IMG/VR virus record: IMGVR_UViG_3300042946_000263
Coordinates: 1-64,000 of that record
Length of the DNA: 64,000 nucleotides
Direction: 5' to 3' (one strand)
From: a virus
Positions 1 through 64,000 of this stretch are shown in pieces. The position numbers and the translations under genes are program-made. The notes under the pieces are model-generated. The model saw only the letters and a list, made by a program, of their open reading frames with translations. It searched no databases and had not been told where the DNA came from. Every line of letters starts with the position of its first letter. Position 1 is the first letter of the stretch.

Positions 1-336
1 GGATCCATTATCTTCATCTCGAATTATGACTTTGATGCCATGATTGATAAGGGTCATAAGCTGGCTCCGCATCTTCAGGCGATGGTGTCTCGTGCTCACT
101 ATCTTGATTTGGCGATGAAGACTCGCCAGGACTATCTTGTCCGCATTCGTCAGGTAGTTGCGCAGGGTCTGCTCTCGCATCTCGATTTCGAACAGCAGGT
201 AGATGTGCTGACGTTTATCGAGGCGTTTGCTGATAATCTCCGTGAACTGTCGCTGCGTATGGCTCTGAAGATTGCTTCTATTCGTAAGACTAACTCTAAC
301 TGGGAGAAGGTAGCGAAAGTTACCTGTTGTAAATGA
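1..336 (+). CDS. C-terminal part of an AAA-type ATPase-like protein (5' truncated)
   Basis: The reading frame is open from base 1, so the gene starts upstream of the window; the ATG at 40 is probably internal. The visible start reads GSIIFISNYDFDAM, like the strand and sensor-1 asparagine of AAA+ ATPases (FISN). The stretch MVSRAHYLDLAM follows, where such proteins carry an arginine finger and a conserved strand. The rest is helical, as in an AAA+ lid. The Walker motifs would lie outside the window, so the assignment rests on a short pattern. It overlaps the next gene by four bases. Confidence 0.5.
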   Translation, partial: GSIIFISNYDFDAMIDKGHKLAPHLQAMVSRAHYLDLAMKTRQDYLVRIRQVVAQGLLSHLDFEQQVDVLTFIEAFADNLRELSLRMALKIASIRKTNSNWEKVAKVTCCK

Positions 337-773
337 TGAAGTGTTGGATTGTTGACATTGATGGAACGATTGCCGATACAGAGCATCGTATTCATTATAT
401 AACGAATGGGCATAAGAACTGGGATGCTTGGCATGCTAATGCTCATAAGGATCAGCCTATCGAGGAAGTTGTTGATCTATTAGATATGGCAGTGATGAAT
501 GATATTAAGATTGTTCTCTGTACTGCTCGTGACGAGAAGTGTCGAGACGACACGCTCAATTGGCTCGCCGCTAATCATATTCCATACGATGCTCTGTATA
601 TGCGTAAGCAGTGGGATCGTCGGGATGACGACATTGTTAAGTTCGAATTGCTCGAGCAGATCTATGAAGCAGGATATGAGCCTGTCCTCGTGCTAGAGGA
701 TCGTGATCGTGTCGTCAAGATGTGGCGTTCAGCTGGCCTCCGCTGTCTGCAGGTTGCTCCGGGAGACTTCTGA
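333..773 (+). CDS. HAD-family phosphatase, polynucleotide kinase 3'-phosphatase-like
   Basis: The 146-residue protein opens with WIVDIDGTIAD, the HAD motif I with two aspartates (residues 8 and 10). A later VLCTAR is motif II, and VLVLEDRDRVVKMW holds the motif IV acid. The size and the LCTARDE and MRK pattern match the stand-alone phosphatase domain found in T4-like phages, related to the 3'-phosphatase half of T4 PseT. A role in repairing RNA or DNA 3' ends is inferred from the family. The start overlaps the upstream stop by four bases. Confidence 0.75.
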   Translation: MMKCWIVDIDGTIADTEHRIHYITNGHKNWDAWHANAHKDQPIEEVVDLLDMAVMNDIKIVLCTARDEKCRDDTLNWLAANHIPYDALYMRKQWDRRDDDIVKFELLEQIYEAGYEPVLVLEDRDRVVKMWRSAGLRCLQVAPGDF

Positions 774-1063
774 TGAAACGATTAGTATACGCCCTATTAT
801 TGCTGCCGTCAATGGCCTACGCCAAAGAGGATGTAGAGTGTGCCAAGAAACACACAGACGGACAGATACATTGTGACGCTCATAAGACAGTGACGATTAC
901 TCGCATTGTAGAGAATGGTGGAGAGTGTGCTGATTACACTCTCTACCGTATTATTCCCGAGGGTTATCATTGGGTAATCCCTGCCCAGAGATCGTGTCAT
1001 TACATTTCTGGCTTGACTTTATACACTAAAGAAGGTAAAATATATAAATTCGCTCCCCTCTAG
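773..1063 (+). CDS. Small secreted protein with signal peptide
   Basis: The 96-residue protein begins MKRLVYALLLLPSMAYA, a typical signal peptide with likely cleavage after AYA. The mature part has four cysteines, which could form disulphides in the periplasm. The ATG at 773 is preferred to an in-frame ATG at 722 because it follows the upstream stop directly (TGATG) and gives a clean signal peptide. I do not recognise the family. Confidence 0.7.
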   Translation: MKRLVYALLLLPSMAYAKEDVECAKKHTDGQIHCDAHKTVTITRIVENGGECADYTLYRIIPEGYHWVIPAQRSCHYISGLTLYTKEGKIYKFAPL

Positions 1064-1072
1064 GAGATAGAG

Positions 1073-1453
1073 ATGCGCCTTACTGTTCGAATGAAGGATC
1101 CTCGATATGATGTCAGACATCGTTATGCTAGCTGCTGCGTTATTCCTGAATATAATGACTATAGTGGGGATTTGGTCCCTCGCTTCGCATGGTTGGACGA
1201 CAATTGGTTTGTATTAACAACGGGAGATAAAGATGCCCCATTCCGTATACTTCACAAGGACGGTATCATTTGTGGTTGGCTGGGGAGCAGCGATAGCTCT
1301 GATACTGGACACAGCACAATGGTTTGTATCCCACGGAACGGAAAGTCCTATACTGTCAGTCTGTGTGATGACGGCAGTCTCGCTTGCAGCTGCACTTCTT
1401 ATGGCTATCGGCGTCGCTGCTCTCATATCGACGAAGTAATGGAGGCTGCATGA
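1073..1453 (+). CDS. SWIM zinc-finger-like protein
   Basis: This 126-residue protein ends with CSCTSYGYRRRCSHI, which fits the SWIM zinc finger pattern CxC-x(n)-CxH. SWIM domains bind DNA or protein. The N-terminal 90 residues have no motif I recognise. A good Shine-Dalgarno (AGGAGATAGAG) lies just upstream. A phage regulator or nucleic-acid-binding adaptor is possible but unproven. Confidence 0.65.
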   Translation: MRLTVRMKDPRYDVRHRYASCCVIPEYNDYSGDLVPRFAWLDDNWFVLTTGDKDAPFRILHKDGIICGWLGSSDSSDTGHSTMVCIPRNGKSYTVSLCDDGSLACSCTSYGYRRRCSHIDEVMEAA

Positions 1454-1623
1454 TTTATGTTCTAATAATGACAATACAATCATCTCACAGGGATGGCGGT
1501 CTCGCAATGCATTCTATTGAGTTCAGCGATTTTAAGGGTGCGTGTGATGCTGGTTACAAATGGCAAGAGTCATTACGGAATCATTCAGTAGGCTCTAGTT
1601 ATGTAGTAGTGGAGAAACCATGA
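1450..1623 (+). CDS. Hypothetical protein, 57 aa
   Basis: Start chosen at the ATG overlapping the SWIM gene stop (ATGA), with GGAGG just upstream; an in-frame ATG at 1384 lies well inside the upstream gene. No recognised domain. The C-terminus (SYVVVEKP) runs into the next gene with a four-base overlap. Confidence 0.6.
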   Translation: MIYVLIMTIQSSHRDGGLAMHSIEFSDFKGACDAGYKWQESLRNHSVGSSYVVVEKP

Positions 1624-1823
1624 AACTCTTAAAGGTTAAAGAACAAATCCTGGATATTACCTGGGAACATGGTAAGAATACTAAACTGTTTGCTGTAGTA
1701 TATGATGGTTTTGGTTCCAAACGTGCAGTCGTTGCTGTATTTGATTCTGAATACTGGGCGAATATGTTTCGAAACGCAAGCAATATTAAACAAAATCTAA
1801 CAATCATGGAAGTGAAACGATGA
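1620..1823 (+). CDS. Hypothetical protein, 67 aa
   Basis: Small, basic, mixed alpha/beta protein starting MKLLKVKEQILDITW. It sits in the same operon as its neighbours, overlaps both by four bases, and has GGAGAAACC before the ATG. I do not recognise the family. Confidence 0.65.
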   Translation: MKLLKVKEQILDITWEHGKNTKLFAVVYDGFGSKRAVVAVFDSEYWANMFRNASNIKQNLTIMEVKR

Positions 1824-2110
1824 AAATGATATTCAAATACCCACTTGGTATGGATATCCATCACAATGCTGTGTATGAGATCGAGATGCCCAAGGCGTCA
1901 AAGATTCTAGATATCCAGAATCAGGGAGGAATACCAGTCATCTGGGCGATTGTTAATCCCAAGAAAGAGAAGCGTAAGTATACCTTTCATGTATTTGGTA
2001 CTGGCTTCGAGATGGCTGATTACGACAAGAAGCATTATGAATACATCAAGACAGTACAGACAGGCCATCTTACTCAGCTAGTATGGCATATCTTTGAGGT
2101 ACACGAATGA
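1820..2110 (+). CDS. Conserved phage protein of unknown function, 96 aa
   Basis: Contains KASKILDIQNQGGIPVIWAIV near residues 25-45 and FGTGFEM later. This layout (a lysine/isoleucine strand, Q.QGG.P..WA, then a GTG turn) is common in small proteins of tailed phages and prophages. The function is unknown to me. Four-base overlaps on both sides show translational coupling. Confidence 0.7.
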   Translation: MKMIFKYPLGMDIHHNAVYEIEMPKASKILDIQNQGGIPVIWAIVNPKKEKRKYTFHVFGTGFEMADYDKKHYEYIKTVQTGHLTQLVWHIFEVHE

Positions 2111-2400
2111 CCAAGTATTGTAAGGATTGTAAGTGGTGCTCTTGGAAAGAGCCTACTGGTCTTAAAAAGATATTCCCATTTCTAATTCCTGTTGATGATT
2201 GGCTAGAATATGCCAAATGTTTACATGAGACTGCATTAAGTAATAGTAAGGTAAAGGTATACGATCATCTAGTTACTGGTCAGCCGCCAAAGTTTAGAAA
2301 AGCTGATTACAGTTATTGTGGTACGATGCGATCATTGAATTACGATGGTTGTAATGCCTGTGGCGAAGAAGGCAAATATTGGGAGCCTAGAGATGTTTGA
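2107..2400 (+). CDS. Cysteine-rich, probable zinc-binding small protein
   Basis: 97 residues with an N-terminal CKDCKWC cluster, a lone cysteine near residue 38 and C-terminal YCGTMR and CNACGEEGKYW. The spacing suggests one or two zinc sites. Similar Cys-rich proteins occur in many phages with no known role. Confidence 0.65.
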   Translation: MTKYCKDCKWCSWKEPTGLKKIFPFLIPVDDWLEYAKCLHETALSNSKVKVYDHLVTGQPPKFRKADYSYCGTMRSLNYDGCNACGEEGKYWEPRDV

Positions 2401-2626
2401 ACCGACTGAAAAATTGATTCTTGGTAGCGTATTCTTTGGATTGGTTGTGCTTATTGGTGGTGCTATCTGGTTAGATAGTGGTCATCGAGAACAGGTAAAT
2501 CAAGAGTCTATTCGCTGCGCAGAGGCTGGTGGTGTATATCTCGAGAGAACTTATACTGTCGGCAAGAATCAAACAGGCCATCTATATACCTGTGTATCTA
2601 GAGACGTAATCATTAAGGATTTTTAA
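2393..2626 (+). CDS. Single-pass membrane protein, 77 aa
   Basis: Starts MFEPTEKLILGSVFFGLVV, one hydrophobic helix (residues 8-28). The outer part has two cysteines (RCAEAGG and YTCVS). The ATG at 2393 overlaps the end of the upstream gene and follows GGGAG; an in-frame ATG at 2345 would bury the helix behind unrelated residues. Likely an inner-membrane protein with a periplasmic domain. Confidence 0.65.
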   Translation: MFEPTEKLILGSVFFGLVVLIGGAIWLDSGHREQVNQESIRCAEAGGVYLERTYTVGKNQTGHLYTCVSRDVIIKDF

Positions 2627-2627
2627 T

Positions 2628-2744
2628 ATGACACACGAAGATGCAATTTTTATTATCTCATCACTGCATTATATTGAGACAGTGCTGACATCTATTTGGT
2701 TGTTTGTTGGAGTAATCATGATCATGATTGCATGGAAGAGCTGA
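2628..2744 (+). CDS. Very small membrane protein, 38 aa
   Basis: Translates as MTHEDAIFIISSLHY followed by a strongly hydrophobic helix and a short basic end (WKS). It fits exactly between its neighbours and overlaps the next start (TGATG). Shine-Dalgarno AAGGA lies upstream. Confidence 0.55.
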   Translation: MTHEDAIFIISSLHYIETVLTSIWLFVGVIMIMIAWKS

Positions 2745-2968
2745 TGCCTGCTAAGATCACTAAGACCAGTCCATTTACCAACATCACTCGCACGATGCAG
2801 TTTGAACGCTACGATCAGGATGAGTTTGACTCACGCCTATTAGCATGGCGCCGAGGCGAGAAACTTATTCAAGAGGCATTCCCGGAACTGTCTGCTAACG
2901 CTCGCGAGTTCATTAAGAACGGTATTACTACAGAGGAATGGGACAAGTATATGGGCGGAGACGACTGA
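2744..2968 (+). CDS. Hypothetical protein, 74 aa
   Basis: Start taken at the ATG overlapping the upstream stop (TGATG). The sequence MPAKITKTSPFTNITRTMQF leads into an acidic, helical C-terminus ending MGGDD. Unrecognised. This is the last rightward gene before a converging leftward cluster; its stop codon is also the first unit of the 12-bp TGACC repeat. Confidence 0.65.
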   Translation: MPAKITKTSPFTNITRTMQFERYDQDEFDSRLLAWRRGEKLIQEAFPELSANAREFIKNGITTEEWDKYMGGDD

Positions 2969-3067
2969 CCTGTGATGTGACCAACTCGCTGACCAACTTA
3001 ATGACCAACGAGTTGACCTATCGTCTGACCTAAGTGATTACCTATCGGTTGACCAACAATTATTACC
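2966..3067. repeat. 12-bp-periodic TGACC/GGTCA repeat array
   Basis: TGACC (or TTACC) recurs with its first base at 2966, 2978, 2990, 3002, 3014, 3026, 3038 and 3050, always 12 bases apart, and once more at 3063. The other seven bases vary (often AAC or TAT after TGACC). On the minus strand the unit is T(A/T)GGTCANNNNN. It covers the 3' ends of two converging genes and the gap between them. See also 3343-3371 and 3648-3664. Confidence 0.85.
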
Positions 3068-3343
3068 TACGCCAAGAGCAGCGGCGACTCGGGCAACTAC
3101 CGATGCTTTATTCCCACCAATGTGCCATTCATAATCATATACAGGCGTAGTCGGCATTTTCCAGTCATATATGGTAGCGACTTCGCCGTCGGCAAACTTA
3201 ATAATCCATTCTGAATTAGTCTTATCGCCGCCATTAAGCGGCTTACCAAACGCCTCGACCAGATCAGCGTAGGTCGTATTAACATAACCAACCAGACCAG
3301 TCATATAGGCGTCGTCATAGTTATTCGTAACGGTATACTTCAT
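3038..3343 (-). CDS. Conserved phage protein of unknown function, 101 aa
   Basis: Contains TGLVGYVNTTYADLVEAFG and DGEVATIYDWK followed by YEWHIGG. I associate this pattern with a small protein common in tailed phages and plasmids, without known function. The last residues (NNCWSTDR) are encoded inside the 12-bp repeat array, so the C-terminus may have been added by the repeat. GGAG stands eight bases before the ATG. Confidence 0.7.
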   Translation of the reverse strand: MKYTVTNNYDDAYMTGLVGYVNTTYADLVEAFGKPLNGGDKTNSEWIIKFADGEVATIYDWKMPTTPVYDYEWHIGGNKASVVARVAAALGVGNNCWSTDR

Positions 3344-3371
3344 GACCTATCTCCTGACCTATGGGTTGACC
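3343..3371. repeat. Second GGTCA repeat cluster (three units)
   Basis: TGACC starts at 3343, 3355 and 3367, again 12 bases apart. On the minus strand the units lie between the stop of the upstream gene (its TAG overlaps one unit) and the ATG of the downstream gene (which overlaps another). One unit also holds the GGAG ribosome site. Confidence 0.8.
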
Positions 3372-3592
3372 TAGAACTCAGCTACCAACTTACCATTCTC
3401 AATAGAGATATAGATATTAGCAGTTTCAATCTCGCCATCTAGATTCTCGTAGTCGATAGTATACACAATCGTACCGAGAGATGACTTATTATAAGAGGCA
3501 GAGATTATATCATCACCACCATAACCCGATTCGGTTAATAAGTCAACCACATTTTCCGTAGTTAATTTAGTAAAGTCGGTGTTAATAAGCAT
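3371..3592 (-). CDS. Hypothetical protein, 73 aa
   Basis: Small acidic beta-rich protein beginning MLINTDFTKLTTENVVDLL, then a repeated beta pattern (TIVYTIDYENLDGEIETANI). AGGAGAG precedes the ATG. First gene after the leftward promoter at 3617-3644. Family unknown to me. Confidence 0.65.
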   Translation of the reverse strand: MLINTDFTKLTTENVVDLLTESGYGGDDIISASYNKSSLGTIVYTIDYENLDGEIETANIYISIENGKLVAEF

Positions 3593-3616
3593 GTGTTCTC
3601 TCCTATGGTATAGTAT

Positions 3617-3644
3617 ATTATACCTTAATTCCGGTAAAAGTCAA
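3617..3644 (-). promoter_or_regulatory. Leftward sigma70-like promoter
   Basis: On the minus strand: TTGACT (3639-3644), 16 bp, TATAAT (3617-3622), with GG before the -10 as in other promoters of this window. It lies about 25-30 bases upstream of the gene ending at 3371. Confidence 0.75.
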
Positions 3645-3647
3645 GCG

Positions 3648-3664
3648 TGACCTAGACCATGACC
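3648..3664. repeat. Third GGTCA repeat cluster (two units)
   Basis: TGACC at 3648 and 3660, 12 bases apart, just downstream of the leftward gene that ends at 3664 and next to the -35 of the leftward promoter. Confidence 0.65.
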
Positions 3665-3927
3665 TAGTATGACTCCGATGCCTTAGTATCGATCAATCCG
3701 GCGTATAACTCATTATAAGGATTATCCCGACGAATTAACTCCGCCTCGGCCAATTTGGTTTCCGGCATAATATAAGCGCCAGAAACACCAAAATTCCAGT
3801 AAATCAAATAGTGTAATTGATCGTCAGTAAACCGATCAATAGTAATTCTCCCCTGTTCTAATTTGTCGGCCATTTCATCAGTAATAGCCAACCAATTCTC
3901 GTTAATATCATCAGAGGTAGTAATCAT
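3664..3927 (-). CDS. Hypothetical protein, 87 aa
   Basis: Acidic helical protein, MITTSDDINENWLAITDEMA at the N-terminus, with DQLHYLIYWNFGVSG in the middle. AAGGAGAATTATAATG gives a strong start. Its stop codon overlaps a GGTCA repeat. Second gene after the leftward promoter at 4221-4249. Confidence 0.65.
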   Translation of the reverse strand: MITTSDDINENWLAITDEMADKLEQGRITIDRFTDDQLHYLIYWNFGVSGAYIMPETKLAEAELIRRDNPYNELYAGLIDTKASESY

Positions 3928-3950
3928 TATAATTCTCCTTATTAACTAGA

Positions 3951-4187
3951 TTAGGCGAGTTGTTTAAGCGTATACATTTGACCGCCGTATATATCTTCGC
4001 CGTGAACGATATTAATCATATCGCCGTCTAGGACGATAGTAAACTCGTCGTAATAGCCGATAAGCGGATCGGCGGACTCACAACCGGCAAAGGCATCCCA
4101 GTCATATTTGTCGAACGGCTTAAACTCAGTCTTAGCCATAACAGAGAATAGCTCAGCTTGAGTCGGGTAGGTAAACGAAGCGGTCAT
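3951..4187 (-). CDS. Hypothetical protein, 78 aa
   Basis: Start placed at the ATG at 4187 (MTASFTYPTQAELFSVMA), which has AAGGGAG at good distance. An in-frame ATG at 4214 would lie almost at the expected transcription start of the promoter at 4221-4249. Acidic protein with GYYDEFTIVLDGDMINIV. Unrecognised. Confidence 0.65.
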   Translation of the reverse strand: MTASFTYPTQAELFSVMAKTEFKPFDKYDWDAFAGCESADPLIGYYDEFTIVLDGDMINIVHGEDIYGGQMYTLKQLA

Positions 4188-4220
4188 AGAGTCAACTCCC
4201 TTATCAATCATCATATTATT

Positions 4221-4249
4221 ATATTACCCCGATCCCCGAAAAAAGTCAA
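4221..4249 (-). promoter_or_regulatory. Leftward sigma70-like promoter
   Basis: Minus strand TTGACT (4244-4249), 17 bp, TAATAT (4221-4226). It drives the leftward gene pair 3951-4187 and 3664-3927. Confidence 0.75.
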
Positions 4250-4352
4250 CCATAGTAAAAACAACGACTTAGGAATAAGTCTAATGAAATCAGTCTCTTA
4301 GCACAGGAAATATTTTTAAAATAATTTTCTCCCCGTATGGCTCAGCTGGCGC

Positions 4353-4380
4353 TTGCTATTTTTGAGGTTTCGGGTATAAT
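4353..4380 (+). promoter_or_regulatory. Rightward sigma70-like promoter with conserved upstream block
   Basis: TTGCTA (4353-4358), 16 bp, TATAAT (4375-4380), preceded by GTATGGCTCAGCTGGCGC. Nearly the same block stands before the promoters at 6518 and 8410. It starts the 4406-5875 gene string and lies back to back with the leftward promoter at 4221. Confidence 0.75.
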
Positions 4381-4405
4381 AAGAATATAACCTAAGGAGA
4401 AAACT

Positions 4406-4573
4406 ATGTCTTTCCGCGAATCCCTTATAAACTCTTTAAACGGTTTTTGCCTTAATTCCCCGTCGGACGGTTATGATTGGGGCGAATTATTTGATAAGCC
4501 GTTCGCCGAATTAAGCGAAGAAGAATTAATTGAATTGAATATTCACTATTTAAACTACTTAAAGGGGGAATAA
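4406..4573 (+). CDS. Hypothetical protein, 55 aa
   Basis: Acidic helical protein, MSFRESLINSLNGFCLNSPS at the start, with ELSEEELIELNIHYLNYL. AAGGAGAAAACTATG is a strong start and the promoter at 4353 lies directly upstream. First of a row of tiny AT-rich genes. Confidence 0.6.
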   Translation: MSFRESLINSLNGFCLNSPSDGYDWGELFDKPFAELSEEELIELNIHYLNYLKGE

Positions 4574-4577
4574 TAAA

Positions 4578-4766
4578 ATGAATAAGCGGATTACTATAGA
4601 AAAGTATGGCGAATATTATAGAATAATCGCCGCTTTATATAATCCTGACGACTATTATCCGGTAAGGGTAGAGGAGATTGTTGAGGGAAAGGTATTAAGC
4701 GAGATTAAGGGAATACTATTCGAATTACTACCGGATTGGAAAGATGTAGTAATAGAGGGGGAATAA
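4578..4766 (+). CDS. Hypothetical protein, tandem paralogue A (62 aa)
   Basis: Begins MNKRITIEKYGEYYRIIAA and ends PDWKDVVIEGE. It is a clear duplicate of the next gene, with the same IEEIVEGKVL-type core and LLPDWK end. GGGGG precedes the ATG. No known family. Confidence 0.65.
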   Translation: MNKRITIEKYGEYYRIIAALYNPDDYYPVRVEEIVEGKVLSEIKGILFELLPDWKDVVIEGE

Positions 4767-4767
4767 A

Positions 4768-4950
4768 ATGACTAAGCGGATTACTATAGAAAAGAACGGC
4801 GAATATTATAGGATTATTGCCGCCCATTATAATAATATAGAGCCAGTTTACATAGAGGAAATAGTAGAGGGTAAGGTATTAAAAGAAATTAAAGGCATAT
4901 TATTCCAATTACTCCCGGATTGGAAGAATATTAAGATTGAAGGAGAATAA
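4768..4950 (+). CDS. Hypothetical protein, tandem paralogue B (60 aa)
   Basis: Begins MTKRITIEKNGEYYRIIAA and shares most residues with the upstream gene, differing mainly by a short deletion in the middle (DDYYPV versus IEPV) and in the last strand. The intergenic sequence GGGGAATAAAATG is also duplicated. Confidence 0.65.
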   Translation: MTKRITIEKNGEYYRIIAAHYNNIEPVYIEEIVEGKVLKEIKGILFQLLPDWKNIKIEGE

Positions 4951-4951
4951 A

Positions 4952-5104
4952 ATGGTAGCTACCTATATCCTAATAGTATTCTTTAATTACAATCATTCAG
5001 GATTCACGGCGGAATTCTATACTAAGGATAGTTGCGAGAAAGCGGGTAAAGCTATTATATCAACCGCCTATTCCTTTCCCAATTATATCTGTGTGGAGAA
5101 ATAA
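4952..5104 (+). CDS. Small protein with two cysteines, 50 aa
   Basis: Translates from an ATG with GGAGAATAAA upstream. It begins MVATYILIVFFN and continues EFYTKDSCEKAGKAII and YICVEK. The layout (hydrophobic N-terminus, one cysteine in a helix, one before the end) occurs in other small phage proteins of unknown role; possibly exported. Confidence 0.5.
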   Translation: MVATYILIVFFNYNHSGFTAEFYTKDSCEKAGKAIISTAYSFPNYICVEK

Positions 5105-5109
5105 CCCAA

Positions 5110-5316
5110 ATGAATTTATATATAACCGACAGCGGCGTAGTAATCACCGTCAAATACATTATTGTAGTAGGCAAAGTAACATATAATGAAACCAGCGAGA
5201 AATACTATTTTACGGTAGTATTACACGGACTGGATCATCATTATAATATAGATTTTGATACAGAGGAAAAAGCCACTGGCGAGCGTAATCGCCTTATTAG
5301 CCTTATGAAGGATTGA
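5110..5316 (+). CDS. Hypothetical protein, 68 aa
   Basis: Beta-rich small protein (MNLYITDSGVVITVKYIIVV) with a charged C-terminus. The ribosome site is weak (GAGAAATAACCC). In line with its neighbours. Unrecognised. Confidence 0.55.
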   Translation: MNLYITDSGVVITVKYIIVVGKVTYNETSEKYYFTVVLHGLDHHYNIDFDTEEKATGERNRLISLMKD

Positions 5317-5317
5317 A

Positions 5318-5515
5318 ATGATTCTATATCTATACGCAACTGGTATACTATTATCAATAATTACGCTGTTTATTATATTTGCTGAAGATAGGGGATTAGA
5401 ATTAAAATGGTATAATTACTGGATTACTCTATTCTGGCCTATATTCACCCCACTGATATTCCTATATTTTGTCTTTCTAATATACGAGGAAAAGAAACTA
5501 AAGGAGTTCAAATGA
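5318..5515 (+). CDS. Two-helix membrane protein, 65 aa
   Basis: Two hydrophobic stretches (about residues 3-22 and 34-54) flank a short charged loop (EDRGLELKWYNYW), and the protein ends in a basic tail (EEKKLKEFK). Inner-membrane location is likely. AAGGATTGA precedes the ATG. Confidence 0.6.
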   Translation: MILYLYATGILLSIITLFIIFAEDRGLELKWYNYWITLFWPIFTPLIFLYFVFLIYEEKKLKEFK

Positions 5516-5724
5516 CTAATAAAGCCGAACAAATAAATGATATAGAATTAGCAATTGACGCTACAATAGGTCAATTGTATTACCATTTATATCAATTACG
5601 CCAATTAGGAGAATACCAAAAGGAATATGATATACTAGGAACGCTATCCCATATGCTAATTGAGGATAGGCAATTCCTAAGGGAGAAATATAGGGAGCAT
5701 TTGGGGAATTATAATGACCTATAA
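5512..5724 (+). CDS. Hypothetical helical protein, 70 aa
   Basis: All-helical, charged (MTNKAEQINDIELAIDATIG, REKYREHLGNY). The start overlaps the upstream stop (ATGA), with AAAGGAG before it. Unrecognised. Confidence 0.6.
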   Translation: MTNKAEQINDIELAIDATIGQLYYHLYQLRQLGEYQKEYDILGTLSHMLIEDRQFLREKYREHLGNYNDL

Positions 5725-5875
5725 TATCAAATTACCGAAGCGGATCGTATCCGTTCCTCCTATTCCTATTCCCCTATTACCTATACTAATACCGGAGTCG
5801 CTGGCGTTAATTATAATTACGGTTGGCTTGGCCGTGTATATTGGGGTAATTCACTTAAAATTAAAGGGGAATTAA
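5714..5875 (+). CDS. Proline-rich small membrane protein, 53 aa
   Basis: Starts 11 bases inside the upstream gene. It reads MTYNIKLPKRIVSVPPIPIP followed by a hydrophobic helix (LALIIITVGLAVYIGVI) and a short basic tail. The start lacks a strong ribosome site, so it may depend on translation of the gene before it. Confidence 0.45.
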   Translation: MTYNIKLPKRIVSVPPIPIPLLPILIPESLALIIITVGLAVYIGVIHLKLKGN

Positions 5876-6028
5876 AATCCTAATAATTAAATCGTAGCGA
5901 GGATTGGTCTGCGAAATTGCGAATTGCTGGGTCTGGCTTGGCCTTACTATTAACTATTATATAACGACTGACATACCAGCCCTTAATATTATTTAAAGGC
6001 TGATATACCAACCGCCAATTAAATTAGT

Positions 6029-6053
6029 AATTCACTTTAATTCTCAGTGAATT
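6029..6053. terminator. Weak hairpin between converging genes
   Basis: AATTCACT and AGTGAATT form an 8-bp stem with a nine-base loop between the rightward string ending at 5875 and the leftward gene ending at 6066. No long T-run, so a terminator role is tentative. 5876-6065 otherwise shows an imperfect direct repeat (GACATACCA...GATATACCA). Confidence 0.35.
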
Positions 6054-6065
6054 GCTTTATTAGTA

Positions 6066-6254
6066 TTATTCTACCATTTCTATTATATTCGGGTCGCCGT
6101 TATAAAAAACGGTTATATCTAATAAATCGACCATTTCAATATTCGGGTTATTTAATAAATCGCTAACAATTTTATAAGCCTCATCAATATTATTAACCTT
6201 ATATTCTAATTCAAAATTAGAATAATAGATTTCAAGTTTATTAGCGTTTTTCAT
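6066..6254 (-). CDS. Hypothetical acidic protein, 62 aa
   Basis: Start placed at 6254 (MKNANKLEIYYSNFELEYKV), eight bases after AGGAG; upstream in-frame ATGs lie too close to or before that site. A helix (DEAYKIVSDLLNN) is followed by a strand. Single leftward gene read from the promoter at 6283-6311. Confidence 0.55.
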   Translation of the reverse strand: MKNANKLEIYYSNFELEYKVNNIDEAYKIVSDLLNNPNIEMVDLLDITVFYNGDPNIIEMVE

Positions 6255-6282
6255 TTTCATTCTCCTCTTATATACTATTATT

Positions 6283-6311
6283 ATATTATAATATTTGGCC
6301 CCAAATAGCAA
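6283..6311 (-). promoter_or_regulatory. Leftward sigma70-like promoter
   Basis: Minus strand TTGCTA (6306-6311), 17 bp, TAATAT (6283-6288). The -35 context GCTTGCTATTT is the same as at the rightward promoter 4353. Confidence 0.6.
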
Positions 6312-6350
6312 GCTCTGGCTTGGCCATAGCAGCCAATTATTTTTTTCTTA

Positions 6351-6500
6351 GTTTACGTTCGTTGGGGGTTGACTTTTTCGCAAAAAGGGAGTACACTCTA
6401 GGGAGTGGTTTGTTGAGGTGGGCTGGCTCCCCAGAATGTTTACTATCGAATATAAACGAGCGGCGCGAGCCGTCCGAACGTAAACGAAAAAAAACGACAG
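6351..6500 (+). other. Non-coding segment bounded by inverted repeats, with its own promoter
   Basis: GTTTACGTTCG (6351-6361) is matched in reverse complement by CGAACGTAAAC near 6476-6486. Between them lie a promoter (TTGACT 6369-6374, 17 bp, TACACT 6392-6397) and a tight hairpin CGGC-GCGA-GCCG near 6461-6472. No convincing ORF has a ribosome site here. A small RNA is possible; an A-rich tract follows the right arm. Confidence 0.4.
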
Positions 6501-6517
6501 TATGGCAGAGCTCCCGC

Positions 6518-6545
6518 TTGACATTTCTGCGGGATAGGGTATACT
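6518..6545 (+). promoter_or_regulatory. Rightward sigma70-like promoter
   Basis: TTGACA (6518-6523), 16 bp, TATACT (6540-6545), with TATGGCAGAGCTCCCGC directly upstream, related to the block at 4335 and 8391. It drives the gene at 6570. Confidence 0.75.
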
Positions 6546-6569
6546 GAGAATATAAGCTGAGGTGATGAA

Positions 6570-6719
6570 ATGAAAATATGGCTGATTGAGATCTCCGGGA
6601 CTGCTATTCGTGGCTTCTCTACTAAGGCTAGAGCTGAGCAATACGCCCAGTGTATGCTCGAGGAAGATATGTACCTGCCTCATGAAATTGAAGTTTATTC
6701 TATCGAAGTCGACGAATAG
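6570..6719 (+). CDS. Hypothetical protein, 49 aa
   Basis: MKIWLIEISGTAIRGFSTKA, a strand, then a helix holding KARAEQYAQ, then acidic strands. The same fold outline (strand, short turn, helix with A...A) appears in the small proteins at 6889 and 8461. GAGGTGATGA lies upstream. Confidence 0.55.
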   Translation: MKIWLIEISGTAIRGFSTKARAEQYAQCMLEEDMYLPHEIEVYSIEVDE

Positions 6720-6722
6720 GGG

Positions 6723-6750
6723 TTGACTTTCCACAGGAATACGGTATAAT
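6723..6750 (+). promoter_or_regulatory. Rightward sigma70-like promoter
   Basis: TTGACT (6723-6728), 16 bp, TATAAT (6745-6750), beginning four bases after the previous stop codon. It reads into 6772-7196. Confidence 0.8.
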
Positions 6751-6771
6751 CATATATGAGAGGATGATGAT

Positions 6772-6873
6772 ATGACGAATCTTGAGATGCAGAACCTGAT
6801 TGGTATGATGCTGGTGATTACTGGCTTGGCACTGTTTGTTGTTCTTACTCAAATCCTGGATGTAATCCAATAA
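6772..6873 (+). CDS. Very small membrane protein, 33 aa
   Basis: MTNLEMQNLIGMMLVITGLA then a continued hydrophobic helix and a short end. GAGAGGATGATGAT precedes the ATG and the promoter is 22 bases away. Probably a single-helix inner-membrane peptide. Confidence 0.5.
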   Translation: MTNLEMQNLIGMMLVITGLALFVVLTQILDVIQ

Positions 6874-6888
6874 TCATCGGAGATGATA

Positions 6889-7050
6889 ATGACAGTATAC
6901 GTAGTATTCTCTAATCATCCGGACTATATCCAACCAATGTTTCGAATGATCTTTGCTAGCGAGGAAGATGCTGCGGAGTGTGTAAGAAAACGTAGTCAAC
7001 ATGCTGGTGATCAGGTATCCTATTGGTATGAAGCCGAAGAGGTGATGTAA
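6889..7050 (+). CDS. Hypothetical protein, 53 aa
   Basis: Begins MTVYVVFSNHPDYIQPMFRM, with FASEEDAAECVRKRS as a helix and VSYWYEAEEVM as the last strand. Similar in outline to 6570-6719 and 8461-8667, which may be distant paralogues. CGGAGATGATA upstream. Confidence 0.55.
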   Translation: MTVYVVFSNHPDYIQPMFRMIFASEEDAAECVRKRSQHAGDQVSYWYEAEEVM

Positions 7051-7196
7051 TGATTAATACGTATGATCTCGCAGTGTTCTTCGATGGGTATAGCAGAGAA
7101 TATCATAATATATCCATTGTGGCAGTCAAGCGGTATATTACCTATCATCGTGACACCAACAGCGATTATAAGGGTGCTGTATACATGATTCGCTGA
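7050..7196 (+). CDS. Hypothetical protein, 48 aa
   Basis: Overlaps the upstream stop by one base (TAATG) with GAGGTGATG just before it. Basic, tyrosine-rich (MINTYDLAVFFDGYSREYHN). No recognised family. Confidence 0.5.
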   Translation: MINTYDLAVFFDGYSREYHNISIVAVKRYITYHRDTNSDYKGAVYMIR

Positions 7197-7265
7197 CAAG
7201 TCACTGATATCCCTAGAGGTGATGAAAAAAGTAATAGTAAACGAGAAAAAAGTCGTCCAGAGGGG

Positions 7266-7294
7266 TTGACAAATACCGGGATCCGGGGTAATAT
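7266..7294 (+). promoter_or_regulatory. Rightward sigma70-like promoter
   Basis: TTGACA (7266-7271), 17 bp, TAATAT (7289-7294). AATAGTAAACGAGAAAAAAG stands just upstream and is shared with the stem at 8308-8369. It drives the gene at 7326. Confidence 0.75.
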
Positions 7295-7325
7295 TAGAAT
7301 ATAAGATGAGAAACGGAGAAAACTG

Positions 7326-7817
7326 ATGTCTAAGCGTTCTGATGCTATCGAAATTATGAAGGCCAATGCTAAGCTCCCGATGACCGATGTGGTTAAGCTG
7401 ATCGCCGACCGTATCGGTGTGACGGATGCTAACGCTAAGTCCTATTACCGCTATATCGTTCAGCATAACCTTGGCCCTGGCACGGTCGAGAAGTCCACTC
7501 GTGCCCCGAAGGCTAAGTCTGCTACGCCGAAGAGCTCTAAGCCCAAGCTCATCAAGGCCAAGCCGATCAAGCTGACGGATAAGCCCAAGGTTACGGACAA
7601 GACCGTGGAAGAATTGGCCGATATCCGTGCCAAGAACCTTCAGCGTCTCAAGACTGTCCACAAGAAGTACGCCAAGGGACAATATGCTGATGGTGCCAGT
7701 GGTCGTGAGCATACGGACGAGGAAGCCCGTGCAGAGGTGACTAACCTGGAGAACGAGCTAGATTCGTTTAAAGCCCCTAAATTTCTGAATATGTCAGACG
7801 TTCGGGCGCTTGTTTAA
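7326..7817 (+). CDS. Basic DNA-binding-like protein with Lys/Pro linker, 163 aa
   Basis: Residues 1-50 (MSKRSDAIEIMKANAKLPMT...NAKSYYRYIVQHNLGPG) look like a small helical DNA-binding domain. Residues 58-95 form a lysine/proline/serine-rich linker (KAKSATPKSSKPKLIKAKP), and residues 95-160 are charged helices. This resembles histone-like or nucleoid-type phage proteins. Its end overlaps a converging leftward gene by 41 bases. Confidence 0.65.
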   Translation: MSKRSDAIEIMKANAKLPMTDVVKLIADRIGVTDANAKSYYRYIVQHNLGPGTVEKSTRAPKAKSATPKSSKPKLIKAKPIKLTDKPKVTDKTVEELADIRAKNLQRLKTVHKKYAKGQYADGASGREHTDEEARAEVTNLENELDSFKAPKFLNMSDVRALV

Positions 7818-8124
7818 TCTTGTTGCCTCCAAGACGGTTCTTGTTGCCTATCTTGGAGGCGGCCATCTTGGCTCTCATCTCTGCCTTACGTGCGATCCAG
7901 GCAGGGTCTTGTTCTCGACGGATCATTGCTGCTCTTAGGTTGGCTTTGTGCTGTTCTGATGGTTTGGCACCACGTCTGTTCTTGATGGTGTAGCGATTGC
8001 CCTTGTTGGGTGATGTGATGCCCTTGGATGTTGGAGGATGCTCTTCGAGTAGTTGTTTGATCGTGGGTTGATCAGTGGATGGTGCAATGCCTAGAGCGTG
8101 GGCAAATGGATCGTCTATATACAT
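7777..8124 (-). CDS. Basic protein with NUMOD3-like motifs, 115 aa
   Basis: Contains SPNKGNRYTIKNRRGAKPSE then QHKANLRAAM and KMAASKIGNKNR. The G.K.SE.HK...R pattern, occurring twice in imperfect form, recalls NUMOD3 DNA-binding modules of homing endonucleases. No nuclease domain is present, so it could be a remnant or a stand-alone binder. Its C-terminus overlaps the converging gene. AGAGG lies nine bases before the ATG. Confidence 0.5.
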   Translation of the reverse strand: MYIDDPFAHALGIAPSTDQPTIKQLLEEHPPTSKGITSPNKGNRYTIKNRRGAKPSEQHKANLRAAMIRREQDPAWIARKAEMRAKMAASKIGNKNRLGGNKIKQAPERLTYSEI

Positions 8125-8150
8125 GGGCTGATACCTCTCTATTAGGTGTT

Positions 8151-8186
8151 AGAGTCCATGGAGCTGCAACTCGCGATGGACGCTCT
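8151..8186 (-). promoter_or_regulatory. Nested hairpin in the 5' leader of the 7777-8124 gene
   Basis: AGAG-TCCAT (8151-8159) pairs with ATGGA-CG-CTCT (8176-8186) with a two-base bulge, and GAG/CTC closes an inner loop (8161-8172). It ends 27 bases before the start codon on the transcribed strand, so it may affect translation or stability. Confidence 0.4.
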
Positions 8187-8232
8187 ATTTAGTGGAATAC
8201 TGAGTGCAGGCTCTTGATCCTGTGACTTGGTT

Positions 8233-8273
8233 GGGTGGATAGGCATGAAGGTAGGTTGATTGCTTATCCACCC
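8233..8273. promoter_or_regulatory. Inverted repeat over a transcription start, candidate operator
   Basis: GGGTGGATA (8233-8241) and TATCCACCC (8265-8273) are perfect inverted copies 23 bp apart. The right arm covers the expected +1 of the leftward promoter at 8274-8301, so a repressor bound there would block it. Confidence 0.45.
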
Positions 8274-8301
8274 ATTATACCTTATTGCGCATACAAGTCA
8301 A
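8274..8301 (-). promoter_or_regulatory. Leftward sigma70-like promoter
   Basis: Minus strand TTGACT (8296-8301), 16 bp, TATAAT (8274-8279) with GG before the -10. It drives the 7777-8124 gene after a leader of about 140 bases. Confidence 0.75.
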
Positions 8302-8307
8302 TATTTT

Positions 8308-8374
8308 AGTCGTTTACTATTGCTGGATCGTTGAGTCTGCGGACCTCCAGGTTCCAATAGTAAACGACTTTTTT
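8308..8374 (+). terminator. Strong hairpin with T6 tail
   Basis: AGTCGTTTACTATTG (8308-8322) pairs perfectly with CAATAGTAAACGACT (8355-8369), and TTTTTT follows. The 32-base loop has its own short stem (CTGGA/TCCAG). It points rightward although the nearest upstream gene is leftward; it may end read-through from 7326-7817 and so protect the next operon. Confidence 0.65.
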
Positions 8375-8409
8375 CTTGATTTATTTTCACGTTATGGTTC
8401 AGTTGGCGC

Positions 8410-8437
8410 TTGACATTTCCAGAGAATCAGGTATACT
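8410..8437 (+). promoter_or_regulatory. Rightward sigma70-like promoter with conserved upstream block
   Basis: TTGACA (8410-8415), 16 bp, TATACT (8432-8437), preceded by GTTATGGTTCAGTTGGCGC, almost the same as at 4335. It drives 8461-9105. Confidence 0.8.
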
Positions 8438-8460
8438 GAATATAGTTGATGGAGGGAATC

Positions 8461-8667
8461 ATGGAAGTGTACGTTGTTCTCTACGGTGTCCAATATGAGG
8501 GCATGGAGTTGCTGGGTGTGTTCTCGGACTACGTGAAAGCTCGCGAGTTCGAAGTGTCCTATAAGGCCAAGTATGCGGTTGGCGACGACTGTGAGTGGGT
8601 GGAAATCCGTAAGGTCGAGCTCGACAAGGTCTATGGCCAAATCTTTGACGTGGGAGAGGTGCTGTGA
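8461..8667 (+). CDS. Hypothetical protein, 68 aa
   Basis: Start at 8461 because GGAGGGAATC lies directly before this ATG. Reads MEVYVVLYGVQYEGMELLGV, then FSDYVKAREFEVSYKAKYAV and DDCEWVEIRKVELD. Strand-helix-strand layout like 6570 and 6889. Function unknown. Confidence 0.6.
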   Translation: MEVYVVLYGVQYEGMELLGVFSDYVKAREFEVSYKAKYAVGDDCEWVEIRKVELDKVYGQIFDVGEVL

Positions 8668-8813
8668 TGACCAACAAACCGCAGAAGATCATATCTGGTG
8701 ACCTACGCTATGTCCGACGCCTGACCCGTGAGTGGGTTCATGCTGGTTACAGTATAGTCAAGACCAAGCAATGGTCTGATGGCAAGTACACTGTGGTCTT
8801 GGAGCGGAAGTGA
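8667..8813 (+). CDS. Hypothetical basic protein, 48 aa
   Basis: Overlaps the upstream stop (TGATG). Contains GDLRYVRRLTREWVHAGYSI and a last strand YTVVLERK, a compact basic alpha/beta peptide. Unrecognised. Confidence 0.5.
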   Translation: MTNKPQKIISGDLRYVRRLTREWVHAGYSIVKTKQWSDGKYTVVLERK

Positions 8814-8980
8814 TGGAGGATCGGTTTCTTCCACTCTATCGTGCTCTGATGCACGCTCAAGCTCTGGGTGTTTGTACTGAGACGATTTTACTTGACTGTG
8901 CGGTCCATTTTTGGTATAATGGAAGCATAGGTGAATATTACGGTTCAGCTTATGTTCGAAGAAAGGCAAGAGGTGCATGA
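8813..8980 (+). CDS. Hypothetical protein, 55 aa
   Basis: Overlaps the upstream stop (TGATG) and carries GAGCGG before its ATG. MEDRFLPLYRALMHAQALGV, then a cysteine-containing helix. A full promoter lies inside it (8892-8920), so the end of the frame may be constrained as a promoter rather than as protein. Confidence 0.45.
   Translation: MEDRFLPLYRALMHAQALGVCTETILLDCAVHFWYNGSIGEYYGSAYVRRKARGA
8892..8920 (+). promoter_or_regulatory. Promoter inside a gene
   Basis: TTGACT (8892-8897), 17 bp, TATAAT (8915-8920) with GG before the -10. It lies within the 8813-8980 frame and reads into the membrane protein gene at 8977. Confidence 0.65.
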
Positions 8981-9105
8981 TGGTGGACTTGAATGTGATT
9001 GGCAATAGCGTGGCTCTGTTCCTGTTGGGGTTCGCATACGGGATCATGATCGATCTCTATGTGGACATGGTTCGCTACAGGCGGAAGTGGAAGGATCGTG
9101 CATAA
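8977..9105 (+). CDS. Small membrane protein, 41-42 aa
   Basis: Starts MMVDLNVIGNSVALFLLGFA, a hydrophobic helix, and ends in a strongly basic tail (RYRRKWKDRA). The second ATG (8980) has the better spacing from AAGAGG. Probably N-out or N-in single pass in the host inner membrane. Confidence 0.55.
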   Translation: MMVDLNVIGNSVALFLLGFAYGIMIDLYVDMVRYRRKWKDRA

Positions 9106-9233
9106 AAGTGGTCCTTTAGGAAATTAGGGAAATTGGGTCGGGTCCCCCGAGGCGTAAGCGGAACGGAAAATCCAAAAATTTCCGTGCAAAAATTTTTACA
9201 ACTGGAAAGTCGCAACAGGAGCAACAGGACACT
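9106..9233. other. Intergenic region with two small hairpins
   Basis: TCGGG-TCC-CCCGA (9138-9150) and CGGAAA...TTTCCG (9164-9184) could fold, the second followed by an A/T-rich run. Together they may end the upstream operon. No strong promoter is visible; AGGAGCAACAGGA near the end supplies the ribosome site for 9234. Confidence 0.3.
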
Positions 9234-9431
9234 ATGGCATACATTGAAGTTAATCTAAGCGAATTTGAAGACATGGATCTTGTTGACGAACTTCAAGATC
9301 GAGGCTTCACAGTCATTAATGGAGAGTTGGGAGATGTCAAGGAACTTCAAGAACTCTATAAGGATTACAAGACCTATGGATTCAGTGATGACTTTCGTAG
9401 GCTTCTAGAGAAATTCTTTGAGGAGATGTGA
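9234..9431 (+). CDS. Hypothetical acidic protein, 65 aa
   Basis: MAYIEVNLSEFEDMDLVDEL followed by helices rich in acidic residues, ending RRLLEKFFEEM. The start is supported by AGGAGCAACAGG upstream. No recognised family. Confidence 0.6.
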   Translation: MAYIEVNLSEFEDMDLVDELQDRGFTVINGELGDVKELQELYKDYKTYGFSDDFRRLLEKFFEEM

Positions 9432-9432
9432 T

Positions 9433-9663
9433 ATGGCACTACTACCAGTTAAGTGTAAACCCACAGAACTTTATGTAGAGCGAACATTGGCTGGTGAGTT
9501 TACATGGCTAGTCTATAATAAAGTCAATGGTCTTATTGTAGCAGCCACCTACGATCGTAACATGGCCGAGACTATTCTCAGTGGTATTAAAGTCACTCAT
9601 TATTACAGCGACGACTATGGTATCACCGAAGTCTGGAAGTCGCCCGAGCCTATGATTGAATAA
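9433..9663 (+). CDS. Hypothetical protein, 76 aa
   Basis: Start at 9433 because GAGGAGATGTGAT directly precedes it; an in-frame ATG at 9418 lies inside the upstream gene end. MALLPVKCKPTELYVERTLA with beta strands and a helix (RNMAETILSGI). Unrecognised. Confidence 0.6.
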   Translation: MALLPVKCKPTELYVERTLAGEFTWLVYNKVNGLIVAATYDRNMAETILSGIKVTHYYSDDYGITEVWKSPEPMIE

Positions 9664-9666
9664 ATA
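9659..9666 (+). promoter_or_regulatory. Possible T4-type late promoter
   Basis: AATAAATA overlaps the upstream stop and stands 34 bases before the ATG at 9693, the same spacing as the exact TATAAATA sites at 22626, 46682 and 52496. Confidence 0.35.
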
Positions 9667-9692
9667 TTTCTTTACATCAAGAGGTATTATCC

Positions 9693-9989
9693 ATGGCCGA
9701 GGTAGAGTCAAAATTAGTCACAATAAGCAAAGATGCACACAAAGAACTGATTAAAAGATCAGATATGCTTCATGCTCTTATTCAGGTTGGATTGAAGCAT
9801 TGGGCACATTATCAAGAAGCATTAGATTTGGTTGGTAATCAAGTTCCTGCTAATATGCCTGCCTATGAGCCAGAGCCTATTGTAGAGCGTGGCCCTCCAG
9901 TTGAACCAACGGCAGAGGAAATTGCCGAGCTTCAACAAGAAGGCGGTATAGCTATGGTTCCTCCATCTGATGTGCCGCCACCAGTGTAA
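9693..9989 (+). CDS. Hypothetical protein with Pro/Glu-rich tail, 98 aa
   Basis: N-terminal half (MAEVESKLVTISKDAHKELI) forms charged helices. The C-terminal half is low-complexity and rich in proline and glutamate (EPEPIVERGPPVEP, PPSDVPPPV), suggesting a flexible tail. AAGAGG precedes the ATG. Function unknown. Confidence 0.6.
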   Translation: MAEVESKLVTISKDAHKELIKRSDMLHALIQVGLKHWAHYQEALDLVGNQVPANMPAYEPEPIVERGPPVEPTAEEIAELQQEGGIAMVPPSDVPPPV

Positions 9990-10006
9990 AATACGGAGTC
10001 TATATT

Positions 10007-10282
10007 ATGCATAATCTTACTATTGTGATCAAGAAGGATATTACCTGCAACTTCTCAGCTGATCAGTGGGGTCTACTTACAAATACATTCCCTCGTGATG
10101 AGATCGAGGAAGTTGCTAACAAGTTGAATAGTCGCCTGAATGATTATGTCAACAATGATTACTCCAAGAAAGATACCCATGATGGGATGTTCAATTATCT
10201 TTCTCAGTGGACTCGTTATGGCGCCTTCGACTCAGAAGTTCGTGGCTTTCTTGATGTTGTTCTAGAGGAGATCTATAAGTGA
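10007..10282 (+). CDS. Hypothetical protein, 91 aa
   Basis: MHNLTIVIKKDITCNFSADQ then a helical acidic domain ending VVLEEIYK. CGGAGTC lies upstream. Four-base overlap with the next gene. No recognised family. Confidence 0.6.
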   Translation: MHNLTIVIKKDITCNFSADQWGLLTNTFPRDEIEEVANKLNSRLNDYVNNDYSKKDTHDGMFNYLSQWTRYGAFDSEVRGFLDVVLEEIYK

Positions 10283-10584
10283 AACCAGAAATTAAGATTT
10301 CAATGGAATGGGAAGGCTACGACAAGCTCTTCCTCGATATGCTTCTTGAAGGTTATGAAACAACCTACTGGGCGTTTAGGGATGCTCAGAATGATATTAT
10401 GAAAGATCCTGTTAAGTATGACTTTAAGCGTGAGGATGTGCAAGATAGCTTAAATGTTCTCAGCGCCTTCGAAATTCTTGCTGACCACTATACTTCTCGG
10501 GATGACCATGTGCCTTTGCTAAAAGATATCCGTGACCGTATGGACGCTAAAGCAAAAATTGCGAAAGGAATGTCAAATGGTTGA
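10279..10584 (+). CDS. Hypothetical protein, 101 aa
   Basis: Starts with GTG in the overlap GTGA, with AGAGGAGATC just upstream. Acidic and helical (MKPEIKISMEWEGYDKLFLD) with an aromatic-rich centre (ETTYWAFRDAQ). Unrecognised. Confidence 0.6.
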   Translation: MKPEIKISMEWEGYDKLFLDMLLEGYETTYWAFRDAQNDIMKDPVKYDFKREDVQDSLNVLSAFEILADHYTSRDDHVPLLKDIRDRMDAKAKIAKGMSNG

Positions 10585-10768
10585 TTTTACGACTAAGACT
10601 AATGAAGAGCTCTTGGCTGAATATGATCGTCTCTGGCGTCGCCATATGTATTATATGGCCGCTGAAGGTAATTGGTCTGCTGAAGCCAAAGAACGTGGTG
10701 AGTGCGAAAAAGAATATTGGGCTTGTATTAAGGAGCTAGATGATCGTGGGCTGGAATATTCTAAGTGA
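10577..10768 (+). CDS. Hypothetical helical protein, 63 aa
   Basis: The ATG at 10577 has AAAGGAATG nearby and overlaps the upstream gene by eight bases. MVDFTTKTNEELLAEYDRLW, charged helices with tryptophans and two cysteines. Unrecognised. Confidence 0.55.
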   Translation: MVDFTTKTNEELLAEYDRLWRRHMYYMAAEGNWSAEAKERGECEKEYWACIKELDDRGLEYSK

Positions 10769-10967
10769 TACCAGAGAATACGAAATTGTGACGGAGGATC
10801 CGGTGACCCTGTCGGACGGCTTGGCTGTTTCTCAGTCCGCTTCATTATATATTTCGAAGAACGTCTCTCCCTCTGTTGCTGGTTTAATAAGCCAGTATAT
10901 GGCTGCTGGGATGATTAAGGTAAAAGTGCATAAACTAAAGAAACGTCGTGATTGGGTTAGAGTATGA
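10740..10967 (+). CDS. Hypothetical protein, 75 aa
   Basis: Overlaps the upstream gene by 29 bases in another frame. MIVGWNILSDTREYEIVTED, then SQSASLYISKNVSPSVAGL and a basic C-terminus (KVHKLKKRRDWVRV). The start may instead lie a little downstream, but no in-frame ATG is closer. Confidence 0.5.
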   Translation: MIVGWNILSDTREYEIVTEDPVTLSDGLAVSQSASLYISKNVSPSVAGLISQYMAAGMIKVKVHKLKKRRDWVRV

Positions 10968-11173
10968 TTGATCGTAGAACTGGCGAAGTTTGGTTTATGA
11001 GCCGTGTGGCTTATAGGAATTTCGCGACGAAGTCGGTGCTACCTTTGGGGCCAGTCCTACGGTTGCATCGCCATAGTGACTGGGGATGGCTCTGTAGTTA
11101 TAGGACTTATGCTGCTTATATTAAAATCGTTAATCGTCGCCGTAGACCGTCTCTTTTAAAGAAGAGGAAATAA
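10964..11173 (+). CDS. Very basic small protein, 69 aa
   Basis: Overlaps both neighbours (ATGA upstream, AATG downstream). Arg-rich, ending NRRRRPSLLKKRK, with a tryptophan-containing centre. The charge suggests nucleic-acid binding; no family recognised. Confidence 0.55.
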   Translation: MIDRRTGEVWFMSRVAYRNFATKSVLPLGPVLRLHRHSDWGWLCSYRTYAAYIKIVNRRRRPSLLKKRK

Positions 11174-11754
11174 TGCCTCTTATAGAGAAATACGATGCTG
11201 TAAATGATTCTTTGTTTAGGAAAGCTAGGGATATTATTTTTTCTGATAATTTTCCTTGGTATTACGTTGCTGCGACTGCCTATACTGAGAATGTTGACCA
11301 GTATGAAACTCTCTATAATGGTAGCTTTTACCATCTGGCCAGAAACTCTGAAATTGCTAATACTCTTGAAGATTGTTTATTGGTTGCCGCTGACAGAGCA
11401 GGTGTTGCTGTAAACAAAATTCATCGTATTCGTATTGGTATGATTCCAATTTGTCCTGTCGTTTCCGTTAATCCTCCGCATGTTGATATGGAATTTCCTC
11501 ATAATGTTGGGTTGTTGTATATGAACGACAGCGATGGCCATACGCATCTCTACAACGAGAAATATGATTGTAATTATGAGAAAAATCACAGCGGGCAGTA
11601 TTATATCGAAGTACTAAACAAAAAAGTGACCATCAAAGAGATAATTCTTCCTGCAGAAAATAAAATGGTATTTTTTGATGGTTTGACTTATCATTCTAGC
11701 TCGCCTCCTACGAAGACAAAACGTAGGATCGCTGTTAATTATGTTTTCGATTGA
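11173..11754 (+). CDS. 2-oxoglutarate/Fe(II)-dependent oxygenase-like protein, copy 1
   Basis: The 193-residue protein carries the family metal triad: PHVD (His103, Asp105) and a distal His174 in YHSSSPP, with a basic residue (Arg184/185 in KRRIAVNYVF) to hold 2-oxoglutarate. It shares a DFPWYY-like N-terminal motif (NFPWYY), MNDSDGHTHLY, and the end pattern with the proteins at 17877 and 20484, so the three are paralogues. Such enzymes hydroxylate protein, nucleic acid or small molecules; the substrate here is unknown. Confidence 0.8.
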   Translation: MPLIEKYDAVNDSLFRKARDIIFSDNFPWYYVAATAYTENVDQYETLYNGSFYHLARNSEIANTLEDCLLVAADRAGVAVNKIHRIRIGMIPICPVVSVNPPHVDMEFPHNVGLLYMNDSDGHTHLYNEKYDCNYEKNHSGQYYIEVLNKKVTIKEIILPAENKMVFFDGLTYHSSSPPTKTKRRIAVNYVFD

Positions 11755-11779
11755 CTTTTTTACATTTCCAGGGTATTAT
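11751..11779 (+). promoter_or_regulatory. Rightward sigma70-like promoter
   Basis: TTGACT (11751-11756) overlaps the oxygenase stop codon; after 17 bp comes TATTAT (11774-11779). It drives the small genes from 11805. Confidence 0.7.
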
Positions 11780-11804
11780 TAAAATATGATGAAATGAGGG
11801 AATG

Positions 11805-11957
11805 ATGGAACTTGAACATATCTATGCCAAAAAATTGGCTCTTATCATGGAAGAATATATAAAAGGTAATATTGATTCCGAAGAGTACCTAATCGAACTA
11901 GAACGGATTGAAGATTGGTATAAGGAAAATCTGAATGCTACAAATAGCAGAAATTGA
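11805..11957 (+). CDS. Hypothetical helical protein, 50 aa
   Basis: The second of two adjacent ATGs is chosen for its spacing from GAGGG. MELEHIYAKKLALIMEEYIK, acidic helices. Unrecognised. Confidence 0.5.
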   Translation: MELEHIYAKKLALIMEEYIKGNIDSEEYLIELERIEDWYKENLNATNSRN

Positions 11958-12054
11958 CTTTATATGGTTCATGATATATTTGGGCATGATAACAAGTGTA
12001 TTGACTCTTGGGATCGTATTGTATGAATTGATTTGGGGCAGTAATGAATCTTAG
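11935..12054 (+). CDS. Small membrane protein, 39 aa
   Basis: Overlaps the upstream gene by 23 bases. MLQIAEIDFIWFMIYLGMIT is followed by further hydrophobic residues, a single membrane helix. The start is weakly supported (AAGGAAAATCTG). Confidence 0.45.
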   Translation: MLQIAEIDFIWFMIYLGMITSVLTLGIVLYELIWGSNES

Positions 12055-12208
12055 CGCCGAAGTAAAAAATGTTGGCTCGGGTATACTTTTTGTAGTTTAC
12101 AATGATGGCAAAAAGATATATACTCACATTGTGACTACAGAAATGTTGGAGAAAGCAAATGGGCAAGTTCAAGAAGATGCGCAAAACGATGCGGAAGCTG
12201 AGGTATGA
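12044..12208 (+). CDS. Hypothetical protein, 54 aa
   Basis: MNLSAEVKNVGSGILFVVYN then THIVTTEMLEKAN and an acidic tail. It overlaps the upstream gene by 11 bases, with GGGGCAGT before the ATG. Its tail overlaps the next gene by 50 bases in a different frame. Confidence 0.45.
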   Translation: MNLSAEVKNVGSGILFVVYNDGKKIYTHIVTTEMLEKANGQVQEDAQNDAEAEV

Positions 12209-12350
12209 TTATATCGTGCAGTTAGCAGGATGTAAAGAAGTCGATAAGCATATTTTCTTGAAGTCTCGTATCGATCTTTTAGAGCATCTTTTGTTCGAAG
12301 CCTCTATGATTGAGTTTACTTCTAAGAAAGAAAAGAAAAATGGACAATAA
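12159..12350 (+). CDS. Hypothetical basic protein, 63 aa
   Basis: MGKFKKMRKTMRKLRYDYIV, a strongly basic N-terminal helix, then KSRIDLLEHLLFEASM and a lysine-rich end. GGAGAAAGCAA precedes the ATG. Possibly nucleic-acid binding. Confidence 0.55.
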   Translation: MGKFKKMRKTMRKLRYDYIVQLAGCKEVDKHIFLKSRIDLLEHLLFEASMIEFTSKKEKKNGQ

Positions 12351-12519
12351 CATGATCTGGTTTTGGACAAATATGCTTTTGGCATTCGTTAATGCCTATT
12401 ATGCATTGTCTGGAAACACTCCTTATCCTCGATTAGCAGCTTTTGCCTTCGGAATTTGCTTTGCAGCAGCGATGTATTCCCTCCATCTCTTCCTAACAGC
12501 AGGAGTAACAAATGGCTAA
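12340..12519 (+). CDS. Two-helix membrane protein, 59 aa
   Basis: The ATG at 12340 (AGAAAGAAAAGAAAA upstream) gives MDNNMIWFWTNMLLAFVNAY and a second hydrophobic stretch (LAAFAFGICFAAAMYSLHLF). An in-frame ATG at 12310 lies inside the upstream gene. Inner-membrane protein of unknown role. Confidence 0.6.
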   Translation: MDNNMIWFWTNMLLAFVNAYYALSGNTPYPRLAAFAFGICFAAAMYSLHLFLTAGVTNG

Positions 12520-12700
12520 AGAAAAAAAGTACACACAGTCTAGACTTTTTGAGTTCAAGCCAGCAGAAAACATCACAGAAGCCGAAATTATTGAGTTATC
12601 AGAGTTAATTCGTATTGGAGTAAGCGGAGAAATACTTGACAAAGCGTCTCCGAGCCTAAAAAAGCACTTTTTTGAGGTAAAAGACAAAAAAGCGGCGTAA
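12512..12700 (+). CDS. Hypothetical protein, 62 aa
   Basis: MAKEKKYTQSRLFEFKPAEN, then an acidic helix and a lysine-rich end. Overlaps the upstream membrane protein by eight bases, with AGGAG before the ATG. Unrecognised. Confidence 0.6.
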   Translation: MAKEKKYTQSRLFEFKPAENITEAEIIELSELIRIGVSGEILDKASPSLKKHFFEVKDKKAA

Positions 12701-12716
12701 TAAAAGGATATATATT

Positions 12717-12869
12717 ATGAAGTTGATTGCAGCGATTGTTTATATGTGTGTTGCCGGAGTTTGTACCGAACAGCACGTAGAAATTGAGCCGAAGGCGTGC
12801 CACATTGGCACTCTTCATGGTAAAGTAATGGGCGCTGAAGCTAAATTCGGCGTTAAGTGTCAAGGATGA
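12717..12869 (+). CDS. Small exported protein with cysteines, 50 aa
   Basis: MKLIAAIVYMCVAGVCTEQH, a short signal-like helix, then cysteines in KACHIG and VKCQG. AAAGGATATATATT precedes the ATG. Four-base overlap with the next gene, which is also exported-looking and has cysteines. Confidence 0.5.
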   Translation: MKLIAAIVYMCVAGVCTEQHVEIEPKACHIGTLHGKVMGAEAKFGVKCQG

Positions 12870-13099
12870 TCGAATATGTTCCAGTTATTCTTATCTGTAA
12901 TTCTTTATTGTCTCCTATGGAATGCAAAGAAGGCGGTAGAGACACGACAATTGTTATGGGCGACCTCAAAAACACGCCGATGAGTTGTTTTCAGGAAGGT
13001 TACGAACGTTCCGCCAAACTTGCCTTTGCTCCAAAGGAAGGCGATCATTATTATGTTAAGGTAAAATGTGTTCCAAGGGATATGAGTCGTGAGCGCTGA
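12866..13099 (+). CDS. Small exported-like protein with cysteines, 77 aa
   Basis: Start at the ATG overlapping the upstream stop (ATGA), with AAGG before it. MIEYVPVILICNSLLSPMEC is hydrophobic, and further cysteines lie in MSCFQEG and VKCVPRD. Its layout parallels the gene before it, so the pair may be distant paralogues. Confidence 0.55.
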   Translation: MIEYVPVILICNSLLSPMECKEGGRDTTIVMGDLKNTPMSCFQEGYERSAKLAFAPKEGDHYYVKVKCVPRDMSRER

Positions 13100-13409
13100 A
13101 ATTATACCTTTTCCAAAATCTAAAAAACAACTAGAATTAGAAACAATGAGAGACTATGTGAGTAAGGCAAAGACTGTCATTGCGAGATCGATTGCTGAAG
13201 ATATGAAAAGATATGATGTTCCTAATATCAAAGGAGCTCCTGTTAAACAACCAAAGACAGGAAAACAGTATCTAGATATCGTAAAACAGTTTATCGAACC
13301 AGATGATTATATGGATATTCTTTGTGGCATCATGGATAAAGATCATTATGATGGCCTAGAGCGTCCCCTCCAAAAGATAATTGACGCTTACTATTCATTC
13401 AAAAAATGA
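13089..13409 (+). CDS. Hypothetical protein, 106 aa, GTG start
   Basis: GTG at 13089 is preceded by AAGGGA and gives MSAEIIPFPKSKKQLELETM. The EIIPFPK opening is common in small phage proteins. The rest is helical and charged, ending in a basic helix. Function unknown. Confidence 0.6.
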   Translation: MSAEIIPFPKSKKQLELETMRDYVSKAKTVIARSIAEDMKRYDVPNIKGAPVKQPKTGKQYLDIVKQFIEPDDYMDILCGIMDKDHYDGLERPLQKIIDAYYSFKK

Positions 13410-13582
13410 GTGAAAGAAAAAGATACTTTCTCGAATTCTTATTCATTTGGGGATTCTTGACAATCCCTTATTTGGATTCAATATATATAACATCAGGTAT
13501 GAAAGAATCTGGGGCCAGAATGGAGCTCCAGTGCCAAAATGAACCTAATAAATGCTGGATACAGAAAAGGTCACACAAATGA
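13406..13582 (+). CDS. Hypothetical protein with one hydrophobic helix, 58 aa
   Basis: MSERKRYFLEFLFIWGFLTI forms a basic start and one membrane helix; the outer part holds two cysteines. Four-base overlaps on both sides (ATGA). A small type II membrane protein. Confidence 0.5.
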   Translation: MSERKRYFLEFLFIWGFLTIPYLDSIYITSGMKESGARMELQCQNEPNKCWIQKRSHK

Positions 13583-13791
13583 ATGAATGGCAATACACCA
13601 ATCAATTTTTTGAAGAAGGTCGTGTTCATTATTCACAGGGAGGTTTGGTAAAAGATTGTCCATATGATTATATGGACGTTGACCAGGATGATGAAAAGCA
13701 GGTACAGAACGAGCTATATCGCCAGAAAGAATGGCTCGCTGGTTTTCATTTCCAATTTAAAGAGTCTTTACTAGAAGCGAAGACTGCGTAA
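13579..13791 (+). CDS. Ribosome-modulation-factor-like protein, 70 aa
   Basis: After MNEWQYTNQFFEEGRVHYSQ come DCPYDYMD and QKEWLAGFHFQF. The order (helix with G...G, then CPY, then W..G) is that of ribosome modulation factor, which dimerises 70S ribosomes. The insert between CPY and W..G is longer than usual, so the call is tentative. The start overlaps the upstream gene. Confidence 0.4.
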   Translation: MNEWQYTNQFFEEGRVHYSQGGLVKDCPYDYMDVDQDDEKQVQNELYRQKEWLAGFHFQFKESLLEAKTA

Positions 13792-13811
13792 TAAACCATA
13801 TGGAGTATAAA

Positions 13812-13991
13812 ATGGATGAAGTTGTAATTAAGTTTGAACTATCTTTTGAAGAAGCAAATGCTGTTATGTTTGCTCTAGGTAAGCTACCTTATGATCAGAT
13901 CGCTCCTCTGGTCGAGAAGCTACGTCAGCAGGCTGCTCCTCAGCTGCCATCTCAGGGAGCTCCTGGCCCAGTCCCGGCATCCGCAGAATAA
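13812..13991 (+). CDS. Conserved small phage protein, 59 aa
   Basis: Start at 13812, eight bases after GGAG, in preference to the ATG at 13800. MDEVVIKFELSFEEANAVMF, then ALGKLPYDQIAPLVEKLRQQ and a Pro/Ala-rich end. The FELS...AN..L..LPY pattern is common in phage proteins of unknown function. Confidence 0.6.
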   Translation: MDEVVIKFELSFEEANAVMFALGKLPYDQIAPLVEKLRQQAAPQLPSQGAPGPVPASAE

Positions 13992-13995
13992 GGGC

Positions 13996-14024
13996 TTGAC
14001 TTTTTTAAAACATTAGGGTATACT
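13996..14024 (+). promoter_or_regulatory. Rightward sigma70-like promoter
   Basis: TTGACT (13996-14001), 17 bp, TATACT (14019-14024), four bases after the preceding stop. It drives the DUF932 gene. Confidence 0.8.
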
Positions 14025-14058
14025 ATGTATATAATGAAGGTTGTGAAGGAGAACTCTA

Positions 14059-15036
14059 ATGGCTCATGAAATTGAATTCGTCGATGGTGTCGCTCAGATG
14101 GCTTATGTTGGAGCCGTTCCGTGGCATGGTTTGGGTAAGGAAGTCCCTGCGGATCTTACTCCCGAACAGATGCTCCAGGCTGCTGGCTTGGATTGGGAAG
14201 TCCGCAAATACCCATCTTTCGCCATCATTGACGAAAACGATCCGGATAGCGTTGTGGAGACTGGTCAGTCTGCTCTGATTCGTTCGAAGGATCGTAAACT
14301 ACTTGACGTAGTTTCTGATGACTGGAATCCCGTCCAGAATCAGGAAGCGTTTGAATTCTTCAACGAATTCGTTATGGCTGGTGACATGGAGATGCATACT
14401 GCTGGCTCGTTGAAGGACGGCCAGATTGTCTGGGGATTGGCAAAGGTTAAGGAGTCGTTCGAACTCTTTAAGGGAGATCAGATTGATTCTTATCTTCTGT
14501 TCTCTAATTTCCACAAGTATGGCTTCTCGACTGACGTTCGGTTCACCCCGATCCGTGTTGTCTGTAATAACACTCTTACTCTTTCTCTCTCGTCGACTGT
14601 AGAGCGTATGGTCAAGATTTCCCACCGTAAGCAGTTTAATCCTGCTAACGTGAAGGATATGCTTGGTATCGCTACTGACAAGCTCCAGAAGTACAAGGAG
14701 ATGGCTCAGTTCCTTGGCTCTAAGAAGGCCAAGACTGAGTCTATCGTTGAATACTTCGAGCGTGTGTTCCCGCTGGCTGGTGCTACTCCGGAAGATAAGG
14801 CAGAGGGCAAGCGTTCTCGTAATGCAAACATCGCTCTTGGTGTTATTGACACTCAGCCTGGTGCTGAATACGCTCAGGGTAGCTGGTGGCAGCCATTCAA
14901 TGCTGTTACCTTCATGACTGATCACGTTATTGGTCGTTCGGCTGATACTCGCCTGACTTCCGCTTGGTACGGTTATAATAAGAACCTGAAGACCAAGGCT
15001 CTCGAGCTTGCTGTCGAAATGGCAGAAGCTGCCTAA
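14059..15036 (+). CDS. DUF932 domain protein (phage/plasmid-like family TIGR03299)
   Basis: 325 residues beginning MAHEIEFVDGVAQMAYVGAV followed by PWHGLGKEV, the hallmark opening of DUF932. It also carries QSALIRSKDRKLL and VVCNNTLTLSL typical of the family. Such proteins are common on phages and plasmids; their role is unknown, though DNA modification or anti-restriction has been suggested. AAGGAG lies upstream, and the gene stands alone between its promoter and a strong terminator, so it is probably highly expressed. Confidence 0.85.
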   Translation: MAHEIEFVDGVAQMAYVGAVPWHGLGKEVPADLTPEQMLQAAGLDWEVRKYPSFAIIDENDPDSVVETGQSALIRSKDRKLLDVVSDDWNPVQNQEAFEFFNEFVMAGDMEMHTAGSLKDGQIVWGLAKVKESFELFKGDQIDSYLLFSNFHKYGFSTDVRFTPIRVVCNNTLTLSLSSTVERMVKISHRKQFNPANVKDMLGIATDKLQKYKEMAQFLGSKKAKTESIVEYFERVFPLAGATPEDKAEGKRSRNANIALGVIDTQPGAEYAQGSWWQPFNAVTFMTDHVIGRSADTRLTSAWYGYNKNLKTKALELAVEMAEAA

Positions 15037-15044
15037 TAAAAGAA

Positions 15045-15073
15045 TTGACATCCTACTTGAAATATAGTAGGAT
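15045..15073 (+). promoter_or_regulatory. Possible promoter within the terminator
   Basis: TTGACA (15045-15050), 17 bp, TAGGAT (15068-15073). Both elements lie in or beside the terminator stem, so one sequence could end one transcript and start the next. The -10 is a poor match. Confidence 0.35.
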
Positions 15074-15081
15074 GTCTTTTG
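15047..15081 (+). terminator. Rho-independent terminator
   Basis: GACATCCTACT (15047-15057) and AGTAGGATGTC (15066-15076) form an 11-bp perfect stem with an eight-base loop, followed by TTTT-G-TT. It ends the DUF932 transcript. Confidence 0.85.
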
Positions 15082-15115
15082 TTGATACCGAAGCACATCG
15101 TGTGCCAGGATCAAC
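15081..15115 (+). promoter_or_regulatory. Structured 5' leader of the DUF262-HNH gene
   Basis: GTTGAT-A-CC pairs with GG-ATCAAC (15081-15115), and inside GCACA-TCG-TGTGC makes a tight hairpin (15093-15105). It lies 37 bases before the start codon. Candidate cis-regulatory RNA. Confidence 0.45.
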
Positions 15116-15151
15116 AGTGTACGGGCAATAGTCCAAACCTAGGAGAATATT

Positions 15152-16513
15152 ATGAATACGTATATTGACAAGAAGACCATCCGTCAGCTTATCGATCTGG
15201 CTTTGAACGGAAAACTTAATCCGGATCCTATTTCTCAGCGTCCTGCTACCTCGTCTGGTCCTAAAAAGTCTCAAGAAATTGTTGAAGCTGTCCGCAGCGG
15301 CATTGGCGTTGGTATGATTACCGTTCGCGATATTTCTAAAGATCCTGCTATGCAGGAAGTGTATCCAGGCGTCCATTATCTTGTGATCGATGGCGGTCAT
15401 CGCATTCGTGCGTTCGCAGAGTTTTATACCAACAAAATTAAGGTCAACGGTAAGTATTATACCGAATTTGAAGATACAAGTTTTCTATCTACTCAAATTG
15501 CCTTCGAAGTGATTACTTGCACTTCCGAAGAAGCTACTAAGATTTTCCGTACACGTAACAAGACTACGGCTGTTAACTTCATGGAGATGATTATGTGCGA
15601 CGATGAGTCCGCTATTTGTCGTGAAGTTCGCAGTCGCACGAAGTATTATCGTGAATATAAGAACGACGTTCATCCTGTGTTCGAAGCCAAGCGTAATGCT
15701 AAGGGCGAGTGGACTCCGGAATGCTTTGATAGCGATGTTAATCCTCGCCGTAAGTGGGACGAATACGTTTTTATTGCCATTCTAAAGGCAATTGGTGGCG
15801 GTAACGTCGATGCTGGCCAGCGAGAGATTGAAGCTCTTGTTCATGGAGAGTATGACGGGAAGAATCCTGTTACAAAGAATGTTCTAAAAACAGTTGATCG
15901 TTTCTTCAACGACGTTCATGACTTTAAATATCGTCGTGGTAAGAAACTAAACGGAGATATCTTCGCAGCTTTCCAGCTTGTCTGGTTTGCTCTCTACGAA
16001 CAGAATCGCGATTTTACTTTCAATGATCGTTTTCTGTTCAAAGAACGTTTTATGGATGCTTATTCCAGGCTTACTGGAACAGGTAACAGCCTCTATAATG
16101 ATAAGACTATCAATGTTGGAACTGAAGATGAACCTGAATACGTTTTCGTGAAGGAATTCGTCCGTTGTAATACGAAGAATTTTTCGAACAGCGTTGTTCA
16201 GCGTCAGTGCGCTAAGATTATTCTTGACGAAATGGGTATCGATATTGGTATCACTTTCCGTGAAGCCAAGCGTTCTCTATCAACTGCTCAGCGAGAAGAA
16301 ATGCTGGCCATTCAGGGATACAAGTGTGCGATTGATGGCGAGCCTTTGGAACTTGCCGATAGTGTTTGGGGTCATGATACTGCTTGGGCTAAAGGTGGGG
16401 AATTGAAGGATGGCGCTGTTATCCGTAAGTCTCACAATCGCGATATGGGAACTACTACTCTTGTTGAATATCGCATGATCCTAGATCTGCGTAAGAACAG
16501 AAAAGTAGCTTGA
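15152..16513 (+). CDS. DUF262-like protein with degenerate HNH nuclease end
   Basis: 453 residues. Residues 55-150 look like the DUF262/ParB-like nucleotide-binding fold: YLVIDGGHRIRAFAEF corresponds to the DGxQR motif, followed by an IFRTRNKTTAVNF segment. The C-terminus (LSTAQREEMLAIQGYKC...GHDTAWAKGG...KSHNRDMG) looks like an HNH nuclease, but with one zinc cysteine where two pairs are usual and with D and H transposed. The layout recalls GmrSD-type type IV restriction proteins. It may be an inactive relative or a decoy. AGGAGAATATT precedes the ATG. Confidence 0.65.
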   Translation: MNTYIDKKTIRQLIDLALNGKLNPDPISQRPATSSGPKKSQEIVEAVRSGIGVGMITVRDISKDPAMQEVYPGVHYLVIDGGHRIRAFAEFYTNKIKVNGKYYTEFEDTSFLSTQIAFEVITCTSEEATKIFRTRNKTTAVNFMEMIMCDDESAICREVRSRTKYYREYKNDVHPVFEAKRNAKGEWTPECFDSDVNPRRKWDEYVFIAILKAIGGGNVDAGQREIEALVHGEYDGKNPVTKNVLKTVDRFFNDVHDFKYRRGKKLNGDIFAAFQLVWFALYEQNRDFTFNDRFLFKERFMDAYSRLTGTGNSLYNDKTINVGTEDEPEYVFVKEFVRCNTKNFSNSVVQRQCAKIILDEMGIDIGITFREAKRSLSTAQREEMLAIQGYKCAIDGEPLELADSVWGHDTAWAKGGELKDGAVIRKSHNRDMGTTTLVEYRMILDLRKNRKVA

Positions 16514-16538
16514 CAAACAATCAAACGAGTAGTATAAT
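16510..16538 (+). promoter_or_regulatory. Rightward sigma70-like promoter
   Basis: TTGACA (16510-16515) overlaps the stop codon of the previous gene; after 17 bp comes TATAAT (16533-16538). It drives 16561 and following genes. Confidence 0.8.
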
Positions 16539-16560
16539 ATAAAAATAATAGGAGAAAACA

Positions 16561-17700
16561 ATGGCTCGTCGTCCAGGACTTATTAAACGTAAACCTAAGA
16601 CTATTCGTGTTACGAAGTCAGAGGCATATATTGTTAATAAGAAGCATCTGGGCGACGAGCCTATTTTCACAGACAAATCTACTAATGCAGATTATATGAA
16701 TGGTCTGAATTGGTATAATTATATGGCCAGTAATTCGGAGGCCAAGGAGTATCTCAGCGATTACCTCAAGAACATAGGTAGGGTTGCTGAGGCAAAGAAG
16801 ATCAAGCGTATCAGCGACTCTGATATTCCTACCACTGCCGCTTGGTCGGTGCGTATGATCAGTCGTGGTTATAAACCAAACGAATTTACTAGAAATTTTA
16901 TTGACGAGAAGATCAAAGCTGCCCTCAACAAGATAAATACTGAAGAACCAACAGAAGAATCTAATAAACCTGTTGTTTCTATTCAAGATCGCATGCGTGA
17001 GCGTGCACACGATATTCTTGGTGAAATTGAGGGCATGATAGACGATTACATCTACGACAATGTAGAGTTCTCATTATACGAATGGCTGCAGGCGAATAAC
17101 ATTCCTGCCGCTTACGCTACTTCTATCATCGCTAAAATGACCCCAGTACTTGATGAATTGCTTGAAGCATATGAGGGGAAATGTGAACAACTCAAAGAAG
17201 GCTACCGCCATTACAAAAAAGCGGATATCAAACGCCTTGTATCGTTCTACAACACGCTTATCGAGGATGCGGAGAGATACTCTTCGAACACGAAAAAAGT
17301 TAATAAAGCTCGCAAGCCAAGAACGATATCGGTCGAAAAGAAAATCAAAAATCTCAAGTACCAGAAGGAAGATGCAACTTACAAGATTGCATCAGTGTCT
17401 CCGGAGAAAATCATCGGCGCACTGGAGCTCTGGACTTTCAATACGAAGTATAAGACGATTACGAGGCTTACAGCGATTGATCGTGGTGGGCTCCAGGTCA
17501 AGGGCACTAGCATTACGAACTTTGACGAAAGTAGTTCTGTTACGATGTCCGTTGGAAGAAAAGATCCGAACGAGTTTCTCAAGCGCATACTTGAGGGTGG
17601 CAAACTTGTCCTACGAAAAGTCTTTGATGAGATCAAGACGCAGAAGCCTCTTGCGTATCGTATCAACGAAAACACGATTCTATTGAGGGTAGTTACATGA
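16561..17700 (+). CDS. Conserved phage protein of unknown function, 379 aa
   Basis: A basic start (MARRPGLIKRKPKTIRVTKS) leads into GLNWYNYMASNSEAKEYLSD and SDIPTTAAWSVRMISRGY. I associate this layout with a protein conserved in T4-like phages of marine and soil bacteria, function unknown. Residues 135-260 are largely helical; the last 80 are beta-rich. GGAG precedes the ATG. It overlaps the next small gene by four bases. Confidence 0.6.
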   Translation: MARRPGLIKRKPKTIRVTKSEAYIVNKKHLGDEPIFTDKSTNADYMNGLNWYNYMASNSEAKEYLSDYLKNIGRVAEAKKIKRISDSDIPTTAAWSVRMISRGYKPNEFTRNFIDEKIKAALNKINTEEPTEESNKPVVSIQDRMRERAHDILGEIEGMIDDYIYDNVEFSLYEWLQANNIPAAYATSIIAKMTPVLDELLEAYEGKCEQLKEGYRHYKKADIKRLVSFYNTLIEDAERYSSNTKKVNKARKPRTISVEKKIKNLKYQKEDATYKIASVSPEKIIGALELWTFNTKYKTITRLTAIDRGGLQVKGTSITNFDESSSVTMSVGRKDPNEFLKRILEGGKLVLRKVFDEIKTQKPLAYRINENTILLRVVT

Positions 17701-17876
17701 ATGAATTAAAGGATCAAAATGCACTTGACGTTAACATGCTAATCAAGTATGTTATGTGGTCTAGGGATAAGATTGCTGGTGGAGTCAGTAAAGAAAACGC
17801 TATTGAAGCGTTATCTCGTCTGATTGATTATGACGTAACTCTAATGAAGTCAATTTCTGGTGTAGACAAAGAATAA
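17697..17876 (+). CDS. Hypothetical protein, 59 aa
   Basis: Overlaps the upstream stop (ATGA). MNELKDQNALDVNMLIKYVM followed by helices and KSISGVDKE. Directly abuts the oxygenase at 17877. Unrecognised. Confidence 0.55.
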   Translation: MNELKDQNALDVNMLIKYVMWSRDKIAGGVSKENAIEALSRLIDYDVTLMKSISGVDKE

Positions 17877-18470
17877 ATGTATATATCAGACATTATTCCA
17901 GTTTCTTATCAAGACGAAATCGAGAGAATAATTAACGCTAACGACTTCCCTTGGTTTTATACTCATGATATATCTCCAGGAAGTTTGGTGGATGATAGAA
18001 TAACAGAAGCTTCTGCAATTTGTCATACACTTTATAGTACAGAACGTGGTATAAATTCAGACTATTTCCATTCGTTCAAGCCAATAATGTATTTCTTAGA
18101 AGAAAAGACTGGTATAACTTGTGCTCGTTTTCTGAGAATTAGAATAAGAAGATCATTTCCTGTTCCTGGCCACTGTCTGTCAAAGTATAATAGGCCACAT
18201 ATTGATCTTCCGGAGATTATACCGTTCACAACGTTGGTTTATTATACGGAAGATAGCGATGGTGATACTATTCTGTTTAAGGAAGAATATTATCCAGGAT
18301 TAGATCCAGATAAAGTTGATGTTTGCAGCTTAACAGAAACAGATAGGTTCGTACCAAAGAAAGGAGCAGGATTGGTATTTAATGGTTATAGGTATCATGC
18401 AGGTAACAATCCAGTAAACTTTAAAAAACGAACCATCATAAATTTTGACTTTGTAGAAAGAGAGAAGTGA
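17877..18470 (+). CDS. 2-oxoglutarate/Fe(II)-dependent oxygenase-like protein, copy 2
   Basis: 197 residues with NDFPWFY near the N-terminus, PHID (His108, Asp110), EDSDGDTILF, a distal His174 in YHAGNNP, and Arg185 in FKKRTIINF. It is a paralogue of the proteins at 11173 and 20484. The complete triad suggests an active enzyme. The ATG follows the upstream TAA with no gap and has no clear ribosome site, so translation is probably coupled. Confidence 0.8.
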   Translation: MYISDIIPVSYQDEIERIINANDFPWFYTHDISPGSLVDDRITEASAICHTLYSTERGINSDYFHSFKPIMYFLEEKTGITCARFLRIRIRRSFPVPGHCLSKYNRPHIDLPEIIPFTTLVYYTEDSDGDTILFKEEYYPGLDPDKVDVCSLTETDRFVPKKGAGLVFNGYRYHAGNNPVNFKKRTIINFDFVEREK

Positions 18471-18471
18471 T

Positions 18472-18837
18472 ATGTCCAGAACTAAAGAATGTTTTATTGC
18501 CATTTTCTTTTTTGTGCTTGGCTTTCTAGTCGTGCATAATATGGCCAAGGCAGATGATGTATTAAAGTGCTATCCTAATGCCGAGTTTATGAAGATGATT
18601 GATGAGAAAGCTCTTGTCACTCTTTATAATGGCGAAAAGAACGGTAAGATTAACGAAGTAATGATGACTAAAGATCGTCATCTATATATTGTAGAATACG
18701 ATAAGGCAGCAGACGGTAACGCTCTTCAGGCCAAGCAGTACTGTGTTAGTGGTATTCTAAATGATGTAACATTCAATGATTCAGCTATTGAGTTTCTATC
18801 AAAGCTACTTGATAAGTATAAAGGACAAAAGACATGA
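18472..18837 (+). CDS. Exported or membrane-anchored protein, 121 aa
   Basis: MSRTKECFIAIFFFVLGFLV, then VVHNMAKADD: a signal peptide with likely cleavage after AKA, or a membrane anchor. The mature part has two cysteines (KCYPNAEF and YCVSG), probably a disulphide-bonded periplasmic domain. AGAGAAGTGAT lies upstream. Family unknown. Confidence 0.65.
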   Translation: MSRTKECFIAIFFFVLGFLVVHNMAKADDVLKCYPNAEFMKMIDEKALVTLYNGEKNGKINEVMMTKDRHLYIVEYDKAADGNALQAKQYCVSGILNDVTFNDSAIEFLSKLLDKYKGQKT

Positions 18838-19127
18838 GTATTCTTGGACCAGATGGTGCAACAGCAGGAGTTAGTTTTCCTACAGGCGGATTACAGAAGA
18901 AGAAGCCAATTGCTGATATTCGTATGGTAATGTTTCCTAAGATGATGGTTCATCCAGAAACAAAGCAGATGGTAATGGTTCCAATGCAGGATCTTCAATA
19001 TCAGCGTGAAGGTTCGAACGAATGGTTTTCTGTTGCTATTCACGAAACTGAAAAGCACGACTTTAACCCGGAGGAAAAGAATGAAGAAGTATCTAGTACT
19101 AGCCCTAGTGGGGTTATCCTTTCTTAG
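18834..19127 (+). CDS. Hypothetical protein, 97 aa
   Basis: MSILGPDGATAGVSFPTGGL, then PMQDLQYQREGSNEW and an acidic tail. Overlaps the upstream stop (ATGA). The last 47 bases overlap a lipoprotein gene in another frame. No recognised family. Confidence 0.6.
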   Translation: MSILGPDGATAGVSFPTGGLQKKKPIADIRMVMFPKMMVHPETKQMVMVPMQDLQYQREGSNEWFSVAIHETEKHDFNPEEKNEEVSSTSPSGVILS

Positions 19128-19206
19128 TTTGTCTGCTTGTAATAGGGATGACGCTAAATTCGCCGAATGTCTCTTCAGAGACCGCACGTCAAATCCGTGC
19201 AATTAA
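19081..19206 (+). CDS. Small lipoprotein, 41 aa
   Basis: MKKYLVLALVGLSFLSLSAC is a classical lipoprotein signal peptide with lipobox LSAC, predicting a lipid-modified Cys20. The mature part (CNRDDAKFAECLFRDRTSNPCN) is 22 residues with three cysteines. GGAGGAAAAGA gives a strong start. The out-of-frame nesting recalls Rz1-type spanin genes, but no Rz partner is visible here. Confidence 0.65.
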   Translation: MKKYLVLALVGLSFLSLSACNRDDAKFAECLFRDRTSNPCN

Positions 19207-19267
19207 AGAAGATAAAGTAACTGCTCCTTGGATTGAGGAGTTTGAAAATCAGATACAAACACAATAA
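19148..19267 (+). CDS. Possible nested small protein, 39 aa
   Basis: Third overlapping frame in this stretch: MTLNSPNVSSETARQIRAIK followed by an acidic helix ending IQTQ. The ribosome site is weak (TAGGG). Its stop overlaps the AATAAATA promoter-like sequence upstream of the tmRNA. It may be translated only by coupling. Confidence 0.35.
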   Translation: MTLNSPNVSSETARQIRAIKEDKVTAPWIEEFENQIQTQ

Positions 19268-19270
19268 ATA
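19242..19270 (+). promoter_or_regulatory. Possible tmRNA promoter (sigma70-like and late-type elements overlap)
   Basis: TTGAAA (19242-19247), 17 bp, TAAATA (19265-19270). The same place reads AATAAATA (19263-19270), close to the TATAAATA late-promoter motif of this genome. Either would start RNA near 19277, at the beginning of the tmRNA acceptor piece. Confidence 0.4.
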
Positions 19271-19590
19271 GGTTTGCCGAGGTCGTTGAGAGACGAAAAA
19301 TAGGTTTCTTGGACGTGGGTGCGATTCCCACCGCCTCCACCATGGATACATAGATCGGAAGTGGATGAAAAAGGATACACACACCCGATTATGCAGTTGC
19401 CTTTTACCTGCAACTATGTATCTTTGATGGGGGCGATTCAGGTTCGACAGGATTCAGTAAGGTCGTAAGGAGACCAAAGGCGAAACGTAGATGCAAACGA
19501 TAATGATGCATCATTTGGAGTTTATGCTCTAGCGGCATAATCCATTGGGTTTGGCAACTGCACCTAGAAACAGAAGCATGTTGCATTTTC
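19271..19590 (+). ncRNA. ssrA: Circularly permuted two-piece tmRNA
   Basis: The acceptor piece comes first. A T-arm (GTGGG, loop TGCGATT, CCCAC; 19315-19331) is followed by the acceptor strand CGCCTCC (19332-19338) and an encoded ACCA (19339-19342). The coding piece starts at 19429 with GGGGGCG, which pairs with CGCCTCC (one G-U), then GATTCAGGTTCGACAGG as in tmRNAs. After a resume site (GTAGAT) the tag codons (19493-19537) read ANDNDASFGVYALAA and end at TAA. The intervening piece carries GATACATAG (19345-19353) and CTATGTATC (19414-19422), extending the acceptor stem for processing. This permuted order is known from alphaproteobacteria. tmRNA rescues stalled ribosomes and tags the product for proteolysis. 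Confidence 0.87.
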
Positions 19591-19605
19591 TAATTGGAGT
19601 ATATT

Positions 19606-20367
19606 ATGTTTTCATTTTTTCATAGAAGTTCTGTTTTAGATGTTGATTGTTTCACATCTAATACTAGTGTTTATAAGACAACGCCAATTGTTAATTCTTA
19701 TAAAGCTAAACCCGAATGGATGGATAATGTTCCTAAGACTCGTCATGAGTATGCATATAATCCGTTAGGAAACATTTACAATAATTCTTTCAGAAGCGTT
19801 AGATCTTGTATTGGATTCTTGGACTTATATAAACGTGGATTCATTCTAGAGTCTTGGGCTGATTTTGCTATTGATGTAAGAAACGAAACTTTCTCTTACA
19901 ACTATACGACTGGCCCAGAGCCAAAGATTCCTCCGGATAGTATGTTTAATCCTGGTTTTATAGATTATCATATGTTCAAGTTGACTAGTCCTTGGCTGAT
20001 CACCACCAAAGAGCGTGTTCCATTTATTTGTTTTGGGACTGAATGGTCTTTAGAAAACATCGATGCTCGTATTATTCCTGGGTCTATTACTTTTCATGAT
20101 GTTTCGTTCACTAATGTGTTTATGGCTTTTAAGAAAGCAAAACAGGGCGAACAGTATTTGATGAAGATCCCCATGGGCGAAGCTCTTATGCAATTCGTTC
20201 CATTGACTGAAAAGAAGGTTAAGATACATAATCATCTAATTAGCGATCAAGAGATGAATCAAAAGAGCCTAACTCCTAGTACCAGTATATATGGATGGAG
20301 AAAGACTTTTTCTTTACTACGTCGAAACGAAAAGCGTGAAAAGAAATGTCCATTTGACTTTTCGTGA
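19606..20367 (+). CDS. Conserved T4-like phage protein of unknown function, 253 aa
   Basis: Start ATG 19606 (GGAGTATATT upstream); a TTG 12 bases earlier is less likely. The run KPEWMDNVPK, SVRSCIGFLDLYKRGFIL and SWADFAIDV is typical of a protein I know from T4-like phages of marine bacteria, often near oxygenase genes, without known function. The C-terminus (FSLLRRNEKREKKCPFDFS) is basic. Its stop lies next to the tRNA promoter. Confidence 0.6.
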   Translation: MFSFFHRSSVLDVDCFTSNTSVYKTTPIVNSYKAKPEWMDNVPKTRHEYAYNPLGNIYNNSFRSVRSCIGFLDLYKRGFILESWADFAIDVRNETFSYNYTTGPEPKIPPDSMFNPGFIDYHMFKLTSPWLITTKERVPFICFGTEWSLENIDARIIPGSITFHDVSFTNVFMAFKKAKQGEQYLMKIPMGEALMQFVPLTEKKVKIHNHLISDQEMNQKSLTPSTSIYGWRKTFSLLRRNEKREKKCPFDFS

Positions 20368-20382
20368 AATATGTAGTATAAT
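20354..20382 (+). promoter_or_regulatory. tRNA promoter, near-consensus sigma70
   Basis: TTGACT (20354-20359), 17 bp, TATAAT (20377-20382). Transcription would start near 20389, just before the tRNA. Confidence 0.85.
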
Positions 20383-20391
20383 ACTAATAAT

Positions 20392-20468
20392 GGTCCCCTA
20401 GCTCAGCTGGATAGAGCAACGGATTTCTACTCCGTGGGTCGAGGGTTCGAATCCTTCGGGGACCGCCA
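20392..20468 (+). tRNA. tRNA-Arg (anticodon UCU)
   Basis: A 77-base cloverleaf with encoded CCA: acceptor GGTCCCC/GGGGACC, D-stem GCTC/GAGC, anticodon stem ACGGA/TCCGT with loop TTTCTAC (anticodon TCT), T-arm GAGGG-TTCGAAT-CCTTC. It reads AGA (and AGG by wobble), the arginine codon that dominates the late structural genes of this window but not the early ones. Confidence 0.95.
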
Positions 20469-20483
20469 TTTCTCGAGGTTGTG

Positions 20484-21038
20484 ATGGAAATTATTGACAA
20501 TTTTCTAGACAAAGCTATTAGCGATGATCTAGAACAAACATTATCCGGAAGCGACTTCCCTTGGTATTACAGCGACTTCACCACACACTCAAAACAATAC
20601 ACCACTGATAAGACTCGAGATTGCAGTCAATTTACTCATGTATTCTTTTTACATGATAATATTAATTCAGGTTATTATCCATTAATTCAACCAATCATCG
20701 AAGCCTCTGGTAGATCTACTGAAAAGTTAGTAAGAGCCAAGGCTAATCTGATTTACAGGCATTCTGATTGGCCTGTTGGCGTTTACAATCTTCCTCACGC
20801 CGACCATACGAAAGAAGTTGACGCAGAGTCATTATTATATTATGTTAATGACAGCGATGGGTGCACTGTAATATTCGAAGAAAAAGAACCGATAAATAAG
20901 CATGAATTGACAATAAAACAAAAAATTAAACCTATGAGAAATAGGTTAATTGCCTTTGATTCTATGTTATTGCATGCTAGCACTCCTCCATCTTCTCATG
21001 AATTGAGAATGGTGATCAATCTAGTTTTCACAAAATAA
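20484..21038 (+). CDS. 2-oxoglutarate/Fe(II)-dependent oxygenase-like protein, copy 3
   Basis: 184 residues with SDFPWYY, PHAD (His105, Asp107), VNDSDGCTVIF, distal His164 in LHASTPP, and Arg175 in LRMVINLVF. Full triad, so likely active, and clearly paralogous to 11173 and 17877. The ATG at 20484 is preferred to GTG 20481 for its distance from CGAGG. It follows the tRNA and may share its promoter. Confidence 0.8.
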   Translation: MEIIDNFLDKAISDDLEQTLSGSDFPWYYSDFTTHSKQYTTDKTRDCSQFTHVFFLHDNINSGYYPLIQPIIEASGRSTEKLVRAKANLIYRHSDWPVGVYNLPHADHTKEVDAESLLYYVNDSDGCTVIFEEKEPINKHELTIKQKIKPMRNRLIAFDSMLLHASTPPSSHELRMVINLVFTK

Positions 21039-21048
21039 AGGTGTTCAG

Positions 21049-21156
21049 ATGTCAAGAAACAATCACTGGTTCTGGAACAGTTTTGTCGTTAACAAATTCC
21101 AACAATCACTACTAGACCTATCATCATGGATTTGGCGTAAACAGTCAGGTCGCTAA
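21049..21156 (+). CDS. Very small Trp-rich protein, 35 aa
   Basis: MSRNNHWFWNSFVVNKFQQS and a second W-containing helix ending QSGR. The ribosome site is AAAGGTGTTC. The aromatic, basic character suggests a membrane-associated peptide. Confidence 0.45.
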   Translation: MSRNNHWFWNSFVVNKFQQSLLDLSSWIWRKQSGR

Positions 21157-21170
21157 CTGGAGTATATATT

Positions 21171-21377
21171 ATGGCGCTTTATCATGGGCACAAAGAATAC
21201 GGTACAGGTTATTATCTTACGCTAATCGCAATCTGGCTCGTTTTTGCCGTAGGTTGGGTTATGAATATTATTGCTATCTGGAACACGATCGATAATCCTG
21301 TAACAGCTAAGTTTATTCTTCGCTGTATTGGTGTTTTCGTTGGTCCCGTCGGCGCTATCTTGGGGTATGTATCGTGA
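21171..21377 (+). CDS. Two-helix membrane protein, 68 aa
   Basis: A polar start (MALYHGHKEYGTGYY) then two membrane helices (about residues 15-38 and 48-68). GGAGTATATATT precedes the ATG. Overlaps the transpeptidase gene by four bases, so the two are co-expressed. Confidence 0.6.
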   Translation: MALYHGHKEYGTGYYLTLIAIWLVFAVGWVMNIIAIWNTIDNPVTAKFILRCIGVFVGPVGAILGYVS

Positions 21378-21772
21378 ATAAACTATTGATTGCTGCAGCA
21401 GTTCTATTCTCAACTTCTGCTCTAGCAGATTATGATGTGGTAGTTTCTAAACGTAATCAGACAATGACAGTTTATGAAGATGGAGAGTTAATCGAACAGT
21501 GGCCAGTTTCTACCGCACGTAGAGGCTACGTAACACCATCAGGAACTTTCCATCCTTATTCTTATCAACTAATGCACTACTCAAAGAAGTTCGACAATGC
21601 CCCGATGCCTCATTCTATCTTTTTTAGCGGTGGTTATGCAATTCACGCTACTCCTCATGTTGGTGCTTTGGGTCGACCCGCTTCTCACGGCTGCGTTCGC
21701 CTTTCTCCAAGCAATGCTGCTACTCTTTACAGTATGACTAGAGGCGTTCCAACTACGATCACGATTAAATGA
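21374..21772 (+). CDS. Periplasmic L,D-transpeptidase (YkuD family)
   Basis: Starts with GTG in the overlap GTGA. Residues 1-18 (MNKLLIAAAVLFSTSALA) are a signal peptide. The YkuD catalytic motif is complete: His91 in YAIHATP, then SHGCVRL with catalytic Cys107 and Arg109. These enzymes make or exchange 3-3 crosslinks in peptidoglycan. The 132-residue length is close to a bare catalytic domain, with no LysM or other binding domain. A phage copy could alter the host wall during infection, for example to resist competing phages or to tune lysis. Confidence 0.88.
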   Translation: MNKLLIAAAVLFSTSALADYDVVVSKRNQTMTVYEDGELIEQWPVSTARRGYVTPSGTFHPYSYQLMHYSKKFDNAPMPHSIFFSGGYAIHATPHVGALGRPASHGCVRLSPSNAATLYSMTRGVPTTITIK

Positions 21773-22257
21773 TATTCATTTTTGATAATGTAATATCTAA
21801 AGAACGTTGTGAGAATTATTGTAAGTATATTCAAACAACATACGACGAAAGGCTTGCATTAGGAATGAATCCTATGAGTTTTGCTACAAGGCTCATAGAT
21901 TTGGATGATCCTCTTATTCAAGAGGTACAAGATTATCTAGAATCAAAAATCAGATATAAATTAAACCACCGATGGACTCAGTTACAGATATGGCCTGTCG
22001 ACAGTTATACTGTCAGACATATTCATGATGATCCTAGGGCTGGTGATGCTAATTTCAACAGTATGTTATATCTGAACGACGATTTCGAAAGTGGAAAATT
22101 CTTTACTGACGACATAATCATCCAGCCAAAACCTGGAAGATTAACGCTGTTCAACGGTCAAGAAGTATATCATGGTATTGACCCCGTACAAAAGTCTAAC
22201 AGATATTCTATCATTTTTTGGTGGAACATCGATTTAAGTAAAGGAACAAACTCATGA
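21769..22257 (+). CDS. 2-oxoglutarate/Fe(II)-dependent oxygenase-like protein, copy 4 (distinct subfamily)
   Basis: 162 residues with RHIHDDP (His86-x-Asp88), distal His135 in YHGIDPV and Arg145 in NRYSIIFWW. It lacks the DFPWYY opening of the other three copies and is nearer the classic prolyl-hydroxylase layout. The ATG overlaps the transpeptidase stop (ATGA). Confidence 0.78.
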   Translation: MIFIFDNVISKERCENYCKYIQTTYDERLALGMNPMSFATRLIDLDDPLIQEVQDYLESKIRYKLNHRWTQLQIWPVDSYTVRHIHDDPRAGDANFNSMLYLNDDFESGKFFTDDIIIQPKPGRLTLFNGQEVYHGIDPVQKSNRYSIIFWWNIDLSKGTNS

Positions 22258-22436
22258 CGTCAAAATCTTCATATTCTTACTCGCATGCTTCCACTATAAA
22301 GTGGGCTCTTGAAATGGAACTGAACCGATTAAAGTGTGTGAGGGTGAATAACGAAGAAGTCATGGTTTTCCTTAAGAAGAGAATTGAAGAACTGAAGGAA
22401 CATGAAAAAGAATGCTTAAAAATTCAGGCTTCGTAG
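22254..22436 (+). CDS. Hypothetical helical protein, 60 aa
   Basis: MTSKSSYSYSHASTIKWALE followed by a long charged helix (FLKKRIEELKEHEKECLKIQ). Overlaps both neighbours. Its place just before gp33 suggests a part in the late-transcription block, without direct evidence. Confidence 0.55.
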   Translation: MTSKSSYSYSHASTIKWALEMELNRLKCVRVNNEEVMVFLKKRIEELKEHEKECLKIQAS

Positions 22437-22630
22437 AAGAAGTAGAAAAACTCTGTCGAGAAAAGAACATCGAATATATTGATGCCATCGTTTTCTGGTG
22501 TCAGAAAAACAACCTGGAAGTGGAAACGGCTGCATACTGGATCAAAAAAGACCCAGTTATGAAGTCCAAGATCCAAGTAGAGGCTGAAAATCTCAATATC
22601 CTCAAACGTGGAGCCAGACTTCCCATATAA
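22412..22630 (+). CDS. 33: Late promoter transcription accessory protein, gp33-like
   Basis: 72 residues: FVEEVEKLCREKNIEYIDAI, then WCQKNNLEVETAAYWI, KSKIQVEAENLNIL and a final LPI. This is the conserved layout of T4-type gp33, which links RNA polymerase to the sliding clamp and activates late promoters. T4 gp33 is longer; the short form matches other T4-like phages. It overlaps the upstream gene by 25 bases. The TATAAATA promoters of this window fit with its presence. Confidence 0.7.
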   Translation: MLKNSGFVEEVEKLCREKNIEYIDAIVFWCQKNNLEVETAAYWIKKDPVMKSKIQVEAENLNILKRGARLPI

Positions 22631-22633
22631 ATA
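22626..22633 (+). promoter_or_regulatory. T4-type late promoter TATAAATA
   Basis: Exact TATAAATA overlapping the gp33 stop codon, 36 bases before the ATG at 22662. Confidence 0.65.
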
Positions 22634-22661
22634 TTAGGTTCAACCATTGTTGGAGGCGTTT

Positions 22662-23231
22662 ATGCGTATAAAAACAATAGGTCGACCATCGCACGTATCT
22701 TCGAAAATAATCAAAAAAGCGGCATATTTTTATGGTAAATATCTGATCGGAGGCGGAAAACTCTTTAATAATATCCATTTGACTATCCAGTTTGAAAAAG
22801 TTACTAACGATGATGGTGATTACGCATACTGCGATTGGACAGACGGTAACGATAGTTGTAGAGAGTTTTTAATAGGTATTGATCGTGCTCTCAGCAAGAA
22901 GGAAACCCTGCTTGCTCTTGCTCACGAGATGGTCCATCTTAAACAATACGCCAAAGGCGAAATGAAAGACATTTGGCGTCCAGTGCGGATGGTTAAATGG
23001 CAAGGCGAAAGATATTTGCACGAAGAAATGGACTATTGGGAATGTCCATGGGAAATTGAAGCGTATGGCCGAGAAAAAGGTCTTTACTTCAAATTTTTGA
23101 CTTATCTACAGTATGGAGAACCTGAGGAATTATGTCGGCGTTCGAAGCATATAAAGAGTACGTTGCCCTCAAAAATCACTTTACCAAAACCGATTACGAC
23201 TATATCAAATACAACGGAAAAACCGGATTAA
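22662..23231 (+). CDS. SprT-like zinc metallopeptidase
   Basis: 189 residues; ALAHEMVHLKQY carries HEMVH (residues 88-92), and a further acid in WECPWEIEAYGRE (Glu131 or 133) could be the third ligand, as in SprT-like proteases. Start at 22662 after GGAGGCGTTT; a TTG 15 bases upstream is rejected. The same gene is seen beside gp33 and gp59 in other T4-like phages. The last 100 bases overlap gp59 in another frame, and its tail is low in conserved features. Confidence 0.7.
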   Translation: MRIKTIGRPSHVSSKIIKKAAYFYGKYLIGGGKLFNNIHLTIQFEKVTNDDGDYAYCDWTDGNDSCREFLIGIDRALSKKETLLALAHEMVHLKQYAKGEMKDIWRPVRMVKWQGERYLHEEMDYWECPWEIEAYGREKGLYFKFLTYLQYGEPEELCRRSKHIKSTLPSKITLPKPITTISNTTEKPD

Positions 23232-23698
23232 AGCACGCATCGTTTGATAAGCGTAAGGATAAGGTGTTCTTTGAGAAATTATCTAAAATTGAAAATGTAT
23301 GCGAGTTTCTCATTGCTAATTTTATTGTTGATCCAAAACTATGGATCCGTGATCTCGCATATTCAGAGACTGCTCAAGTAGTTTATCAGAACTGGAAGAA
23401 ACGTAATCAGTCTCTTACATATAATTTCAAAAACGACTTCAAGAAAATTCTACAAGAACCAAAAGGGCAGCAACACCCAGCTGCCCTGAGGTTATATCTT
23501 GGTAACCAGATCAGCTTAGAGTCCCTTTGTATTTTTGTTAAAATGACAAAAGCATTAGAACAGTGGGACTCTAAACTGGAATATGACCCGATATGGGATG
23601 ACGTCCGATTGAAGGTTGTGAAGTATACTCCATTTATAAAATGCGATTATGAGAAGGTGAAGCAAATAATGCTTGACATTATGAGCGATATGGAGTAA
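23132..23698 (+). CDS. 59: Loader of replicative helicase, gp59
   Basis: 188 residues beginning MSAFEAYKEYVALKNHFTKT, then DYDYIKYNGKTG and FDKRKDKVFFEKLSK, the conserved opening of T4 gp59. QSLTYNFKNDF and QHPAALRLYLGNQISLESL follow as in the family. gp59 binds fork DNA and gp32 and loads the gp41 helicase. Start supported by GAGGAATTATG. Next to gp32, as expected for functional partners. Confidence 0.85.
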   Translation: MSAFEAYKEYVALKNHFTKTDYDYIKYNGKTGLKHASFDKRKDKVFFEKLSKIENVCEFLIANFIVDPKLWIRDLAYSETAQVVYQNWKKRNQSLTYNFKNDFKKILQEPKGQQHPAALRLYLGNQISLESLCIFVKMTKALEQWDSKLEYDPIWDDVRLKVVKYTPFIKCDYEKVKQIMLDIMSDME

Positions 23699-23706
23699 TA
23701 TAAATA
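23699..23706 (+). promoter_or_regulatory. T4-type late promoter TATAAATA
   Basis: Exact TATAAATA 68 bases before the gp32 start. The longer spacing leaves a leader of about 55 bases, which in T4 gp32 is a site of self-repression; whether that holds here is unknown. Confidence 0.55.
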
Positions 23707-23766
23707 ATGATGGCGATACAAATGCCATTCATACAATTGTTATACACTGTAATACGGAGATTATAC

Positions 23767-24675
23767 ATGGTAGATTTTAAGTCCCTCAAAGCAGCTTCAG
23801 GTAAGAAGTCTCTCGAATCCCTAACATCAGAACTCAATAAGCTATCAGGCGGCGAAGGAAAAGGTTCCGACGATCGTTTCTGGTCGCCAACAGTCGATAA
23901 GGCTGGTAATGGTTATGCTGTTATTCGTTTCCTTCCTCCGCCACAGAATGAAGACGTTCCTTTCGTTCGTATCTTCGATCATGGTTTCCAGGGTCCAGGT
24001 GGTTGGTATATTGAAAACTCCCTGACAACTATTGGTAAGAACGATCCAGTTTCAGAGTATAACTCTAAGCTATGGAACTCTGGTATTGAAGCCAATAAGG
24101 AAATTGCTCGTAAGCAGAAGCGTCGTCTTCACTTCATCAGCAATATCTACGTTGTCAGCGATCAGGGTAATCCTGCAAACGAAGGTAAAGTTTTCCTTTA
24201 CAAGTACGGAAAGAAGATTTTCGACAAGCTGAAGGAAGCAATGGAACCACAGTTTGCTGACGAGGAAGCAATCAATCCATTCGATATGTGGGCTGGCGCT
24301 TCATTCAAGCTAAAGATTCGTAATCTTGAAGGTTATCGTAATTATGATAAGTCAGAGTTTGATAAGCCAGGTCCACTACTAAAGGACGATGAAGAGCTAG
24401 AAAAGGTTTGGAAGAGCGAACATTCTCTTCAGGAATTTCTTGCTCCATCTAACTTCAAGTCAGAAGAAGAACTACGTGCTCGACTAGCAAAGGTTCTTGC
24501 TGAAGACTCTGCTCCGGCCAAGCGTGCTAAGGCAGAAAATACTGAAGTTCCATGGGATGATGCTGAGGAATCAACTGCTCCATCATTCAAGGCAACTCAT
24601 GCGCCGAAGTATTCTGGTGATGATGAAGATGAAGATGAGACAATTAAGTTCTTTAAGAAACTAGCTAACGACTAA
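23767..24675 (+). CDS. 32: Single-stranded DNA-binding protein, gp32
   Basis: 302 residues, almost the T4 length (301). The N-terminus MVDFKSLKAASGKKSLESLT is the cooperativity region; the core carries DDRFWSPTVDKAGNGYAVIR and FLPPP as in gp32. The C-terminus is highly acidic (GDDEDEDETIKFFKKL), the part that binds partner proteins such as gp59. The start at 23767 follows GGAGATTATAC. gp32 coats single-stranded DNA during replication, recombination and repair. Confidence 0.93.
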   Translation: MVDFKSLKAASGKKSLESLTSELNKLSGGEGKGSDDRFWSPTVDKAGNGYAVIRFLPPPQNEDVPFVRIFDHGFQGPGGWYIENSLTTIGKNDPVSEYNSKLWNSGIEANKEIARKQKRRLHFISNIYVVSDQGNPANEGKVFLYKYGKKIFDKLKEAMEPQFADEEAINPFDMWAGASFKLKIRNLEGYRNYDKSEFDKPGPLLKDDEELEKVWKSEHSLQEFLAPSNFKSEEELRARLAKVLAEDSAPAKRAKAENTEVPWDDAEESTAPSFKATHAPKYSGDDEDEDETIKFFKKLAND

Positions 24676-24678
24676 AAG

Positions 24679-24701
24679 AAAGGGAGCTTGGCTCCCTTTT
24701 T
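24679..24701. terminator. Bidirectional terminator
   Basis: AAAGGGAGC-TTG-GCTCCCTTT with T-runs on both strands, between gp32 and the leftward tail operon that ends at 24703. Confidence 0.88.
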
Positions 24702-24702
24702 A

Positions 24703-26721
24703 TTATCCCCACATATTCTTCTTATAGTGTTTCATTTCTTCCCAATGATTACCGCCAATCATAGCAGCCCAATCTGGCCAACCAATATCATCTGGTGTAT
24801 TATAAGCGTATCCTGAATTATCAGCAGCAGACATTGGACTTGCCCCTCCAGTCATAGAAGGAGTATTAGTAGGAGTTACAGTCTGTTGTTGTGCAGATTC
24901 TTCCATTGCCTGTGACTGAACAGCCGCCTGACTTACAGTTCTAGCATTCATAGAAGCCATAGAAGGAGAAGGAGTTAATTCTGCAGAGATCGCTGAAGCT
25001 ATCATTGGAAGTAGTCCTCCAATCATCCCACCAAACCCTCCAGGTATAAAGCCGCCTAACATTCCCATAAGCTGTCCTGTCATGTCCCCACCCATTGGAG
25101 CGCCCATCATACCAGTAGTCATTGGCGCTTGCTGTATTGGTTCTGCTACAGGAGCAGCCATTGGTGCTGCAGAAGGAGCAGTTGTTGATGGAGTAGCTGC
25201 ATAAGGAGTTGCTCCCTGTGCAGCTCTTTGTTCTGGCGTTCCTGCCATTTGATATGTGTCTGGAACTGCTGGAGCGCCACCTTTTCTGAGCTCAGCATGT
25301 AGATGGTCATTATGACCAGCAGCGCCATATGGCCCAGATTCTCTCCAGAAAACCTTATAACCGAGTCTAGTTAATTGATCAGCTAGATGATCAAACTTTG
25401 CTCCGAGAACAGGATTTGTCGCTTCTGTATTACCCTTACCAATATTAATATCAATCGCTCTTCCTTCATAATGGGCTCTACCTTTATGAACTCCTGCGAC
25501 GCCACCAAAAGAAGGATGTTCAGAAATTCTCATTCCCATTTTTTCTAGAGCATGGCCAAGAGCAACAATATCACCAGAAGGTAATGCAGCAGAAGTTTCT
25601 ACTTTTTCTCCGTGAGCTTGTCCTTCATGCATAGCACCACTGATAGGGCCATGGCCGCCTTCTTTACCAATTGTTTCAGTTCTTGGGGAAGTAGCAGAAG
25701 GTACAGCTTCTGGCTTAGAAACTGGTGTAGCAGTTGGCGTTGTTGAGGGTGTAGTTGCTGCAGATGTTACTGGCGTAGCAGTTTCGCCGCCTTTAGAACT
25801 TGTTAGTCTTTCTGCATTAGCTATTCTTTTTGATCTATGTTCGCCAGAAGATCTTTCATAAAATTCGTCAACCTTTGCAGCAGCATCAGCTGCAGATTTA
25901 GCCATTTTAAGAATATTGCCTGCTTTGGCTTCACTATTTTTTAATTCCCAGTCAACGAAAGCAAGTTGGTCTTGGAATGTAGAACCAATTAATGGTTTTC
26001 CCATTATTTGTTGGAATCTTGCCTGCCTATCAGGATGCCATTGTGCTATACCAACAGCTGTGCCTCCATCGCCCTTTTTCTTTCCGCTTATTACAGCAGA
26101 AGAAAAATTCTCAGATTCCACTTGAAGATTGCCAACAATACCAGCTGACTGTTCTTTTGACCAACCTTTTGACTGGAAAAATGACATAGCTTCAGAGGAA
26201 CTACCATTTGGTTGCATTGCCGTGGCTCCACCACCACCGCCACCCATGCCGCCAGCGACATAACCTACTGCTCCACCAACTGCAGCGGCACCGATTTTTT
26301 CAACAACGCTTCCTAAACCAGTAGTAAGAGAACTAAGAATATTACCAGTGCCAGATCCAACCAAATTATTGGAAAGGTTGGTATTCATACTTTCAACGTT
26401 TCTATTCAATATTCTAATGTTTTTAGAAATATCGCTTAGATAACCTTGCATAGTTGTTTGGATACTGGCCGTTTCTTGGAATATTCTGATTAGGCCATCT
26501 ATCTTATCATTAGTTTGTTCTGTAGCATATTGACCTTCCTGAATACTATTGTGAAGGTCGTTAATATCTTTTCTTTGTGCAGAAAAAGTAGTAGCAATAT
26601 CTTTGACTATTTTAGAAAGATTGGCTGCTGAAGCGTTTGCAGCTTGTCTGAATTGACCAGCAGATTCTCCCATTGCTGATCTTATACTTCTGGATACTTC
26701 TGCTAATTCTGCCGTTGCCAT
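24703..26721 (-). CDS. Tape-measure-like tail protein with lysozyme and M15-like peptidase domains
   Basis: 672 residues. Residues 1-115 are helical; 120-170 are Gly/Ala-rich and hydrophobic (possible membrane segment). Residues 174-300 match the phage tail lysozyme domain (SEAMSFFQSKGWSKEQSAGI, then NLQVESENF with catalytic acids, GIAQWHPDR). Residues 375-480 look like an M15-type D,D-peptidase (HYEGRAIDI, HNDHLHAEL with metal-binding His/Asp). The C-terminus is Met/Gly/Ala-rich. Its place right after gp26 and the frameshift ORF, the usual tape-measure position, argues for that role. Length scaling cannot be checked here. Confidence 0.7.
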   Translation of the reverse strand: MATAELAEVSRSIRSAMGESAGQFRQAANASAANLSKIVKDIATTFSAQRKDINDLHNSIQEGQYATEQTNDKIDGLIRIFQETASIQTTMQGYLSDISKNIRILNRNVESMNTNLSNNLVGSGTGNILSSLTTGLGSVVEKIGAAAVGGAVGYVAGGMGGGGGGATAMQPNGSSSEAMSFFQSKGWSKEQSAGIVGNLQVESENFSSAVISGKKKGDGGTAVGIAQWHPDRQARFQQIMGKPLIGSTFQDQLAFVDWELKNSEAKAGNILKMAKSAADAAAKVDEFYERSSGEHRSKRIANAERLTSSKGGETATPVTSAATTPSTTPTATPVSKPEAVPSATSPRTETIGKEGGHGPISGAMHEGQAHGEKVETSAALPSGDIVALGHALEKMGMRISEHPSFGGVAGVHKGRAHYEGRAIDINIGKGNTEATNPVLGAKFDHLADQLTRLGYKVFWRESGPYGAAGHNDHLHAELRKGGAPAVPDTYQMAGTPEQRAAQGATPYAATPSTTAPSAAPMAAPVAEPIQQAPMTTGMMGAPMGGDMTGQLMGMLGGFIPGGFGGMIGGLLPMIASAISAELTPSPSMASMNARTVSQAAVQSQAMEESAQQQTVTPTNTPSMTGGASPMSAADNSGYAYNTPDDIGWPDWAAMIGGNHWEEMKHYKKNMWG

Positions 26722-26724
26722 TTC

Positions 26725-26910
26725 TTACCTATTTGCTTGTTGTCTTTTTGCTTCTTCTACTTCTTTGATATAATTCACCAACATTTGCACATAGATATCT
26801 CGTTCAAATGGTATAAGATTTTCTACATCAGATATTGAATATTTATGGTGCTGAACCAACGAAAATATAGTAGAGTAATAATTACCCAGATCAGTATGGC
26901 TCAGCGCCAC
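26725..26910 (-). CDS. Tail assembly chaperone-like ORF, probably made as a gp26 fusion
   Basis: 61 residues reading MALSHTDLGNYYSTIFSLVQ, then NLIPFERDIYVQML. It begins with GTG 10 bases inside gp26, in the -1 frame, right after seven T residues (26913-26919) in the right phase. Ribosomes slipping there would make a gp26 fusion of about 296 residues. Position matches the T part of G/GT chaperones before tape-measure genes. T4 gp51 occupies the same place; identity is uncertain. Confidence 0.65.
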   Translation of the reverse strand: MALSHTDLGNYYSTIFSLVQHHKYSISDVENLIPFERDIYVQMLVNYIKEVEEAKRQQANR

Positions 26911-27614
26911 GTAAAAAAATCGTTTAACGAAGTCAGAACTATTTCTCTGTCATGACCCAGATCGTTTTGATATAAAATCTTGTATTCCATCTTAGGGACA
27001 TTCAACAGGAATTCCTGGATCTTTTCGAACACCTTGATATTAAGGTTTTCTAAGAATTCGTTCAGTTCTTCCTTCTTATAATCTTTGGCCTCGAAAATCT
27101 GCTCTTCAAAATAGATAGAATCTATACAACGAAGAATCAACTCAAACATATAATCTTTGTCTAAGGCCAAAAAGTCTGCATCATCATATAATGCAGCGGA
27201 AGGATATTTCATTATAACGCCAGACTTAGGCGTAATTTTAATATTGTTATCAAGGTTCTCTGGATACTTGACCTTAACATCGTCAAGATTAATTTCAAAA
27301 TCGTATACTTTATTATCTTCTGAATCTTTGTATGATGCTTTAATAACATTATCAACAGAGATAGCTCTTAATCTAAGGAAAATATACTCAATATCAAACA
27401 GAGCCAGTTTGCTAATATCCAACTTGGAATCAATAGAGCAGTTGTTTACGATTTGTTTAATAGCCGAAAGCACGTCCGCTGGGTTTTCGCTTTCTTTAGC
27501 CATCAACAATAGTTTTTCTTCTTTGACCAAAAACGGTCTAAATTGATAGTCTTTTTTCAAAGAAGGTATATTAATTTTATAAACTGGGTAATCAATCTTA
27601 GGTAACTTAGACAT
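26901..27614 (-). CDS. 26: Baseplate hub/tail assembly protein, gp26
   Basis: 237 residues: MSKLPKIDYPVYKINIPSLK, then YQFRPFLVKEEKLLLMAKES, IKQIVNNCSID, ALFDIEYIFLRLRAISVDNV. This is the conserved form of gp26 in T4-like phages. In T4 it helps assemble the baseplate hub. Its stop (TGA at 26901) lies just after a slippery T7 stretch that leads into the next ORF. Confidence 0.85.
   Translation of the reverse strand: MSKLPKIDYPVYKINIPSLKKDYQFRPFLVKEEKLLLMAKESENPADVLSAIKQIVNNCSIDSKLDISKLALFDIEYIFLRLRAISVDNVIKASYKDSEDNKVYDFEINLDDVKVKYPENLDNNIKITPKSGVIMKYPSAALYDDADFLALDKDYMFELILRCIDSIYFEEQIFEAKDYKKEELNEFLENLNIKVFEKIQEFLLNVPKMEYKILYQNDLGHDREIVLTSLNDFFTWR
26904..26919 (-). promoter_or_regulatory. 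Probable -1 ribosomal frameshift site
   Basis: On the minus strand: GA-T-TTT-TTT-ACG-TGG-CGC-TGA. The heptamer T-TTT-TTT (26919-26913) is in the gp26 frame; a -1 slip gives TAC-GTG-GCG-CTG and enters the downstream ORF. A small stem GTGGC-GCTGA-GCCAT (one G-U pair) starts two bases later. Confidence 0.6.
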
Positions 27615-27630
27615 TATTTAAACTCCATAA

Positions 27631-28299
27631 TTAACTTGATATTGTTTCTCTTGTATAGCCTGTCATTACTGATCTGTTTTTATCTTCTAGATTAGATTTC
27701 TCTAAAGTCGAATTTTCTATTGTGTATTCAGTGTAAGCTATTTGTACGTTAATCTTCATGAGATTCGAATCCCCCCAAGAAAGAGGAAATTCTCTAATAG
27801 CTGTTGGAAAGGCTTCGAAAAGGTTTATTTTTTGGATGATGTTACCATAATGGTCGTATATGAATATGATTATGGTAGAAGAATAATTTTCTTTATACTC
27901 AGCCGTATAGTTTGGAGCCCAATTTCCAGCTGTTGAACCGTTAAACTGAAACACAGCTCTAGTCCATTGATACCAGTACTGCCAAAATTCACAATAATGA
28001 TCGCCCAGAACGGAAATATTAATTTCTTGGAACTGAGCGCTGAATGGTTGTTTCTGTGTTGGGCCGATACCATATCTATTGATGTCTGTGGTAACAATAG
28101 ATATACCAGGAGCCTTTACTTGATCTATTCTAAATTCCATATTTTCTGCTATTTTATAAACAGCAGTTGGCGTTCCTTGATTGCTGAGACTGGCTCCAGT
28201 CATAACCTTTGGAGTCTGGACCAAGACCGAGAACGAATTGTTGTCAATATACCCAAAATCTCGGATATTAGTTTGGAATTTGTTTATGTCAAATGGCAT
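27631..28299 (-). CDS. Tail-tube-like baseplate protein (gp54/gp19 superfamily)
   Basis: 222 residues; NMEFRIDQVKAPGISIVTTD then INRYGIGP and ISVLGDHYCEFWQYWYQW follow the layout of tail tube and tube-initiator proteins, and the second half repeats a beta pattern with FEAFPTAIREFPLSWGDSN. T4 gp54 starts the tube on the baseplate; this is the likely counterpart, as no other gp54-like gene is seen. A tube subunit gp19 cannot be excluded. Confidence 0.6.
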   Translation of the reverse strand: MPFDINKFQTNIRDFGYIDNNSFSVLVQTPKVMTGASLSNQGTPTAVYKIAENMEFRIDQVKAPGISIVTTDINRYGIGPTQKQPFSAQFQEINISVLGDHYCEFWQYWYQWTRAVFQFNGSTAGNWAPNYTAEYKENYSSTIIIFIYDHYGNIIQKINLFEAFPTAIREFPLSWGDSNLMKINVQIAYTEYTIENSTLEKSNLEDKNRSVMTGYTRETISS

Positions 28300-28307
28300 C
28301 TTTGTTC

Positions 28308-28871
28308 CTAATAAGGCGGCGAACCGCTATATCTCTTGTTTGGGTTAACTTTCCATCTTTGTAGTGGTAATATAATCGCCTTACCCCAATAATATGGATA
28401 CACCTCATGAAACGAACTTCTTACATGCCCATACAGATATCTCTTGACGCAACTCTCAAAACCTTTGAATTGGTTTGCATATCTACTCAATAATTCATAA
28501 GATATGTTCAATTTGGTTGTTTCATTATATTTATTATTGTTTGTGATAGATTGTAGGGCAGACATCAATTGTGTACGTTGCATATACGGAAGATAATGCA
28601 GATTGATGCCCAGAATGCCATCGATGTAAAATTCTATAGGGAAAACTAAAGGGAAAGCGTCATAGAATGGTAGTTTATCTTTGTGCTTTGGGTCGTAGGC
28701 GAACAGATACATTCTGCCTACCTTTGGCATAGAATCCTTGGTAAATGGCTTGGATTTGGGTTTCTTTACGTCATCGATCGTATCATAAAACCAATCAAGA
28801 GCCGCTTTCGAATCATTCGAAAGAGCTTTGCCAGCATTCCTTACAATCTTGGAAAAATCGTCTTCGGCCAT
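28308..28871 (-). CDS. Conserved T4-like virion protein of unknown function
   Basis: 187 residues with PKVGRMYLFAYDPKHKDKLP, then FYDAFPLVFPIEF and GINLHYLPYMQRTQLMSAL. This run is familiar from T4-like phages of cyanobacteria, where the gene stands in the same tail operon; I do not know its function. Overlaps gp4 by one base (TAATG). Confidence 0.6.
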   Translation of the reverse strand: MAEDDFSKIVRNAGKALSNDSKAALDWFYDTIDDVKKPKSKPFTKDSMPKVGRMYLFAYDPKHKDKLPFYDAFPLVFPIEFYIDGILGINLHYLPYMQRTQLMSALQSITNNNKYNETTKLNISYELLSRYANQFKGFESCVKRYLYGHVRSSFHEVYPYYWGKAIILPLQRWKVNPNKRYSGSPPY

Positions 28872-29326
28872 TAGTATCCTTTTGGTATTCCTAATTCTTT
28901 TTCTGTCATAATCTTAAACTCAAAACCTCGGTCTCTGCAGTATTCTCTGGCAGCCTTCCATTTGGCCGAATTTACTCCCCAAGTCATCACTTCTTGTATA
29001 TATCTTTTTGACTTCTTCTTACTTTCTTGGAGCGCTGGTGGTATTGTCTGCGCATAAGGTTTGACCTCAATGAGAACCGTTTTTGACTTACCGTCAATGG
29101 TATTTAACCTTGCAGTAAAATCCACATAATATCTATGAATACGGTTGTCCACTGGGGATCTGTATGGTATAACAGTTTCCTCAGAGGACCACCATATTAC
29201 CTGGGGGTCAGCGTCAAATCGGCTCATTACTAACAATTCCCATCTGGAGCGGTATACAATATTAGTAGGGTCGCCTTTATATTTTTGTGGATTTCTTGGT
29301 TTGAAGAATCCTTTATAAGTAGCCAT
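28871..29326 (-). CDS. 4: Head completion nuclease, gp4
   Basis: The start ATG at 29326 gives 151 residues, close to T4 gp4. Reads MATYKGFFKPRNPQKYKGDP, then TNIVYRSRWELLVM, SSEETVIPYRSPVD, RYYVDFTARL and VLIEVKPYAQTIPP. The YRS.WE, E..IPY, D and EVKP order is the nuclease core. gp4 acts in head completion before tail joining. First gene of the leftward operon, behind a TATAAATA promoter. Confidence 0.9.
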   Translation of the reverse strand: MATYKGFFKPRNPQKYKGDPTNIVYRSRWELLVMSRFDADPQVIWWSSEETVIPYRSPVDNRIHRYYVDFTARLNTIDGKSKTVLIEVKPYAQTIPPALQESKKKSKRYIQEVMTWGVNSAKWKAAREYCRDRGFEFKIMTEKELGIPKGY

Positions 29327-29360
29327 CGTTGTTTTTTGTAATAAATAAATGAAGTAACTA

Positions 29361-29368
29361 TATTTATA
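29361..29368 (-). promoter_or_regulatory. T4-type late promoter TATAAATA (leftward)
   Basis: Exact TATAAATA on the minus strand, about 35-42 bases before the gp4 start. A near-match AATAAATA faces rightward at 29340-29347 toward gp48, making a divergent late promoter pair. Confidence 0.65.
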
Positions 29369-29385
29369 CCCAAAACAGGAACTCA

Positions 29386-30120
29386 ATGGCCCGTACAATT
29401 AATTTTCCACAGCCACCTGGCAGAAACCAGAAAACTAATGATACTTTCCCCAATGACTTGGAGCAAAGTAATAGAAAATTTTTTACGAAATTGACGTTTT
29501 CTGAATACAATTACAGTTTTACTGGAGGCGCTGGAGCTATAATGCTCGGAAACAGCGTCACTTTGCCATTCCCAAGAAGATTGAATGATAGTGAAGTCAT
29601 TATATGGGAAGAATGGTCAGGAACAGCTGCCATAGGTCAGGGTCTGCAGGCTGTTGGGCAATATATTCCCGGCGCTGGCCAGATCGGTCAACTAGCTTCT
29701 CAATTGGCCTCTGGGTTGGATATGGCAGGAACCTTTAGCAGCCAGTCAGTTAATCCATTCCAGTTCATGATGTTCAAAAGACCAAACTTTAAAGAACACA
29801 CTTTACAGTGGTCATTGGCTCCGAACACAGAACAAGAGTCAGAAACTCTCAAAAGAATTATCAATACTTGTAAAAGAGCTGCTTTGCCTTCTGGTGGCAG
29901 AACAGACTTGATGATGAGATATCCAAATATTTGTAATGTTTCTTTTACTCCCGATGATTATCTTTTTAAGATCAAACCTTGTGCTATAGTTTCAGTTCAA
30001 GTAGATTATACTGGTGCTGGTATGCCTTCGTTTTTTAAAACTGGCGCCCCAACTATCGTAAATTTGTCTCTTCAGCTAAAAGAAATCGAGCTGTGGAGCA
30101 AAGACAACTATCAAGAGTAA
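29386..30120 (+). CDS. 48: Baseplate tail tube cap, gp48
   Basis: 244 residues. FKRPNFKEHTLQWSLAPNTE, then ESETLKRIINTCK, MMRYPNICNVSFTPDDYLFK and IVNLSLQLKEIELWSKDNY form the conserved gp48 core, with the LQEIEL-type end seen in T4-like phages. The central QGLQAVGQYIPGAGQIGQLA stretch is a small-residue insert. gp48 caps the baseplate and starts tube growth. Confidence 0.85.
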   Translation: MARTINFPQPPGRNQKTNDTFPNDLEQSNRKFFTKLTFSEYNYSFTGGAGAIMLGNSVTLPFPRRLNDSEVIIWEEWSGTAAIGQGLQAVGQYIPGAGQIGQLASQLASGLDMAGTFSSQSVNPFQFMMFKRPNFKEHTLQWSLAPNTEQESETLKRIINTCKRAALPSGGRTDLMMRYPNICNVSFTPDDYLFKIKPCAIVSVQVDYTGAGMPSFFKTGAPTIVNLSLQLKEIELWSKDNYQE

Positions 30121-30123
30121 CCA

Positions 30124-31005
30124 ATGGCTCAGAGATATTTCGACAAATTTCCTGTAATAACTTATGCCAATACAGAGGCTATAGATATTACCAGACGTGT
30201 AGCAGTTTTAGATAAAATTGCAACAGAACCTTATTTGTTTTATCCATACGAAATTACAGATAACGAAAGAGCTGATCAGTTTTCTGCAAGATATTACGAC
30301 GACCAATACAAAAGTTGGATAGTTTATGTTGTCAATAAGATTGTTGATCCATATTATGAATGGTATCTCGGCGAAAGAGAAATGCAAGAATTCATTACTT
30401 TAAAATATGGGTCTTATTATAATGCTCAGACCAAAATAAGTCATTACACTAACAATTGGGTTGGTCAAGATGATATTGGCGTCAGCGCTTATAACGCTCT
30501 TACTGCTGGGCAGCAGAAATATTGGGAACCCATCTTTGGTAGTTATAACAAAATTATGTCATACAAAAGAAGACAAGTAGAGTGGAAAACAAACACAAAC
30601 GAAATAATGGAGTATGTTGTTAATACTAATTCTCCTTCTTATGTAATTGACGAAATTTGTGATATTCATTTTGATCAATTTTATTATGGCAAAGGTCAGA
30701 TTATGGCAGTATCAGGAAATACTGTGACTGTTAAACACACTAATGGTTATGTCAAAACCGGAGAAGATTTTGATATTGTTTCTACTAGTTATATCTATGG
30801 CAGAGAAAGCGAAGCCAATAATGTGTTTGTTTCAGAAAGAACCGTTGCAGTAAACATACCAGCAGACGAGCAAGTTTATTGGAAACCTGTGACTTTGTTA
30901 GAAGAAGAAATAGAAAAGAACGAATATAACAAAACAATTAGAGTGTTGGACAGTAGCTTGAAACAAGTTGCTGTTGATAATCTAACTGATCTATTGAAGG
31001 AATAA
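30124..31005 (+). CDS. 53: Baseplate wedge subunit, gp53
   Basis: 293 residues; YFDKFPVITYANTEAIDITR then FYPYEITDNERADQFSARYY, WIVYVVNKIVDPYYEWYLGE, the LysM-like region typical of gp53 (wedge protein that lets wedges join). Longer than T4 gp53 (196) by a C-terminal beta-rich extension (residues 190-260). Confidence 0.85.
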   Translation: MAQRYFDKFPVITYANTEAIDITRRVAVLDKIATEPYLFYPYEITDNERADQFSARYYDDQYKSWIVYVVNKIVDPYYEWYLGEREMQEFITLKYGSYYNAQTKISHYTNNWVGQDDIGVSAYNALTAGQQKYWEPIFGSYNKIMSYKRRQVEWKTNTNEIMEYVVNTNSPSYVIDEICDIHFDQFYYGKGQIMAVSGNTVTVKHTNGYVKTGEDFDIVSTSYIYGRESEANNVFVSERTVAVNIPADEQVYWKPVTLLEEEIEKNEYNKTIRVLDSSLKQVAVDNLTDLLKE

Positions 31006-31006
31006 T

Positions 31007-32263
31007 ATGGCTGCTGGAGACATTAAAGTTTCGTCAATTAAAGTTGGCAATATGGATCTTGTAAAAACTGGGGAGGCATCAATAGTTGGTTTCAATATCT
31101 ATGAAGATATATTGAACCCATACGGTCCAGTCGCAGAATTACGAGTTATAGATCCAACAGACGCTCTTAGCAAAAATAAAATTAATGGTTCTTTTGACCA
31201 GGAAGTCGAGATAAGATTCTCCGGAGACGATAACATTCTAAGTTCTGGGGGCGGCGGTAATTTTAAATTCAAAATGTTCCAGAACAAAAACCTTAACGAC
31301 CAATCAAGAAATAATGTAGGTTCTGGTCACAACAAACAATATGACATTAGATGTGTTTCTCCTGAGTTTTTGAACGCTCAAGGTAACCACATAGAAAAAA
31401 GTTTCAACGGCAAAACAAGCGAAGTTGTAGAACATGTGCTCAAAGAAGGTTTCAAATCCAAAAGAAAAATGGATATTGGAACTACCAAAGGAAACCGTAG
31501 AATTGTTATATCAAAAATGCATCCATTAGATGCGTTAAAGAAAATGAATACAGAACATGTTTCCGAAAAGTATCAGTCTTCAACTTTTGCTCTTTTCCAA
31601 CAAGGAGACGAACAGGGCGAACACAAATATGTCTTCAAAACCTTTGAAGAATTATTCGAAAGCCAGCCAACTGTAAAGCTAAAACAGTCAACAAATTTAA
31701 ATTTTGATTCAAAAGATCAAAACGCTAGACAAAATTCTATTATGTGGTTCAGACCTTCCAAGAATTTTGATTCTGGTCCAAGAGCTTTGGATAAAACAGA
31801 AGAATATACTGTCGATTTAACTTCTCACAAGGTTGTGGCCACAAATAGTCAAAAACAAAACAAGTTTAAATTTGCTGACAGTCAAGGAGTTTACGATCAA
31901 TCTCCTTCATACGCTAAGTCATTGCCCGTTAGATATATACATGATAAAGCTAACAATAAAGACAAACATACAACATCAGAAGCCAAAACAAAAAGAGCTG
32001 CCTTTCTTGCTCACTTAGCTCAAAATTCCGCAGAATTAGAAACATATTATAATCCTAATATTAAACTTGGTTCTATGATTGAGTTGGATATTCCTAAAAA
32101 AGCGAACAGCGATACGCAAGAAGGCGAAGGTCAATTCAATGGCAAATGTTTAGTTGTGGCGATAAGAACAAAATATAGAATTTCTGCAGAACCGCCACAT
32201 TGTACAATGGTTCTGAGAGTTGTAAAGGCGTCATTTAAGCGTGGCGGTGGAGGTCAAGGATAA
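31007..32263 (+). CDS. 27: Baseplate hub protein, gp27-like
   Basis: 418 residues; MAAGDIKVSSIKVGNMDLVK, then VGFNIYEDILNPYGPVAELR and later VSPEFLNAQGNHIEKSF are in the order of gp27 and other VgrG-like hub proteins. It precedes a gp5 OB-fold gene, its usual partner. The end is Gly-rich (KRGGGGQG). It would form the trimeric ring that holds the spike. Confidence 0.8.
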   Translation: MAAGDIKVSSIKVGNMDLVKTGEASIVGFNIYEDILNPYGPVAELRVIDPTDALSKNKINGSFDQEVEIRFSGDDNILSSGGGGNFKFKMFQNKNLNDQSRNNVGSGHNKQYDIRCVSPEFLNAQGNHIEKSFNGKTSEVVEHVLKEGFKSKRKMDIGTTKGNRRIVISKMHPLDALKKMNTEHVSEKYQSSTFALFQQGDEQGEHKYVFKTFEELFESQPTVKLKQSTNLNFDSKDQNARQNSIMWFRPSKNFDSGPRALDKTEEYTVDLTSHKVVATNSQKQNKFKFADSQGVYDQSPSYAKSLPVRYIHDKANNKDKHTTSEAKTKRAAFLAHLAQNSAELETYYNPNIKLGSMIELDIPKKANSDTQEGEGQFNGKCLVVAIRTKYRISAEPPHCTMVLRVVKASFKRGGGGQG

Positions 32264-32667
32264 TGTTTTATATTGCTGAAGTAAGAAATTTTGAAGACGA
32301 TCCAACCAAATCAGGACGTGTGAAGGTAAGAATCTATAATGAACATAACGACGAACAAGCTATTAAAGATGATGCATTGCCTTGGGCGATGGTAGTTCAA
32401 CCTAGCACATCTGCTGCTACTGCTAAACTTGGTCATGCGCCGCATGGCTTGAGAGTTGGTTCTAGAGTTCTTGTTACTTTCTTGCCTCATGATCATGCTA
32501 TGCAATATCCTATTGTTCTTGGTTCTTTACCAAGAGGAGATATGCCTGAAGGCCATGAGGACAGCAATGGTGGAATTGGTAGGGATACACAAGAAGCTCA
32601 GAAAAATTCTGGTGGTTCAATAAGAGTTAAGGGTGTAGATAACCCTGCAGTTTCGAAGGACGATTAA
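32263..32667 (+). CDS. 5: gp5 OB-fold domain (split central spike, N-terminal part)
   Basis: 134 residues; FYIAEVRNFEDDPTKSGRVK then VRIYNEH and LPHDHAMQYPIVLGSLPRGD, the OB-fold of gp5 that docks on gp27. In T4 the OB fold is followed by a lysozyme and a beta-helix in one chain; here the protein ends after the OB fold and a short tail. Overlaps the gp27 stop (TAATG). Confidence 0.8.
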   Translation: MFYIAEVRNFEDDPTKSGRVKVRIYNEHNDEQAIKDDALPWAMVVQPSTSAATAKLGHAPHGLRVGSRVLVTFLPHDHAMQYPIVLGSLPRGDMPEGHEDSNGGIGRDTQEAQKNSGGSIRVKGVDNPAVSKDD

Positions 32668-32669
32668 TT

Positions 32670-34091
32670 ATGGCAAAAAAAGCATTCGATCAAGGAAAGT
32701 CTGTTTTTCATCGTAAACAACAACCCAAAATTCTTAAAGGCGAAGTAAAATATGCTGACGCTCCAAGAGTTAAAGGTAAAGACGCTGAGAAACTCTCTGA
32801 CGTTAGAGACGAACATGCTAAAAACGCTGACAAACCAACTACAGCTTCTGGAGAGATTGGTAGTAAAGATTTACCCCAAATAATCCAAATGGTCGATGGA
32901 AGCGGACATGGTCAGGTTATGCCGCAACTTTACCAACAGATGCAACAGATAACTTCTTTGTTGGCTATAGGTTCTGGCGCTTCTATGAGTAATCCTCAAC
33001 AGCCGTATAGCGGAGTTCCTTCTGGGCCATCTGTGATTCTTAATGATTCGTTTACTGGAGCTCTCTGTATTCTAACTAAAAAACACAATTTCGAATCAGT
33101 TATTGCTTTGTTCGTTGATGTTCTTGATCAAAATGGTTTGGAAGAAATAAATTCTTTATACAGAGATATTGTGAAAAATTCTTTGGCTAATCTGATTAGG
33201 TTGGCTTTGTATTTCGGACCGCTTAGTATACCTGTATCAAAATATGATGACACCGTATTTGGAGATATTGTTCCTTCTCCTGTTATATTGATAGACGCTG
33301 TTCCTGACAATTATGTAAAAAGATATTATACCATAGATAATGACCCTTATCCTGGTTACGATCAATGGGTGTCTCCTGATGGAACAACTAAGGTTTATGT
33401 AAAGAAGGCGCCAAAATCGTATCATTTTAGCACATCAAGCGAAGAAGTATTTTCTGTTTCTGAAACAACCATAGCAAACGAAATAGACAAATACTTTGAG
33501 TTAGACACAAACAACAAACCAATTAGATTTCTTACAGCAAGCAAACTTAACGATATTCTTTATGATCAAATGGTAACAATAGAATCTAACACTATGGATT
33601 TGGGCGCTGGTAAAAATTCTAACAAGTCTAGTGGTATGGGTGGTATGCTCGGCGGGCAATTACAATCATTAATTGGTATGTTAACCACGCAAACAAGTTT
33701 ACCAAATTCTGCTATTCAGGGCGGTAATATACAGAATGTAATGCAACAATTTCAGAAAGATATGGGTTTGAATAACCAAATATTCCAGATAGGCAAACAA
33801 GCTCTAGGAGGAGGTTCTCCGTTAGGAGCTCTTGGAGGCATGGGAGGTTTAAGTAATATCATGGGAGGTTTTGGTGTTGGCGGAGGAGGATTAGGCGGAG
33901 TTCTAGGAGGAATGGGATTACCTTCTCAGTTAGGCGGTTTTGGTTCTTTTGGTGGTAATTCTGGCGGTGGTGGCGGAGCAGCTGGTTCTGGGTTTGGAAG
34001 TTATTCTGGAGGAAGTTATTCTGGCGGCGATATTTCAACGACTGGTTTAACCAAAGTATCAAGCATGTTAACAATATTAGGAATTTCGTAA
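32670..34091 (+). CDS. Unknown baseplate-region protein with glycine-rich C-terminus, 473 aa
   Basis: Residues 1-70 are charged; 70-330 contain a folded domain (NDSFTGALCILTKKHNFESV, then RYYTIDNDPYPGYDQWVSPD); residues 335-460 are extremely Gly-rich (GGMGGMLGGQ, GGVLGGMGL). It stands between the OB-fold and beta-helix parts of gp5, so a role in spike or hub assembly is likely. No family recognised. Confidence 0.55.
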   Translation: MAKKAFDQGKSVFHRKQQPKILKGEVKYADAPRVKGKDAEKLSDVRDEHAKNADKPTTASGEIGSKDLPQIIQMVDGSGHGQVMPQLYQQMQQITSLLAIGSGASMSNPQQPYSGVPSGPSVILNDSFTGALCILTKKHNFESVIALFVDVLDQNGLEEINSLYRDIVKNSLANLIRLALYFGPLSIPVSKYDDTVFGDIVPSPVILIDAVPDNYVKRYYTIDNDPYPGYDQWVSPDGTTKVYVKKAPKSYHFSTSSEEVFSVSETTIANEIDKYFELDTNNKPIRFLTASKLNDILYDQMVTIESNTMDLGAGKNSNKSSGMGGMLGGQLQSLIGMLTTQTSLPNSAIQGGNIQNVMQQFQKDMGLNNQIFQIGKQALGGGSPLGALGGMGGLSNIMGGFGVGGGGLGGVLGGMGLPSQLGGFGSFGGNSGGGGGAAGSGFGSYSGGSYSGGDISTTGLTKVSSMLTILGIS

Positions 34092-34903
34092 TGGTTGATG
34101 ACAATAAAAAACTACCAAAAGACGGCGTTTCTGAACAAGACATTGAACCAAAATATGGATTCATTACTGGAGAATGGAGAGAGTGTGGCGGAAGTAGATG
34201 GCATTACGAGTACAAAGAAGAAAAAGATAAAACATATTCTCAGAAAACTCACCCTTCTGGCGCATACGATACAATAGAAAATAATGATAAGAAAAAAGAA
34301 ATTAATACTAGCCTAAGATCCGGCGAAGTAAGGCATTATGTAGCTGGCGGAAAATCAACGCATGTTGACGGTCATCATGATATTAATGTAGAATCCACTC
34401 AAAGAACAGAAGTTGCTGGAGATATTGGGCAAGCTGGCGGTAAGAATTATTATCGTGGTACCAAAAATAAAGAAGTAAAAATATCAGGAGATACAGCCAA
34501 GATCAAAACAGGTTCAGAGGCTGTAAGTTCTAGAGGATATTCTGGTACAGTAAGAAACTCATACGACAAAGATTATTTTAATCATGTTCAAGGCGATATT
34601 GTCAGTATGGGCGAAAAGAATAAAGCCACTGTTGTTAAAGAAGATTATGCTATCAATGCTGGTCAGAACATGGACACTTATATTAAGCAGAAAGGTAAGA
34701 TCGAAACTGGTAGTACCATGTTTATTCAGACAGGTTCTACAGCTACAATCAATTCTGCTTCTGATGTTCAAGTAAATGCAGCTTCTGAAGTAATGATTAA
34801 TGCTAGTTCTAAGATAACATTAAAAGTAGGAAGCTCTAAGATAGAAATAAGTTCAGGGTCTATTACAATTACTTCGCCATCTATCGAATTTAAGCAAGGG
34901 TAA
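34091..34903 (+). CDS. Spike beta-helix protein (gp5 C-terminal/VgrG-like needle)
   Basis: 270 residues. After residue 80 the chain is a long repeat of short strands (THVDGHHDINVESTQRTEVA, INSASDVQVNAASEVMINAS, then SGSITITSPSIEF), the triple-stranded beta-helix of gp5 and VgrG needles. The next gene is the PAAR tip that caps it. The missing lysozyme between OB fold and needle is found instead in the protein at 24703-26721. Confidence 0.8.
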   Translation: MVDDNKKLPKDGVSEQDIEPKYGFITGEWRECGGSRWHYEYKEEKDKTYSQKTHPSGAYDTIENNDKKKEINTSLRSGEVRHYVAGGKSTHVDGHHDINVESTQRTEVAGDIGQAGGKNYYRGTKNKEVKISGDTAKIKTGSEAVSSRGYSGTVRNSYDKDYFNHVQGDIVSMGEKNKATVVKEDYAINAGQNMDTYIKQKGKIETGSTMFIQTGSTATINSASDVQVNAASEVMINASSKITLKVGSSKIEISSGSITITSPSIEFKQG

Positions 34904-34908
34904 ATATA

Positions 34909-35196
34909 ATGGCAGAGGCACATGTAAACAACCAACAAAGATCATGTGGAGCTACTACTATAGTTTCTGGGCAGTCTTTTGTTAAAATAGATGGTCAATT
35001 GTGGGCTGTCGAAAACGACCAAAATAGTCACGGTCAAGGTGGGTTGATTGCTTCGAAAACTTATGTAAAGATTAACGGTAAATCTGTTATTGTAAAGGGT
35101 GATAGTGCGCAACAAGATAGTTTGTGTCCTTCTCTAGGAGGAGAACACTGTAATCCCAAAGCCCAAGAGGGCAAAAGTTTCGTAAAGGTAAGCTAA
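34909..35196 (+). CDS. 5.4: PAAR-domain spike tip protein (gp5.4-like)
   Basis: 95 residues with the PAAR layout: TIVSGQSFVKIDGQLWAVEN, HGQGG, SKTYVKINGKSVIVKGDSA and C-terminal GEHCNPKAQEGKSFVKVS with His and Cys in place to bind the metal at the tip. PAAR proteins form the sharp end of contractile spikes. It directly follows the needle gene. Confidence 0.85.
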   Translation: MAEAHVNNQQRSCGATTIVSGQSFVKIDGQLWAVENDQNSHGQGGLIASKTYVKINGKSVIVKGDSAQQDSLCPSLGGEHCNPKAQEGKSFVKVS

Positions 35197-35630
35197 TGGC
35201 AACCAAACCAACAAGAGCAGATACTTTCACTGGAGCAAAAAGACAAGTTGATTTTTTCTCCGATTTTATGACAAGTTTTGCTAAAACTCCATTGGGAGGT
35301 CAATTAGCTAAAGTTTCTAATGAAGATTCTGTTACACAATCTTTAAAAAATCTTATGAGAACCAATTTAGGAGAAAGATTATTTCAACCTACTGTTGGTT
35401 CAGACGTTTCGGCTGCACTGTTTGAACTTAATACGACAGATGCTCTTGGGACTATAAAAATGTATATAGAGAATACAATAGAAAACAACGAGCCAAGAGT
35501 AAACCTTCTACAGACCTTAGTAACTTCTGTACCCAGCGACGAAAATTCTATTGAAATAACATTGATTTATAATCTAATAAATAATCCAGAAGAATTTACT
35601 CTTACGATGCTACTAAAAAGAGTTCGATAA
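35196..35630 (+). CDS. 25: Baseplate wedge subunit, gp25
   Basis: 144 residues (T4 132). FTGAKRQVDFFSDFMTSFAK, then VTQSLKNLMRTNLGERLFQP with the EPR-like core, and NDENSIEITLIYNL-type end (here SDENSIEITLIYNLINNPEE). gp25 is a conserved wedge and sheath-starter protein of contractile machines. Overlaps PAAR by one base. Confidence 0.9.
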   Translation: MATKPTRADTFTGAKRQVDFFSDFMTSFAKTPLGGQLAKVSNEDSVTQSLKNLMRTNLGERLFQPTVGSDVSAALFELNTTDALGTIKMYIENTIENNEPRVNLLQTLVTSVPSDENSIEITLIYNLINNPEEFTLTMLLKRVR

Positions 35631-37451
35631 ATGGCAAACAGTTCAATAAATCTCGCTTCCTTAGACTTTGATACTCTCAAGCAGAATTTCAAAGATTATC
35701 TAAAAGCCCAGTCAACCTTCAAAGATTATAACTTTGATGGTTCAAACATGAGCGTTCTTTTGGACGTTATGGCTTATAATTCTTATTTGAATTCTTTCTA
35801 CCTTAACATGGTAGCTTCAGAGATGTTTTTGGATTCAGCCCAAAAAATTGATTCTGTTATTTCTCACGCTAAAGAGCTGAATTATATTCCAAGAAGCTCT
35901 CATGCTGCAGCAGCAAATGTAAGTTTTACTGTTGACACATCCGGATTTACTACCAATAAACTTACTATCCCAAAAGGAACTAGGTTTTCTGGATATAATT
36001 CTAATGGAACATATACTTTCGTAACAGATCAGTCTCTTACGTTCACATCAAGTAATAGTACGTTTTCTGTAGAAAACATACAAATAAGCGAAGGCGACTA
36101 TTTCAATGATAGCTTTGTTGTAGATTATGACATAGAAGATCAAAGATTTATATTGTCAAATCAGAACATCGACATCAATACTATAACAGTCAATGTTGTT
36201 GAAAATTCTGGCTTATCTAACACTCAATTTGTTTTTGCTGCTTCCCTATTTGGTCTAAAGGGAGGATCTGAGGTGTATTTCGTGCAGGCTGTAGAAGGCG
36301 GTAGATATGAGATATTGTTCGGCGATGGATTGTTTGGCAGAAAGCCTCTTAATGGGGCGTCAGTTCAAGTAAATTATATTGTCACTGATGGTTCTGATGG
36401 TAATGGTGTTGATAATTTTACTCTAACAGATAATATTGGGCCATCTAACGGAGGAACTGCAACAGCTTCTGCTATCACAGTTATAACTCCTTCTGTGTAT
36501 GGCGCCAATCAAGAAAACATAGAAAACATAAGATTCAATGCTCCTAGATATTATGCTACACAACAGAGAGCTGTTTCAGTAGACGATTATGCTTCTCTTG
36601 TGTATGCTAAATTTGGCGGCGCTGTTGACGACGTTATTGTGTATGGTGGTCAAGACTTAGAACCAAAACTTTATGGTAGAGTAGTCGTTTCCATCAAACC
36701 AACAGCTTCTACAATAGCTTCTTCTTTGTTGAAGAACAGTATTGTTAATTACCTTCAAGATTATATTGCTTTGCCTAACAGAGTTATTGTTACTGATCCT
36801 GAGTATTTCTATATTAAGATTAATTCAATCGTTCAATATAATTCTAAACTTACTACAAAATATGCTTCAGAAGTAAGAAGTATTATTCTTAATGATATTT
36901 TAGAGTTTAGTTCTGCTCATCTAGAAAAGTTTGGTAACGATTTTAGATATAGTAGATTCGTCACTCATATCGATGACGCAGACACAAGTATTACCAGTAA
37001 CGACACTCATGTAAAGATTGTTAAAAGAATAAATCCCAAACTAAATTATGCCACTTCTTACAGTATAGCATTTAATAATCCTGCTGAATTAGAAGGCGTG
37101 TATGGAGGAGTTGCGTATCCAGACGAAAGAGTTTTCAACAGCTCTTCGTTTTCTTACATTGACGAAAAGGATAATATAATTCCTAACTGTTATATGGAAG
37201 ATGACGCTCTTGGTAGTATTCTTGTTTATACTTATGTTAGAGGCGTAAAAACTACTGTCAATCCAAATATTGGAGTTATAGATTACGAATCTGGAATTGT
37301 TTCCCTAAGTAATCTAAAATCTTCTTACTATGGCAACTATCTGCTTCTGGAACTAAAGACAAGAAATAAAGATATTATTGCGACAAAGAACATGGTTCTG
37401 GTTATAGAACCTGAAGACGTAACAATCGACGTAATAGAAACAATTAGATAA
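35631..37451 (+). CDS. 6: Baseplate wedge subunit, gp6
   Basis: 606 residues (T4 660). FDTLKQNFKDYLKAQSTFKD at the N-terminus, LLDVMAYNSYLNSFYLNMVA, then EILFGDGLFGRKPLNGASVQ and VNYIVTDGSDGNGVDNFTLT, the signature of gp6/baseplate J proteins. It starts in the base after the gp25 stop. Forms the inner baseplate ring. Confidence 0.92.
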   Translation: MANSSINLASLDFDTLKQNFKDYLKAQSTFKDYNFDGSNMSVLLDVMAYNSYLNSFYLNMVASEMFLDSAQKIDSVISHAKELNYIPRSSHAAAANVSFTVDTSGFTTNKLTIPKGTRFSGYNSNGTYTFVTDQSLTFTSSNSTFSVENIQISEGDYFNDSFVVDYDIEDQRFILSNQNIDINTITVNVVENSGLSNTQFVFAASLFGLKGGSEVYFVQAVEGGRYEILFGDGLFGRKPLNGASVQVNYIVTDGSDGNGVDNFTLTDNIGPSNGGTATASAITVITPSVYGANQENIENIRFNAPRYYATQQRAVSVDDYASLVYAKFGGAVDDVIVYGGQDLEPKLYGRVVVSIKPTASTIASSLLKNSIVNYLQDYIALPNRVIVTDPEYFYIKINSIVQYNSKLTTKYASEVRSIILNDILEFSSAHLEKFGNDFRYSRFVTHIDDADTSITSNDTHVKIVKRINPKLNYATSYSIAFNNPAELEGVYGGVAYPDERVFNSSSFSYIDEKDNIIPNCYMEDDALGSILVYTYVRGVKTTVNPNIGVIDYESGIVSLSNLKSSYYGNYLLLELKTRNKDIIATKNMVLVIEPEDVTIDVIETIR

Positions 37452-37452
37452 A

Positions 37453-40400
37453 ATGGAATTTAAAGTAGAAAAAACAATATCTAATTTTGTAGAGAGCCAG
37501 TTCCCTCAATTCTACCAAGAAGAGGGTCCAAAGTTCATACAATTCGTCAGAGCTTATTATGAATGGCTAGAATCCGCAGGTCCCGTCAAAGCAGATGGTA
37601 ATGGCGGACCCATTCACGAAGCCAGAGAATTAACAGATTACAGAGATATTGATACTACTGTTGAAAGATTTCTGGAATATTTCCAGAAAAAATATCTTTA
37701 TGGTATTCCATTCAATATTATTGCTAATAAAAGATTCCTCCTTAAACATATTTTGGACGTGTACCGTTCAAAAACAACCATTCAAGGTTATAAACTTCTA
37801 TTCAGATTAATCTACGACGAAGACGTTGACATTTATCTTCCTGGTAAAGACGTACTGAGAGTATCAGACGGTAAATGGGTTGATCCACGATATCTAGAAG
37901 TAACATACACAGAGAATCTAGAATCTCTTATTGGTAAATCCATTATGGGCGTTTCTTCAAAGACAACAGCTGTTGTTGAGAAGGTTGTTAGGGAACGTGT
38001 TAATAAAGACATAGTTTATATGGCGTACATTACCAGCGTTGAGCCTAAAGGCGGCGATTTCGACGTTGGTGAAAGAATTGTTGACTACAGATACAGAACA
38101 GATTCTGCAGTAATTGGTGCATCGCCAGTCATCCTAGGATCATTAGATACTCTTGATGTTTTCAACAGCGGTAATTCATTCAACGTCGGAGATATTCTTA
38201 AAATTGCATACAAAGATCCAGATACCAACGAAATTGATTCTTTTGGTATTGAAGGTCTTGTTATCGTTAAATCCCTTTTTCGTGGATATGGTTCTCTTAA
38301 CTTCAACATCGTTAATGGCGGGTTTGGGTTCCTAGCCAATTCAGCAATATTTTTATACAAAAACATTGCCGATCAAACTGGTAGCGGAGCGAGCTTTAAC
38401 ATCAAACTTTCTGACACCAGAAGATTGACATACAACACAGACTGGATCCAGGATTTTATTGACTTACCTATTAATGAAACTTCATATGGATTTTTGGGAA
38501 ATGCCAGCGCCAATTTAAGTACGAATATCGAAGACACGTTTACATACGAGAGCGGCGTATTCGGTAAAATCGCCTATCTAACAAACGTTCTTGCTGGTAA
38601 TGCTTATATTGCCCCTGCTAATGTTTTCATTAGATCAACTTATAGATCAAAAAACCTTCCTGGCAAACTTTGGTATTATAACACCAACACATTTATTAAC
38701 GCTTATTCTTCAGGCGTATATGTAAATACTTCATTCATAGATGGTAATGTTGTTCTTATAGCTAATGCTAATAAACATTTCGATTTGAATAGCTATGTAG
38801 ATTACTTGGCTCCAGAAGGCTATAGCGCCATTACTGGATTGCAATCTAACACAAGATATTATGTAAAAACTACAAACACGTCAGGAATTACTCTTAGCGA
38901 AACTCCTGGTGGAGCAACATTAGCGATCAGCACAACTAATGTTTCTAGTAATGTAGTGAAACACGTTTTCACTACAAAAGCTCTTACAAAGAGCTTTTTG
39001 GCAAACGCTTCTTATATCAACAACGTAAGTCATTCTATATTAGTTTCTAATGCCAATACATACTTCTTTGTTGACGATTATGTGTATTATTATGTTCCAA
39101 CAGGAAATGTTGCAATTACTGGTCTGAAAGGAAACACTTATTATTATGTGGAATCTTCTAACGATTCTGCGTTAACTCTTTCTATGTCAGTAGGCGGAGA
39201 TCCTATTGAGGTATTTTCTGGTAACTACGGGGCGGCGGCAGAAACTCATTATCTATTGAATGATACCACCAGAGCTCAAGTTCCCTATGTCAACGCTTAT
39301 TCAGAAGATTTTTATTCTAATACAACTTCTGTAAATAATTCAAATTATTCTATCCTATTGGCCAATGCTGACATATATTTGCAAGCTGGTGATTCTATAT
39401 TCTATGATGTTCCTACAGGATCTTCGGCGCTTGCAAATCTAACAGCAAATTCTGTTTATTTTGTTAAAACTGTAAATTCCAGCGCTATCACTTTAAGTAA
39501 TACTGCCGGTGGTGCTACTATACAGATATACACATCTTCTTCTAGTGCTGCTGCTTCTCATCAAATCAAAGGCGCCAAATTCAACAAATATTTTGCGAAC
39601 AATGATGTTATCTATCTGCAGTCTGATGAGGCTGATGCAAACACTTTAGAATTGGCTGTTATTAGAGAAATCAAAAGCGATACATCTGTTCAACTTTATG
39701 GGTTCACTAACAATACTTCTACTAATTCTATGGTATACGGTAGAGCGGTTGTTATCATGCCTTCTCAGTTTGCTAATTCAGAAGTCACAGCAAGAAATAG
39801 TAATACTGGTTTAATCGATCAGTTTAGTCTACTTTCGTATAACAATAATCCAAATAATTATGGCGCTTATGCAAGCATCATGAGAAGATTGGATAATACG
39901 ATTAATGGCATTAATGATAATATTCTTGCTCTTAACTCTAGCGGTAATAATATCGTAGAGAAGGTTGCTGCCGTTTCTTCGGGTAGAGCTTACGTAGAGG
40001 GCGAATCTGTTCATGCTTACAGATATGGTATTTTAGAAGTTCCTGTTGTTGTTAAAGGCGGTTTTGGTTACGTAAACAATGATACTTTAATCTTTACTGG
40101 AGGGTTTACCGAATATCCAGCCAGAGGTTCAGTCATAACCAACAACCAAGGTCACATTACAGCTGTTAACACACAGCTTGGAGCTTGGTATAGTGGATCT
40201 GGATATAACACTATTCCAGAAATTTCTATTAGATCTGCAAACAGCAGAGCCTATGGCGCAGTGTTGACCACAAACTTCATTCCTTTCGATACAGCCAGTG
40301 AAATTAGAGGTATTGTCAGAAAGGCTGGTGTTGGTAAGGGTGTTGGTTATTGGGCAACAACTGATGGACTATTAAACTCCGATAAGGTCATTCAAGACAG

Positions 40401-40791
40401 TTATTATTATCAAGATTATTCTTATGAAATTAGAGCTGCTATCAGTATTGAAAACTACAAAGAAGTTTTCTATTCAACTTTCCACCCTGCTGGTACAGAA
40501 CTATTCGGTAAGTATGAATTGCAGCCATTTGTGGTCCAAAGCGAGATAGACCTAGTATATGATACAAACGCCAATACTGCTTGGCCGCTATGGTTGACAT
40601 GCGATATTTCAGACCCAAGAATTCGCTGCGACGTTCTTGTGGAAGAACTTCCTGACGGCAGACTGCTACCAAATACATATCTAACGGTCGATCAATTCAC
40701 TTTCGCTAACAATTATCTGGGAGTAGACATAAATACTATATTCTGTAGTAATGCCACTCTCAGAGTAGATAGAATATCTGAAGATTCATAA
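37453..40791 (+). CDS. 7: Large baseplate wedge protein, gp7 counterpart
   Basis: 1112 residues (T4 gp7 1032). N-terminus: FVESQFPQFYQEEGPKFIQF, then RDIDTTVERFLEYFQKKYLY and SKTTIQGYKLLFRLIYDEDV, conserved in T4-like phages of cyanobacteria at this place. Residues 430-720 hold three tandem repeats of about 90 residues, each with YYV followed by a LTLS or ITLS strand (ITGLQSNTRYYVKTTNTSGI; ITGLKGNTYYYVESSNDSAL; LANLTANSVYFVKTVNSSAI). The gp7 name rests on position and size. Confidence 0.7.
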   Translation: MEFKVEKTISNFVESQFPQFYQEEGPKFIQFVRAYYEWLESAGPVKADGNGGPIHEARELTDYRDIDTTVERFLEYFQKKYLYGIPFNIIANKRFLLKHILDVYRSKTTIQGYKLLFRLIYDEDVDIYLPGKDVLRVSDGKWVDPRYLEVTYTENLESLIGKSIMGVSSKTTAVVEKVVRERVNKDIVYMAYITSVEPKGGDFDVGERIVDYRYRTDSAVIGASPVILGSLDTLDVFNSGNSFNVGDILKIAYKDPDTNEIDSFGIEGLVIVKSLFRGYGSLNFNIVNGGFGFLANSAIFLYKNIADQTGSGASFNIKLSDTRRLTYNTDWIQDFIDLPINETSYGFLGNASANLSTNIEDTFTYESGVFGKIAYLTNVLAGNAYIAPANVFIRSTYRSKNLPGKLWYYNTNTFINAYSSGVYVNTSFIDGNVVLIANANKHFDLNSYVDYLAPEGYSAITGLQSNTRYYVKTTNTSGITLSETPGGATLAISTTNVSSNVVKHVFTTKALTKSFLANASYINNVSHSILVSNANTYFFVDDYVYYYVPTGNVAITGLKGNTYYYVESSNDSALTLSMSVGGDPIEVFSGNYGAAAETHYLLNDTTRAQVPYVNAYSEDFYSNTTSVNNSNYSILLANADIYLQAGDSIFYDVPTGSSALANLTANSVYFVKTVNSSAITLSNTAGGATIQIYTSSSSAAASHQIKGAKFNKYFANNDVIYLQSDEADANTLELAVIREIKSDTSVQLYGFTNNTSTNSMVYGRAVVIMPSQFANSEVTARNSNTGLIDQFSLLSYNNNPNNYGAYASIMRRLDNTINGINDNILALNSSGNNIVEKVAAVSSGRAYVEGESVHAYRYGILEVPVVVKGGFGYVNNDTLIFTGGFTEYPARGSVITNNQGHITAVNTQLGAWYSGSGYNTIPEISIRSANSRAYGAVLTTNFIPFDTASEIRGIVRKAGVGKGVGYWATTDGLLNSDKVIQDSYYYQDYSYEIRAAISIENYKEVFYSTFHPAGTELFGKYELQPFVVQSEIDLVYDTNANTAWPLWLTCDISDPRIRCDVLVEELPDGRLLPNTYLTVDQFTFANNYLGVDINTIFCSNATLRVDRISEDS

Positions 40792-40802
40792 GGGGAACTA
40801 AA

Positions 40803-41393
40803 TTGACAATACAAACAGCCAATATTGGCGCAAGCCCAAACGACGGAACTGGCACTCCTCTGAGAGATGCCGTTGATCTGTTCAATCAAAATTTTATTCA
40901 GCTGAGTACTAACTCTGTTGTAAACACCAGTATTACTGTAGGAAATACAGCGACTGGAAACGTCTTTGTTAATTCTTCTTTGATTTATGTGCAAAATAAT
41001 GCTGCTTACGTTAGAATTGGTAACAGCGCATCAGTGAACGTAATAGCAAACAGTTCTGTTATCCAGACAGCTGGTCTGGTAAATACAGGAACTCTTTCTG
41101 TTACATCAAATACTTTGAACCTTGGAACTACCTCTTCTGCTGGAGCTAATGGTTATACCTACCTACCAAACGGTCTAAAAATGAATTGGGGTTGGGTGTA
41201 TTGTAATAGTACAATTGGAAATGCTATCTTTACTTCTGCTTATACATCAGAGTGTTATGTTGTTACTGTTACCGGTAATACAGCTAACGCTTCTTTTGCT
41301 CCTTTTGTGCCTGAACAGAATACAACTGCAGCTGTTATCAGAACAAACGATAATACAGCTATCAACGTTCATTTTATTGCGCTTGGTAAGTAA
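40803..41393 (+). CDS. Short tail-fibre-like protein, TTG start
   Basis: 196 residues starting MTIQTANIGASPNDGTGTPL with DAVDLFNQNFIQL, typical of fibre N-termini; TTG start with AAGGGGAACTAAA upstream. The C-terminus contains GYTYLPNGLKMNWGWV, the LPNGL...WG turn common in fibre tip domains. Probably a small fibre or receptor-binding part. Confidence 0.65.
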   Translation: MTIQTANIGASPNDGTGTPLRDAVDLFNQNFIQLSTNSVVNTSITVGNTATGNVFVNSSLIYVQNNAAYVRIGNSASVNVIANSSVIQTAGLVNTGTLSVTSNTLNLGTTSSAGANGYTYLPNGLKMNWGWVYCNSTIGNAIFTSAYTSECYVVTVTGNTANASFAPFVPEQNTTAAVIRTNDNTAINVHFIALGK

Positions 41394-41402
41394 GGTTTAA
41401 AA

Positions 41403-42938
41403 ATGGCTGGAATTATTCAATCTGCATACAAAAAGTCTTTAATTGATGAGATGTTGTATAATATCAGCACAAACACGTCTTATTATTACGCATTTGCATC
41501 TAACCCTGTAGCGTATAGTGGAGCTGTTCCTAATACTTCACCAAAAGACTATTCTACTGAATTTGAGAACGATTGGTTGATGTTATTTGGCAAGAAATTA
41601 TCTATTTCTAATTTCGCCCCGTTGATTCAGAATAATATATGGGACGCTAACACAATATACAGAAAATATGATAATAGCGATCCCGAGCTTTATTCCAATA
41701 ATTTGTTTTATGCTATTTGCGAGCCTGAATATGACGGTGGCACTTATAATGTATATAAGTGTTTGGACAATGGCAACGATTCCCCTTCTTCTGTCAAGCC
41801 AACAATGGTTCAAACAACTTCTTTTGCTACTTCTGATGGTTATGTTTGGAAATATGTAACTTCTATTCCATTCAGACTATACAGAATGTTTGCGACCGAA
41901 GAATATGCTCCATTATACGCAAACGCTATTACATCAATTTATGCCAATGTTTATGCTGGTGTAGAAAAAGTTGTTATTGAAAACGGCGGAACAGGTTATT
42001 CTACATATCATGAAGGCACTATTCTATCTGCTAATACTACTGTTATCCAGATTGAAAACGAAGCCAGTATCCAGAGCGGTTATTACACAGGAAGCGCCAT
42101 CTATATTTACAATACTACAGCTACAACTTCTCAGATATTCAACATAACTGAATACGTAGCAAACAGTGTTGGTAAATGGATTTATTTGGATAAAGAAGCT
42201 AATACTGACAATATCTTGCCACAGGCCACAAGATACAAAATTTCTCCTAGCGTTCATTTCGTTACAGACGGTGGAACTCAACCTATTGCTTATACTACTA
42301 TAAACCCAGAAGCAAACTCTATTTCTGATGTAGTAATTCTAGAAACTGGGGCGGATATATCTTGGGCTAACGTGACGATTAATGCTTTGGTTGGTCAAAA
42401 TGCTAATGTTTATGCTATCGTACCACCAGCTGGCGGACATGGTAGTGACGCTCTTTCGGAATTGAATATCAAGGCTCTGGGTGTAAACTTTCATTTTGCT
42501 AATACTGAAGGCGACAATATTCCTACTTGGATTCAATATAACAAGATAGGTATTATTAAAAATCCATACCAATTATATGCAAATGGCGCCAAAAGTAATA
42601 CTCAATTTACTGGGGCTGTTTTCAGTCAGGTTATGGAATGCGATGTCTCTAATCCAGTCGTATATACTATTGGAGACAGGGTTTATGGTAATACCAGCAA
42701 CGCTTATGGTATTGTTGCCTATTCAAATACAACTAAATTGTATGTCACAGGCGACAAAACATTTATAGATGGAGAATATGTTTTCTCTAGTAATGGCGTT
42801 CTCAACACAGAAGTTGATATTGTTTCAAAGGGCGATATATACGCTAAGAGTTTGAAGCCTCTTTACGTACAGAATATAAATAATGTTAATAGGTCTAACA
42901 CCCAAACCGAATCTTTTAAACTGATTATCCAGATATAA
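41403..42938 (+). CDS. 8: Baseplate wedge subunit, gp8
   Basis: 511 residues (T4 334). MAGIIQSAYKKSLIDEMLYN; FENDWLMLFGKKLSISNF; CLDNGNDSPSS; SDGYVWKYVTSIPFRLYRM; PPAGGHGSDALSELNIKALG: all in gp8 order, including the DGYVW and GGHGSD motifs. A C-terminal extension of about 100 residues (VYGNTSNAYGIVAYSNT) is not in T4. Links gp7 and gp10-type parts in the wedge. Confidence 0.88.
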   Translation: MAGIIQSAYKKSLIDEMLYNISTNTSYYYAFASNPVAYSGAVPNTSPKDYSTEFENDWLMLFGKKLSISNFAPLIQNNIWDANTIYRKYDNSDPELYSNNLFYAICEPEYDGGTYNVYKCLDNGNDSPSSVKPTMVQTTSFATSDGYVWKYVTSIPFRLYRMFATEEYAPLYANAITSIYANVYAGVEKVVIENGGTGYSTYHEGTILSANTTVIQIENEASIQSGYYTGSAIYIYNTTATTSQIFNITEYVANSVGKWIYLDKEANTDNILPQATRYKISPSVHFVTDGGTQPIAYTTINPEANSISDVVILETGADISWANVTINALVGQNANVYAIVPPAGGHGSDALSELNIKALGVNFHFANTEGDNIPTWIQYNKIGIIKNPYQLYANGAKSNTQFTGAVFSQVMECDVSNPVVYTIGDRVYGNTSNAYGIVAYSNTTKLYVTGDKTFIDGEYVFSSNGVLNTEVDIVSKGDIYAKSLKPLYVQNINNVNRSNTQTESFKLIIQI

Positions 42939-42951
42939 TAAGGCACCAATA

Positions 42952-45900
42952 ATGGCTCTAAAGACAGATTTCAACGTTGCTCCATATTTCGACGATTATG
43001 ATGAGTTTAAAGACTATTATCGAATCCTTTTTAGACCTGGTACAGCAGTTCAGGCAAGAGAACTAACACAGATCCAGACAATTATCCAGAAACAGATCGA
43101 AAGATTTGGTAACTGGGCGTTTAATAACGGCGATATTGTTTATGGTTGTCAGATTTTCGACATGCCTTCGGTTCCGTATGTTCGCCTTATGGATTTCGCA
43201 TCGAACGGTACAGCAAACTCAGCCACTCTAGACGTAAGAGATTATGTTAATGCAGTGGCCACTAGCGCCACAAGCAATCTAAAAGCTCAGGTCATTTACG
43301 CTAATGCAGGATTCAGCACCAATTATCCTGACACAAACATTCTGTATCTAAAGTACATCAACACTGGAACAGGCGGGGAAACTATATTCTCCAACAACGA
43401 ATTGTTGACTTTCCAGCAAGTTTCTGTTGCAGGTAATACTGATCTAGCAAATGTTTATAGTTGGTCTAACACTCCTATCGATACTGTAACAACAGGTAAT
43501 TCTCACGGCGTAAGCGTAACAGAAGGCGTTGTTTTCATTGGAGGCGAATTCGTTAGAGTAGCAAATTCTACATTTGGCCTTGTTAACAATTTTGGTACTT
43601 ACGCTGGTAATAATGTTATTGGATTTGACCTTATTGAACAGATTGTTACAGAAAACCAAGATACAAGTCTTCTAGATAACGCTCTTGGATATACCAACGA
43701 AAACGCTCCTGGCGCTCATCGTTTGAAACTTACTCCTATAATCATTTCTCTTACTACAGAAGAAGCATCCCTTAGAGAGAAATTCAATCCTATCGGAATT
43801 TATAATTATGGTAGTTTGGTTTCTAAAGTTTTACCAGCAGCAAACGTCTATTCTGTTGTTGGTGACGTTCTAGCAAAAAGAACATTCGAAGAATCTGGCA
43901 ATTATGTCGTAAACCCTTTTATTGTTGATACTGTAACAACCATTCCAGGTTCTGATGTAAGCGCATCTGATGCTAACAGCGTTCTAGGGCGTGTCAGCAC
44001 AGGTATCGGTTATGTTCAGGGTAACAGAGTAGAAATCCAAAAAACTGCATATATCAACATGCGTCGTGGCGTTGATACCCAGACAAACCGTTCACAAGAA
44101 ATCAATTTCAATTATGGCAATTATTTTATTGTAAATGAATACGCTGGATCATTCAGATCCGATTTGATAGCTAGCGTCAATTTTTATGACCAGCCACAAA
44201 AAGCTGTTACCAACAGAACATATTCTGGAACTGGTTTGGTTGGTAATTTGATAGGTACAGCCAATATTAGATGTGTAACATTAGTTTCCGGCACTCCCGG
44301 CACATCTACTGCTAATTATTACATTCACATTTTCAATACTAGTATGTCTGGAAATTACACACCAAGCCAGATAAAATCTATCGTATTTACTGGTCCAAAC
44401 AAAGGTATTGCTGACGTTGTATCTACTGGTATTGTATCTTCGCAGAACAAAAAACAACTATTCAGTTTTGGCGTAACTGGTATTAAGAATCTTAGAGATC
44501 AGAACAACAATGTTGTTACAGATTACTATTACAGAGCAAGTAATACTACTGCTATTATGGACACCAGTGGTAACATTGACACAAGAATAGCTTCTTCAGT
44601 TACAGGCGGAACTGATATTCTACCATTCGTTGCAGGTACAACATTAACAGATTCGGCTGCAGCTGACATTATAGTTGTTTCTAAAACTAATGCAGATTCA
44701 GCTGCTATAACTGGGTCAGTTTCAGTAAGCACATCTTCTACTATTGTAACAGGTTCTTCTACTGTATTTACTTCTATATTTACATCTGGAGATTTGGTAA
44801 AGGTCGATGGCGCAGTAAGAACAATTGTATCAGTTGCAAACAACACTTATATGGTTGTTGATGCTCCGTTCGCTTACTCTAATTCTGGAACAAACTGTTA
44901 TAAGAGATATGTGAATGGTAAAGTAATTTCCACAACAAAGGGTATTACTGGTCCTTCTCCATATGTAACAATAGATACTAGCACAGGGTTCACAATTCAT
45001 TCAGGGCAGATTCCATCAGTTCCTTTGGACGTTGACGTTTCTTATATCGTAAAAAGAACTGTTACTGTTCCTGCTAAAAAGGAAATCAGAAAGAAGAGAT
45101 TTGTTAAGATCAACACTTCTTCAAACCCAAAAGGTCCATGGTGCCTTGGGTTGGGAGACGTACATAAGATCAATAAAATTTACGGAACTGCTAATGGCGT
45201 TTATACTGTTAATGGTGTCGATCTAACAAGTAATTTCTCTCTTGACACAGGCCAAAAAGATACTCATTATAACTTAGCATATATTTACGCTAAACCTGGT
45301 TATACAGCTACTTCTTTCCCAAATGTTTTGGTGGACTTAGATTATTTTGCTGTTAATACATCGCCAGGAGTTGGTTATTTTACAGTCGAATCTTATCCTG
45401 TTGACGACGCTAATACTGCTAGTGTTACCGCCATTCAGACAAAAGATATTCCTCTTTATGTTGATGACACTGGAGCCAAATTACCACTAAGAGATTATGT
45501 GGACTTCAGAGTTCCATGTATTAATACTGCTAACGACAGCGGTTTTTACGATTGGTCTAACGGAGCTCAAACTAATACTGCAATTTCATATGCTACGTTG
45601 AATCCATCAAGCACTCTATCGTTTGATGTTCCAATCACAGGAATGAATTCTCCTGCTTATGGTAAATCTCTAGAGGCAGATTATACTTTCTATCTGGGTA
45701 GAAAAGATCTGGTTATGATCACCCCTGACAATGTTCTCAAGGTAAAGGAGGGTGTGCCTAGCATTACACCACAATCTCCTCTATTCCCAGAGAATGCTAT
45801 GCCATTGGCTACTCTCAATATACCTCCATATCCTTCTCTATCTTCTGAGCAGGTCGATGACTTCTTGACTATCAACCAGAGCGCCATAAACCTTATAAGA

Positions 45901-46686
45901 GACACTTCTCTTTCAATATCTGGTTCTTCTTTGACTAATAGAAGATATACTATGAAAGACATAGGTTCTATTGATCAGAGAGTTACAAATCTAGAATATT
46001 ACACTCAGTTGTCATTGCTAGAGAAAAAGGCAAAAGACTTAACAGTTACTGACGAAAACGGTCTTGATAGATTCAAGAATGGTATTTTCGTTGATCCTAT
46101 GACTTCTTTTTCTCTTTGCGATATTTCTAATCCAGAATTCAGTATAGCAATTGATTCTTCGAAGGGCGTCGCTAGACCAAAAATTGTTAGAGAAACTATC
46201 ACTATCAATTTCAGTAGCACTGCTTCTTCTAATGTTGTCAAGACAGGCAGACTTATTACACTAAACTATACTGAAGTTCCTTTCTTGGTTCAGCAATATG
46301 CTACAAAGTATAGATCTTCAGCTTTGGTTGCTTATGCTTGGAATGGTCATCTTACTCTTATTCCGACATACGATAATGGCGTTAATGAAGGTAAAACTGG
46401 TTCTGCAGAAATCTATATTGATTCAGCTGCTCCATGGAAAGAATTCGCTTCTAGCCCATTCGGCGTTACATGGGGCGATTGGAGAACTACAACTTCTACT
46501 GAGGTTGAGACTATTCTTACTGGAGAAGTTAGAAACAAAGTATATGACTTCAGAGGAAATCTTGTCAGCGATAGACCTGCTGCTGTTCAGCCTGTTGCCA
46601 ATCCTCCATCTGTAAACGATCTTCTCGTGCAAGCTGGTTGGAATGGCGGCGTAGACTTATTGACAACTCTCTTAAGAGGTTTATAA
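42952..46686 (+). CDS. DUF4815 virion protein (baseplate/fibre)
   Basis: 1244 residues. The N-terminus NVAPYFDDYDEFKDYYRILF, then RPGTAVQARELTQIQTIIQK and RFGNWAFNNGDIV is the DUF4815 signature. It stands where T4 has gp9-gp10 and is a common structural protein in T4-like phages of cyanobacteria. Probably a wedge-outer or fibre-attachment protein. Its stop codon overlaps a TATAAATA promoter. Confidence 0.85.
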   Translation: MALKTDFNVAPYFDDYDEFKDYYRILFRPGTAVQARELTQIQTIIQKQIERFGNWAFNNGDIVYGCQIFDMPSVPYVRLMDFASNGTANSATLDVRDYVNAVATSATSNLKAQVIYANAGFSTNYPDTNILYLKYINTGTGGETIFSNNELLTFQQVSVAGNTDLANVYSWSNTPIDTVTTGNSHGVSVTEGVVFIGGEFVRVANSTFGLVNNFGTYAGNNVIGFDLIEQIVTENQDTSLLDNALGYTNENAPGAHRLKLTPIIISLTTEEASLREKFNPIGIYNYGSLVSKVLPAANVYSVVGDVLAKRTFEESGNYVVNPFIVDTVTTIPGSDVSASDANSVLGRVSTGIGYVQGNRVEIQKTAYINMRRGVDTQTNRSQEINFNYGNYFIVNEYAGSFRSDLIASVNFYDQPQKAVTNRTYSGTGLVGNLIGTANIRCVTLVSGTPGTSTANYYIHIFNTSMSGNYTPSQIKSIVFTGPNKGIADVVSTGIVSSQNKKQLFSFGVTGIKNLRDQNNNVVTDYYYRASNTTAIMDTSGNIDTRIASSVTGGTDILPFVAGTTLTDSAAADIIVVSKTNADSAAITGSVSVSTSSTIVTGSSTVFTSIFTSGDLVKVDGAVRTIVSVANNTYMVVDAPFAYSNSGTNCYKRYVNGKVISTTKGITGPSPYVTIDTSTGFTIHSGQIPSVPLDVDVSYIVKRTVTVPAKKEIRKKRFVKINTSSNPKGPWCLGLGDVHKINKIYGTANGVYTVNGVDLTSNFSLDTGQKDTHYNLAYIYAKPGYTATSFPNVLVDLDYFAVNTSPGVGYFTVESYPVDDANTASVTAIQTKDIPLYVDDTGAKLPLRDYVDFRVPCINTANDSGFYDWSNGAQTNTAISYATLNPSSTLSFDVPITGMNSPAYGKSLEADYTFYLGRKDLVMITPDNVLKVKEGVPSITPQSPLFPENAMPLATLNIPPYPSLSSEQVDDFLTINQSAINLIRDTSLSISGSSLTNRRYTMKDIGSIDQRVTNLEYYTQLSLLEKKAKDLTVTDENGLDRFKNGIFVDPMTSFSLCDISNPEFSIAIDSSKGVARPKIVRETITINFSSTASSNVVKTGRLITLNYTEVPFLVQQYATKYRSSALVAYAWNGHLTLIPTYDNGVNEGKTGSAEIYIDSAAPWKEFASSPFGVTWGDWRTTTSTEVETILTGEVRNKVYDFRGNLVSDRPAAVQPVANPPSVNDLLVQAGWNGGVDLLTTLLRGL

Positions 46687-46689
46687 ATA
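46682..46689 (+). promoter_or_regulatory. T4-type late promoter TATAAATA
   Basis: Exact TATAAATA overlapping the stop of the DUF4815 gene, 35 bases before the TTG start at 46717. Confidence 0.7.
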
Positions 46690-46716
46690 TACAAAATGGA
46701 ATTTAGGAGATAAAAA

Positions 46717-49431
46717 TTGGCTGTTACAAATACTACTAGTATTACAAGCACTACCATTGGTATCCGCGAAGGTACGCAATTACAAGTTACTGAAAACAAG
46801 AATTCAAAAACTGTCGGAAATTATGTTACCGACATTTCTATTCAGCCGTACATTAAAAACAGAATTGTCTCCTTTTTTGCATACAACATGCGCCCTGATC
46901 GAAGAGTTCATATTTTCTTCGATAGTGTTAACGTAGACGAACATTGTGCTCCTGGTTCAAGAGATGGTAACAACACATATGTTGTTCCAACAGACGGTGG
47001 AAATTACCAATCAGTTTCTAGAGTTGGCAATTGGGGTTCTCCTGTTTATACAGATAAAAATGGTAGAGTAACAGGTCAGTTCAATCTTCCTGCAGGCACA
47101 TTCAAAACTGGCGAAAGAGCTCTGCAGATATGTGACGTAGATAGCCTTGTATATGGTAACGATGCTATCACCACAGTTTCTTCTGCTATGTTTACTGCTT
47201 CTAACATAACAGTTTCTAGAGATACATTAACTCTCACAACAGTTACACCAGAATTAAATTTTATACCTGTTTCTAATACATTCGTAAATACTGATACAAC
47301 AGTTCTTACTTCTGTCATTGAAGATAACGTAACTATTTTACCCCCTCCGCCTCCACCTCAGCCTTTCCCATTTTGGTTGTTTCTTGAACCTGTAGCTCAA
47401 GCTCTTACTATCAACACCCCAAATGGAGAATCAGGAATTTATGCTACATCTATAGATTTGTTCTTCAAACAAAAATCTTTAGTATCCGAAAGAGGCGTTA
47501 ATGTTTACATTTGTGAAACTCAGAATGGATATCCTAACGGTAAAGTCATATTACCTTTCTCCAAAGTTCACAAAACCTACAGCGAAGTAAATATAAGCGA
47601 AAACGGTACTGTAGCAACAAGATTTACGTTCGAAGCTCCTGTTTTCTTGGCAAACAAACAAACTTATGCATTCGTTGTAAGACCAGACAACAATGACCAG
47701 GATTATCAGGTATGGACTGCAGAGCTTGGCGACACAGACGTTAATACTGGATATCAAGTATTCAGTCAGCCAGTAGTCGGAACAGCTTTTTATGGTGCTA
47801 CACAAGAACAGTGGACAGCCTTGCAAACAGAATATGTTAAATTTACTCTCAATAGAGCTAGATTTAACACACAAAAAGGTCAGGCTATTTTCATTAACAC
47901 GAATACAGATTTTATTTCAGTATATAACGTAGGATATAGTAATTCTTCTTCTACAATTCTTGCAGGAGATTATGTTTATCAGTCTGACAATTCGACTCCT
48001 TCTACAGCTAATCTTAGCGTTAGTGGTATTGTCAATTTCTATGACGATAACAAAAATATTCTATACGTTGATAATTCTACTGGTAATTTTTCTACCAATA
48101 AGTATGTACAGATTCATAGATTTGCTAACTCTTCTGTAGTTTCTTCGCCGAACAACTCGACTATAGTTGCTTATGCTAATACAGGTTCCTTGTATAATCC
48201 TGTAGTTGATGCTCTAGTCCCTCAATTGGCGTACATTACTCCTCCAGGAACTTCTGTTGAATATTTCTATACGGGAACAACAAACAGTTATAGCATCGAA
48301 AGCAAAGAAACCAAGGTTATTCCTGGTTACGAAAAGGAGATGTATGATTACGAGCGTATCGTAGCAAGTCGTACCAACGAACTTAACAGTATGTCTGGTA
48401 AATCTTTGTATCTCAAGGGAGTTATGTATTCTGATTCGGAATTCTTGTCTCCTGCTATCGACACTGTAAGAAATCAACAGCTTGTCATTAAGAACGATAT
48501 TGATCCTCTAGGTTTTGACTACGACGAATATTTCAATAACGGCAACGCCAGATCTAAGTACGTTTCTAAGATCATTACTCTTGCTGATGGTCAAGATGCT
48601 GAAGATCTTCAGATCATTCTAACTGCATTTAGACCAATTGGTTCTGACGTAGAAGTATGGGTCAAGTTCTTAAACGGCGAAGACACTGAATCTATCAATC
48701 AGAAAACTTGGTCTCCTTTGTATAATGTTGGTTACGGATTATATTCAGATCCTTCTGATCCTACAGACATGAAAGAATATGTTTATACAGTTCCTTCGTA
48801 TTATGTTCCAGTTATAACTTCTGGTACAGTAACAGTATCAGGCACAACTGTCACTGGCACAGGAACTTCATTTTTGTCTGAATTGCAGCCAGGATGGTTT
48901 GTTACTTTCCTAGTTCCAAGTACAGCAGGTTATACAGAACAAAAGAGAAAAATTGTAAGTATTGCTAGCGATAGTTCTCTGACAGTATCTTCTAACTTTA
49001 TTGGAACTTATACATCTGCAACAAGAATGTATCTTGCTCCTCCCCCAACAACTGCTTGGGTAGGTAAAGACGATAGAGTTGCTTTGACAGGAACTGTTTC
49101 TTCTTATACTACTAACAATTCTATTGTTGGTTCTGGTACATCTTTCACGACACAACTTTCAGTTGGTTCTGTTATAAGCGTTGGCTCAGATCAACAAGTA
49201 ATTGTTTCCATTGCTAACAACACTCTATTGAGCGTTGGAACTCCTTGGTCAAGTGCTACTAGCGGAGCAACTGCTTATAGAGTGTCAAAACCAGGCCTTT
49301 CATACTATAACAGTTCAACTAACTTCTTTACTTCGTTTAAGCAATTCCAGATTAAGATTGTTCTAAAATCAAACGATACTTCTAAGGTTCCGATTATAGA
49401 CGATCTTAGAGCTCTAGCAATGCAGTTGTAA
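46717..49431 (+). CDS. Large virion protein, T4-like baseplate/fibre type, TTG start
   Basis: 904 residues, TTG start after GGAGATAAAAA. NYVTDISIQPYIKNRIVSFF, then YNMRPDRRVHIFFDSVNVDE and CAPGSRDGN; a proline run (PPPPPPPQPFPF, about residues 209-220); then GIYATSIDLFFKQK and TYAFVVRPDNNDQDYQVWTA. The same order is found after the DUF4815 protein in cyanobacterial T4-like phages. Residues 700-880 hold two related beta segments (SGTVTVSGTTVTGTGTSFLS; SSYTTNNSIVGSGTSFTTQL). Confidence 0.75.
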   Translation: MAVTNTTSITSTTIGIREGTQLQVTENKNSKTVGNYVTDISIQPYIKNRIVSFFAYNMRPDRRVHIFFDSVNVDEHCAPGSRDGNNTYVVPTDGGNYQSVSRVGNWGSPVYTDKNGRVTGQFNLPAGTFKTGERALQICDVDSLVYGNDAITTVSSAMFTASNITVSRDTLTLTTVTPELNFIPVSNTFVNTDTTVLTSVIEDNVTILPPPPPPQPFPFWLFLEPVAQALTINTPNGESGIYATSIDLFFKQKSLVSERGVNVYICETQNGYPNGKVILPFSKVHKTYSEVNISENGTVATRFTFEAPVFLANKQTYAFVVRPDNNDQDYQVWTAELGDTDVNTGYQVFSQPVVGTAFYGATQEQWTALQTEYVKFTLNRARFNTQKGQAIFINTNTDFISVYNVGYSNSSSTILAGDYVYQSDNSTPSTANLSVSGIVNFYDDNKNILYVDNSTGNFSTNKYVQIHRFANSSVVSSPNNSTIVAYANTGSLYNPVVDALVPQLAYITPPGTSVEYFYTGTTNSYSIESKETKVIPGYEKEMYDYERIVASRTNELNSMSGKSLYLKGVMYSDSEFLSPAIDTVRNQQLVIKNDIDPLGFDYDEYFNNGNARSKYVSKIITLADGQDAEDLQIILTAFRPIGSDVEVWVKFLNGEDTESINQKTWSPLYNVGYGLYSDPSDPTDMKEYVYTVPSYYVPVITSGTVTVSGTTVTGTGTSFLSELQPGWFVTFLVPSTAGYTEQKRKIVSIASDSSLTVSSNFIGTYTSATRMYLAPPPTTAWVGKDDRVALTGTVSSYTTNNSIVGSGTSFTTQLSVGSVISVGSDQQVIVSIANNTLLSVGTPWSSATSGATAYRVSKPGLSYYNSSTNFFTSFKQFQIKIVLKSNDTSKVPIIDDLRALAMQL

Positions 49432-49433
49432 TC

Positions 49434-49649
49434 ATGGAAAATAAATATTATAAAACAGATTTCGAAGGTTTAATGAAAGACCCTAATAGCGGGGCAGTTC
49501 TCAACGTTGATAATACAAAACTGGATGCATATAAAAAGAGAAAACAGTTTGTCGAAAGCAACATCAAGAACGTAGAGCGAATCAATAAAGTAGAAAATGA
49601 CATCCAAGAAATCAAGGACATGCTTAGTCAACTACTAAAGAGAAATTAA
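49434..49649 (+). CDS. Small coiled-coil protein, 71 aa
   Basis: MENKYYKTDFEGLMKDPNSG, AYKKRKQFVESNIKNV, then a heptad helix (INKVENDIQEIKDMLSQLL). Short proteins of this layout follow large baseplate genes in other T4-like phages. It may be a structural linker. Confidence 0.6.
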   Translation: MENKYYKTDFEGLMKDPNSGAVLNVDNTKLDAYKKRKQFVESNIKNVERINKVENDIQEIKDMLSQLLKRN

Positions 49650-49652
49650 TAA

Positions 49653-51887
49653 ATGACAGTTCTTATCGCAAATACCAGTAATAATCAAAACTTTGCTTAC
49701 TGGCTAAACAGAACTAACGAACTTGCTTATGCAATGTCGGTATATGCTGTTACGGCCAATGGCTCTAATGCTGCTGTTGGTAATGCTGGTATTACTGGCA
49801 TTTTCAGCGCTAATGTTCTGAATTCTGCCTATAATGCGAACGTAGGAACTTATGTAGTTGTCGGTAATTTCAGTAATCCTGACGCCAACGCTGCATACGT
49901 AAACACAACCCATATCCACGTAGGTAACCAGACTTCTAATTCTACTGTCAACACCAGCACTATGAAGACTTACTCTGTGTTGGTTGGTTCTAATGTCGTT
50001 GTTAATACATCACAGATATTCATAGGCGATAGTTCTGCTAACACTGTCTTGAATAAGAGCTATATGTATTTCAAGGCAAACGATACTGTTAACTCCACAT
50101 TTAATTCTAATGGTGTATTGATTACCAAAGACGCTATTTCAGCGATTCTTTCTTACGATACTTTGTGGGTTGGTAATAGCGTTGTTAATAGCACTATTAT
50201 AACCACAGCCAATGACATATCTACAGGTTTCACAGCCAATACAACTTCTATCCGTATTGGTTCTAATACGTTTGCTAATGATACAACTATTGTTACTGGT
50301 TATACTTCTACATCAAACATACTTTCGAATTCTACATTCGTCGACGTAAGAAGCCCAACAGCTAATGTTAAGATTAATTCTGTATTAATCTCTCTTGCCA
50401 ATTCTAGTAGCGTAGCAAATCTTACATCAGACAATCTTAGAATTGGTAATTCGTTTGTCAACAGTACAATTATTACTACTGGTAATGTTACTGTTAATAC
50501 CACAGCCATTGTTGTTGGTTCTATAGTTTCTCCTGTTTTGGCCATTACGGCTTATTCTAATAATAATGTCACTATTTACGGTGAATCGAATTCTAATATT
50601 GGTGTGTCTGGTAGATCTAATTCTGCCCCTGGCGTTTATGGTAGATCTATAAGCGGCGTTGGAGCCTTTGGCGATTCAGAAAATTTCTATGGCGTATATG
50701 GTTTATCTAACACTTCTTGGGCTGGTTATTTCGCTGCAAGAACAGGAAATCCATTATATGTTGGTAACACATCAACAGAATTCTTCAGAGTAGCTTCTAA
50801 CGGTCATATTGGTATTGGTGGTATTGCACCAACTGTGGCTATTGACATACAGTCATCTGTTCCTCAAGTCAGACTACGTGGAACAGGCACAACTTCAGAA
50901 CTAAGAATTAATCCTGCATATGGCGGAGCAGCACTTGGTTCTATTGGTACTGTTGACACAACTCCATTTATGTTGTTTACTACCAACGTCGAGCGTGTTC
51001 GTGTTCTTGCCAACGGTAATGTAGGTGTTGGAACTACTTCGCCTGCATATAGATTAGAGGCAAACGGAACTATATGGGCTAATACATTTAACAGCGGTAA
51101 GGCTGGTGTTAATACCAGCATCAATTCTACTGCTTTCTATGCCTACGCTAACAGTTCGTTCAGCACTCAAATTAATGCTACCGCTATTTCTTCAAACGCC
51201 AATATGGACGTTTATGGTAACGTTGTGTTTGGTGTTTCTCAAGCAGCTGGTACATACGTAAATGTCAAAGGAACTCTGGTTGTTAACGGGGACGTTACTG
51301 TTAACGGTAATATCACATACACTGGTAATGCTATTGGTGATATTATTCCTTCGTCGAACGATCTTTATCAACTAGGTACAGTTAATAATAGATGGAGAAT
51401 TAACGGTTCTACGCTTACTCTGTCTAATAACGCTACATTATACCAGGCTCTTACTGTCAACACTAGTGTTACCATTGGTAACAATTCAACAACTTCATTT
51501 ATTACTGTTTCTCCGCCAAATATTACTCAGAGAAACCACGGTAACACTTATCTAAACGCTAATGGTTTATGGACTGCTCTGCCAATAATTCCAGTGTCAA
51601 ACAACGTTGTTGTTACTTCAGGCACAGGCCAGCAGTCAATCGATAGCGTAGCTCTTGGAACTTATGCATATGATTATGTGATCCATGTTGCAGATAGCTC
51701 TGGTAACAGAATGGCTACAAAGATTCTAGTGTCAACCAATTCTACAGCGATTAATTCTTCTGAATACGCTCAAATTGGTAATTTAGGCTCATTTACTACT
51801 GATGTAAGTGGCGGGGTTGGATACCTTTACTTTACTCCTTCGGTTTCTTCGTCAACAGTAAGATTTACAAAGGTTCAGTCTTCCTAA
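49653..51887 (+). CDS. Tail fibre or fibre-associated structural protein, 744 aa
   Basis: Asn/Ser/Thr-rich beta repeats (VGNSVVNSTIITT, IRIGSNTFAND), then a region of short paired strands (VYGRSISGVGAFGDSENFYG) and a fibre-type segment (FRVASNGHIGIGGIAPTVAI, NVERVRVLANGNVGVGTTSP). The IGIG..P and VGTTSP turns are typical of fibre shafts. No chaperone domain at the end. Confidence 0.7.
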   Translation: MTVLIANTSNNQNFAYWLNRTNELAYAMSVYAVTANGSNAAVGNAGITGIFSANVLNSAYNANVGTYVVVGNFSNPDANAAYVNTTHIHVGNQTSNSTVNTSTMKTYSVLVGSNVVVNTSQIFIGDSSANTVLNKSYMYFKANDTVNSTFNSNGVLITKDAISAILSYDTLWVGNSVVNSTIITTANDISTGFTANTTSIRIGSNTFANDTTIVTGYTSTSNILSNSTFVDVRSPTANVKINSVLISLANSSSVANLTSDNLRIGNSFVNSTIITTGNVTVNTTAIVVGSIVSPVLAITAYSNNNVTIYGESNSNIGVSGRSNSAPGVYGRSISGVGAFGDSENFYGVYGLSNTSWAGYFAARTGNPLYVGNTSTEFFRVASNGHIGIGGIAPTVAIDIQSSVPQVRLRGTGTTSELRINPAYGGAALGSIGTVDTTPFMLFTTNVERVRVLANGNVGVGTTSPAYRLEANGTIWANTFNSGKAGVNTSINSTAFYAYANSSFSTQINATAISSNANMDVYGNVVFGVSQAAGTYVNVKGTLVVNGDVTVNGNITYTGNAIGDIIPSSNDLYQLGTVNNRWRINGSTLTLSNNATLYQALTVNTSVTIGNNSTTSFITVSPPNITQRNHGNTYLNANGLWTALPIIPVSNNVVVTSGTGQQSIDSVALGTYAYDYVIHVADSSGNRMATKILVSTNSTAINSSEYAQIGNLGSFTTDVSGGVGYLYFTPSVSSSTVRFTKVQSS

Positions 51888-52219
51888 TGGCAACGAAAGC
51901 TAATCTCATAATAGATCAAGGTTCCACTTTTTCAGTGGAGCTTGACCTCACAGATGACAATGGAGATGCCCTTAACTTGGTTGGGTTTTCTGCGAACGCA
52001 CAGATGAGAAAATGGTACACTTCTACCAATGCTACAACTTTTAGCACTTCTGTTAATGTATATTCTGGACAGATATCTCTAACTTTGTCAGCAAATCAGA
52101 CTGGCGCTTTGACAGCTGGAAGATATGTTTATGATGTTGAACTGACAGACACATCTTCGAATGCAGTTTCTAGAGTTGTTGAAGGCATTGTAACAGTAAC
52201 CCCACAGGTAACGAGATAA
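51887..52219 (+). CDS. Small virion protein, Ig-like fold, 110 aa
   Basis: ANLIIDQGSTFSVELDLTDD, then NLVGFSANAQMRKWY and GRYVYDVELTDT...EGIVTVTPQVTR. This layout (IDQGSTF, GRYVYD, VTP.VTR) is a known small structural protein in T4-like phages, probably part of the fibre attachment. Overlaps the upstream stop by one base. Confidence 0.7.
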   Translation: MATKANLIIDQGSTFSVELDLTDDNGDALNLVGFSANAQMRKWYTSTNATTFSTSVNVYSGQISLTLSANQTGALTAGRYVYDVELTDTSSNAVSRVVEGIVTVTPQVTR

Positions 52220-52222
52220 TAC

Positions 52223-52492
52223 ATGGTAAATGTTGTTGTTTCGAGAAAAAGAAACGTCAAAGTATCATCAAACGCTACTGGTGGCGTTATCGACACAACA
52301 GTTCCTGTGACCCTAAAGAATGCTCCAGTTTTATCGAGTGGGCTAGACACAATAGATGAATTAAGAGATGTAGGTCTGACTCAAAGATCAGACGGTTCTA
52401 CATTAATTTATGACGATAGTACAGATACTTATCAAGTTAAACATTTGAATTTTGTTAATATAGATGGCGACTTAGATGGTGGAGTTTTCTAA
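52223..52492 (+). CDS. Small virion protein, 89 aa
   Basis: Beta-rich, with SSGLDTIDELRDVGLTQRSD, then DGSTLIYDDSTDTYQVKHLN and a final LDGGVF. The YDDSTDTYQVK strand and G(G)VF end occur in small fibre-linked proteins of related phages and resemble the end of the fibre gene at 52533 (LDGGSF). Confidence 0.6.
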   Translation: MVNVVVSRKRNVKVSSNATGGVIDTTVPVTLKNAPVLSSGLDTIDELRDVGLTQRSDGSTLIYDDSTDTYQVKHLNFVNIDGDLDGGVF

Positions 52493-52495
52493 TTT

Positions 52496-52503
52496 TATAA
52501 ATA
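52496..52503 (+). promoter_or_regulatory. T4-type late promoter TATAAATA
   Basis: Exact TATAAATA, 37 bases before the ATG at 52533. Confidence 0.7.
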
Positions 52504-52532
52504 TATAAAAAATTCAAAGGAGCGCTATCTAC

Positions 52533-54377
52533 ATGGCCAATAACAGAATTCAGATCAAAAGATCGGTAGCTAACGCTACAGTTAGCGGTCTTTCAAATGG
52601 TGAATTGGCGTTCACCCAAGCTAGTAACACCCTTCATATCGGCCTTCCTGACGGCTCTGGCGTACTACGAATTGGTGGCGCTCAATATCCAGGCATTCTG
52701 ACCAATAACCATGCCCTTGTAGCTAACACTTCTGGCGGTATTGATACAGTTATCGTAGATAATGCTATCGTCAAAATGCTTACTGCCAATGGATCTCCGG
52801 GTTCGAATGGTCAAGTTCTTGTTACCAATGGTTCGGCCATCTATTGGGGAACAGGTACTTCTGGCGCTAACACTCAAATCCAGTTCAATGATTCAGGCGT
52901 TGCAAACGCCACAGCTGGTTTCACATTCAATAAAGTCAGCAATAACCTTTTCATTGACAACACTGTATTCACAACAACAGTCAATGCCACAACAGTAAAC
53001 GCTGCTTCTCATACTGTTGGATCCCTATTAGTCGCCAATTCTACTGGTCTGTGGACTCCAGCTGGTACAGTTAATGCAGCCATCGTAAGCATTGGTACAG
53101 ATGTTGTTGCAAACGCTTCAGGCGTTTTCGCAGTCGGAACAGTTAATGCTTCTACAATAAGCGTAGGTTCAGTAGTTGTAGCAAACTCCACAAGACTACA
53201 ATCTAATGGTCTAGCAGTAAATTCTTCTGGCGCTTATGTAACTGGTATCGTGAACGCCACAGCCTTTGACGCTGGTTCTATTGGAACAGGCGCTGGCGGT
53301 ACAGTACAGAATACCACTACTTTCTTCGTAGGCAACAACACAGTTAATACCAATATTACTTCAGGTGGTATTGTTATTAATGGACTTACAACCGCTAACA
53401 ACAGTGGTGTGTTTGCTGCAGGTATTGTTAATGCCTTTGCCCACACTGTTGGTACTGATCTTGTAGCCAACTCTTATGGTTTGTTCGCCGTTGGCGCAGT
53501 TAATGCTTCTATTCTTAGCGTTGGTACAGATTTTACTGCCAATTCTACAAAGGTTGTATTCTCTGGTTCAAACGTTGACGCTACATCTGCAACTGCAGAA
53601 TTCTTGAATGTCATCGTCCAGGGTAACACCACTCTAGGTAACAGCACTTCAGACGAAATCCATGTTACTGCTCGCGTAACAGGCAACGTAAATCCATCTG
53701 CTAATACAGCCTATGATTTAGGTTCTAACAGCCTAAGATGGAGAGAAATTCACGCTGCTAACATCCATTCTACATCTGGTTACTTCGATGGTAGCGTTGA
53801 AATTGCTGGCGATATTATCGTCTCTGGTAACCTGGTAACAACTAACGTATCATCTGTTATCGTTTCTGATCCAATGATCTATCTTGCTGGTAACAACTAT
53901 TCCAGCGATCTATTAGACATCGGTTTCGCTGCTAACTATCATGATATTGCAGCTAACACAAACCTACACACTGGTCTGTTCCGTGACGCTTCTGATGGTG
54001 GTATATATAAGCTCTTTACAGGTTCACAACAAGAGCTATCAGGTAACAACGTTGTTAATACAGCTGCTAACGGTTATACCCTAGCAATTCTACAGACTTT
54101 CCTAGAGTCTGGTGCTATTGTATCTAACAATACTACATTAACAGTTACTGCAAACTCAACTTGTAATGTTAATATTGTTGCTAATACATTAGCTCTATCT
54201 ACTGCTCTCGCAGGAACAGAGGGTGGTACTGGTTATAAGACGACTATCAATCAAGCATTGCTAGTTGGTAACTCTTCGAACGGCTATAATAGATTGTCTC
54301 TTGGAACTAGTGGATTTGTTCTTCAATCAAACGGAAGTCATCTAGTATACGATTATCTAGATGGAGGTAGCTTCTAA
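52533..54377 (+). CDS. Tail fibre protein, 614 aa
   Basis: N-terminus MANNRIQIKRSVANATVSGL, then SNGELAFTQASNTLHIGLPD, a fibre-attachment module also used at 55022. The shaft has repeats of about 30-40 residues (VNASTISVGSVVVANSTRLQ and related). The end (SDPMIYLAGNNYSSDLLDIG, HTGLFRDASDGGIYKLF) resembles a module in the two giant fibres. No S74 chaperone. Confidence 0.75.
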   Translation: MANNRIQIKRSVANATVSGLSNGELAFTQASNTLHIGLPDGSGVLRIGGAQYPGILTNNHALVANTSGGIDTVIVDNAIVKMLTANGSPGSNGQVLVTNGSAIYWGTGTSGANTQIQFNDSGVANATAGFTFNKVSNNLFIDNTVFTTTVNATTVNAASHTVGSLLVANSTGLWTPAGTVNAAIVSIGTDVVANASGVFAVGTVNASTISVGSVVVANSTRLQSNGLAVNSSGAYVTGIVNATAFDAGSIGTGAGGTVQNTTTFFVGNNTVNTNITSGGIVINGLTTANNSGVFAAGIVNAFAHTVGTDLVANSYGLFAVGAVNASILSVGTDFTANSTKVVFSGSNVDATSATAEFLNVIVQGNTTLGNSTSDEIHVTARVTGNVNPSANTAYDLGSNSLRWREIHAANIHSTSGYFDGSVEIAGDIIVSGNLVTTNVSSVIVSDPMIYLAGNNYSSDLLDIGFAANYHDIAANTNLHTGLFRDASDGGIYKLFTGSQQELSGNNVVNTAANGYTLAILQTFLESGAIVSNNTTLTVTANSTCNVNIVANTLALSTALAGTEGGTGYKTTINQALLVGNSSNGYNRLSLGTSGFVLQSNGSHLVYDYLDGGSF

Positions 54378-54394
54378 TTATCTGAGGATATATT

Positions 54395-54985
54395 ATGGAA
54401 GAAGAGAAAAACGACCAACAAAACCTCTATACACTACATTACATCCAGAAGCAAGAACAATTGCTTCTGGATTTCTTGCGTAAGAACATCGACGCAGAAG
54501 TACGCATAGTAGCTCTCAACAACAATATCAATGAAGCTAATGCTCGCTATGAGGAATCTCAGAAGCAAGTAGCTCTTGGTAACGAATTACTGAATCAAGC
54601 AGCTGCTAGCATCGAAACGCTGACAGCTGAGAATGATCGTATTACTCGTCAGTTAGAAGCATCTAAAACTGATATTTCATCGCTACAAAGTAATTATACT
54701 GCTCTTCAACAAAAAAATCAAGAGATTAATTCTCAAAAAGAGAGAATTATTAAAGAAGCTCAAGGCGAGAATCAGTTGAAATTAAATGAAGCTGGTATCC
54801 GTATTAAACAATTAGAAGATGAATTAAAACTATGTAATTCTAGATCCGAAGAATTAAAAACAGAATACCAGCATCAAGTCGAAGAACTAAATAATTTATA
54901 CACCGAGAATCAAAAGCTGAAAGGCGATGATTCAAAAAAGGCAAAAAAGAAAGAACCTCCGGCAACATTGCCAGATGAATTTTAA
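54395..54985 (+). CDS. Coiled-coil protein between fibre genes, 196 aa
   Basis: Almost entirely heptad-type helix from residue 40 to 175 (LETLTAENDRITRQLEASKT-like runs, QQKNQEINSQKERIIKEAQG), with a basic/proline tail (KKAKKKEPPATLPDEF). Could be a fibre assembly factor. GAGGATATATT precedes the ATG. Confidence 0.65.
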   Translation: MEEEKNDQQNLYTLHYIQKQEQLLLDFLRKNIDAEVRIVALNNNINEANARYEESQKQVALGNELLNQAAASIETLTAENDRITRQLEASKTDISSLQSNYTALQQKNQEINSQKERIIKEAQGENQLKLNEAGIRIKQLEDELKLCNSRSEELKTEYQHQVEELNNLYTENQKLKGDDSKKAKKKEPPATLPDEF

Positions 54986-54988
54986 TAT

Positions 54989-55004
54989 CTCAGTATATAC
55001 TGAG
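54989..55004. repeat. 16-bp perfect palindrome before the giant fibre gene
   Basis: CTCAGTATATACTGAG, between the coiled-coil gene stop and the ATG at 55022. As RNA it forms a short hairpin just before the ribosome site (TATAGGAG); as DNA it could bind a dimer. Confidence 0.6.
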
Positions 55005-55021
55005 TTATAGGAGAGCCTAGA

Positions 55022-58000
55022 ATGGCAAATACAGTTTTCAAACTGCGTCGATCATCAGTCGCAGGTAAAGTCCCAAATACATCTACTGTCGCAATCGGCG
55101 AATTAGCAATCAACCTTACCGATAAAAAGCTATTCTCGTCAGACGGTTCGCTAGTATTTGAGATTGGCGCCAATCTAACAGATCTCCAAGTATCAAATAA
55201 TATCACAACATCAAACATCAATGTAACAGACACAGCATTATTTCAGAATGTTGCTGTATTTCATGATGTAGCTATATTCGGCGCTATTAGTGCCAACAGC
55301 AGCAACGGCGCAGCAGGACTGGTTCTTACTTCAAACGGTTCTGGGGTTTATTGGGCGCCAGCTGGTGGTAGCGCCACAGGTCCAGTGAGACAACAATTTA
55401 CTGGCGACGGAAACACAACAACATTTGCTATATCTGGTGGTTACGAATCTAATACTGTTTCAGTATTCTTGAATGGTGTTATGCTTCATAACGGTCTTGA
55501 GGCCAATGTTCAGTCTGGAGTCAACGTTGTTATTTCTCCTGCTCCTGCAAACGGTGCTTTGATTGACGTTGTTGGTTATTCTGTTATCACATCAACTTCT
55601 TATCTGACAATTGGTAATACTAGTATCTCTGGTAATGTAATATCAATCGGTAATTCTTCTGTTAACACTCAGATTGTTCCAGGAAACGTATATTTAAACG
55701 GTTCTACACTAGTCATTGGTAATACATCAAGCAATATTACCATTGATTCTACTACTATTAGTATTGCTGGTGCGACCATTAACACTTCGTCGTTTAGCGG
55801 AACAGCGAACAATACTCTTTATGTTGGGTCAGTTGCTTCTAATGACGTTGTTTCAAATACGAGCTTGCAAGCTAACCTAACAGTCATACGTTCTGATATA
55901 GCAAATTCATATTCTAATTCTGTTAATTATACTAGTTTTGCTATAGGAACTGCTAATCTTGCTATGGTAGCGAACGCTGATGCAGCATATTCTAATGCCA
56001 CCTCATACACTGACTCTAAAATAGCAACAGCTAACTCTGCTATAGTTGCTAACGCTTCTGCTGCATACAGTAATTCCGTATTTTATACTGACTCTAAGAT
56101 TGCTACTGCTAATGCTGCCATAGTTGCTAACGCTTCTGCAGCCTATTCTAATTCTGTAAGCTATGTTGATACCCAAATAGCAATTGCCAATTCTGCGATA
56201 GTCGCTAATGCATCATCAGCCTATTCTAACTCTGTAAGCTATGTTGATAGTAAGATTAGCACCGCTAACTCTGCTATAGTTGCTAACGCTTCTGCTGCTT
56301 ATTCTAATTCTGTGACGTATATTGACAGTTCTATTGGGGTTGCTAATGCTGGCATAGTTGCTAATGCTTCTGCAGCCTATTCTAATGCTGTGACGTATAT
56401 TGACAGTTCTATTGGGGTTACTAATGCTGCCATAGTTGCTAATGCTTCTGCTGCATATTCCAACGCTATTTCGTATACAGATTCTAAGATAGCTACTGCT
56501 AATACATCTATGGTAGCCAATGCAGCAGCTGCTTATTCTAATTCTGTGACTTATACAGATACGAAAATTGCAACAGCTAACGCTGCTATTACTGGTAACG
56601 CTGCTACTGCTTATTCGAATGCTACTTCGTATACAGACTCAAAGATAGCTACTGCTAATGCTGCTATAACAGCTAATGCTTCTGCAGCGTATACTAACGC
56701 TACTTCTTATTCTTCTAATGCTTCTAATATATCTTCTGGAACAGTAGCAGAAGCTAGATTACCATATAGAATGAACCAAGATGTTCGCAATACAGATAAT
56801 GTAACATTCGGACAAATGACTTTGACGGGGAATCTGGTTGTTTCTGGTAATGTTAATATTATCGGCGCTAATAATCTATCGCTAGTCGATAATATGATTT
56901 ATCTAAATTCTAACAGCACTGTCTCGAATCCAGATATTGGTATTGCTGGTAACTATAATGATGGAACATATTATCACACTGGTTTCTTTAGAGATGCCAG
57001 CGATGGTATCTGGAAGGTATATGATAATTATGCTCCAGAACCTGATGCTAATGTTTGGATTGACACTACAAATACAACATTTCATATAGCAAACTTCCAA
57101 GCAAATGCACTATTCCTAGGCAACACAAGTTCATTCTGGGTTGTTGCTAATACATCTGGTGTTCATGCTCCCGCAGTAAACACAGTTAATGTTGTAATAA
57201 GCGGCGGTATTTCTGCCAATGGAACTTATGGTTCGGCAGGTCAATCTCTTGTTTCTAACGGAACAGGCGCTTACTGGGCAACTGCTGGCGCTACACTAAA
57301 CGCTAACAATACAGACAGCTCAACGTATTACATTGGTCTTTCTAGTGGTTCGTCAGGAGCTTGGACTAATGCTGTTGTTTCTACCAGCAAGTTGTATTTT
57401 GTTCCATCAACTGGTACGCTTACTGTTGGATCTGCTACTGTTAATTCGACAAATTATTCTGGAACGTCCAACAACTCCGCTTATCTAGGCGGAACAGCAG
57501 CAGCTTCTTACTTGTTATCTTCTACTGCGTCATCGACTTATCTACCACTTTCTGGTGGTACAATTACAGGAACAACTACTGTTAATGGCGATGTTCGTAT
57601 TTTCAAAAACGGCGCAGATTCTATTAATAGTCATTTATACTTTGCCAGTGCTGGTAACTCACAAGCATGGAACTGGCAGCTGGATTCAAGTGGTAATGCT
57701 GCTCTTTGGGGATATCCTAACAGCGCCGCATGGTCTAAAGTTTGTTATTTTACTCCCACAGGAAATCTTTTCGCATCTAATGATATAAGTTGCGGTTCAA
57801 GATTTCACTTCACCGCAGCAGGAGCATGGACAGGTGGCAGTTACGGCTTGATAGGAATGAACTGGGGCGGCGCAGCTGGTACATATAAAAACTTTGCTGT
57901 TTTTGATTATCCAAACGGTAGAGCCATGTTCACCGTTAACGGTCAGACTAGAGATGTTGAAATTTTTGGTATCTCATATGCATATGGTAGCTCTAGATCG

Positions 58001-60247
58001 CCAATCTTCTATGATTCAGATAATACTGGTTATTATGTAGATCCTAATAATACATCAAACCTCAACGGTTTAAATATTGGTGGTTTTCCTGCTTGGAAGT
58101 ATTCAACAACATACACAACATCCACTGACTGGAATACTATACTTCCTGCGGCTTATTCAATCAGACTTGATGAAATTCAAAATGGCACCGGATGGTCAAA
58201 TGGTCCAAGCAGTGCATATGCATATGGTGCTCTTTTCTCTTGGGCTGCGGCGAACCATGCGCTTCAGTTGTATGTACCTCATACCGCTTCAGGATCTAAC
58301 AATGGTATGTGGTATAGAACTGCATGGGTTCCAGGAACCACATGGAACAATGGTTATGCTTGGGCCAGAATCCTAGATTCTGCTAACTATTCTTCATACT
58401 GTAACTTTGGTACAAACAACGTATATGGTGCTATTTACTATGATGGAAATGATACAGGATATTACTGTAATCCAAACGGTATATCTTCTCTATGGTCAGT
58501 GAATATTAGAGGTGATGCCAATTCTACTAATTACCAGAACCAGATACATTTCTGGGGTTCAACCAGCACCACAACTTCCGCTATTGGTTTTAAATCAAAC
58601 GGAGGATCCTTTACTAATCCGACTGGTAACGGCGACGGTTATAATACATATTTCACAATGGACTCAGATGGAAGAGGATGGGTGTTCCGTCGAGGCACCG
58701 GTGGTAACGATTTCAGTGCTGCTTATACATCTGGTTGGATTCTTAATAATGGTGTTTGGCAGTCTAATGCCAGTATGCGTTCACCAATCTTTTATGATTC
58801 CAATGATACTGCTTACTATTGTAATCCTAATAGCTTATCAGTTCTATCAGGAATAGAAGTAGGCGGATTAGGAAGATCAAGTTCACATTGTATCGGCTCA
58901 AATCTTTCCGGTGGTATTGCTTGGAATAATTCTCAACTCGAAATAAGAAATACAAATGGTGGCAATGTTGGTATAGCGTTCCATAGAGCAGGTTATACTT
59001 CTGTGCCGCTATATCATGACGGAGGATCGCAATTACGTTGTGGTGGAAATCTAATCGGCGATAGTGATATAAGAGCGCCAATCTTCTATGATTTAAACGA
59101 CACTGCATATTATGTAAATCCAAATGATGTTTCATACATGGTCGAACCAAGAATGGCATGGCGATCACTGATCGGTAACCAGAACTACGACGGCTGTTTG
59201 TATGATGGAGGATATGATTATAGACCTGGTATCACTATTAGAGGTAACTATCCTCATCTGAATCTAGTTTCTTCCGGAATCAATAACACATCTCATGGAC
59301 CAACACTAAGATTTATGGCTTATGATACCGCCGGAGCGACATCAGGAAACTATAAGCATTGGGTTATAGGTACATCGGGCACAAATGCTGTCAGACTTTC
59401 AATTGGTTATGCTTCTAACAATGCTAACCCACATGAAGGTATCTATGGTTGGGGTTCTGTTGCTATGTGGTTTGAAAATGATAGTAACGTCTACTGTAAT
59501 GCAAGTATTCGTCCTACTATCATGTATGATAGAAATGATACTGGTTATTATTGTGATCCTAATGGAACATCTTTCTTGAACGTAGTTGGATTGGGGACAA
59601 CTGGATACGAAGGTCGTTTCCAGGTTTATAATGGTGGTACTGTAGCAGCATCCTTTATGGGCGGTTGGGGTCAGTATGGTAAGGTCATTCAATTAAGAAC
59701 TGACGGCGCTGGTGGTCAAGATGGTCCAATGCTATGGTTCCACAAAGCTGGCGCCAAACACTGGGCTTGTGGTATTAGACCATATTCCGGAGACAACAGT
59801 TTCTGGATTTCTGAAGATTCTTATAACGGTTCTTGGGGTTCAGAGAGACTTAGACTCGAACCAGGCGGAAACCTATTGGTTACAGGTAACGTAACTGCCT
59901 ACTGGTCAGATCGTCGTCTGAAAAAGAACGTCGAAACCCTTGAAAACTCTATCGATGTTGTTAAGAAGTTAAGAGGTGTTATTTTCCAGTGGAACGAAAC
60001 TGGTAAAGGTATCTTCAATGGTTCTGATGAACCAGAAACTGGATTTATTGCACAGGAAGTCCAGGAACATATTCCTTCTGCTGTAAGAGAAAACAAACTA
60101 GCTAAAGCAGAAGATGGTTCTCACTACCTAACAATCGACCAAGACAAGATCGTTCCTTATCTTGTTGAGGCAATCAAAGAACAGCAAGAAATGATTGAGA
60201 CTATGAAACAAGAAATGAGCGATTTGAAAAAACTGATAAATAGTTAA
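55022..60247 (+). CDS. Giant tail fibre 1 with S74 self-cleaving chaperone domain, 1741 aa
   Basis: N-terminal fibre module (MANTVFKLRRSSVAGKVPNT, IGELAINLTDKKLF). Residues about 310-570 are tandem repeats of about 24 residues (AAYSNSVSYVDSKIATANSA). Then a module shared with fibre 2 (RDASDGIWKVYDNY), and five repeats of PIFYDSDNTGYYVDPN type in the shaft. The end (YWSDRRLKKNVETLENSIDV, then GFIAQEVQEHIPSAV) is the Peptidase_S74 intramolecular chaperone with the catalytic Ser in WSDRRLKKN; such domains fold the fibre and then cut themselves off. Probably a main receptor-binding fibre. Confidence 0.85.
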   Translation: MANTVFKLRRSSVAGKVPNTSTVAIGELAINLTDKKLFSSDGSLVFEIGANLTDLQVSNNITTSNINVTDTALFQNVAVFHDVAIFGAISANSSNGAAGLVLTSNGSGVYWAPAGGSATGPVRQQFTGDGNTTTFAISGGYESNTVSVFLNGVMLHNGLEANVQSGVNVVISPAPANGALIDVVGYSVITSTSYLTIGNTSISGNVISIGNSSVNTQIVPGNVYLNGSTLVIGNTSSNITIDSTTISIAGATINTSSFSGTANNTLYVGSVASNDVVSNTSLQANLTVIRSDIANSYSNSVNYTSFAIGTANLAMVANADAAYSNATSYTDSKIATANSAIVANASAAYSNSVFYTDSKIATANAAIVANASAAYSNSVSYVDTQIAIANSAIVANASSAYSNSVSYVDSKISTANSAIVANASAAYSNSVTYIDSSIGVANAGIVANASAAYSNAVTYIDSSIGVTNAAIVANASAAYSNAISYTDSKIATANTSMVANAAAAYSNSVTYTDTKIATANAAITGNAATAYSNATSYTDSKIATANAAITANASAAYTNATSYSSNASNISSGTVAEARLPYRMNQDVRNTDNVTFGQMTLTGNLVVSGNVNIIGANNLSLVDNMIYLNSNSTVSNPDIGIAGNYNDGTYYHTGFFRDASDGIWKVYDNYAPEPDANVWIDTTNTTFHIANFQANALFLGNTSSFWVVANTSGVHAPAVNTVNVVISGGISANGTYGSAGQSLVSNGTGAYWATAGATLNANNTDSSTYYIGLSSGSSGAWTNAVVSTSKLYFVPSTGTLTVGSATVNSTNYSGTSNNSAYLGGTAAASYLLSSTASSTYLPLSGGTITGTTTVNGDVRIFKNGADSINSHLYFASAGNSQAWNWQLDSSGNAALWGYPNSAAWSKVCYFTPTGNLFASNDISCGSRFHFTAAGAWTGGSYGLIGMNWGGAAGTYKNFAVFDYPNGRAMFTVNGQTRDVEIFGISYAYGSSRSPIFYDSDNTGYYVDPNNTSNLNGLNIGGFPAWKYSTTYTTSTDWNTILPAAYSIRLDEIQNGTGWSNGPSSAYAYGALFSWAAANHALQLYVPHTASGSNNGMWYRTAWVPGTTWNNGYAWARILDSANYSSYCNFGTNNVYGAIYYDGNDTGYYCNPNGISSLWSVNIRGDANSTNYQNQIHFWGSTSTTTSAIGFKSNGGSFTNPTGNGDGYNTYFTMDSDGRGWVFRRGTGGNDFSAAYTSGWILNNGVWQSNASMRSPIFYDSNDTAYYCNPNSLSVLSGIEVGGLGRSSSHCIGSNLSGGIAWNNSQLEIRNTNGGNVGIAFHRAGYTSVPLYHDGGSQLRCGGNLIGDSDIRAPIFYDLNDTAYYVNPNDVSYMVEPRMAWRSLIGNQNYDGCLYDGGYDYRPGITIRGNYPHLNLVSSGINNTSHGPTLRFMAYDTAGATSGNYKHWVIGTSGTNAVRLSIGYASNNANPHEGIYGWGSVAMWFENDSNVYCNASIRPTIMYDRNDTGYYCDPNGTSFLNVVGLGTTGYEGRFQVYNGGTVAASFMGGWGQYGKVIQLRTDGAGGQDGPMLWFHKAGAKHWACGIRPYSGDNSFWISEDSYNGSWGSERLRLEPGGNLLVTGNVTAYWSDRRLKKNVETLENSIDVVKKLRGVIFQWNETGKGIFNGSDEPETGFIAQEVQEHIPSAVRENKLAKAEDGSHYLTIDQDKIVPYLVEAIKEQQEMIETMKQEMSDLKKLINS
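55970..56720 (+). repeat. Tandem ~72-bp repeats inside giant fibre 1
   Basis: About ten copies of a unit coding AAYSNSVSYTDSKIATANAAIVAN. Two neighbouring copies near 56310-56450 are nearly identical at the DNA level, which points to recent duplication. Periodicity of about 24 residues suits a helical or trimeric shaft. Confidence 0.8.
60235..60242 (+). promoter_or_regulatory. Possible late promoter GATAAATA
   Basis: One base off TATAAATA, overlapping the stop of fibre 1, 36 bases before the ATG at 60271, matching the spacing at the exact sites. Confidence 0.45.
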
Positions 60248-60270
60248 AAAACAAATAATAAAGGCAAAAA

Positions 60271-63200
60271 ATGGCTCAGAATAGAGAAATTGGCGAACTT
60301 GGTCAAGTTGTAACAGTCAATACAGCTGCAGAAAGCGTTAGCGTTGGTAACACTGTTATCCATACTATCGGAATAACTGTAGGTAATACTTCCATTCATA
60401 GTAATGGTATTACTATTTCTGGCCAGTCTATGAACAACACTTCATATCCAGGCACAGCAAATAACACTCTTTATGTCGGGTCAGTAACGGCTAATGATGT
60501 TGTTTCTAATACAGACCTTCAAGCTAATTTAGTTGTCATTAGATCAGATATAGCCAACTCCTATTCTAATACAGTTTCATATATCAGTAGTTCTATAGAA
60601 ACTGCTAACGCTGCAATGGTTGCTAATGCTGCAGCAGCCTATTCTAACTCTGTAACATATACTGATACCAAGATATTCACGGCTAATGCTGCTATAGTTG
60701 CTAATGCTTCTGCTGCATATTCTAACGCTGTGAGTTATACGGATAATGCATATTCCAATGCAGTATCATATATCAACAGTTCTATTGGAACTTCTAATGC
60801 TGCTATAGTTGCTAATGCTTCTGCTGCATATTCTAACGCTGTTACATATACAGATACTAAGATTGGAACAGCTAACCTAGCAATTGCTGATGCATACTCT
60901 AACTCCGTTTCTTATACTGATTCTAAGATAGCAACAGCTAACCTAGCAATCGCTAACGCATATTCTAATGCAATTTCTTATGCAGACTCAAAGATAGCTA
61001 CTGCTAACTCTGCTATAACAGCTAATGCGTCAGCTGCATATTCTAATGCAGTTTCGTATACTGATTCTAAAATTGCTACTGCGAATCTAGCGATTGCTGA
61101 CGCATATTCGAATTCGGTCAGTTATACAGATTCAAAGATAACTACCGCTAATTCAGCCATAACAGCTAATGCGTCAGCAGCGTATAGCAACTCCGTTTCT
61201 TACACAGATTCAAAGATAGCTACTGCTAATGCCGCTATCTCTAGTGCATACTCCAACTCCGTTTCTTACACAGATTCAAAGATAGCTATCGCCAATTCAG
61301 CCATAACAGCTAATGCTTCTGCAGCATATTCTAATGCCACAACATACGCATCAAACGCTTCTAATATTTCTTCCGGAACTGTAGCTGAAGCTAGACTTCC
61401 ATACAGAATGGATCAGAATGTCAGAACTTCTGATTCTGTAGAATTTAAAGGTATGACCCTAACTGGAAACCTTGTTGTTTCTGGTAATGTTAACATTGTT
61501 GGTGCGAATAATCTTTCGCTAGTCGATAATATGATTTACCTAAATTCTAACAGCACTGTTTCCAATCCAGATCTTGGATTTGCTGGTAATTATAACGATG
61601 GTACTTATCGCCATACTGGGTTTTTCAGAGACGCCAGCGATGGTATCTGGAAAGTTTTTGACAATTATGGACCAGAACCAGATGCTAGTCCTTATATAGA
61701 CACTTCAAATACAACTTTCCATCTAGCTAATTTTCAAGCGAACAACTATTTCGCAGGTAACACAACATCTAACTGGTTTGTTGCTAACAATTCTGGCGCA
61801 TATGCTACTAAATTCTATGACATCAATAATACTGCTTATTATCTAGACCCTGCTTCTACCTCTTTGTTGAACGGGTTGATAGTAGGATATGGAGGAACAT
61901 CATCAACTATCACAATGTATGATAGTGATAATGGTAATAGATTCATTCATGCCAATTCTGGTAGATTAGGATTCTTAAATCTTGCTGCTGATGGTTGGTG
62001 GGCATGGAACGATGACAGTGGTAACTGGTTTTCTGCAACTTCTAGTAGATCACCAATCTTCTATGATTCGGACAATACTGCTTATTATATTGATGCCGCA
62101 TCAACCTCTGTTTTAAATGCTGCGATCATTGGTGGTCATACATATTCATCTTACAATACCAGTAACATTCAGATAAACACCGCAGGAAATAGTTCTGTAG
62201 GATTGTTGATGAAAAACTCTGGTGGTACTTTTGGTTTCCAATTGTATGGTGGATCCGGAACCGAATATGGGTTCCTTGGATCTTCTTGGGGCAATTGGGA
62301 TATGCAGAAAACCGTTGGCGGTAATCTATATCTAAATAACAATACAAATTATTATCTGAACCCACCAAGTGCGTCGTTACTAAGCACACTAACTCTCAAT
62401 GGCGGAACGAGCAATCCATTAAACGTCAGAACTTCTTCTGCTGGGCCATGGGCTATCCACTTAACTCGTGATGATTTGTCAAATTCTGTTAGTGTTTACA
62501 ACGCAGGTGGTTATTGGTATTTCAGCTCTTATGTTGCTTCTGGTGGTTCTTTCCGTGCTCCGATCTTCTATGATTCTGATAATACTGCATACTACATCGA
62601 TCCGAATAATACATCGAGCGTGTTAGGTATCACACTCAACGGTAAAATTAATTTTCCATCAGGTTCAGGCGGTGGTACTACTTTCTCTGCCAATCATTAC
62701 AGTATGGGCGAAGATATTGCTGATGGTGGATGGTCACATCCCCATTACTCAGATTTGATTATTGGTTATCATACTGGTATTCGTATTGGCGCATCATATT
62801 CTGGCATAAGATTCTATAATAATTCACCAACAACAGATGCTAATAACGATGGTAATGGTGACGGTGGTGAAGCATTACTTATGACTGTTGGTGGCCATGC
62901 TGGTGGATTTGTTACCGCTCACGAATCAATACGTTCTCCAATTTTTTATGATTCTAATAATACTGCTTATTATGTTGATCCTAACTCCACAACATCACTA
63001 AGAACTGTTGGTAGTTGGAGAGCAGATTCATCATCATGGGACGGCGAGTATTCTGGTAAAATTCAATATCACGGTAGTAACTGGTATTTTCAAGCTGCAA
63101 GCGAATGGATTTTCAGAAATTCCGGTGGCTCCAATGTATTTTATGTCAATCAATCTGGAACAATATATGCGCCATTTTGGTATGATTCTAATAATACCGC

Positions 63201-64000
63201 AAGATATGTTGATCCTAACTCCACAACTCTACTCGAAGATTGTAGAGCAAGCATCTTCTATGATATTTATGATACAAACTATTATGTTCAAGCAAGATCG
63301 ATTTCATATCTAAATGATATTAGACCTAACATCATCTATGATCGTAATGATACTTATTACTACAATGATCTTAATGCGGGTAGAAGATTTGCTGGAAGAA
63401 CATACATTCATGAGTGGATCGAGTTCGTAAACTTCACTGGACTATATTCACCAAACAATGGCGCCCATTTTCATCCAAATGATTTGTCTTATGGGTCGTG
63501 GCGTTCAAGAGGATCTAGAAATGGTTGGGCAGGTATCGAATTTGATGCGTCACAGAATATTTCATTGATGATCAATACTGCTGGCACCGTTCAAGGATTT
63601 CATAACAATGCTGTGGGATGGAGACTTTATATCGAAAACGGAACAGGCCACTTCCCAGGAAACGTTATTGCTTATTGGTCAGATAGAAGACTCAAAGAAA
63701 ATTTGAGACCAATTGGTAACGAGGCAACTCAAATATTGTCTAAACTGACAGCCTATAGATTTAACTGGAATAATAAGGTAAAAGATTTCCATGCTGAAAT
63801 CGAACCAGGTAAAGAAGAAATCGGTCTTATCGCACAGGAAGTTCAGGCCGCCATTCCGGACGCTGTTGTCATTAATAGATCAGCTAATAAAGCACACATC
63901 GATGGAACAGAATCAGAATCAGAATATCTAACAATCAATTGGAACAAGATCACTCCATTGTTGGTTCAGGCCTTAAATGATACAACAAAAGAACTTAATG
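60271..64000 (+). CDS. Giant tail fibre 2 with S74 chaperone domain (3' truncated)
   Basis: Open to the end of the window with no stop. MAQNREIGELGQVVTVNTAA at the start, then the same ~24-residue repeats as fibre 1 (SAAYSNAVSYTDSKIATANL), the shared RDASDGIWKVFDNY module, and about eight repeats of the PIFYDSNNTAYYVDPNSTTS kind. The S74 chaperone is visible (YWSDRRLKENLRPIGNEATQ, GLIAQEVQAAIPDAV). It is a paralogue of fibre 1 with a different central tip region (WWAWNDDSGNWFSATS). At least 1243 residues are present. Confidence 0.85.
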   Translation, partial: MAQNREIGELGQVVTVNTAAESVSVGNTVIHTIGITVGNTSIHSNGITISGQSMNNTSYPGTANNTLYVGSVTANDVVSNTDLQANLVVIRSDIANSYSNTVSYISSSIETANAAMVANAAAAYSNSVTYTDTKIFTANAAIVANASAAYSNAVSYTDNAYSNAVSYINSSIGTSNAAIVANASAAYSNAVTYTDTKIGTANLAIADAYSNSVSYTDSKIATANLAIANAYSNAISYADSKIATANSAITANASAAYSNAVSYTDSKIATANLAIADAYSNSVSYTDSKITTANSAITANASAAYSNSVSYTDSKIATANAAISSAYSNSVSYTDSKIAIANSAITANASAAYSNATTYASNASNISSGTVAEARLPYRMDQNVRTSDSVEFKGMTLTGNLVVSGNVNIVGANNLSLVDNMIYLNSNSTVSNPDLGFAGNYNDGTYRHTGFFRDASDGIWKVFDNYGPEPDASPYIDTSNTTFHLANFQANNYFAGNTTSNWFVANNSGAYATKFYDINNTAYYLDPASTSLLNGLIVGYGGTSSTITMYDSDNGNRFIHANSGRLGFLNLAADGWWAWNDDSGNWFSATSSRSPIFYDSDNTAYYIDAASTSVLNAAIIGGHTYSSYNTSNIQINTAGNSSVGLLMKNSGGTFGFQLYGGSGTEYGFLGSSWGNWDMQKTVGGNLYLNNNTNYYLNPPSASLLSTLTLNGGTSNPLNVRTSSAGPWAIHLTRDDLSNSVSVYNAGGYWYFSSYVASGGSFRAPIFYDSDNTAYYIDPNNTSSVLGITLNGKINFPSGSGGGTTFSANHYSMGEDIADGGWSHPHYSDLIIGYHTGIRIGASYSGIRFYNNSPTTDANNDGNGDGGEALLMTVGGHAGGFVTAHESIRSPIFYDSNNTAYYVDPNSTTSLRTVGSWRADSSSWDGEYSGKIQYHGSNWYFQAASEWIFRNSGGSNVFYVNQSGTIYAPFWYDSNNTARYVDPNSTTLLEDCRASIFYDIYDTNYYVQARSISYLNDIRPNIIYDRNDTYYYNDLNAGRRFAGRTYIHEWIEFVNFTGLYSPNNGAHFHPNDLSYGSWRSRGSRNGWAGIEFDASQNISLMINTAGTVQGFHNNAVGWRLYIENGTGHFPGNVIAYWSDRRLKENLRPIGNEATQILSKLTAYRFNWNNKVKDFHAEIEPGKEEIGLIAQEVQAAIPDAVVINRSANKAHIDGTESESEYLTINWNKITPLLVQALNDTTKELN
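60590..61350 (+). repeat. Tandem repeats inside giant fibre 2
   Basis: The same family of about 57-72-bp units as in fibre 1 (coding AYSNSVSYTDSKIATAN), roughly ten copies with varied lengths (some units lack the AIVANASA part). The shared repeats could serve as recombination sites between the two fibre genes. Confidence 0.8.

Follow-up and report, generated by a model that had tools for sequence, protein, structure and literature searches.

A tandem array of short sites, each a conserved word of seven bases followed by five free ones, punctuates the gene junctions of one small leftward operon in the window, that is, in the whole 64,000-nucleotide stretch of DNA analysed here, which belongs to a virus record of 66,329 bases. 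The array is present in related phages with its core and its spacing conserved, it keeps to gene junctions, it occurs in both orientations relative to the flanking genes, and it is absent from one close relative. From this pattern we infer binding by a protein, an action on DNA and an effect on transcription. That the array is a set of double-stranded-DNA sites for a putative head-to-tail DNA-binding protein, which blocks or insulates transcription, is a reading to which we give about an even chance.

The array and its setting

The repeat was picked out in a sequence-only reading of the window, and its coordinates hold. Eight cores, TGACC or TTACC, start in exact 12-bp steps at 2966, 2978, 2990, 3002, 3014, 3026, 3038 and 3050; the core at 3063, TTACC, is a ninth that follows 13 bp after the eighth and is one base off step. 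Three further units start at 3343, 3355 and 3367, and two at 3648 and 3660. At step 12, GGT[AC]A occurs up to eight times in succession in the window; among 300 order-1 Markov shuffles the longest run was 1 in 216 and 2 in the other 84. When every 5-mer and every period of 8 to 30 are considered, the maximum is 6 in the window and 2-3 in the null. The features of the region are:

2744-2968, plus strand: g2744, 74 aa, phrog_20898, convergent with the array operon; homology anchor
2966-3069, minus strand: terminal array of nine units, filling the junction between convergent genes
3038-3343, minus strand: gene A, 101 aa, of a family found in many phages
3343-3373, minus strand: start array of gene A, three units, TAGGTCA-accca-TAGGTCA-ggaga-TAGGTC[ATG]
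3371-3592, minus strand: small gene, 73 aa
3617-3644, minus strand: sigma-70-type promoter TTGACT-16-TATAAT before gene 3371-3592 (11/12 consensus matches; consensus match only)
3648-3666, minus strand: two-unit array, TAGGTCAtggtcTAGGTCA, containing the stop codon TAG of gene 3664-3927
3664-3927, minus strand: small gene, 87 aa
3951-4214, minus strand: small gene, 87 aa, first of the leftward block
4249: consensus promoter TTGACT-17-TAATAT before the first leftward gene (3951-4214)

Four small leftward genes face a rightward block that ends at 2968, and the array units are built into the coding signals on both sides. The terminal array holds the TGA stop codon of the rightward gene (2966-2968) and reaches into gene A, whose last codons and stop codon are indeed made of array units, as had been noticed. 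In the start array of gene A, the first unit contains the stop codon TAG of gene 3371-3592, the Shine-Dalgarno sequence GGAGA lies in the spacer, and the A of the last unit is the A of the start codon. The clusters had also been placed over a -35 region; their positions at gene ends, stop codons and a start codon stand, but the pair at 3648 only adjoins the -35 hexamer TTGACT (3644-3639), at 3 bp and without overlap.

Against Pfam the four operon proteins give nothing above the cut-off, and against PHROG only insignificant matches. Gene A gives an AlphaFold model with pLDDT 87, with no PDB match at E < 1e-3. The idea that the element belongs to gene A itself was rejected, since other phages (L009-L034) have homologues of gene A and no array. 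Next to the array operon stand two small genes in tandem, duplicates of each other (62 and 60 aa; 4578-4766 and 4768-4950); L214 shows one matching copy.

A T4-like phage of an alphaproteobacterium is suggested as the source, because the window carries a permuted tmRNA of alphaproteobacterial type and structural genes that look T4-like. The tmRNA gene lies at 19238-19631 (tag ANDNDASFGVYALAA) and is accompanied by a tRNA-Arg at 20392. Elsewhere in the window are four proteins of 160-200 aa that look alike and carry HxD-like motifs, possible 2-oxoglutarate/Fe(II) dioxygenase paralogues judged by eye only (11173-11754, 17877-18470, 20481-21038 and 21769-22257), and tail-fibre-like genes with long tandem repeats of 78 bp and 66/144 bp (55948-56697 and 60821-61338).

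Constraint on core, spacer and step

Conservation had been ascribed to a five-base core only; the conserved unit is in fact 7 bp, YWGGTCR in the leftward sense, followed by N5. Among the 117 units of 27 hand-picked arrays there are 94 distinct 12-mers and 79 distinct spacers, and neighbouring units lie exactly 12 bp apart in 88 of 90 cases. GGT is invariant in the 117 units, the detector itself requiring GGT. Position 2 is A in 59 units and T in 58, never C or G, and the spacers are low in information; degenerate arrays, for example that of L249, do show C or G at position 2.

Hand-aligned orthologous arrays give the same picture, with 0/120 changes in GGTC versus 33/130 in the spacers. All seven changes at position 2 are interchanges of A and T, versus 1 of 33 spacer changes (Fisher 4e-7, indicative only, as the pairs overlap and are non-independent). 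Interchange of A and T to the exclusion of G and C is typical of duplex DNA reading or bending. The search for the 12-bp period in relatives, proposed at the outset, did not refute the array: the core, the step and the places at gene junctions are kept while the spacers diverge. The TAG of TAGGTCA serves as the stop codon of upstream genes, and the TGA on the opposite strand of the units as that of rightward genes at convergent junctions. Units inside genes read LV(A/N/K), the genes ending ...ALVA* in L210 and L171 and ...LVNRLVKG* in L173.

Distribution among relatives

An IMG/VR pattern scan for three units with W gave 71 stretches, most of which are coding or perfect repeats. Those sharing genes with the window are L214, L210, L171, L197/L177, L173, L196, L190 and L168; L071, from an earlier GGTCA-only scan, does so too. 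The arrays of these relatives lie at gene junctions. The gene-start form TWGGTCA-ggaga-TAGGTC[ATG] is found in L214, L210, L171, L196 and L223-L228, and all 12 stretches returned by a second blind IMG/VR scan for this 21-base form, TWGGTCRGGAGATWGGTCRTG, are gene-sharing relatives, with L223-L228 added as a new subclade. The 21-base signature can serve as a finder of this phage group in metagenomes. A GGTCA-only four-unit scan gave, among the matches listed, mostly coding repeats. In 257 Gb of bacterial genomes the gene-start form had 6 matches versus about 2 estimated by chance, which is near chance, and none of the six resembles an array locus, one having a third, loose unit.

When loci were retrieved by alignment query with g2744 as anchor, arrays were present at 16 of the nearest 18, in three cases in degenerate form only, and at 0 of 62 further ones. 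Whole-contig searches of 105-162 kb contigs placed the arrays essentially at one locus, control patterns giving 0-1; a single stray pair, in G001, is close to the number estimated to arise by chance. Single-protein homology scans with 3374-3592, 3954-4214 and 2744-2965 gave no match, a DNA search found no relative among cultured phages, and the array is absent from the 10 kb region read of phiM9, which weakly matches gene 3371-3592. The relatives' contigs are mostly incomplete, and L210, L197, L177 and L071 are nearly identical, so that several of the counts rest on close relatives.

Similar repeats occur in other phages. In L112 and L153 (also L184, L191 and L194) 12-bp TGACCWAN repeats lie within an ORF; the repeat of L112 and L153 reads VDQSVDQ in a gene that looks like a phage replisome organiser, and may represent origin iterons. 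L172 and L175 carry several kilobases of 12-bp repeats of TTGGTCA type, reading LVxD, in a phage that shares with the window just the gene at 16561-17700 (35%).

The array-less relative and terminators

In L241, gene A is 92% identical to that of L210 and the array is absent. The stop-to-start junction has 12 nt, TAGGAGAGCAAT, and the coding unit has been lost synonymously, with TTGGTTGCCTAA in place of TTGGTCGCCTAG, the gene ending TTG GTT GCC TAA with the core broken. At the convergent junction a bidirectional intrinsic terminator, AAAAGCCCGGAGAGATCCGGGCTTTT, stands where the array would be, and no such terminator was found at the array junctions of the window, L214, L173, L190 and L242. L210 and L171 have an array plus a terminator, the latter in the rightward direction only, and in L168 the last two array units themselves form a terminator hairpin that is followed by a T tract. 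Elsewhere in these phages, convergent junctions carry bidirectional terminators, as judged from automatic ORF calls with many spurious pairs. Since L241 has a terminator in the array's place and array junctions mostly lack one, it is suggested that the terminal array does the work of a terminator.

DNA or RNA as the acting form

All arrays in the window's clade are co-directional with the operon, and those of L245, L247, L249 and L252 are antisense to the flanking genes. The L249 array also codes for DQxx repeats and the L252 array for a C-terminus, and coding may contribute there. The sense strand of the window's terminal array has a folding z of -5.2 relative to dinucleotide shuffles, or -4.0 when the cores are fixed, and the terminal arrays of the window, L210, L171 and L173 all fold beyond the core-fixed null (z -3.2 to -4.0). 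Those of L214 (z -0.6) and L190 (z -0.1) do not, and gene-start arrays are unstructured as RNA. RNA structure is not the general function of the arrays, because the excess of folding is missing in L214, in L190 and at gene starts. No known RNA family was found at the arrays. The antisense arrays, the restriction of position 2 to A and T and the fixed step together favour duplex DNA, rather than RNA, as the form in which the sites would act.

Alternative explanations

The units might nevertheless act in the sense mRNA, where UWGGUCR could be bound by an RNA-binding regulator or could aid ribosome re-initiation, giving translational control of the kind put forward for the start-associated sequences (SAS) of cluster K mycobacteriophages. 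A role in RNA near start codons had been raised at the outset. Most gene-start arrays end in a unit fused to the start codon (TAGGTC[ATG] or [GTG]) and carry the Shine-Dalgarno GGAGA in the last spacer, a base-precise placement that is expected of a translational element and counts against a DNA binder. The co-directional arrays throughout the window's clade and the lack of structure in the gene-start arrays fit as well. However, the antisense arrays and the A/T-only wobble weaken this explanation, as do the long terminal arrays with no gene downstream; single-stranded RNA offers no obvious reason for a fixed 12-nt step or for A or T alone at position 2, and tight gene packing would by itself place a Shine-Dalgarno sequence in the spacer. 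Control through mRNA is on balance unlikely. A more structural variant would make the terminal array simply a hairpin or terminator at the 3' end of an RNA, from which the other arrays were copied. It draws on the excess folding in the window, L210, L171 and L173, on two changes, read from the sequence, by which the window differs from the others (one compensatory, one G-U), and on the hairpin and T tract of L168. This variant is very unlikely, as the terminal arrays of L214 and L190 have no excess, the gene-start arrays are unstructured, and most terminal hairpins lack a T tract.

The arrays could also be recombination junctions, either as short repeated homology or as a recombinase site for the exchange of small-gene cassettes. 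Precisely between two copies of the array, L210 carries an additional short gene that L171 lacks, and the genes that follow the arrays differ in L173, L242, L223 and L226. Yet any repeat can yield gene exchange as a by-product, the differing spacers usually leave just 7 bp of uninterrupted homology, the core persists within codons as well as in single-gene settings, and no gene for a recombinase was seen next to the arrays. Recombination as the function of the arrays is thus rather improbable; they are also sites of gene gain and loss, perhaps as a by-product. Free variation through slippage, the outcome that had been named as telling against the array, was not seen. Although identical 12-mers in L247 indicate that units are duplicated, the diversity of spacers, the invariant GGT, the near-invariant step and the retention of the core by orthologous units that have lost the spacer largely refute neutral or selfish tandem repeats, and their chances are slight indeed.

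Proposed mechanism

If the arrays are sites for a DNA-binding protein, each 12-bp site (YWGGTCR plus five free bases) would be recognised by a sequence-specific binder of duplex DNA, probably phage-encoded, which would polymerise along the array and so cause an occupied gene junction to block or insulate transcription. Where the genes converge, the occupied array would replace the intrinsic terminator of the array-less relative, and at the gene starts and the internal promoter it would damp a small early-type operon. The arrays of L210 and L171 that are accompanied by a terminator, and that of L168 which itself forms a terminator hairpin, count against this. A protein bound side by side along one face of the DNA had been envisaged earlier. 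A protein in register with the sites is still the best reading, but 'one face' is a misfit because 12 bp is 1.14 turns of relaxed B-DNA, a rotation of about 51 degrees per site; the bound protein would be expected to wind round the DNA or to wrap it, in the manner of phi29 p6.

A SWIM zinc-finger protein encoded at 1073-1453 was considered as the specific binder and rejected, being also encoded in the array-less L241 genome. This SWIM-like protein (126 aa, CxC-x8-CxH) has no Pfam match and is kept in nearly all array-bearing relatives.

More tentatively, the array may be a new kind of phage control element, possible though doubtful, in which a polymerising binder on 12-bp sites punctuates one small-gene operon, with stop and start codons built in, terminators replaced and each gene gated. 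The strict geometry, the clear clade distribution and the existence of an array-less relative with a near-identical gene make the choice between DNA and RNA directly testable, and what the element replaces can likewise be tested through L241.

Comparison with known systems

Few short elements are known to be conserved at the gene junctions of phages, and most of them lack an explanation. The closest analogues of the array are the SAS of cluster K mycobacteriophages, the stoperators of L5 and p6 of phi29, and as tested it belongs to neither of the first two. The SAS/ESAS are 13-bp elements, GGGATAGGAGCCC, that include a Shine-Dalgarno sequence and lie a few bases before start codons over half the genome (PMC3203893). 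Both are short asymmetric elements at the Shine-Dalgarno sequence and start codon of several small non-structural genes, and the SAS, too, nearly always has one orientation and sometimes includes the upstream stop codon (PMC3203893). Unlike the single, scattered SAS, the units here are 7 bp long in 12-bp steps, with the Shine-Dalgarno sequence in the free spacer, and they occupy one locus, where some also stand at the ends of convergent genes or run antisense to genes. The consensus YWGGTCR N5 does not match the 13-bp GGGATAGGAGCCC, and the longest arrays are found at convergent gene ends rather than immediately before gene starts.

In cluster A mycobacteriophages such as L5, each stoperator is a lone 13-mer to which the immunity repressor binds, and a genome has more than 20 of them (PMC9283540). 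They too are asymmetric sites in short intergenic spaces, and they mostly follow the direction of transcription and are thought to stop elongation (PMC9283540). The sites here are tandem and local, in a T4-like phage, essentially at one locus per 105-162 kb contig rather than dispersed, and their orientation to transcription is co-directional in the window's clade and antisense in the four relatives named above.

ParR-parC and TubR-tubC offer another parallel, with direct repeats in tandem close to an operon, to which small DNA-binding proteins bind that oligomerise and are also repressors (PMC5016525). The array shares with these its direct repeats at constant step (88 of 90 spacings of 12 bp). 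The parC and tubC sites precede a partition operon that includes an actin- or tubulin-like motor (PMC5016525), whereas the arrays here lie at several gene junctions, and no motor gene was seen among the four operon genes. A p6 monomer of phi29 contacts the minor groove every 12 bp, and the protein wraps the DNA and takes part in the early-to-late switch (PMC10899789). It binds by bendability, genome-wide, in contrast to the conserved word of the array (PMC10899789). The 12-bp step and the restriction of position 2 to A and T are compatible with putative minor-groove contacts of the p6 type.
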